From positions 1-23,522 of IMG/VR virus record IMGVR_UViG_3300047281_000018: 23,522 nt of DNA. The stretch is one strand, 5' to 3'. Origin of the DNA: a virus. Positions within the stretch are counted from its first letter, which is position 1. Each line of letters begins with the position of its first letter. This document shows positions 1 through 23,522 of the stretch, piece after piece. The notes under the pieces were generated by a model. It had not been told where the DNA came from, did not search any database, and saw nothing but the letters and a program-made list of their open reading frames with translations. The position numbers were made by a program, and so were the translations under genes.

Positions 1-17
1 AGAACGAGGAATAAAGC

Positions 18-1100
18 ATGGCTACAAAGATGCTACGTCCTAACGTTGGTATTTATGTTGCATCTGCGGATGCGTTTGCTGACTGGAGCGCCCCAACGCT
101 CACTGAAATCACAGACGCTACCAAGGTGTTCAACATCTCACCAGCTATTACTGACGACTACACCCTAAACATGACCGACTCAGCAACTGATACCTCACTG
201 GCTATCATTGACAACGCTTCGGTTTCAACCCCTACTTATTACAACTACGAGGCATCTCTTGATGGCTTCCGTGATGAGAACCTAACTGCAACCTCAAGCT
301 ACAACAAGTTCCGTGACTTGTTCGCAACCGCAGATGTCAAGTACTTCTTGATTAAGCGTGTTGGCAAGGTTCACAATGCTGCATTTGCTGCTGGCGACGA
401 GATTAGCGTTTATGGCGTTAAGACCGACTTCCCGGTTGACATTGCTGGCGATGGTGAAATGCTTCGTATCGGTGCTCGCTTCTTGACCACTGGTGAAGTT
501 AAGGTTAACGTTGCCGTTGCTGCTGGCACTGCAGGCGTAGGCCCAGCACTTGCCGCATCAGTTGGTACCAAGTCTACCTCAAACGGTAAAATCAAGGTAT
601 GGTGGGTTCCTGCTGGAAACATCACCGGAACTGAAGACGCTTGGTTGGCTGCTCCAGACATCACTGACTTGTCAGCTTCTGGTTCACTAGACCTAACCGC
701 AGCAATTGCGTGGGATGGTTACGACCTTGGTGCAACTGACTCAAACAAGATTGATGACCGTGGAATTGTTGACGAAGGTGCCGTTCAAGAACGTGGCTTC
801 GCTCAGTTCAATGGCTCACTAACCTTCTTCCGTGGAATCACCTCGGAGACCACTGGTGCATACTACGACGCTTTTGAAGCGTTCAAGGCTGCTACCGATG
901 GCTCACGTCCAAACGGATTCCTAGTTACCCGTATCGGCATCCCAGCAACTACTGCTGTCGCTGCTGCCCAGAAGGTAAACGCATTCAAGTTCATCGCTGA
1001 CGCAGTGATGGACAACACTGAGGGTGAAGACTCTGTGAAGTTCATGGTTAACTTCCAGCCTCAGGGTAAGCTTGCTGTAAACGTTGCTGCTGTAGCGTAA
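18..1100 (+). CDS. Major tail (tube) protein with two tandem tube domains
   Basis: This 360-residue protein probably polymerises to form the tail tube. Position fits: it lies before the split tail chaperone and tape measure genes, as major tail genes do. The start is supported by GAGG eight bases upstream. The sequence contains an internal duplication. Residues 108-168 (FLIKRVG, then a long strand-rich stretch ending GEVKVNVAVA) align with 300-360 (FLVTRIG, ending GKLAVNVAAVA). Residues 72-100 (YNYEASLDGFRDE, then YNKFRDLF) align with 262-290 (AQFNGSLTFFRG, then YYDAFEAF). So two tube-like domains are fused in one chain, joined near residues 175-195. A strong terminator follows directly, consistent with high, separately controlled expression. 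The family assignment rests on synteny and composition, not on a catalytic motif. Confidence 0.85.
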   Translation: MATKMLRPNVGIYVASADAFADWSAPTLTEITDATKVFNISPAITDDYTLNMTDSATDTSLAIIDNASVSTPTYYNYEASLDGFRDENLTATSSYNKFRDLFATADVKYFLIKRVGKVHNAAFAAGDEISVYGVKTDFPVDIAGDGEMLRIGARFLTTGEVKVNVAVAAGTAGVGPALAASVGTKSTSNGKIKVWWVPAGNITGTEDAWLAAPDITDLSASGSLDLTAAIAWDGYDLGATDSNKIDDRGIVDEGAVQERGFAQFNGSLTFFRGITSETTGAYYDAFEAFKAATDGSRPNGFLVTRIGIPATTAVAAAQKVNAFKFIADAVMDNTEGEDSVKFMVNFQPQGKLAVNVAAVA

Positions 1101-1112
1101 TAGCATAAAGCT

Positions 1113-1155
1113 GGCAGGAGAGGGGTTTGCGCCCATTCCCCCTCTCCTGTCTTTT
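1113..1155 (+). terminator. Rho-independent terminator after the major tail gene
   Basis: Bases 1113-1125 pair with 1139-1151 to form a 13-bp stem containing one G-T wobble, with a 13-base loop and TTTT immediately after. It sits 12 bases past the major tail stop codon and about 45 bases before the next gene. It would cap an abundant major tail message while allowing limited readthrough to the chaperone and tape measure genes. Confidence 0.85.
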
Positions 1156-1197
1156 ACCATCTAAACGGGCGATACAACTCTAGAAAGGCGCAAACAA

Positions 1198-1773
1198 ATG
1201 AGCGAAAACAACGTAGTAGACCTAGCAACCGAGGCACAGAAGCGTGGCAAGTTTAATCTTGCAGACGTAGTAAAGGGCCGTGGCTTCCCAGAGAAGTCAG
1301 TAGACATCTATCTAGATGCAAACTCAGCATATGAACTAGAACAACTCAACGAAGTAATGAATACCGTTACTGACACAGAAGAGTTGACTAAACTAGAAGC
1401 CAATGCAGTTGAACTAAAGAAGAAGATTGTAGACTCTCGTCTAACATTCCACATGCGTGGCGTTAGCCAGTACTCTGTGGAGTATGTAACCGAAGAAGCC
1501 GACAAACTCTACCCAGACAATGAAGATGGCACTGAGAACCCGAACTGGATTCGCCACTACCTTGCAGCACTTGTTGCCAAGAACATTGTGAAGATTACTG
1601 ACGCTGAGGGCAACGAAGACTCCGACAAACTAACCACCGAGCAAGTACTTGAGCTTCGTGGTGTAATGCCGATTGACGCATGGACCTCCCTAGTTGAGAC
1701 CATGCAGAAACTAACCCTAGCATCATCTTACTTCGATGCCATTACGGATGCTGGTTTTTTACCGAAGTCCTAA
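1198..1773 (+). CDS. Tail assembly chaperone, short form (G-like)
   Basis: This 191-residue acidic, helix-rich protein lies between the major tail and tape measure genes, where siphoviruses encode the chaperone that coats the tape measure during tail assembly. It starts at ATG 1198 behind AGAAAGG and begins MSENNVVDLA. The zero-frame product ends just after a run of six T's, with stop TAA at 1771-1773. Most ribosomes would make this form. A minority would shift back one base at 1755-1761 and continue into the GT fusion, as in lambda gpG/gpGT. There is no recognisable catalytic motif. The call rests on position, size and the slippery site. Confidence 0.85.
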   Translation: MSENNVVDLATEAQKRGKFNLADVVKGRGFPEKSVDIYLDANSAYELEQLNEVMNTVTDTEELTKLEANAVELKKKIVDSRLTFHMRGVSQYSVEYVTEEADKLYPDNEDGTENPNWIRHYLAALVAKNIVKITDAEGNEDSDKLTTEQVLELRGVMPIDAWTSLVETMQKLTLASSYFDAITDAGFLPKS

Positions 1774-2171
1774 CATGGGAGGGTAATCGTCAATATATAG
1801 TCGGCATCAAAGCTGCTATATCTGCAGGTATCCGTCCGGTCGCTATGCTGTTCCATGAGCAGCCTAGCGACCCATGGACCCGATTTGACTTCCTCCTCCT
1901 TGAGGCGTACCAGATGTTGCAAGACGAAACATGCAACGAATGTGGCAATCCTATTTGGGTGTGCAGAAATGAAAGTGCAACTAACGTTGGCTTTAAGGTT
2001 AAAGTAGCAAAGTGCTTTGCCAAGGCAGAGCTAGACAAATGGTACGAAAAAGAAGAAAAGAAGAAGACTACTAAAAAGGCGCATGGCGAATACCCTTATG
2101 TTGTGAGTTATACCTATGACGATGGGCCTTTGCCAAGTAGGGAATCATACTATCGAAGCCTCTCGGAATAA
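1198..2171 (+). CDS. Tail assembly chaperone, -1 frameshift fusion (GT-like)
   Basis: This is the predicted fusion made by the -1 shift at 1755-1761: about 188 residues of the short form, then about 136 residues read from 1761 to 2168. The downstream frame has no stop between the heptamer and 2171, and no convincing ribosome binding site precedes its first internal ATG at 1845, so it should be made only as a fusion. The T part contains a C-x2-C...C group (CNECGNPIWVC), a likely zinc site seen in other actinophage T segments, and a lysine/glutamate-rich stretch (EKEEKKKTTKK) near the end. In lambda, the T segment recruits major tail protein to the tape-measure-bound G segment; a similar role is inferred. 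Confidence 0.85.
1755..1761 (+). promoter_or_regulatory. -1 programmed ribosomal frameshift slippery heptamer
   Basis: In zero frame the bases read GGT TTT TTA, giving the canonical heptamer T TTT TTA (X XXY YYZ). A slip of one base moves reading into the frame that stays open from here to 2171. The zero-frame stop lies only nine bases beyond the heptamer. No strong downstream pseudoknot was identified by eye. Confidence 0.9.
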
Positions 2172-2180
2172 GTTCCGGTA

Positions 2181-2189
2181 TGGTAAAAT
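2181..2189 (+). promoter_or_regulatory. Probable extended -10 promoter before the tape measure gene
   Basis: TGG followed by TAAAAT (2184-2189) resembles an extended -10 element. It lies in the 49-base gap between the chaperone stop and the tape measure start. No good -35 hexamer was found. The surrounding 12 bases (GGTAAAATAGTA) recur with one change at 12203-12214 before the holin-like genes, which supports a functional motif. Confidence 0.45.
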
Positions 2190-2220
2190 AGTAGTAGATA
2201 ACAATACTTAGGCGGTAATC

Positions 2221-5200
2221 TTGGAAATCAAAGCGAAACTTTCCCTTGCGGTAGATGGGTTCAAATCTGGACTCTCGACTGCAAAGAAAGAACTTGATAC
2301 TTTCGGAGCCAGTGGCTCTAAGTTTAACTCCAAGTTTGCACAGGACATCCGCTCTTCTTTTGATAACATTGGCCCTGGCATCAAGCGTGTTAACCGTGAG
2401 GTTAGTAGAGACTTTGATAAACTAACCAAGGAAATCGCAAGCAACAACAAAGCAGCACTTGGCAACATTTGGAATCCACTAAGCCAAGGCTTCAATAAAG
2501 CAACCGCCAAGATTGCAGTTAACTCTGCAGTCATTGGTGGTTTCTTTAAGAACATGACCAAGAGCGCATCTAGCCACGCTAAAGACGTAGATGCCCTAAT
2601 TGAGCGTAATACCCGTAACCGTATTATCGGTTCACAACGGGCTGCTGACTTTGAAGCACGGGTTGCTCAGTCGAACCGAAGAATTGACAAAGCCTCAATG
2701 CGTGAGCAGTATGGCGCTAGACCTGCTGGCTCTGCCACTGGCCGAGGTTCCGTAACTGCCCCAGACACTCGAATTAAACTTGCTTCTTTTACTGCACCAG
2801 CGCAAGACAAGGGCTCACTAAAGTCTCGCATTGACCTTTACAAGCAGGATGCAAAAGAACTTGCAGCCTCTACTGCATATAAGGCTAAGTACGAAGCTGT
2901 CTACCAGATGGGCCGACTAAGCCGTGCTACGGCAGGACTCAAGCAGGAAACCGCCGCAATGTGGGCCAATGCAAAAGAGTCAGCTGCAGCCACCGCATAT
3001 AAGGCCAAGTACGAGGCTGTGTATCAACTTGGTAGAGTTCGTCAAGCGATGGAAGCCAACAGGGCAATCTCTCAGCAAAAAAAGATGGACCTTGGTGCAC
3101 TTGTAATTAGCGATGACTTCGAGCGCAAGATGGCCTCGACTCGCTATGCCCTTTATGATGTTGGCCAGCGATTCCTTGCCTTTGGTGCTATTGTTGTATC
3201 TTCCATGGCAGAAGCAATAAAGACATCTGCTAAATTTGAATCTTCGTTTACCTCAGTTGAGCGTACCACCGGTATGGTCCTAGGCAAGAGCGGTGGCCAT
3301 GCTGAGGCTTTGAAGAAGCAACTACTAGACCTCTCAACTACAATGCCGGTCTCATTCGAGCAGATTACTCAGATTGCCACACTTGGTGCACAGATGGGTA
3401 TCGCATCTGATTCTGTAGATAACTTTGCCGTTACAGTGACCAAGTTCTCTGCCATCACTGGCATCTCCGTAGAGACTGCCGCACAGTCCTTTGGTAGATT
3501 GGGCCAGCTGCTTCACGTCAATGCAAATGAATTTGAAAACCTATCTTCGGCAATCACTTACACTGGTGTAAACTCTGTTGCCACAGACCAGGAAATTCTC
3601 AGCATGTCCGAGTCTATTGCTGCTGCCGGTGTGCAGTCAGGGTTCTCTGCTCATGAGGTTATCGGCCTATCAGCTGCCCTTGCTTCACTTAAGGTTCGCC
3701 CTGAAGAAGCTCGTGGTGTTCTTGCTCGCCTCTTCCGTGAGATTGAATCTCAGGTTTCCCAGGCTGGAACCGGCCTAGATGACTTTAGCCAAATCCTTGG
3801 AGTAACCTCTGCTGATGCTGCTAATCTCTGGAAGCAGGACCCATCTGCATTCTTTGGTAAATTCCTAGAGGGTGCCCAGGCAACTGGCAAGCTAACTGAG
3901 ACACTAACCGCCTTGGGTATCACTAACACCCGTGAACTAAACGTAATTCAGCGTCTATCGCAGAGCCAGGGTCTTTTGACCAGTACAATGGCAGACTCTG
4001 AGAAACAGTACCTGCTTGGTACATACTCAAGTGAGGCCTATGGCCTAGTTGTAGATGACCTAAACTCTAAGATGACAATGTTCCAAAGCACTCTTGAAAT
4101 CATGAAGGCATCATTCGGAGATGCGATGAGTGGTGGCATTAAGATTGTTATTGACGGTCTCACCGGCCTAGCCAAGTTGTTTACCCAAATGCCTACTGGC
4201 ATCAAGGCTACAGTTGCACTGCTTGGTGTATTCGCTGCGATTACAGCAGTTATCTTTGGAAGCCTAGCAATGGGTATTGCTGGACTACTTGCTATGAAAC
4301 TTGCTATGAAGAACCTGGCAAGTGAAGGTATCCAGGCATCGATTAGTCTTGGAACATTTAATGCCCTTGTTGTGAGCATGATTCCTAGTACTGGACTTGC
4401 TGCTGGCGCATTGAAGCTTCTTGGTATTTCTGCAAAGACATCATCTACCGGACTTAAGACACTTGCAATTAGCATGAGAACCGTAATGATTGCAAGCGGT
4501 GTTGGAATCGCCTTGGTTGCCTTAACTATGGCACTTGATGCTTTTGGTAATTCAGCCAAGGATGTCAATGCAGATGCAATTGCTGCAGGTAATGCAATGC
4601 TAGAGGCCGGTGGAGGCGCAGATGCCTTTGGCAAGGCTCTAGCTGCCGACAAGACTGCAATCAAGGATGGCGCAGCAGCACTTGGCACACTAACATTAGC
4701 CTATGACGAAGTAGCCTCCGCCCGTGTGAAGGATGAAGAGCAAGCACTTGCTGTTGGTCGTGCAGCAGAGTCAATGGTTGATTCCTACAAGAACCAGACC
4801 GATGTTTCTGGTGGGGTTGTGGATGCGTATGATGCAATGTCAGAGGCTTCTGCAGCATACAGCCAATCAATTAAAGAGACCGAAGATTCTACTAAATCTA
4901 TTACTGCAGCAATGGGTCAGCAAACTGCTGCCTTCTATGTTGAGGCATTTAGCAAGTACAAGGGTGCTAATGGAGACCAGGCTACATTCTGGGAGAACTA
5001 CCTTGACCCGAAAAATGCACAGCTAAAGACAACCCTTGAATCATTTGGATTTAATGTCGGTGAATTGGTTGCAGCAAGCATGTCTAAGTCTGGTGGTGGC
5101 GCTGCTTATGTAGCTAATCTACAAAAGCAAATTGCGGATGCCTCAGTGGCTATCCAAAGCCGAGGTCCTGGTACTTCTGAGGCTAAGGCTTTGGGTGACT

Positions 5201-7665
5201 TTGGTAAGTCAGTTGGATGGACAAGTGAGCAAATTTCCTTAATCCAAAAGCAACTAAGCACAGACCCTGCAGAAGCCATGTACTTTAAGGGAATTGCATA
5301 TACTGAATTTGATGCCTTTATCGCTGAAAGCGTCAAGGGGCTAGACGGTCTAAGCGTAGCTGCTACACAAAGTCAAGCAGTTATTGAAGCCAACAAAAAG
5401 ACAATGACCGACCTTGGCTACTCTGCTGAAGTTGCCGATGGTCTAGTTGGCGGCTTGTCCGAATCGCTAAAGGGTTACATGGATGCAGCCTTCTCCGGCG
5501 AGGCAGCAAACAATGCTGCTGCAGACTCGTTCCAGACTTTTGCCTCTGGAGTAATGGACGTTACCGATGGCCTAGCTGGTGGCCGTCAAGACGTAGCAAA
5601 CTGGGTTGGCTACATGAATTCAGCCCGTGAAGCAGCTATTGCCAATGGCGAAGGGTTTGCTGGTAGCGTCACAAGAATGCTTACTGGTATTGAAGCCCTG
5701 GGCAAGTCTGGCAAGAGCATCAAGAAGCCTTTTGAAGATATGAAAAAGTATCTTGTGACTGCTGCATCTGGTGAAGGCTTTAGTGACCTTGGTAAGAAAA
5801 TTGCTACAGCAACTGACCCATCGCAGCTATCTGGAATTATCGATGCGTTCATTACCCTAAGCACGAACCAGGGGACTGCTGGCAAGTCAGCACTTGCTTA
5901 TGGAATTGCGCTTAAGGGTGCACTGACACTTGACCCAGCACTACTCAAGACCCTAATGGCTGCGTTTACTGTAACCACAGATACAATTGCTAATACTGGT
6001 GGAGTTGCAAAGACCGCACTAGAGAAGTTGCAAGAAGCAATTGAAAAAGTATTCAAGGCTGGCAACGCAAAGATGGGCCTTGAGGCTGCTCTCGATAGCC
6101 TTGGTGAATCTATGGCCAAGAACAAGAAGGTCTTCAGTGTGTATTCTGAAGCAGGCAGAACTAACCTAGAGAACCTAAAGACCACCATTAACTCAATCGC
6201 AGAAAACACCAAGGGTGCACCTCAGGCAGCAGCAAACAGCCTAGAGTCACTTCGTCAGGCTATGATTAAGACTGGTGTAACTGCAGGTCCTGCAATGGCT
6301 ATGATTACTGCTGCAATTAAAGCAACTGGTAAAAAGGGTAAAGCCGCTGCTGCAGAAGTTAAGATGATTCTTGGTAGCATCACTACCTCATTCAAAGAAG
6401 CAGCTAGGTCTGAAGCTAGAACAATTAGCGACTACATCAGCGACATTAGCAGCATCCTAAATGATGCTCTTCGCAACCGCTATGGTAAGCAAGAGGCAGC
6501 AGATTCAATCTCTGGCGCATGGCGCTCAATTGGTAAAGCAGCAACAGATGCTGCCAATGCAATTGCTGAAGCCAACAAGGAAATCAAGGCCACTACTGCC
6601 GACAAGGCTGTGCTCGAATACCAACTTGGCATTGCTGTTAAGTATGGCGACACCAAGCGAGCTGCGGTAATCCAAGCTAAACTTGACGATGCAACCAAGA
6701 GTCTTGCTGAGAATAACGCTAAACTTGCTGAAGCCCAGGCTGCAAGCAACAAGTCATTGACTGATTCAACTGAGGCTGGTGCTGGAAACAGGACACAGAT
6801 TCGTGGCATAGTATCCTCAATGAATGACTACTTGATGTCTTTGGCTCGTGCAGGTAAGTCTAATGCAGAATTAAAGGTTGAGGCCAAGACTCTTAGCGAT
6901 GACTTCATGAAGCAGGGTAAGGCCCTCGGCTTTGCCGAGAAGGAACTTCAGACTTATGCTGATGCTTTCACCGGTGACTTCACAAAGGCTGTCAATGCTG
7001 TGCCTAATGATATTACCCTAAAGGTAAACACCGACCCTGCACTTGCAGCAATTGAAGAGTTCGTTGCCAAGGCAAAGGACTCACTTGGAACTATCGGTAT
7101 CATTGCTCCAACCGCAACTGACACAAAAGCTACAGTAAAGGCTCCTATTACTGCTGCACAGAAGGCAACAATCGCTTCTCTCGCATCTCAGGTTAGCACA
7201 ACAACCGCTCAAATTGTTGCACTACAGAAGTCCCCAATAAAGAATGCCGCTGCTATCCTAGTTCTTGAAGCAAAGCGTGACCGCTTGCGTGAACGTGCAG
7301 CAGCAGTTACTGCTCCTGTAACTAAGGCAAATGGTGGCTACATCTCTGGCCCTGGAACCTCAACCAGCGACTCAATCCCTGCCATGCTATCTAATGGTGA
7401 GTATGTAATCAAGGCTAATGCTGTAAGTAAGTATGGCGTTGACTTCATGAACTCAATCAACCAGATGAAGGCTGCTCGCCCGATGCCATCAGGTATTGGC
7501 GCAGGAGGTGTCGGAGGGTCTTCTGTGGTATACTTGAGTCCAGAGGACCGCCAGCTGCTTCGTGCAGCGATGGACCGACCTATTGCTCTTTACACAGAGA
7601 ATTCAAAGATTGCTCAATCGGCTAACGCTGGTAACGTAGTCTTGGCACAGAGAGGCACTAACTAA
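2221..7665 (+). CDS. Tape measure protein
   Basis: This 1,814-residue protein sets tail length and is the largest gene in the window. It starts at TTG 2221 (AGGCGG upstream), with the typical opening MEIKAKLSLAVDGFKSGL. A perfect-period 40-residue tandem repeat lies at about 199-278. Residues about 340-540 form the conserved TP901-type tape measure domain (FESSFTSVERTTG, then LLDLSTTMPVSFEQITQIAT). Hydrophobic segments lie at about 661-697 and 755-775, consistent with membrane interaction during DNA entry. The middle and C-terminal parts are long, Ala/Lys-rich and probably coiled coil. The end carries the common tape measure motif GGYISGPGTSTSDSIPAMLS, then NGEYVI, near 1705-1732. A TAATG overlap couples it to the distal tail gene. 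Confidence 0.97.
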   Translation: MEIKAKLSLAVDGFKSGLSTAKKELDTFGASGSKFNSKFAQDIRSSFDNIGPGIKRVNREVSRDFDKLTKEIASNNKAALGNIWNPLSQGFNKATAKIAVNSAVIGGFFKNMTKSASSHAKDVDALIERNTRNRIIGSQRAADFEARVAQSNRRIDKASMREQYGARPAGSATGRGSVTAPDTRIKLASFTAPAQDKGSLKSRIDLYKQDAKELAASTAYKAKYEAVYQMGRLSRATAGLKQETAAMWANAKESAAATAYKAKYEAVYQLGRVRQAMEANRAISQQKKMDLGALVISDDFERKMASTRYALYDVGQRFLAFGAIVVSSMAEAIKTSAKFESSFTSVERTTGMVLGKSGGHAEALKKQLLDLSTTMPVSFEQITQIATLGAQMGIASDSVDNFAVTVTKFSAITGISVETAAQSFGRLGQLLHVNANEFENLSSAITYTGVNSVATDQEILSMSESIAAAGVQSGFSAHEVIGLSAALASLKVRPEEARGVLARLFREIESQVSQAGTGLDDFSQILGVTSADAANLWKQDPSAFFGKFLEGAQATGKLTETLTALGITNTRELNVIQRLSQSQGLLTSTMADSEKQYLLGTYSSEAYGLVVDDLNSKMTMFQSTLEIMKASFGDAMSGGIKIVIDGLTGLAKLFTQMPTGIKATVALLGVFAAITAVIFGSLAMGIAGLLAMKLAMKNLASEGIQASISLGTFNALVVSMIPSTGLAAGALKLLGISAKTSSTGLKTLAISMRTVMIASGVGIALVALTMALDAFGNSAKDVNADAIAAGNAMLEAGGGADAFGKALAADKTAIKDGAAALGTLTLAYDEVASARVKDEEQALAVGRAAESMVDSYKNQTDVSGGVVDAYDAMSEASAAYSQSIKETEDSTKSITAAMGQQTAAFYVEAFSKYKGANGDQATFWENYLDPKNAQLKTTLESFGFNVGELVAASMSKSGGGAAYVANLQKQIADASVAIQSRGPGTSEAKALGDFGKSVGWTSEQISLIQKQLSTDPAEAMYFKGIAYTEFDAFIAESVKGLDGLSVAATQSQAVIEANKKTMTDLGYSAEVADGLVGGLSESLKGYMDAAFSGEAANNAAADSFQTFASGVMDVTDGLAGGRQDVANWVGYMNSAREAAIANGEGFAGSVTRMLTGIEALGKSGKSIKKPFEDMKKYLVTAASGEGFSDLGKKIATATDPSQLSGIIDAFITLSTNQGTAGKSALAYGIALKGALTLDPALLKTLMAAFTVTTDTIANTGGVAKTALEKLQEAIEKVFKAGNAKMGLEAALDSLGESMAKNKKVFSVYSEAGRTNLENLKTTINSIAENTKGAPQAAANSLESLRQAMIKTGVTAGPAMAMITAAIKATGKKGKAAAAEVKMILGSITTSFKEAARSEARTISDYISDISSILNDALRNRYGKQEAADSISGAWRSIGKAATDAANAIAEANKEIKATTADKAVLEYQLGIAVKYGDTKRAAVIQAKLDDATKSLAENNAKLAEAQAASNKSLTDSTEAGAGNRTQIRGIVSSMNDYLMSLARAGKSNAELKVEAKTLSDDFMKQGKALGFAEKELQTYADAFTGDFTKAVNAVPNDITLKVNTDPALAAIEEFVAKAKDSLGTIGIIAPTATDTKATVKAPITAAQKATIASLASQVSTTTAQIVALQKSPIKNAAAILVLEAKRDRLRERAAAVTAPVTKANGGYISGPGTSTSDSIPAMLSNGEYVIKANAVSKYGVDFMNSINQMKAARPMPSGIGAGGVGGSSVVYLSPEDRQLLRAAMDRPIALYTENSKIAQSANAGNVVLAQRGTN
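2815..3054 (+). repeat. Tandem 120-bp (40-residue) repeat in the tape measure gene
   Basis: Bases 2815-2934 and 2935-3054 encode two 40-residue units sharing an identical core, TAYKAKYEAVYQ. Flanks are related: AKELAAS versus AKESAAA, and MGRLSRA versus LGRVRQA. The two cores are exactly 120 bases apart. Synonymous differences show that the duplication is not brand new. Adding or losing a unit would be expected to change tail length by a fixed step. Confidence 0.85.
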
Positions 7666-8531
7666 TGGCTAGCCTGATTTACTTCGGCACCGCAGATAAG
7701 CAGTCCTGGATTAAGGCACCTGCTTCGGGTATGGCTGCCGGCTCACAGGGCTGGGGAGCAGAAAGCCAGCTTCGCTCTGGTCGAGCATTTGTAAAGCGCT
7801 CATCGGCCTCACACCGCCGCTTTAGCCCTAGCTGGGTAGGCTCATACAATGCCAACGAAGAGGCATCTCTACAGCACATCATCAACTACTCTGAAGGCCT
7901 CTATGGCAATGGTCCATTCTATTTCGTAGACCCATTTGCTGCTAACCAGAATGTAATGCCACCTCACTGGGCTGCTCCGATGCTAACCGCAACTGACTGG
8001 CCTGAACTTGCCTCTGGCTTGGTTCCTACATTCAGCATCTCTAGTGTAAATAACTCATACCCAATGAAGTATGTAAGTTACACAACTACCGACTCTTATG
8101 CAAGTACCAAGAAACTAACCTTGATTATCCCAAGCGGATACAAGTTGGCATTCGGCTGGCATGGTCCTGCTGCTGGCTCAACCTCTGGTGTCCGCATTGT
8201 GCCTTACCTTCGCTCAACTGGACTTGCAGACACTGCACTAAACCCAACCAAGATTACTGCTGGCGGTACTGTGCGTACCAACACAAGCATTAGCGGAACC
8301 ACCTACTCTAAGGTAGAAGTCTTTATTGCTACCACTAGTGCATCTACCCTAAACATCACAGCGATGATTGGTCAGATTATTCCGCTAGCATCTAGCGTTG
8401 CATCTGGTGGCTTTATTGCCGGTAAGGGAACCACCTCAGTTGAGTTTGGTCAGCGACCAACAATTGAATACTACTCATCGGCCATCAACGAGGGGCAGAT
8501 TGGTATGTCAACTACTTGGATAGAGGTTTAG
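7665..8531 (+). CDS. Distal tail / minor tail protein (Dit-like)
   Basis: This 288-residue protein directly follows the tape measure, sharing the A of a TAATG junction, the usual place for the baseplate hub protein. Residues about 78-104 contain a segment typical of actinophage minor tail proteins (NGPFYFVDPFAANQNVMPPH, followed by WAAP). The remainder is Ser/Thr/Gly-rich and probably beta-sandwich, ending TTWIEV. No signal peptide or membrane segment is seen. The role as a hub joining the tube to the tail tip is inferred from order and this motif. Confidence 0.75.
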   Translation: MASLIYFGTADKQSWIKAPASGMAAGSQGWGAESQLRSGRAFVKRSSASHRRFSPSWVGSYNANEEASLQHIINYSEGLYGNGPFYFVDPFAANQNVMPPHWAAPMLTATDWPELASGLVPTFSISSVNNSYPMKYVSYTTTDSYASTKKLTLIIPSGYKLAFGWHGPAAGSTSGVRIVPYLRSTGLADTALNPTKITAGGTVRTNTSISGTTYSKVEVFIATTSASTLNITAMIGQIIPLASSVASGGFIAGKGTTSVEFGQRPTIEYYSSAINEGQIGMSTTWIEV

Positions 8532-8532
8532 T

Positions 8533-10140
8533 TTGTCTGTTCGACTACTAAATAACTCCGGTAATGGAACCGTCGTAGACGGCAGCATTATCAGTTACTC
8601 ATACTCCGAGGACGTAACCGCCCTGCAACCTGGCAGTAGCACCGGTGGAACCGGTCAGGTGACAATCACTGCAGTTGAAGTTGCCCCTGATAAGGTGGGA
8701 AACACTCACCCTAATACCAAGTTGATGATTAACAATACCATTACTTTGGAAGACTCTGACTTTGGCAGTGTCAATGTACAGGTAAAAAAGATTTCGACCA
8801 ATGCTGGTGTTGCTAGCATTACTGGAGATACTGCACAATGGCGACTAAACACTAACCGAGTTGCTCCTCCAGTTGGCGGTCAGGATGCACCTCTTCCGAC
8901 CATCTCCTCAGCAATCTACACTTACTGTGGCCTTGTTGACATCATCCCAATTATCGAAGCCGACCTCGAAGCCGAACTGGATGCTATTCCAGTTAACTTC
9001 ATTGGCTGGAGTGGTAACGTCTGGGAACATTTGAAGATGCTTTGCTCTGCAGTTAGCTCAAGCACCCTAACTACTTCTGGCATTGAGGTATTTGTTAATG
9101 ACACTGGAGTTACTTTCCGTAAGGCACTTAACCGAGTTGACCCGATTGCCAATATGGAATCTGAAGTTTCATTTGCTGTGGACACCTTTGATGCAGCCCA
9201 GCAAATCGGCCTATACTCTTACAATACTTCTTATGGCCTAGATAAAGTAATCTACGAAGCATCTAACTATGCCGATGGGGCTGACCCAGCAAACACATTC
9301 CTAGCAAGCCTAACCGATGGAATGACTGTTGAAGCCGGTCAGACCATTACAAAAGTATTCAAGATGGATGCAACACTTGAGTATGTTAATCAGCCAGTAT
9401 GCGTCAGTACAATCACGAGAACTTACCCAGCTCCCTATACTGGAGACACTGGTGAATATGTTATTGTTGGTACAGACAACCTACCTATTGACCCAACTCA
9501 ATGGGAAGAACTTGGTGGCACTTTAATTATTGCTTTGACTGACAACCCAGATGAGATTGAAGTCACAATCACTGCACCACCTGAGCCTGAAATCGGTCAG
9601 GCTATTGGCGGAGGAGTTGGCTATGCACCATACAAGATTGGTGTTGAGGTTGCTGACGATGCAGAGTACCCAGCATTCTGGATTACCGGCACTGGCGTAT
9701 TCTTTAACAAGCGACTTCACCAATACGGCACAGGTGCCGACACAGCATATGCTGCTAAGATTGATGGCACCACAATTGACAACCCATTCATTACAACTGA
9801 AGCAGTTGCTAAGTCTCGTGGCGTAGCAGCGGCTCAGGCTGCCTGTGGCCCAACAGTAACCATGTCATCCACAGTTGCTAATGCTTCTGGTTTTAGCCAG
9901 GCCATCGGTACAACCATCATGCTTGAGAGCAATAGGTTCCGCATTGAGACTGCAAGTTACTCCGAAAGCAGCGTAACCCTAACTGGTTCTGCTTGTGCAG
10001 TTGTTGAAGATTTTAACGATAAGTGGACCGGCAAGACCTTTGCTGACTTTACAGACATCGCATTAAGCGAACTGACTTATCCAGATGAAGCACTAAAGTT
10101 TAACGAGTTTACAGTTATCCCACTTATGGAGGCGCAATAA
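8533..10140 (+). CDS. Tail-associated / baseplate protein (Tal-like minor tail protein)
   Basis: This 535-residue protein follows the Dit-like gene. It starts at TTG 8533, with AGAGG seven bases upstream inside the previous gene and only one base between the genes. It is Thr/Gly/Val-rich and begins with a short strand-rich region (MSVRLLNNSGNGTVVDGS). A central part near 130-160 resembles hub domains in which a helical segment follows a strand pair. No peptidase or lysozyme motif was found, unlike many Tal proteins. Order (tape measure, Dit, this gene, fibre) suggests it forms the tail-tip hub that carries the fibre. The exact family is uncertain. Confidence 0.6.
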   Translation: MSVRLLNNSGNGTVVDGSIISYSYSEDVTALQPGSSTGGTGQVTITAVEVAPDKVGNTHPNTKLMINNTITLEDSDFGSVNVQVKKISTNAGVASITGDTAQWRLNTNRVAPPVGGQDAPLPTISSAIYTYCGLVDIIPIIEADLEAELDAIPVNFIGWSGNVWEHLKMLCSAVSSSTLTTSGIEVFVNDTGVTFRKALNRVDPIANMESEVSFAVDTFDAAQQIGLYSYNTSYGLDKVIYEASNYADGADPANTFLASLTDGMTVEAGQTITKVFKMDATLEYVNQPVCVSTITRTYPAPYTGDTGEYVIVGTDNLPIDPTQWEELGGTLIIALTDNPDEIEVTITAPPEPEIGQAIGGGVGYAPYKIGVEVADDAEYPAFWITGTGVFFNKRLHQYGTGADTAYAAKIDGTTIDNPFITTEAVAKSRGVAAAQAACGPTVTMSSTVANASGFSQAIGTTIMLESNRFRIETASYSESSVTLTGSACAVVEDFNDKWTGKTFADFTDIALSELTYPDEALKFNEFTVIPLMEAQ

Positions 10141-11216
10141 TGGCGATTTACCCAAACAGCAATCTACCCTCTGCGTCGCAGCCATGGGGTCGTGAGATTC
10201 AAAAGAATGTCGAGAACGTCACCGCTCAGTTCCTAAGCGAACGTACTAATAACACTGCTAGGGATGCACAGCTGGAGGCATCCTACAAGCGTTTGAGTGC
10301 TACTAGCATTGAGACCGCAGCAGCAGTTGTGACTGCTCAAGCAGCAGCTACGGCTGCAGGCACAGCAGCGGCTACCGCAAACAGCGCCATCTCAGGTTTA
10401 ACTAGCCTTGGTTCTGCCGGTAGCGCCTATAGCGTCTATGCAAACAACATTACCGGTGGCACAATTACTGGTGTGACCTTTAGAACTGCAGCATCTGGTA
10501 CTAGGATTGAGCTGTCGGGCACTACCATGAGTACTTACTATGGTGTCTCTTTAGTTGGATACGTCTATGGCGATAGCGAGTATGGCGGTTCATATAAGTT
10601 TGTAGACTCAGGTGGCTCTAATGGAGTAACTGTTTTTAATAGTCAAACCATTCTTCGTGGTCCTGTTGGTAACGTATTTATCAACGGTTCAAACCTACAA
10701 ATCAACTCTAGTTCAAGTGTTGACCTAGTTGCATCAAGTGGATTTAATGTTACTGGTGGCATGAGCGTTAATAGCGGAGACTTGGTGGTGAATGGCGCAG
10801 GTACTATAACTGGAGCGTTAAAATCAGCCTACACCTATGCCAATACAGTAACATCAGCAGCTAATATTTATATGGCATCTGATGGCATCTTTAAGCGAAG
10901 CACTGCATCTAGTGCTAGGTTCAAGGAAAACATCCAAGACATTAAGTTAGTGGCTAACCTAGACCCACACAAGCTACTAAGTCTTCCAGTTCGTGCATTC
11001 TCCTATAAGCCTGAGCATCAGCCCGATGCAAGCGACTCAAGATATAATGTATTAATGCCAGGTTTTATTGCAGAAGAAGTGGAAGAAGCGTATCCGCTTG
11101 CTGCTGACTTCGATGATGGCGTTCCATATTCTTGGAACGAGCGTATGGTAGTTCCAGGCCTACTTGCCCTTGTGCAAGAACTTTACCAAAGAATAGAAAT
11201 ACTAGAAGGAAAATAA
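10140..11216 (+). CDS. Tail fibre with C-terminal self-cleaving S74 chaperone
   Basis: This 358-residue protein starts with the A shared by the previous stop (TAATGG). Residues 1-60 are a probable attachment region, 60-90 an Ala/Thr-rich helix likely to trimerise, and 100-250 a beta-rich fibre shaft. From about 253 it carries an intramolecular chaperone of the S74 (endosialidase-type) family: SSARFKENI, then a conserved GFIAEEVEEAYP near 308-319, then a C-terminal coiled coil (LLALVQELYQRIEILEG). S257 and K262 are spaced five apart, matching the catalytic Ser-Lys pair that releases the chaperone after trimer folding. Host binding by the mature fibre is inferred. Confidence 0.85.
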   Translation: MAIYPNSNLPSASQPWGREIQKNVENVTAQFLSERTNNTARDAQLEASYKRLSATSIETAAAVVTAQAAATAAGTAAATANSAISGLTSLGSAGSAYSVYANNITGGTITGVTFRTAASGTRIELSGTTMSTYYGVSLVGYVYGDSEYGGSYKFVDSGGSNGVTVFNSQTILRGPVGNVFINGSNLQINSSSSVDLVASSGFNVTGGMSVNSGDLVVNGAGTITGALKSAYTYANTVTSAANIYMASDGIFKRSTASSARFKENIQDIKLVANLDPHKLLSLPVRAFSYKPEHQPDASDSRYNVLMPGFIAEEVEEAYPLAADFDDGVPYSWNERMVVPGLLALVQELYQRIEILEGK

Positions 11217-11347
11217 TGAGCGAAAACACAGAACTGGATTTTCAAGAAATCCTAAAAGCATTCCGTGAATTGAATGCAGCACAGGCGCAAGAGATTGCAA
11301 TCCTCAAGGCTACAATCGTAGCTTTGCAAAAGAAAGAAGTTGAATAA
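11216..11347 (+). CDS. Small 43-residue helical protein between tail genes
   Basis: It begins at ATG 11216, overlapping the fibre stop by one base, with AGAAGGAAA just upstream. It ends with TAA, whose last A starts the next gene. The product (MSENTELDFQEI, ending LQKKEVE) is 43 residues and appears to be a single amphipathic helix with heptad-like spacing (AIL, ATI, ALQ). Its length and position suggest a fibre accessory or oligomerisation peptide. I do not recognise a family. Confidence 0.7.
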   Translation: MSENTELDFQEILKAFRELNAAQAQEIAILKATIVALQKKEVE

Positions 11348-11721
11348 TGGCAGGCGTAACACCAAAGGGTATTTCCTACCCGACATCAGGCGATAGCATT
11401 GCTCCGCTTGAGACTCACTTTCAAAGCCTAGCCAGCACTGCCGATAACCTTGGTACCGTGTCTGGCAAGAAGACGTTTAATGGTCCAACTGCTACTGGTG
11501 GTACCGTTGATGTCGATGTAACCTATGGTCAGACATTCCCAATTGCGCCTCAGATTTCAGCAACTATTGAAGGTCACGCAACTTCAAGCGTTTACGCTTC
11601 AACCATTCTAGGCGTTCCATCTACTACCGGATTTAGTATCCGTGTATTCCGCTGCAATGGTAGCGGAGTTGAAAACGGCCTCAAAGTAATGTGGCTAGCC
11701 AACACCTACATCGCACCGTAA
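11347..11721 (+). CDS. Small tail-tip protein with an H-type-lectin-like fold (probable receptor binding)
   Basis: This 124-residue protein starts with ATG 11347, overlapping the previous stop by one base. Residues 1-35 resemble the N-terminal anchor of phage tip proteins (GVTPKGISYPTSGDSIAPLE, then a short helix). Residues about 40-124 show a strand pattern seen in small H-type lectin domains: GKKTFNG, then YGQTFPIAPQISATIEG, then TTGFSIRVF and a terminal VMWLANTY. Such domains bind sugars. Its place after the S74 fibre suggests a second adhesin. The lectin assignment is by pattern and needs a profile search. Confidence 0.6.
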   Translation: MAGVTPKGISYPTSGDSIAPLETHFQSLASTADNLGTVSGKKTFNGPTATGGTVDVDVTYGQTFPIAPQISATIEGHATSSVYASTILGVPSTTGFSIRVFRCNGSGVENGLKVMWLANTYIAP

Positions 11722-11730
11722 GGATAAATA

Positions 11731-12198
11731 ATGGCAATTCTAAAAGCAAAATTCAGGGCACCATACTTTGAGCCAACTAAAGGCGACCGTCGTGATGGCC
11801 TAAACAAACTGACCATCGGCAATAGCGGTGAGCCTCGCAAGAATCCTCACCGTGGCTCTGACTGGGGCGGCAAGCTAATCACCTCAATCTCAACTGGTCG
11901 AGTCACCGAAGTGTTCTTCTCTGAACAACTAGGCAACTGCTTGACCATGAAGAACGCCGATGGCGTGTTCATCCTTTACGCTCACATGGCAAAGCCATCA
12001 AGCCGTAAAGTTGGCGACATGGTTGTTGCTGGCGAGACTGCTATTGGCATGGTTGGCAACACTGGCTCATACAGTTTCGGTGCTCACCTACATGCAGCAG
12101 CAGCAAAGCACAAGCAGCCACACCTTGCTCCACAGGGTAAGTTGCTTGACTTGTTCACGCTAATTGACAACTACCAGGTCTCATTGAAAGCAGCCTAG
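11731..12198 (+). CDS. M23-family metallopeptidase, probable endolysin
   Basis: This 155-residue protein has the full zinc and catalytic set of lysostaphin-type (M23) peptidases: H40 and D44 in NPHRGSDWGG, H85 in YAHM, and H119-x-H121 in GAHLHA. The glycine- and valine-rich core (GRVTEVFF, VGDMVVAGETAIGMVGNTG) also fits. It would cut peptide cross-links in peptidoglycan. It has no signal peptide and lies directly before two membrane proteins, so release through a holin is expected and the endolysin role is preferred over a virion-bound enzyme. There is no separate cell-wall-binding domain; the short N-terminal and C-terminal extensions are unassigned. Confidence 0.85.
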   Translation: MAILKAKFRAPYFEPTKGDRRDGLNKLTIGNSGEPRKNPHRGSDWGGKLITSISTGRVTEVFFSEQLGNCLTMKNADGVFILYAHMAKPSSRKVGDMVVAGETAIGMVGNTGSYSFGAHLHAAAAKHKQPHLAPQGKLLDLFTLIDNYQVSLKAA

Positions 12199-12210
12199 GC
12201 AAGGTACAAT
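12184..12210 (+). promoter_or_regulatory. Probable promoter for the holin-like genes
   Basis: TACAAT at 12205-12210 is a good -10 hexamer, and TTGAAA at 12184-12189 is a fair -35 with a short 15-base spacer. A transcript would start near 12217, between the peptidase stop and ATG 12236. The context GGTACAATAGTA matches 11 of 12 bases at 2182-2193 before the tape measure gene. Confidence 0.5.
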
Positions 12211-12235
12211 AGTATTGGGCGAGAATGGAAGATTT

Positions 12236-12478
12236 ATGATATTGGATATCATTAGACGGACCTTTGCGGTCATTATCTTGAACGTCACAAGCGCCTTCGT
12301 TGGCGGTGCCTTCATTGGCCTAGAGGTTTGGCAATCATCTTTGATGGCGGCCATCTCTGGCGTTATGGGTGTGGCTCAAGAGCTTTCTCGCAGCTATCTA
12401 CATGATGGCAAGCTAGACGCAGATGAAATCAACCGTGCGTTTGGTAATGCTGCAGATAAGACCCGACCGAAAAAGTAA
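12236..12478 (+). CDS. Small two-helix membrane protein, holin candidate
   Basis: An 80-residue product begins at ATG 12236 behind TGGAAG. A TTG start at 12215 is possible, but it would lie upstream of, or at, the predicted transcript start. Hydrophobic stretches at about 9-28 (TFAVIILNVTSAFVGGAFIG) and 32-50 are likely membrane helices. The C-terminal 28 residues are hydrophilic and acidic then basic (DGKLDADEINRAF, ending PKK). Small size, two membrane helices, charged tail and position after the peptidase fit a class II holin. No sequence family is recognised. Confidence 0.65.
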   Translation: MILDIIRRTFAVIILNVTSAFVGGAFIGLEVWQSSLMAAISGVMGVAQELSRSYLHDGKLDADEINRAFGNAADKTRPKK

Positions 12479-12479
12479 T

Positions 12480-12740
12480 ATGTCAGAAAATACTACAGAT
12501 ATGACCATACTCATTGCCATTGGGCGCATTGAGGAAAAAGTGGATAACGTACAAAGGACCCAAGAACGTATGGAAAACAAGTTCGATGCCCACGATAGTA
12601 GGTTAACGACTGTAGAGCACGACATCACAGAACTAAAGACTCAGCGTGACAACAAGAGCAGCAAGATTGCTTTATCGCTTGCCGTAATTGCATTGGTCAT
12701 CGCTGCACTAGGAGTCCTAATAGGGCTACCAGCAGTATAG
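12480..12740 (+). CDS. Small membrane protein with coiled coil, second holin-like or antiholin candidate
   Basis: An 86-residue product starts at ATG 12480, one base after the previous stop. Residues 10-58 form a charged predicted coiled coil (IGRIEEKVDNVQRTQERMEN). Residues about 62-83 form one strong membrane helix (IALSLAVIALVIAALGVLIG), leaving almost nothing outside. This layout recurs in phage lysis cassettes as a partner of the holin, but it could also be a spanin-like or superinfection-related protein. It is the last gene before the terminator. Confidence 0.65.
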   Translation: MSENTTDMTILIAIGRIEEKVDNVQRTQERMENKFDAHDSRLTTVEHDITELKTQRDNKSSKIALSLAVIALVIAALGVLIGLPAV

Positions 12741-12760
12741 GAACTACCCGACAAATAGAC

Positions 12761-12794
12761 AAAACCCCCGGTCATGAGGTGAGCCGGGGGTTTT
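12761..12794. terminator. Bidirectional terminator between convergent operons
   Basis: Bases 12761-12771 (AAAACCCCCGG) pair perfectly with 12784-12794 (CCGGGGGTTTT), an 11-bp stem with a 12-base loop. It provides a T tract in either direction. It lies between the stops of the + strand lysis genes (12740) and the - strand thyX gene (12807). Confidence 0.92.
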
Positions 12795-12806
12795 GCTTTA
12801 TCTGGG

Positions 12807-13502
12807 CTAGGGTGCGACCCTACCATTCTTGACGAATACCTTGTGTGTTACTGGCATACATCCCGAGAAGAACGTTTCCATCTTCTCTGCTACCATCTCG
12901 ATTTCCCTCTGAGGGAACGATGGATAGGTACTTGCTTCATCTTTTGTGCGTAAACTCAAGAAGTTCATTAGGCTTCTCGCATTCATTGTGACATACATTG
13001 AGCTGAAGATATTCACAGGTAGGACCATTCTCGCAACTTCACGAGCAATGCCATGGTCTAACATAGTTAGATACTTACCATAGGCATCTTTGGATGATGC
13101 CATAATTAGTCTCTGAGTAATTAGCGTATCTTCTGCTGTGCCGGGGATAAATTCATAAGCCCCGACTTTGCCAATCTGGATTAGGTTGCGGTCTAGATGT
13201 GGCAGGTAAAACACTGGTTCAAGTTGCTTGTATCTTCCGGACTCTTCGTTATAAGATGCCATGCGGTGACGCATGAACTCCCTAAAGACGAAGATTGGTG
13301 CTTCGATTCTGAATGTAAAACTGTTGTGTTCAAATGGTGAGCCATGCCTGTCTCGCATGAGGTAGTTGATTAGCCCCTCATCACGCTCAGGAGCGTCCTC
13401 TGCGCCACTTGACACCCTTGCTGCCATAGCCACTGCTTTGTCGCTTGCCATAGCGTCTACAAGCTCTACAGTGACATCCGTTCTAAACGTTATATTTGTC
13501 AT
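12807..13502 (-). CDS. thyX: FAD-dependent thymidylate synthase ThyX
   Basis: This 231-residue enzyme would make dTMP from dUMP using methylene-tetrahydrofolate and FAD/NADPH, supplying thymidine for phage DNA. The signature RHR-x7-S is intact at R78 H79 R80 ... S88 (RHRMASYNEESGRY). The rest of the fold is full length, including NLIQIGK-like and LPVNIFSSMYVTMNARSLMN segments. The start is supported by AAGGAGG four bases upstream. It is the last gene of the - strand arm, eight bases after the small gene upstream of it. Nothing suggests inactivation. Confidence 0.96.
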   Translation of the reverse strand: MTNITFRTDVTVELVDAMASDKAVAMAARVSSGAEDAPERDEGLINYLMRDRHGSPFEHNSFTFRIEAPIFVFREFMRHRMASYNEESGRYKQLEPVFYLPHLDRNLIQIGKVGAYEFIPGTAEDTLITQRLIMASSKDAYGKYLTMLDHGIAREVARMVLPVNIFSSMYVTMNARSLMNFLSLRTKDEASTYPSFPQREIEMVAEKMETFFSGCMPVTHKVFVKNGRVAP

Positions 13503-13510
13503 TTGCCTCC

Positions 13511-13693
13511 TTATTTCTTTTTTTCAGCAGGCCATGTTCCGCCTGGTTCAACCTTCTCTGCAATTGAGATAGCAACCATCTGCCTAATAGCAGCTTGCTT
13601 GTCTCCGTGGCAACCCTTTAGTCCGTAATCTTTATTGACTACAGCCCAGCGACCCTTGCAGTCTGGATGTTTTTGTGATAGATAATATGGCAT
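13511..13693 (-). CDS. Small 60-residue protein of unknown function
   Basis: It begins at ATG 13693, overlapping the previous stop by one base, with AAGGA upstream. It has three notable features: HPDCKGRWAVV near residues 9-19, GLKGCHGDK near 24-32, and a helix QAAIRQMVAISIAEK at 33-47. The pattern Cys - aromatic - AVV - G - CH - helix resembles the short C-terminal tail of many phage capsid proteases and related proteins. The resemblance is by eye only. It ends with a Lys-rich tail. Confidence 0.75.
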   Translation of the reverse strand: MPYYLSQKHPDCKGRWAVVNKDYGLKGCHGDKQAAIRQMVAISIAEKVEPGGTWPAEKKK

Positions 13694-13884
13694 TATTTTT
13701 CCTTCTTGTCATTTGAATAAAAACCTGAACCATTAAAACTTACCAGCGGTGAATAGTATACCTGCTTTGTTGGTGATTTGCAAATCGAGCAGGTTACTTC
13801 TTCTGGTTTATCTTTCATTGCACAGGTGATACTGTTGTCGCTACCGCAATCCGGCTTAACGCATCTGTAATTATAAGTCGGCAT
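13693..13884 (-). CDS. Small FmdB-type zinc-ribbon protein
   Basis: The product is 63 residues from ATG 13884, chosen because GGAG lies six bases upstream and MPTYNYRC is the classic opening of FmdB/CxxC-type zinc ribbons. Cysteines form C-x4-C (CVKPDC) and C-x2-C (CSIC), probably binding one zinc. The remainder (VYYSPLVSFNGSGFYSNDKK) matches the usual family ending, in which a GSGFY-like motif precedes a charged tail. Function in this family is poorly known, possibly regulatory. Its start overlaps the end of the upstream gene by 14 bases. Confidence 0.85.
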   Translation of the reverse strand: MPTYNYRCVKPDCGSDNSITCAMKDKPEEVTCSICKSPTKQVYYSPLVSFNGSGFYSNDKKEK

Positions 13885-14209
13885 CTTCTTCTCCGAGGTC
13901 AGCTGCATAAAGATACTTGCAGTCGTCACAGTCTTTTACTTGGCAGGTCGAGTCACAGTGGAGACAACCAAAGCCGTACTCGTTCTCTACTAACCGATAG
14001 ACCGGCAAGCCACAAGAACACATGTACTGGATTCGGAAGTCAATGTCTGCTTCTTCATCGTGGATAGTGTCTACATAAACCTCCAGAGGGATGCCCTTCT
14101 TTGAGAAGAACACCCCTGCTGGACCACCCGTAGGTAGTTTAGTTATACTTTTCTTCTTGTAGTATCTATCTAAAAGTACTTTAAATAGACCTATAAGTTG
14201 TGTTATCAA
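13871..14209 (-). CDS. Cysteine-rich small protein of unknown function
   Basis: The product is 112 residues if TTG 14209 is the start, with GAGGGGG about ten bases upstream. GTG codons further in are alternatives, so the N-terminus is uncertain. The C-terminal half holds many cysteines: C64-x-C66 (CSCG), C82-x2-C85, C89, and C94-x2-C97, probably two zinc sites. Before this comes a strand-rich region (PLEVYVDTIHDEEADIDFRI). It overlaps the end of the exonuclease gene by 29 bases. No family is recognised. Confidence 0.7.
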   Translation of the reverse strand: MITQLIGLFKVLLDRYYKKKSITKLPTGGPAGVFFSKKGIPLEVYVDTIHDEEADIDFRIQYMCSCGLPVYRLVENEYGFGCLHCDSTCQVKDCDDCKYLYAADLGEEDADL

Positions 14210-14915
14210 TACTCTTTGACCCCCTCATCCACTTACCGCAAGAGTTGCACTGAAAACGCTGGTAAGTAGAAGTGGTGGTACGAGAGAACCCTCTACGCTG
14301 TAGGTCGGTAGAGGCACAATTGCTGCATCCATCCTCAACGCCATCATACAAAGCAGCATGAGGGTGATTCTTAATCCAAGGCTTGAGCTTCTCGTAAAGG
14401 TCTACAAGTAGGTCTACATCTTGAATCTGGTATTTCTTCATCTCTTGCCAGGCCTTGTTGTCTCCGGCCATACACTTAAGCCACAAGTCGAAACCTGAGT
14501 GCTTCACCTTTGAGCCAACGCCCAAGGTCTGTGCTACATAATCTAGTTTGTTCGATGGGAACTTGAACTGAGACTTGACAACTCGCATCAGGTCTAGGTC
14601 CTTGTAAGGTGAAGGTGGCAACATGCCAGCCTGAATCATCTCACGCTTCATGTGCTTGCTGTCGAATGATGCTGAGTTCCAGCCGATAACAATATCTGCC
14701 TCGTCCATTACTCTGTGCATCTCGTCAAGCATATGCTGCTTGCCATCGTGGTGAACTGACTTGAAGAGAACTTTCTTCTCACCATACCAACGAGCACCAA
14801 AGCAGATTACTTCAGTTGACTTTGCAATCTGTCCGATGGATACGTTCTGGTCCCATAGCCCCCAAACGTGAGCTAAAATTGGACTTGTTTCTAGGTCTAG
14901 AAATAGAATTTTCAT
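14181..14915 (-). CDS. DEDDy-type 3'-5' exonuclease (RNase H-like) with C-terminal zinc ribbon
   Basis: This 244-residue protein has the exonuclease motifs in order: D7 and E9 in FLDLETS, N80 and D85 in GWNSASFD, and Y162-x3-D166 in YQIQDVD, marking the DEDDy subclass. It should remove nucleotides from 3' ends with two metal ions. Residues 197-226 add C197-x2-C200 and C223-x2-C226, a zinc ribbon that probably helps bind nucleic acid. No DNA polymerase domain is fused and none is visible nearby. It could proofread for a host polymerase or act in recombination. The start at ATG 14915 has AAGGG upstream. Confidence 0.88.
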   Translation of the reverse strand: MKILFLDLETSPILAHVWGLWDQNVSIGQIAKSTEVICFGARWYGEKKVLFKSVHHDGKQHMLDEMHRVMDEADIVIGWNSASFDSKHMKREMIQAGMLPPSPYKDLDLMRVVKSQFKFPSNKLDYVAQTLGVGSKVKHSGFDLWLKCMAGDNKAWQEMKKYQIQDVDLLVDLYEKLKPWIKNHPHAALYDGVEDGCSNCASTDLQRRGFSRTTTSTYQRFQCNSCGKWMRGSKSIDNTTYRSI

Positions 14916-14921
14916 GCGCCC

Positions 14922-15365
14922 TTAATCCTTCCATCCGGCTGTCAAAGTCGGCATATGTTTGTTATTCCTTAAGTATATCACGGCATGGCGCACTGCGTCA
15001 TTTGCGTGAGGCTTACCTGGAATATGCAAGCCCATCTTCTTCAGCCTTGCGTCATCGCACAGTGGCTTCAGCTTTGGTTCTTGGTATACGATTGGTATCA
15101 CTTTGCCGTACATGCCTTCTAGCGCACCGATAATGGACACTGGAGATAGGTCTGCCCCGTAGATACCTTCTCGTAGAGTGAATGATTCACACACAACCAG
15201 GTCTATAAGCATGTTATCAATCACGTCATCTACGAAATCGATGAACCCTTTAAGGCCACCAATAATCTGGCCACGCTTTAGAAGTTCCGGGAACTCATTT
15301 TCAACTACATCAAATACTGCATAGCCAGTTGTGCCACCTGGGTCAAGACTAAGAATTGTTGCCAT
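14922..15365 (-). CDS. RuvC-like Holliday junction resolvase
   Basis: This 147-residue protein starts at ATG 15365. This start is preferred over an in-frame ATG 36 bases upstream because AAGGGAAA lies about seven bases away and the RuvC opening follows at once: ILSLDPGGTTGYAVF with D8. Other acidic residues fit the RuvC catalytic set: E60 in VVCESF, and D123 with H120 in PHANDAVRHAVIY. It should cut branched DNA such as four-way junctions, resolving replication or recombination intermediates before packaging. It lies next to the exonuclease gene. Confidence 0.9.
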   Translation of the reverse strand: MATILSLDPGGTTGYAVFDVVENEFPELLKRGQIIGGLKGFIDFVDDVIDNMLIDLVVCESFTLREGIYGADLSPVSIIGALEGMYGKVIPIVYQEPKLKPLCDDARLKKMGLHIPGKPHANDAVRHAVIYLRNNKHMPTLTAGWKD

Positions 15366-15561
15366 TGTATTTCCCTTCTGTTTCGTCTGTGTAAACCTCA
15401 TAAGCGGTTCTGTTCTTTAGTGTTTGCCATAACTGAAAGCATTGTTTCGCTAAAGGATAGGTAGAGCCACTCTCGAACTTTACTGCGTGGAACTTAACTG
15501 CTGGGATGTCATACCTGACATCTTCAAACTTGGCCTTCATGCTGGTGTTTACTGTCGCCAA
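15349..15561 (-). CDS. Small conserved-looking protein of unknown function
   Basis: The best start is TTG 15561, because GGAG lies six bases upstream; TTG 15573 and ATG 15540 have no good ribosome site. That gives 70 residues. The middle contains KFHAVKFESGSTYPLAKQCF, then a helix with LWQTLKNRTAYEVYTDE. The Asp/Glu-rich end (DETEGKYNG) is typical of small cytoplasmic phage proteins. It overlaps both neighbours, the upstream gene by 13 bases and the resolvase gene by 17, consistent with translational coupling. No function is assigned. Confidence 0.7.
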   Translation of the reverse strand: MATVNTSMKAKFEDVRYDIPAVKFHAVKFESGSTYPLAKQCFQLWQTLKNRTAYEVYTDETEGKYNGNNS

Positions 15562-15773
15562 AGATTTCTCCAAAGGCTAGGTGAGTGGTTGAATTCGATT
15601 GCAGCTTTTTCTTCAGGCGATTCATATAAGCGGATGATGTGAATACATGGGTCACTTTCTTCGTACTCTTCATCTTCCTGCTCGCTGGTAGGCAAGCCAT
15701 CGTGTGTGTAGCAGACAGCCGGACCACACCAGCCATTGTCCATGCCGTGCTTTAGCCATTCATTATAGTCCAT
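15549..15773 (-). CDS. Small actinophage-type conserved protein of unknown function
   Basis: The product is 74 residues from ATG 15773. The layout is one I associate with a widespread actinophage hypothetical family: MDYNEWLKHGMDNGWCGPAV at the start, CYTHDGLPTSEQEDEEYEE, a DPCIHIIRLY motif, and an ending NHSPSLWR. Invariant-looking Cys and His residues (C16, C21, and C-x-H in DPCIHI) could bind metal. It overlaps the helix-turn-helix gene by 11 bases. The function of the family is unknown to me. Confidence 0.85.
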   Translation of the reverse strand: MDYNEWLKHGMDNGWCGPAVCYTHDGLPTSEQEDEEYEESDPCIHIIRLYESPEEKAAIEFNHSPSLWRNLWRQ

Positions 15774-16170
15774 TTCTAGCTCCTAGCTTCTTACTAATAG
15801 TGCTTTGATTGACTCCAGTGAGTTTTGATACCATACCTTGAGATGTGCCCATGCCAACCGCATCAGCGACAAGGGAGTAATCGGTGCTAGAATTAGCCCG
15901 ACTATACAAAATGTTCCTAAGAATATCCAGAGTTCCAACATTCAAATTACCACCCGTTCTGTTGTTCTTATTAATTAGTTTACTGATAGTCGAGTGATGT
16001 ATTGCACCATTGACAATTGCAGACAGTTGTCTGCTTGAGAAGACTTCGTACTCGCCCAGGTCTTTCAGGTGAGCAATGATATCTTCCCTTGACAAGGAGG
16101 TGACTGTATCTCTTAACCAGATAGCCTTGTTAAGTGCCGAGGCAACTTGCATTTCTTGTGCTCTATCCAT
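15763..16170 (-). CDS. DNA-binding protein with two helix-turn-helix-like segments
   Basis: This 135-residue protein starts at ATG 16170 with a perfect GGAGGTGATT site upstream, and overlaps the primase-helicase stop by eight bases. Two segments look like helix-turn-helix units: about 44-67 (FSSRQLSAIVNGAIHHSTIS) and about 109-130 (TSQGMVSKLTGVNQSTISKK). Both recognition helices carry STISK. The first 40 residues are helical and may form a dimer. It may regulate phage transcription or assist replication origin use. The context within replication genes, not beside an integrase, gives no support for an immunity repressor. Confidence 0.75.
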   Translation of the reverse strand: MDRAQEMQVASALNKAIWLRDTVTSLSREDIIAHLKDLGEYEVFSSRQLSAIVNGAIHHSTISKLINKNNRTGGNLNVGTLDILRNILYSRANSSTDYSLVADAVGMGTSQGMVSKLTGVNQSTISKKLGARNGL

Positions 16171-18367
16171 TTACAATCACCTCCAAATAGGTCTTACGTT
16201 CTTCTACTACCAGTTGTGCACGAGCCTGAGAATGTAGTGCTTGAACCATCTCATCGAATTCACGCTTACGCTTGTTGCTGAACTTCTTGTAAGCATCTTC
16301 GTATCGAATCTTGCCACCTCTATCAACGATAAGGGTTTCAAGTTTGTCAACATCTCGTTGCCATTCAGAAGCAGAGATTGCTCCGGCCATCTGAGTCAAG
16401 TTCCAGAACCATTCTTCTGAGTACATGATTGCAGTTAGCAGGTGTCGAGTCTGCACTTCTTCTGACTTGTCGTACATCGCTAGCAATACTGCACACTTCC
16501 AAACGGATAGTGATAGTCGCTGGCGAGATGGTTCGATTGATTCCTTCTCCGGGTGGTTCTCGGCAAAGTTACCCATCTCCCACTTGTACTGATTGAATCG
16601 CTCTAGTGCCGGTTGGCTTAGGCGAATCGGGCGAGGGCTTGGTCCACCCTTCTTCTGCCAGAACATAACGCTATCTGACAGGCTCTTCATCATTGACTCC
16701 ATAACATCATCACGAACATTTACTTCGTATTCATCAGCCTGCTGAATATCTTCAGACTCTTTCGTGCGAGGTGGTGTTGGTGCTGTGACATAGATGAATC
16801 GAGCCAAGAAGCCTGAGCGGAAGTACTCGGTTGTGAGTACGTCTGCGGTCTTCGAGGTGATACCCATTAGGTACATGATGAAGTTAGTCTCAGCACGTTC
16901 CGTCTGGGTCTTGCCCTTTGAGGAGCGGATAGTCACAGGAACATGGCCATCGTACAACTCGGTGAATCGTTCTGCAGCTGAGGCCATGTAGGTCTTGTTG
17001 ATAAAGTCCTTAAACATACCCTGTACTTCATCTCGGTGAAGCAATGAAGTCTGCTTGTCTCTCTCACCCAGGATGGCCGTGAGGCCTTCAGGTGTGGCAT
17101 CCGAACCGATATCAATCTGGTAGCCAGAGAACTTCTCATACTGGCGTACAGCCCTTAGCATCAGGTTCCTAGAGGTTGACTTACGAGTAAGTGTAGTCTC
17201 ACCTAGAACCATGAACCAAAGATTCAAGCCCATTTTGCCAAACTTAGGCACAGCATAGCCAACATCAGAGAAGACACAAGATAGCAGTGTCCACGCCGAG
17301 GCGTTCTGATAAGCAACTGCACCATCGGTCTTGCTGGTTGCCCAGTCACGATAGATGTCAATGAAGTTACGGTGCTCTAGAACAGTTAGTCGCTCTGACT
17401 CAGTTAGGAACTCTGGCTTGATACTTACGATATCAGGAGTCTTGTCAAGGTCTGAGGTATCGATAACCATTGGAGCGTTGGCATCTTGCACGAACGATGA
17501 ACCTGCTCGCTGGACTTCACGCCACAGGTCTCCGTCTGCATCCATACGCTTAGGGCGGTTAGGTGAGTGGTACTTGTTGCACTTAGCATTGCGAGTGACA
17601 ACGAATACTTCTTCAGCAGTTAGACCTTGCTTGAACAAAGCAATCTCTAGTTTCCAAAGCAACTTGCTCATGTCGGTGGTAGCCGATGGCTCGTCTAGGT
17701 ACAGCCCCATGATTTCAGGAGTAGACTTCAACTTTGCCATGGTTGCCATTAGTGATGGCCAAGTTTCTGGCAATTCCTCAAGCGATAGTTCTCGGATTGG
17801 CTCTACTTGAACATCACCATAGTGCAACTCAAGGTCATCGAGAGTGTAGATTGCGCCATTAGATGTAGCAGTTACTGGCTCTTCTTTACCTGGCTTCATA
17901 TTCATGGTGTTCGGGATGCGTAGCAACTTGGTAGTGTTCCAGCCCGAGGTGTCACAGCCTTGGTGGTTGTGTGCATAAGCAATCTTCTTGGCTAGCAAAG
18001 CTGCCACCTGAGGGTCTACAGGCTCAGTCAGCATCCAGTAGGTGTGCCAGTGCCCGGTAGATGTTTGCACAGAGATGGATGGCTGAACTAGAAAGTTGTC
18101 TGGCTCACAGGTATCAGCATCAGCGTAGATTACCTGAACGGTCTTGGCGTTCTCCTTGATACGGCGAGGCGCATTGAAAAGGATTGGCGAGTAGTAAACA
18201 TCTTCTCGTGCCTTAGCGATGGTAAGTGCTTCCATCTCGGACTTCTGTGCTGGATACTCAAAGAACTTCTGCTCTGTCAGTTCTCCAGATGCAGCACCTC
18301 TGGTGACGATTGTTGCTAGGCCAGTTGCATCGCCATAGATTGCGGTAAGAAAATCACCCGTCTTCAT
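16163..18367 (-). CDS. Primase-helicase (primase-like N-terminus, DUF3987-like ATPase)
   Basis: This 734-residue protein starts at ATG 18367 behind GGAGGATAT. Residues about 50-180 resemble RepB/archaeo-eukaryotic-type primases: YADAD at 81-85, TGHWHTYW at 104-111, and LLRIPNT at 148-154. Residues about 350-640 form an ATPase resembling phage DUF3987-type helicases. Its P-loop, GETTLTRKST (389-398), is unlike the textbook GxxxxGKS, with Arg before the catalytic Lys. A Walker-B-like LLHRDEVQG lies at 442-450. The C-terminal 90 residues include a helical winged-type region. The protein would prime and unwind phage DNA. It follows the structured RNA region and precedes the helix-turn-helix gene. 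Confidence 0.85.
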   Translation of the reverse strand: MKTGDFLTAIYGDATGLATIVTRGAASGELTEQKFFEYPAQKSEMEALTIAKAREDVYYSPILFNAPRRIKENAKTVQVIYADADTCEPDNFLVQPSISVQTSTGHWHTYWMLTEPVDPQVAALLAKKIAYAHNHQGCDTSGWNTTKLLRIPNTMNMKPGKEEPVTATSNGAIYTLDDLELHYGDVQVEPIRELSLEELPETWPSLMATMAKLKSTPEIMGLYLDEPSATTDMSKLLWKLEIALFKQGLTAEEVFVVTRNAKCNKYHSPNRPKRMDADGDLWREVQRAGSSFVQDANAPMVIDTSDLDKTPDIVSIKPEFLTESERLTVLEHRNFIDIYRDWATSKTDGAVAYQNASAWTLLSCVFSDVGYAVPKFGKMGLNLWFMVLGETTLTRKSTSRNLMLRAVRQYEKFSGYQIDIGSDATPEGLTAILGERDKQTSLLHRDEVQGMFKDFINKTYMASAAERFTELYDGHVPVTIRSSKGKTQTERAETNFIMYLMGITSKTADVLTTEYFRSGFLARFIYVTAPTPPRTKESEDIQQADEYEVNVRDDVMESMMKSLSDSVMFWQKKGGPSPRPIRLSQPALERFNQYKWEMGNFAENHPEKESIEPSRQRLSLSVWKCAVLLAMYDKSEEVQTRHLLTAIMYSEEWFWNLTQMAGAISASEWQRDVDKLETLIVDRGGKIRYEDAYKKFSNKRKREFDEMVQALHSQARAQLVVEERKTYLEVIVNG

Positions 18368-18395
18368 ATATCCTCCTTATTATTGTTTATCTCTC

Positions 18396-18463
18396 GTGAA
18401 CCGCTGGGACTCGAACCCAGAACTTCCCCTATCGAGGTGTTATGCCTATTTCACTACGGTTCT
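18396..18463 (-). ncRNA. tRNA-like element with defective anticodon arm
   Basis: Read on the - strand, 18463-18457 pairs with 18403-18397 (six pairs plus an A-A at the end). The T arm at 18420-18404 is textbook (CTGGG TTCGAGT CCCAG). A D-arm-like GTG...CAC with GG in the loop follows the acceptor. Only about 16 bases separate the D and T arms where about 23 are needed, and no 5-bp stem with a 7-base loop and T33 can be drawn. It is either a decayed tRNA gene or a genuine tRNA mimic. Confidence 0.55.
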
Positions 18464-18480
18464 AGCCGTTCTCGTACGAG

Positions 18481-18574
18481 GGTGGACCAACCTTGATGGA
18501 TGCACCCTGGTTGGCCTAATGTCTGTAATCAGATTTAACCAACCAAGTGTGGTGCACTCGTTTATCTTACCACC
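18481..18574. ncRNA. Nested hairpin element with alternative pairings
   Basis: Stems nest inward: 18481-18485 with 18570-18574 (5 bp), 18501-18506 with 18551-18556 (6 bp), 18508-18514 with 18539-18545 (7 bp), and 18522-18525 with 18530-18533 (4 bp, loop TAAT). The GGTTGG at 18509-18514 can instead pair with CCAACC at 18487-18492, so two folds exclude each other. Strand is uncertain; neighbours suggest the - strand. Confidence 0.5.
18564..18572 (-). promoter_or_regulatory. Possible second copy of the TGGTAAGAT element
   Basis: TGG TAAGAT on the - strand lies inside the outer helix of the nested hairpin element. It could give a second transcript start near 18557, or it could simply be a structural repeat. 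There is no -35 support. Confidence 0.2.
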
Positions 18575-18598
18575 TGCCTCGGCAATGGGTGACAAGAC

Positions 18599-18662
18599 CA
18601 GCAATTCCGTAGGACTGCGTACCGTGGGATTAACCAAAGCACCGTTGCGAAAGGAACTGCTG
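18599..18662 (-). ncRNA. Stem-loop element closed by a 10-bp helix
   Basis: Bases 18653-18662 pair with 18599-18608 over all ten positions when read as - strand RNA, with one G-U. On the + strand that position would be an A-C mismatch, so the - strand is favoured. The 44-base interior contains only short helices (for example TGG/CCA). It is not a recognisable tRNA or riboswitch. Confidence 0.4.
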
Positions 18663-18669
18663 TTTACTA

Positions 18670-18698
18670 CTACCATGACCTACGCACATAAGTGGTAG
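18670..18698 (-). ncRNA. Small hairpin next to tRNA-Asn
   Basis: CTACCA at 18670-18675 and TGGTAG at 18693-18698 form a perfect 6-bp stem with a 17-base loop. The loop includes TACGCACA (18681-18688), which recurs at 18840-18847 in the larger tRNA-like element. It may be a shortened relative of that element. Confidence 0.35.
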
Positions 18699-18723
18699 AT
18701 ATCGGGGAGGTAGCCTGCCCTCG

Positions 18724-18796
18724 CTCCCTGCGCTGGACTCGAACCAACGACATTTCGGTTAACAGCCGAATACTCTACCAACTGAGTTAGCAGGGA
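18724..18796 (-). tRNA. tRNA-Asn (anticodon GTT)
   Basis: The - strand gives a complete cloverleaf: acceptor TCCCTGC/GCAGGGA (7 bp), D arm ACTC...GAGT with GG in the loop, anticodon stem TTCGG/CCGAA around loop CTGTTAA (anticodon GTT), a 5-base variable loop, T arm GTTGG TTCGAGT CCAGC, and discriminator G. CCA is not encoded. It is the only canonical tRNA seen in the window and would decode AAC and AAT. Confidence 0.96.
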
Positions 18797-18810
18797 ATGT
18801 TTATTGCAAG

Positions 18811-18916
18811 TGTCCCGACCTGGAATCGAACCAGAGTTGTACGCACAAAGGAGGAGAGATAAAGCGTACAGTACCAACGGGGACTAGCGAGGTAGTTTTA
18901 AGTCATACCTCAGGAC
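18811..18916 (-). ncRNA. Oversized tRNA-like element with anti-Shine-Dalgarno loop
   Basis: On the - strand, 18916-18910 (GTCCTGA) pairs over all seven positions with 18818-18812 (TCGGGAC), with A as discriminator. A T arm, TCTGG TTCGATT CCAGG, lies at 18835-18819. Between them are a stem GGTA/TACC, extendable to GAGGTA/TACCTC if it borrows two acceptor bases, with loop TGACTTAAAAC, and a perfect 6-bp stem GTACGC/GCGTAC (18869-18864 with 18844-18839). The latter has a 19-base loop containing CCTCCTTT at 18854-18847, identical to the core of the 16S rRNA 3' end. There is no anticodon arm. At 106 bases it is too long for a normal tRNA. An alternative 73-base reading has a poorer acceptor. Confidence 0.5.
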
Positions 18917-18929
18917 TGCCCATTAGGCT

Positions 18930-18938
18930 ATCTTACCA
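18930..18938 (-). promoter_or_regulatory. Possible extended -10 element upstream of the RNA region
   Basis: The - strand reads TGG TAAGAT over the stop codon of the DUF669-like gene, which would start a transcript near 18923, just before the large tRNA-like element. The same ten bases (TGGTAAGATA) recur at 18572-18563. There is no clear -35 hexamer. Confidence 0.25.
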
Positions 18939-19403
18939 GACAGCGCCAACTGCGGTTGCTCCAGTCGCTGCAAGTGCTGCAGCTGCTGTGTCGGTGGACT
19001 TATCAAACCCACCTACCTCGTTACGAGGCTGGTTATTCTGGTCAACACCAATCTTCACACGAACACCGATTGGCTTACCAAGCAAAGCCTCAGGCTCTGG
19101 AACGGTGAACGAACCAGCACCCATATCAATGCCGAGCGAGGAGAAGAACGCCTTGGTCTTCCAGAAATCTTTTGCTACATAGAGTGGAACGTAACTGAAC
19201 ACTCGGCGGTTTGCAACGCCATTGTCAGTCAGTTTGAACTGGATGTTGAATCGTGGCTTACCTTCGTTAGGGCCAGACTTAACTGTCTCTGATACTACGT
19301 TGAAGATGGTGGCATTGTAACTGCCTTCTGGAACCGGAGTGTAGTCTCCGCCAGTGGTTGAATCTAGTGCTTCCTGTGTGATGTCGAACTTAATTGCGCT
19401 CAT
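18933..19403 (-). CDS. DUF669-like protein, probable single-stranded DNA-binding partner
   Basis: The product is 156 residues from ATG 19403, with GGAGG upstream. The core is strand-rich: YTPVPEGSYNATIFNVV, then GPNEGKPRFNIQFKL, then RRVFSYVPLY, KDFWKTKAFFSSLGID, and GKPIGVRVKIGVDQNNQPRN. This order matches phage DUF669-type proteins, commonly found next to Sak4-like ATPases and thought to bind single-stranded DNA. The tail (TAAAALAATGATAVGAVW) is Ala-rich and flexible, unlike the acidic tails of typical SSB proteins. It lies two bases after the ATPase gene, so the two are probably co-translated. Confidence 0.7.
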   Translation of the reverse strand: MSAIKFDITQEALDSTTGGDYTPVPEGSYNATIFNVVSETVKSGPNEGKPRFNIQFKLTDNGVANRRVFSYVPLYVAKDFWKTKAFFSSLGIDMGAGSFTVPEPEALLGKPIGVRVKIGVDQNNQPRNEVGGFDKSTDTAAAALAATGATAVGAVW

Positions 19404-19405
19404 TA

Positions 19406-20170
19406 TTATTTACCTCCATTGTTGATTAGTGCGATGATTTTTTTCATTGATGGCTCGTAGATTTTCGGTGGCAGACCGAATCGGTTCTTGGTAACCAATC
19501 GGTCAGACTGTCCAACTACAAGCACACGCTGTGGTGGTCCATCTTCCTGTGCTTCGAGGCTTAGGTAGCCAACGATGTCTGGGATGGATGGAAGGGTACT
19601 CTTGAATGAACCAGGAAGCATTGCAGTGGTCTTGATTGCGCCACTGTTTTCATCCTTGTCATCAAGTGCATGGGCAATTAGGATACTCACGAATGGTGCA
19701 GTGTGGAACGCTCGGAAGATATCGTTAGCCCAGTTTTTTAGGTCTCCCCATTTACCGAACTTGTTGCCCTTGTTCTCTGGCTTCTCGCCAAAAGCTTTCT
19801 CTGCTCGGTCCATTACAACACCAATGGTGTCGATGATAACCGTCTTGTACTTGTGCTCTCCGCCTAGTAGCCAGTCGAACACTGCTTGGAACTGTTCGTG
19901 CTTATCGATGGAGATAACATCTACATCCTTGAAGTCACGAGCGATGGCAGACGAGCCACCTTCTACGTCAATCAACAGCACAGGTCCGAACTCTTTTACT
20001 TCTGAGATGGAAGCTGCAAGCCATGTCTTGCCTCGGCCAGCATCACCATAGATTAGGATGCTCTTCGGGGTATTCATTACTTCTGCCTTGTGAATCAACT
20101 TTAGAAAAGCTGGCTCCGGGAACGCTGTTGCCTTAGGTGCTACTGCTGGTGCTGGAATTACTTCACTCAT
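19406..20170 (-). CDS. RecA-fold ATPase (Sak4-like), recombination protein
   Basis: The product is 254 residues from ATG 20170 behind AAGGAGG. A clear Walker A is at 42-49 (GDAGRGKT) and a Walker B at 111-115 (VIIDT). Other supporting segments are LLIDVEGGSSAI near 65-75 and LIAHALDDKDE, a motif-3-like sensor region. The length and plan match the Sak4 single-strand annealing ATPases and related phage AAA proteins. With the DUF669-like protein and the Cas4-like nuclease it makes a phage recombination set. An extended -10 promoter lies 36 bases upstream. Confidence 0.85.
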   Translation of the reverse strand: MSEVIPAPAVAPKATAFPEPAFLKLIHKAEVMNTPKSILIYGDAGRGKTWLAASISEVKEFGPVLLIDVEGGSSAIARDFKDVDVISIDKHEQFQAVFDWLLGGEHKYKTVIIDTIGVVMDRAEKAFGEKPENKGNKFGKWGDLKNWANDIFRAFHTAPFVSILIAHALDDKDENSGAIKTTAMLPGSFKSTLPSIPDIVGYLSLEAQEDGPPQRVLVVGQSDRLVTKNRFGLPPKIYEPSMKKIIALINNGGK

Positions 20171-20205
20171 TTATTTCCTCCTTAGGGAATTGGTGCTTTC
20201 TGAAT

Positions 20206-20214
20206 ATTATACCA
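20206..20214 (-). promoter_or_regulatory. Extended -10 promoter for the ATPase and downstream genes
   Basis: In the 88-base gap between the Cas4-like stop and the ATPase start, the - strand has TGG directly before a perfect TATAAT (20211-20206). No consensus -35 is seen at 16-18 bases; TTGTTT is 21 away. Transcription would start near 20199 and run into the ATPase, DUF669-like protein, RNA region and primase. Confidence 0.7.
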
Positions 20215-20258
20215 CATATGATTCTAGAAACCAAACAAAGCGTTTCTTCGGCGTGTCG

Positions 20259-20945
20259 CTATATGCCTACTGAGCACTTATAGCATTCGGTGTGTGGCGC
20301 ATACGATTCTGGGTGAGCGCCATTTTCTAGTTCTGCCCATAGATTTGATACTCGATTCCATAGTGCAACTGCAAACGATTCATCATAGTCTACAGTGAAT
20401 GTCCAGAAATCGTTGTCCGATGTTCCATCACGATTGATAAAGACCAGGGTGGTCTTGTCGATTGGAACGCCTGCACTGTTTGAACCCCATGCGTAAAGCT
20501 GCATCTGTCCGGTATACTTTTGGAGCGTGTATTCTGATGCCGAGTCGTGCTTGATGCCGTCTACAAAGTTCTGTAGTTTCTTAACCTTAGGTCTACTACT
20601 TGTCTTCCAGTCAATTAGATGACGAACACTAGGCAGAATAAGGTCAGGCTTAGAGCTGACAATACCATAACCGTCAATCTCTCCGAGCGTGATTTTACTC
20701 TCGATAAGAGCATCAGTGAATAGGCTGTCATCAGAGTTAGCAATAGCAGATTCAATAAAAGAATGGATGGCTGTACCAATTTTACCTCCTAAATAATACT
20801 TCTGTTCTGGTTGTGGTGTACCCACCAAAGCGTGGGCTAGGTGTCTGGTGCATGGGTCAGAGATGTTGCTTGCCCCAACCTTGTGTTGCTTGTCCCGGTC
20901 GGACTTCTGATTGAATAAACCAATCGTCAGTTCCTTAATTTTCAT
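20259..20945 (-). CDS. Cas4-like PD-(D/E)XK nuclease
   Basis: The product is 228 residues from ATG 20945, one base after the WhiB-like stop. Nuclease residues are in order: H61 in GTAIHSFIE, D101 in SSKPDLIL, D112-x-K114 in LIDWKTSS, and Q147 in YTGQMQLYAW. Cysteines C32, C221 and C224 resemble the Fe-S cluster set of Cas4/AddB-type nucleases, though only two cysteines are near the C-terminus instead of three. It probably cuts or trims single-stranded or duplex DNA ends in replication or recombination. No CRISPR array or other Cas gene is nearby, so a CRISPR role is not implied. Confidence 0.87.
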   Translation of the reverse strand: MKIKELTIGLFNQKSDRDKQHKVGASNISDPCTRHLAHALVGTPQPEQKYYLGGKIGTAIHSFIESAIANSDDSLFTDALIESKITLGEIDGYGIVSSKPDLILPSVRHLIDWKTSSRPKVKKLQNFVDGIKHDSASEYTLQKYTGQMQLYAWGSNSAGVPIDKTTLVFINRDGTSDNDFWTFTVDYDESFAVALWNRVSNLWAELENGAHPESYAPHTECYKCSVGI

Positions 20946-20946
20946 A

Positions 20947-21474
20947 TCATTCAAACTCAAAAAGCATCGTCTCCTCTTCATCTTCTTGGTCAAAGTGAAC
21001 CCCACCCCAGATGCCTGCTGTAATCTCAGCTGCAACTGCAAAGTCGTAGCACTGCTTTAGCAACGGGCAACCATAGCACATCTCTTCTGCATCTTGCACA
21101 GACATCAATGTAGAGTTGTCTGCCCAGAACTTAGGCTTGTTAGTACATGGTGTGATTGTTTCTCTTAGGCCTTCTTGTAGATTATCCCATAGTTCTTGTG
21201 CGGTGTCAAGTATCTGTGAAGATTCTAGCAGCTCAAATACCTGAGGCTTTTCTTTCTTTACCCTGGCAACTCCGTTGTTCTGTATCTTCTTCTCTTGATA
21301 CTTCACTCGGGCGTATTCCTTTCGGCATTGGCGACAGACTCTGGCGTTATCAAAGGGTCTTATGAAAGTATTCTCTTCAGTATACTCATGGCCTTTGGCA
21401 CAGTGTGAACCCCTTACTCGCTTCTTGCCCCATGGATTATGCTTACCGGCTTCCTCCCATTCAATCTCTGCCAC
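20947..21474 (-). CDS. WhiB-family protein with extra N-terminal zinc motif
   Basis: The product is 175 residues from GTG 21474, overlapping the previous stop by one base. The C-terminal half is WhiB-like: C110, C133-x2-C136 and C142, followed by AGIWGG at 153-158. In actinobacteria these cysteines hold a 4Fe-4S cluster and the protein binds sigma factor to control transcription. The N-terminal half has C25-x3-H29 and C47-x2-C50 within [16 protein letters not shown] and [12 protein letters not shown], matching a zinc motif common in actinophage HNH and related proteins. A linker of about 50 residues joins them. An HNH catalytic core is absent. The 22-residue gap between the first two WhiB cysteines is within the family's variation. 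Confidence 0.85.
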
Positions 21475-21692
21475 TAGGGTTTGTCTCCGTTCAGTCTATT
21501 AATCTCGTCTTGCAAATACCAGATGGCTTTGCGTAGGTCTTGAATATCTTTATCGCTATCCTTGAGTCCGGCTCTCCAGATGTATTTGATAGCATTGCCG
21601 ATGTTGAAGTTGCGGTGTCTGGTAATCTCAATGCACTCGATGCCACTCGGGTCTGCGGTGTAGTGGTCGGGACTATTTACTGGGTCACTCAT
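21474..21692 (-). CDS. DUF3310 family small protein
   Basis: The product is 72 residues from ATG 21692, with AAGGAG seven bases upstream. It shows the family's order: VNSPDHYT at 5-12, [27 protein letters not shown], and [16 protein letters not shown]3310 proteins are common in phages. One relative is SaV of lactococcal phages, linked to sensitivity to abortive infection, but the biochemical role is unclear. Its first bases share a 19-bp repeat with the next gene upstream. Confidence 0.9.
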
Positions 21693-21858
21693 TTGACTCC
21701 TTCGCTTTTAATCGGCATTGGGAACTGCACTTCGACAAGTTCCATTGGTGGGGTTGAGTACCAGTAGGCGATACCGATTAGGCAGACAATGCTGAATACT
21801 AAAACAAACCACCAGCCACTCATCTCATCTTCATGGTCGCTCATTTGACTCCTTCGCT
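21688..21858 (-). repeat. Repeated 19-bp gene junction (SEGVK stop / ribosome site / start)
   Basis: The same 19 bases (- strand AGCGAAGGAGTCAAATGAG) occur at 21688-21706 and 21840-21858. Each copy encodes the last residues SEGVK and stop of one gene, while also serving as Shine-Dalgarno and start codon of the next through ATGA. The bases outside the copies differ. This suggests a duplicated junction, perhaps a site where small genes are inserted. Confidence 0.8.
21689..21844 (-). CDS. 51-residue single-span membrane protein
   Basis: The gene begins at ATG 21844 with AAGGAG seven bases upstream and ends in an ATGA overlap with the DUF3310 gene. The product begins MSDHEDEMSGWWFV and carries one membrane helix at about 11-30 (WWFVLVFSIVCLIGIAYWYS). 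The tail is short and ends KSEGVK. The orientation is uncertain. It may be a phage membrane peptide acting on the host. No family is recognised. Confidence 0.75.
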   Translation of the reverse strand: MSDHEDEMSGWWFVLVFSIVCLIGIAYWYSTPPMELVEVQFPMPIKSEGVK

Positions 21859-21951
21859 AGCATGGCAACTACAGCCACAGATAAGATTCTCGTTCTTCGC
21901 TATGCAAGTGGCACAGTGTCCGTCTAGGCACCAGCCAAACTTATTCGTCAT
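21841..21951 (-). CDS. 36-residue cysteine-rich peptide
   Basis: The gene begins at ATG 21951, overlapping the previous gene by 11 bases, and ends in an ATGA overlap with the membrane protein gene. Of 36 residues, six are Cys and two are His: C8, H12-C13, C16, C25, C27, C29-H30 (WCLDGHCATC, then CGCSCH). This pattern suggests a small zinc-binding knuckle. There is no strong Shine-Dalgarno, so coupling to the upstream gene is likely. It ends ASEGVK, the same last residues as its downstream neighbour. Confidence 0.65.
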   Translation of the reverse strand: MTNKFGWCLDGHCATCIAKNENLICGCSCHASEGVK

Positions 21952-22177
21952 CCAGCATTAAGTCTTCGAGTGGGTCATACACAATAGACTGCACCTTGAC
22001 TGCGAACTCAATCGGGTCAAGGTCCGTCTCCAGTAAATCCTTGAGAATGTTAATTCTAACACGAGCCTCTGACATTAATAGTTCTTCTGCCCACTGCTCT
22101 GGTGTCCACTGCGGTGGATACATGTCCTTCTCTCGCTTCCAAGATAGGTAGTTCTCAATCATTGTGGTATTAGACAT
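21941..22177 (-). CDS. Small acidic helical protein of unknown function
   Basis: The start ATG 22177 (MSNTTMIENYL) is preferred over ATG 22186, because the latter lies only one base from GGAG while this one is ten bases away. The product is 78 residues. A central WTPEQWAEELLMSEARVRIN segment and a terminal DPLEDLMLDDE suggest an acidic all-helical protein. It overlaps the previous gene by eight bases. No family is recognised. Confidence 0.75.
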   Translation of the reverse strand: MSNTTMIENYLSWKREKDMYPPQWTPEQWAEELLMSEARVRINILKDLLETDLDPIEFAVKVQSIVYDPLEDLMLDDE

Positions 22178-22334
22178 GCTTTTCATACTCCTTAATAAGT
22201 TCGACGATTTGTTTCACTGGTCTCTTGATTGTCTTTAGTTCTTTTAGAATAGCTACTCGTGCCTCTAGTTTTGCCTTGTCCTGCATCTGGCTCCAGTGCT
22301 TTTGTAGTTGGTCATAGACCGGTGTGTCTTGCAT
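22170..22334 (-). CDS. 54-residue charged helical protein
   Basis: The gene begins at ATG 22334 with GGAG four bases upstream and stops at TAA 22170, inside the start of the next gene. The product begins MQDTPVYDQLQKHW and is Lys/Glu/Gln-rich (EARVAILKELKTIKRPVKQI), probably one or two helices with coiled-coil character. It sits in a chain of small genes. No function is assigned. Confidence 0.75.
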   Translation of the reverse strand: MQDTPVYDQLQKHWSQMQDKAKLEARVAILKELKTIKRPVKQIVELIKEYEKHV

Positions 22335-22342
22335 GTCTCTCC

Positions 22343-22528
22343 TTAGATGTCGGTGTCGTAGTCATACTGATGTTGGTATTGCTTGCTTGGCACTCGTGTG
22401 CCTCGTGGCGCTGGTGTGTGGTCTAGGAATAGTGTCATGGTTGCTATGCCTTGTAGCATTGCACCAAACACAACCGCTCCAATAAATCCAAATACTGCAA
22501 TAGCAAAAATCCAGTCAAAAATAATCAT
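22343..22528 (-). CDS. 61-residue membrane protein
   Basis: The gene begins at ATG 22528, sharing ATGA with the helicase stop, with AAGGA about seven bases upstream. A long hydrophobic region covers residues 2-35 (IIFDWIFAIAVFGFIGAVVF, then GAMLQGIATMTLFL), enough for one or two helices. The C-terminal 25 residues are polar and Tyr/Gln/Asp-rich, ending YDTDI. It is probably a host-directed or membrane-associated early phage protein. No family is recognised. Confidence 0.7.
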   Translation of the reverse strand: MIIFDWIFAIAVFGFIGAVVFGAMLQGIATMTLFLDHTPAPRGTRVPSKQYQHQYDYDTDI

Positions 22529-23522
22529 TTGTTATCCTTCCGTAAGGTTGCATTCATCTGCAACTGGTTGCGTAGTAGGTTACTTATCTGGCCTTCGTCG
22601 TAAGTGTCTCGGGCTACGATGTCGTAGACCTTGACAACTTCCTTCTGGCCTCGTCTGCGGATGCGGTCAAGCACCTGCTGATTCATTAGATTGCTGTCGC
22701 TGTGGGATAGCCACACGATAGTAGAACATACATCCTGCAAGCCGTCTACGCCCTCTGCGATAGCAGGGATTACGGCTACGATGTATTTCAACTTACCGGC
22801 AAGGAACGCCTGCTTGGCGGTCTCTCGCTGTCCTTGGCTAGCCTTTCCGCTCCACTCGAACGCTTGGTCGCCAAGTCTTCGCGCTACTAGACTAGCATAC
22901 TTCTGGCTGTCGGTCAATAGCAACATGGCATCTTCTGGGTTGTCGTCAATGATTTCTTGTAGCGCCTTGAACTTCGTGCTTACTGCATCATCGGCAAAGA
23001 TAACTTCGCCTTCATCTGTAATGGTCGGAACTGCCAAAGTAATCTGGCGTAGTCTGATTCGGGCTGCGATAGGGACTTCGGCAATCATTGGATTCTCGCC
23101 TAGCCATACAACTAAGTCCTTCTCGAACTTATCGTAAATCTTTCGCTGTGATGCGGTAAGGTCTACGAACCGTGTCTCCTCGACAACTTCTAGATTGTGG
23201 TTAGCCTCAAGCCTGATGTAGCAAGGCAAGCCGTTAGCAAAAGTTCCTGCTACTTTTTCCTTGACTACCTCAACTCCAGCAAAGGGTGAGTAGGCTGTCT
23301 GTGCATACTTCTCTACCCATTTCCAGAATGACTTATCAACTATCTTGGTGTCGCTCCAAAGCCACCGGCTTACTGCCCAGAACCCCTCGAACTTATTGCC
23401 CGATGGCGTTCCGCTCATACTGAGTTTGTATCCAGCCTTGAGTGTCTTTAGTTTAGTGAATGACTTGCTCTTGCGATTCTGTGCAAAGTGGCACTCGTCT
23501 ACCATGGCGATGTCCGGCACAA
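22525..23522 (-). CDS. Superfamily 2 DNA helicase (SNF2-like), C-terminal part
   Basis: The frame is open to the right edge, so the gene's start and motif I lie outside. The visible 331 residues show motif II (VDECH), motif III-like SMSGTPSGN, then the second RecA domain with LLLTDSQKYASLVARRLG, VAVIPAIAEGVDGLQ (motif V) and QVLDRIRRRGQ (motif VI). The overall plan fits SNF2/DEAD-type phage helicases. It would use ATP to move on or remodel DNA. Its stop overlaps the next small gene by four bases. Apparent internal starts near the edge should not be taken as the real start. Confidence 0.88.
   Translation of the reverse strand, partial: VPDIAMVDECHFAQNRKSKSFTKLKTLKAGYKLSMSGTPSGNKFEGFWAVSRWLWSDTKIVDKSFWKWVEKYAQTAYSPFAGVEVVKEKVAGTFANGLPCYIRLEANHNLEVVEETRFVDLTASQRKIYDKFEKDLVVWLGENPMIAEVPIAARIRLRQITLAVPTITDEGEVIFADDAVSTKFKALQEIIDDNPEDAMLLLTDSQKYASLVARRLGDQAFEWSGKASQGQRETAKQAFLAGKLKYIVAVIPAIAEGVDGLQDVCSTIVWLSHSDSNLMNQQVLDRIRRRGQKEVVKVYDIVARDTYDEGQISNLLRNQLQMNATLRKDNK

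What the first reader, a model, noticed from the sequence alone, without database searches (positions are those of the whole stretch)
18368..18932. A 565-base packed array of structured RNA elements around one tRNA-Asn
Seen: from right to left on the - strand there is a 106-base tRNA-like element, tRNA-Asn, a 6-bp hairpin, a 10-bp-closed stem loop, a nested hairpin, and a second tRNA-like element, with almost no unstructured DNA between them. No open frame here looks coding. Inference: this is either an array of dedicated small RNAs or a decaying tRNA cluster. An array of tRNA-like mimics in a replication operon would be new to me.
Basis: partly seen in the sequence, partly recalled or inferred. 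Interest (0 to 1): 0.62.

Follow-up and report, generated by a model that had tools for sequence, protein, structure and literature searches.

The report
Pseudoknot plus tRNA mimic before primase
Between two DNA-replication genes of an environmental phage lies a conserved RNA made of a small knot followed by a false tRNA, whose 'anticodon' loop can pair with the start signal of the next gene; it is absent from the RNA family library and is probably a processing and translation switch.

Summary
The first '106-base tRNA-like element' is two joined modules (18810-18925, minus strand): an H-type pseudoknot right after the ssb-like gene, then a tRNA-like structure (TLS) with acceptor stem, D-loop GG and T-arm, but no D-stem and no anticodon arm. 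Instead it has a long arm whose loop holds an anti-Shine-Dalgarno stretch. I found it in 53 distinct versions, nearly all at the same ssb-primase junction. All stems covary strongly: 95.6% of cells paired, score 0.737 against 0.216 shuffled. No Rfam family matches it. The loop co-evolves with the primase ribosome-binding site. The pseudoknot alone is widespread between phage genes (about 250 instances from capped scans), sometimes directly before a tRNA and never directly after one. tRNA-Asn is genuine. A second TLS (18396-18463) and a two-hairpin module (18564-18662) have weaker support. Best mechanism (inferred): the TLS is cut like a tRNA, the pseudoknot caps the ssb mRNA 3' end, and the TLS loop masks the primase start until processing. 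No experiment shows function. Nearest precedents are the yjdF riboswitch and the T4 gene 32 operator; it is neither.

The parts
18933..19403 (-). ssb-like gene upstream of the element
   Evidence: ORF of 156 aa; PHROG matches include a single strand DNA binding protein, E 9.9e-5
18888..18917 (-). H-type pseudoknot: S1 AGTC/GACT (18914-18917 with 18901-18904), S2 TGAGGTA/TACCTCG (18906-18912 with 18888-18894), A-rich loop 3 TAAAAC (18895-18900)
   Evidence: S1 has 23 and S2 20 different stem versions in 53 elements; a pseudoknot as good arises in 0.23% of shuffles; S1 covaries on alignments made without structure
18918..18925 (-). conserved leader TAATGGGC just before the pseudoknot, role unknown
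   Evidence: kept in most relatives
18811..18884 (-). tRNA-like structure: acceptor 18878-18884 with 18812-18818, D-loop-like GG at 18874-18875, T-arm 18819-18835, discriminator A 18811
   Evidence: all 5 scored acceptor pairs and 4 of 5 T-stem pairs show double changes and both stems are 100% paired; GG in 52/53, discriminator A or G in 53/53
18810..18810 (-). C directly after the discriminator, as in tRNA 3' ends
   Evidence: C in 53 of 53 elements, next base variable
18838..18870 (-). arm replacing the anticodon arm: stem TGTACGC/GCGTACA around a 19-nt loop
   Evidence: 7 of 7 pairs with double changes, 94% of cells paired
18845..18863 (-). loop TTTATCTCTCCTCCTTTGT with anti-Shine-Dalgarno stretch
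   Evidence: complementary to the primase leader; own loop matches own site better than permuted sites
18371..18395 (-). proposed pairing sites in the primase leader: GAGAGATAAA (18386-18395) and Shine-Dalgarno AAGGAGGA (18371-18378)
   Evidence: sequence
18723..18796 (-). tRNA-Asn (GTT), ordinary
   Evidence: ARAGORN, Rfam 64.3 bits; also present in close relatives
18564..18662 (-). two-hairpin module (10-bp-closed stem-loop plus nested hairpin)
   Evidence: z -2.79; homologues in L001, L002, L083 at shuffled positions keep 30-32 of 32 pairs
18499..18560 (-). stem-loop GTGCACC...GGTGCA
   Evidence: fold z -1.99 for 18468-18560; no homologue found
18462..18499 (-). 38-nt stretch just before the second tRNA-like element, conserved in L001
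   Evidence: 94.7% identity to L001:4868-4905
18396..18463 (-). second tRNA-like element with intact acceptor and T-arm but a 4-nt anticodon-like loop; degenerate tRNA or second TLS
   Evidence: Rfam tRNA 32.5 bits; ARAGORN does not call it; tRNA-Trp stands here in L002, L003, L008, L010
16163..18367 (-). primase/helicase gene downstream of the element
   Evidence: phrog_10514 E 9e-157

Best explanation
A composite cis-acting RNA punctuates and controls the ssb-primase mRNA. (1) Shown by comparison: a pseudoknot and a tRNA-like structure form in the transcript. (2) Inferred: the TLS keeps the acceptor/T-arm half, the elbow contact (GG with the T-loop) and a tRNA-like 3' context (purine then C), so RNase P, and possibly the tRNA 3' enzymes, cut it out as they would a tRNA. 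(3) Inferred: the upstream ssb mRNA is left with the pseudoknot as its 3' end, which slows 3'-to-5' decay. (4) Supported by co-variation but untested: before processing, the loop that replaces the anticodon pairs with the primase Shine-Dalgarno region and keeps primase translation low; cutting, or a bound factor, frees it. The outcome would be separate levels of SSB and primase from one operon.
For: 53 distinct elements, 22 of 24 scored pairs with double changes, score 0.737 against 0.216 shuffled and at most 0.111 slid; pseudoknot stem S1 covaries on structure-blind alignments; one element per locus and none elsewhere in 600 kb among strong hits, apart from a tandem pair in L038. Loop against own primase site beats permuted sites with one representative per primase cluster: 15 clusters p = 5e-5 (duplex energy 5.5e-4), 6 clusters p = 0.0035, including swaps such as CTTCTTCTCC with GGAGAAGAAG. 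C74 in 53/53 and A/G73 in 53/53, while position 75 varies. The pseudoknot occurs widely about 13 nt after a stop codon and is followed within 160 nt by a tRNA in 16 of 249 cases (14 of them starting 5-14 nt away), preceded by one in 0. A published tRNA-like regulator pairs 9-11 nt with its ribosome site and is freed by folding (PMC9142559).
Against: No RNA or protein experiment exists. Loop-site complementarity is partly generic, since any pyrimidine-rich loop pairs with Shine-Dalgarno sequences: in most loci other sites in the contig pair as well or better, the duplex-energy test fails at the deepest informative clustering (p = 0.19), and the window alone is weak (86/2000 shuffles). In the window 443 nt with a tRNA gene separate loop and site. 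The anti-SD loop is missing in L067 and in the isolates Amigo, Molivia and WaterT. A role in 3'-end protection rests on position only; neighbour orientation leans that way weakly (24 against 15). Twelve of the sixteen tRNAs are tRNA-Asp or otherwise alike, so those cases are not all independent.
Confidence: 0.45

Rival explanations
1. SSB feedback operator: the phage SSB protein binds the pseudoknot and spreads, repressing primase or stabilising its own mRNA, as T4 gp32 does with the pseudoknot before gene 32.
For: The pseudoknot lies beside an ssb gene in this clade, and in this clade was seen only there; T4 gp32 nucleates on a ~28-nt pseudoknot upstream of a ribosome site (PMC535899).
Against: Here the pseudoknot follows the ssb gene; in other phages the same pseudoknot stands between many unrelated genes; it does not explain the TLS.
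Confidence: 0.15
2. Trans-acting small RNA: the excised TLS is stable and uses its anti-SD loop to block translation of other phage or host mRNAs.
For: The loop resembles the 16S 3' end and pairs well with other gene starts; the element persists when hundreds of bases and tRNA genes separate it from primase.
Against: Loop and primase site change together across clades, which a general decoy would not need.
Confidence: 0.15
3. Pure processing signal: TLS and pseudoknot only separate and stabilise mRNAs; the pyrimidine loop is incidental.
For: The acceptor/T-arm half is the constant part; TLSs with other, non-decoding loops stand before related primases in Arthrobacter and Microbacterium phages, and an ORF-less tmRNA tRNA-like domain in Stenotrophomonas phage Jojan60.
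Against: The loop is conserved in most of the clade and co-varies with the primase start.
Confidence: 0.2
4. Decaying tRNA cluster.
For: Gene content of the cluster turns over quickly among relatives; the second tRNA-like element looks degenerate.
Against: Compensatory changes in all stems of the first element and its presence where no tRNA gene remains.
Confidence: 0.03

Closest known systems
yjdF riboswitch (Rfam RF01764; PMC9142559)
   Same: tRNA-like fold in a leader with conserved D-loop GG and T-loop; a loop pairs with the ribosome-binding site in the off state; tRNA-like leaders affect translation
   Different: In yjdF the T-loop arm pairs with the site, here the arm replacing the anticodon arm; here there is an upstream pseudoknot, no known ligand, a phage context, and no Rfam match
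tRNA-like domain of tmRNA (RF00023)
   Same: Acceptor and T-arm with a D-loop lacking a D-stem; a related primase in phage Jojan60 has an 83-nt ORF-less tmRNA-like element at the same place
   Different: The window element does not match the tmRNA model and has no tag reading frame, no encoded CCA and no tmRNA pseudoknots
T4 gene 32 translational operator (PMC535899)
   Same: Short pseudoknot in an mRNA of a phage replication operon, near an ssb gene
   Different: Position is after ssb rather than before; followed by a TLS; the same pseudoknot also occurs beside unrelated genes
STAXI motif (RF01728)
   Same: Pseudoknot near ssb genes
   Different: Tandem repeats with UUCG loops in Enterobacteriales (PMC2864571); no match in three test records
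tRNA punctuation / mascRNA-type TLS processing (own knowledge)
   Same: A tRNA-like fold used as a cut site within a longer transcript
   Different: Shown in mitochondria and for MALAT1, not for phage replication operons

Membership tests
functional tRNA | 7-nt anticodon loop on a 5-bp stem | tested here: not met
   loop of 19 nt in the window, variable elsewhere; ARAGORN finds no tRNA at 18810-18925
functional tRNA | D-stem | tested here: not met
   GG lies about 3 nt after the acceptor strand with no stem
functional tRNA | acceptor stem, T-arm, discriminator | tested here: met
yjdF riboswitch | match to the Rfam covariance model | tested here: not met
   no match at E up to 5 in the window
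yjdF riboswitch | loop pairing with the ribosome-binding site | tested here: inconclusive
   co-variation supports it, no probing data
yjdF riboswitch | binds azaaromatic ligands | not testable with these tools
   needs binding assay
tmRNA | match to the tmRNA model and tag reading frame | tested here: not met
   no tmRNA match in the window
T4 gp32 operator type | SSB binds the pseudoknot | not testable with these tools
   needs binding assay
T4 gp32 operator type | pseudoknot lies in the leader of the ssb gene itself | tested here: not met
   it lies after ssb
STAXI | match to RF01728 | tested here: not met
   no match in three records carrying the pseudoknot; none in the window
RNase P substrate | cleaved at the 5' side of the acceptor | not testable with these tools
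   only the sequence context was checked

The most novel reading that the evidence does not exclude
Tailed phages share a general RNA punctuation system: a short covarying pseudoknot closes many gene ends and, where followed by a tRNA or a false tRNA, sets the cut; in this clade the false tRNA has also become a translation switch for primase by turning its anticodon loop into an anti-Shine-Dalgarno that co-evolves with the target.
Probability: 0.3. Interest if true: 0.88.

Novelty: new variant of a known kind. Interest (0 to 1): 0.74.

Why it matters
It would be an undescribed RNA family with strong comparative support, placed at a control point of phage replication. It joins three things seen apart before: a phage mRNA pseudoknot, a tRNA mimic and Shine-Dalgarno masking. 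Cultured Arthrobacter phages (Amigo, Molivia) carry the pseudoknot followed by an abnormal tRNA, and Microbacterium phage WaterT carries pseudoknot and TLS, all three without the anti-SD loop; so processing and pseudoknot function can be tested in the laboratory now. Some database 'tRNA' genes before primase in these phages have abnormal anticodon loops, so counts of phage tRNAs may be inflated by mimics.

Tried and rejected
Blast of the region against cultured phages found only tRNA-Asn matches among the rows listed. Rfam at loose thresholds gave nothing for the pseudoknot or first TLS; STAXI rejected. The single 106-base fold was rejected. Folding energy was uninformative. A per-contig ranking of loop targets was not specific to primase: best in 6 of 55 loci, top 0.5% in 15, partly because the loop core was cut short. 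Primase homologues in bacterial genomes: none. A strict pseudoknot pattern in bacterial genomes gave 3 hits: by eye one lies before an ERF-like, phage-type gene, one seems a chance hit inside a GC-rich Georgenia contig, one is unclear. Looking for the pseudoknot after Hsp20 genes of three cultured marine phages: absent. Whether the pseudoknot belongs to the upstream or the downstream gene stayed open. One genome search failed. Literature searches found no description of the element; the library lacks many subscription journals.

Full report
Setting. The window is an IMG/VR virus fragment of 23,522 bases. The finding lies on the minus strand between an ssb-like gene and a primase/helicase. The related primases in cultured phages are mostly from phages of Actinobacteria.

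Observation. tRNA-Asn at 18723-18796 is genuine. Rfam also sees a weak tRNA at 18396-18463. Eighty viral loci encode the same primase. In close relatives the same gap holds tRNA-Asn, Thr, Gln or Trp in changing sets; in more distant ones no ordinary tRNA is called and mostly only about 110-330 bases remain. What nearly all share is the part next to the ssb stop codon.

Anatomy of the shared part. It begins with ATGGGC in most relatives, then an H-type pseudoknot, then about three bases, then a tRNA-like structure. The acceptor stem is followed within a few bases by GG and then by a long arm with a large pyrimidine-rich loop, then a normal T-arm, then A (or G) and C. In 53 distinct elements the stems occur in 23 (S1), 20 (S2), 39 (acceptor), 27 (T) and 42 (arm) different versions that still pair. 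Parsing picked the best pairing, so two further checks were made. First, a covariance model built from ten sequences finds about one element per locus at the same junction in 600 kb on both strands; in 53 aligned hits 95.6% of cells pair, 22 of 24 pairs show double changes and the covariation score is 0.737, against 0.216 for shuffles and at most 0.111 for slid partners. That alignment was fitted to the structure. Second, pseudoknot stem S1, which the model did not contain, was counted on alignments made without structure: 100% paired with score 0.535 against 0.125, and with S2 95.3% with 0.360 against 0.098. Cells count related sequences, so these are not independent events, but the number of stem versions is large.

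The loop and the primase start. The loop reads CTCCTCCTTT, CTTCTTCTCC, TCTCCTTTT and so on, and the primase leader carries the matching AAAGGAGG, GGAGAAGAAG or AAAAGGAGA. With one representative per primase cluster, own pairing exceeds permuted pairing at 90% (32 clusters, none of 20,000 permutations), 80% (15 clusters, p = 5e-5; duplex energy p = 5.5e-4) and 72% identity (6 clusters, p = 0.0035; duplex energy p = 0.19). In the window the loop matches two places in the primase leader, GAGAGATAAA and AAGGAGGA, but the window alone is weak (86 of 2000 shuffled loops do as well). Other sites in the same contigs often pair as well or better, so general pairing to gene starts cannot be excluded.

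tRNA-like 3' end. The base after the acceptor is A in 50 and G in 3 of 53, and the next is C in all 53, while the one after that is free. From established knowledge this resembles the purine-C start of the tRNA 3' tail that RNase P contacts; cleavage itself was not testable.

Isolates. Arthrobacter phages Amigo and Molivia have the pseudoknot followed by a 'tRNA-Gly' with an abnormal anticodon loop. Microbacterium phage WaterT has pseudoknot and TLS. Other Microbacterium phages have TLSs without the pseudoknot just before the primase or its neighbour gene, read by eye. Stenotrophomonas phage Jojan60 has an 83-base tmRNA-type tRNA-like domain there, 61.8 bits against a cut-off of 47. Nonagon and Satis show nothing of the kind.

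The pseudoknot elsewhere. In 249 distinct instances the S1 stem outside the pattern pairs in 90% (type 2) and 78% (type 1), against 24.5% and 12% in shuffles. They lie a median 13 bases after a stop codon and 27 before the next reading frame. Sixteen have a tRNA within 160 bases downstream, fourteen of them starting 5-14 bases away; none has one upstream; most are tRNA-Asp, so they are partly related. Some type 1 hits will be chance, because that pattern is loose. In the primase clade the pseudoknot was seen only in the primase leader. A stricter pattern gave only three hits in bacterial genomes.

Rest of the array. The two-hairpin module (18564-18662) recurs in three other contigs at different positions and keeps 30-32 of 32 pairs. 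The second tRNA-like element has intact acceptor and T-arm but a 4-base anticodon-like loop, at a place where relatives have tRNA-Trp; decay or a second mimic cannot be told apart. The stem-loop at 18499-18560 has no homologue.

Comparison. The yjdF riboswitch also uses a tRNA-like fold and pairs 9-11 bases with its ribosome site (PMC9142559). T4 gp32 uses a pseudoknot before its own gene (PMC535899). The present element fails a defining feature of each. No paper found describes it, within the limits of the library.

Verdict. That the RNA element exists and is under selection is near certain. The mechanism is inferred: processing plus masking of the primase start is the best account, at about 0.45.

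Noticed in passing
L117-L354 (about 250 places), e.g. L295:7861, L280 minus strand: The same H-type pseudoknot, in two sequence types, recurs between unrelated phage genes, just after stop codons and sometimes directly before tRNA-Asp or other tRNAs.
   Followed up: partly
L104:2386-2468: Stenotrophomonas phage Jojan60 has an ORF-less tmRNA tRNA-like domain with encoded CCA upstream of its primase (Rfam 61.8 bits).
   Followed up: partly
L016, between tRNA-Thr and tRNA-Asn (about 1541-1622): By eye a second tmRNA-like domain (GGGACTGGAGTGGTTTCGATT ... CAGTTCC); Rfam did not report tmRNA there.
   Followed up: no
L038 and L028, ssb-primase gap: Two TLSs in tandem, the first without the anti-SD arm, with a structured stretch between them.
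   Followed up: no
L103:2075-2152, L111:1100-1253, L114:2164-2235, L116:2100-2173: tRNA genes annotated before primase in cultured phages have odd anticodon loops or anticodons (for example 4-nt anticodons, Ile-AAT) and may be mimics.
   Followed up: partly
window 12757-12825, minus strand: Terminator-like hairpin CCCCCGGC...CCGGGGG followed by TTTT at the end of thyX (weak NsiR1 match below cut-off).
   Followed up: no
window 18918-18925 and relatives: ATGGGC box before the pseudoknot is conserved though the adjacent stems vary; its partner is unknown.
   Followed up: no
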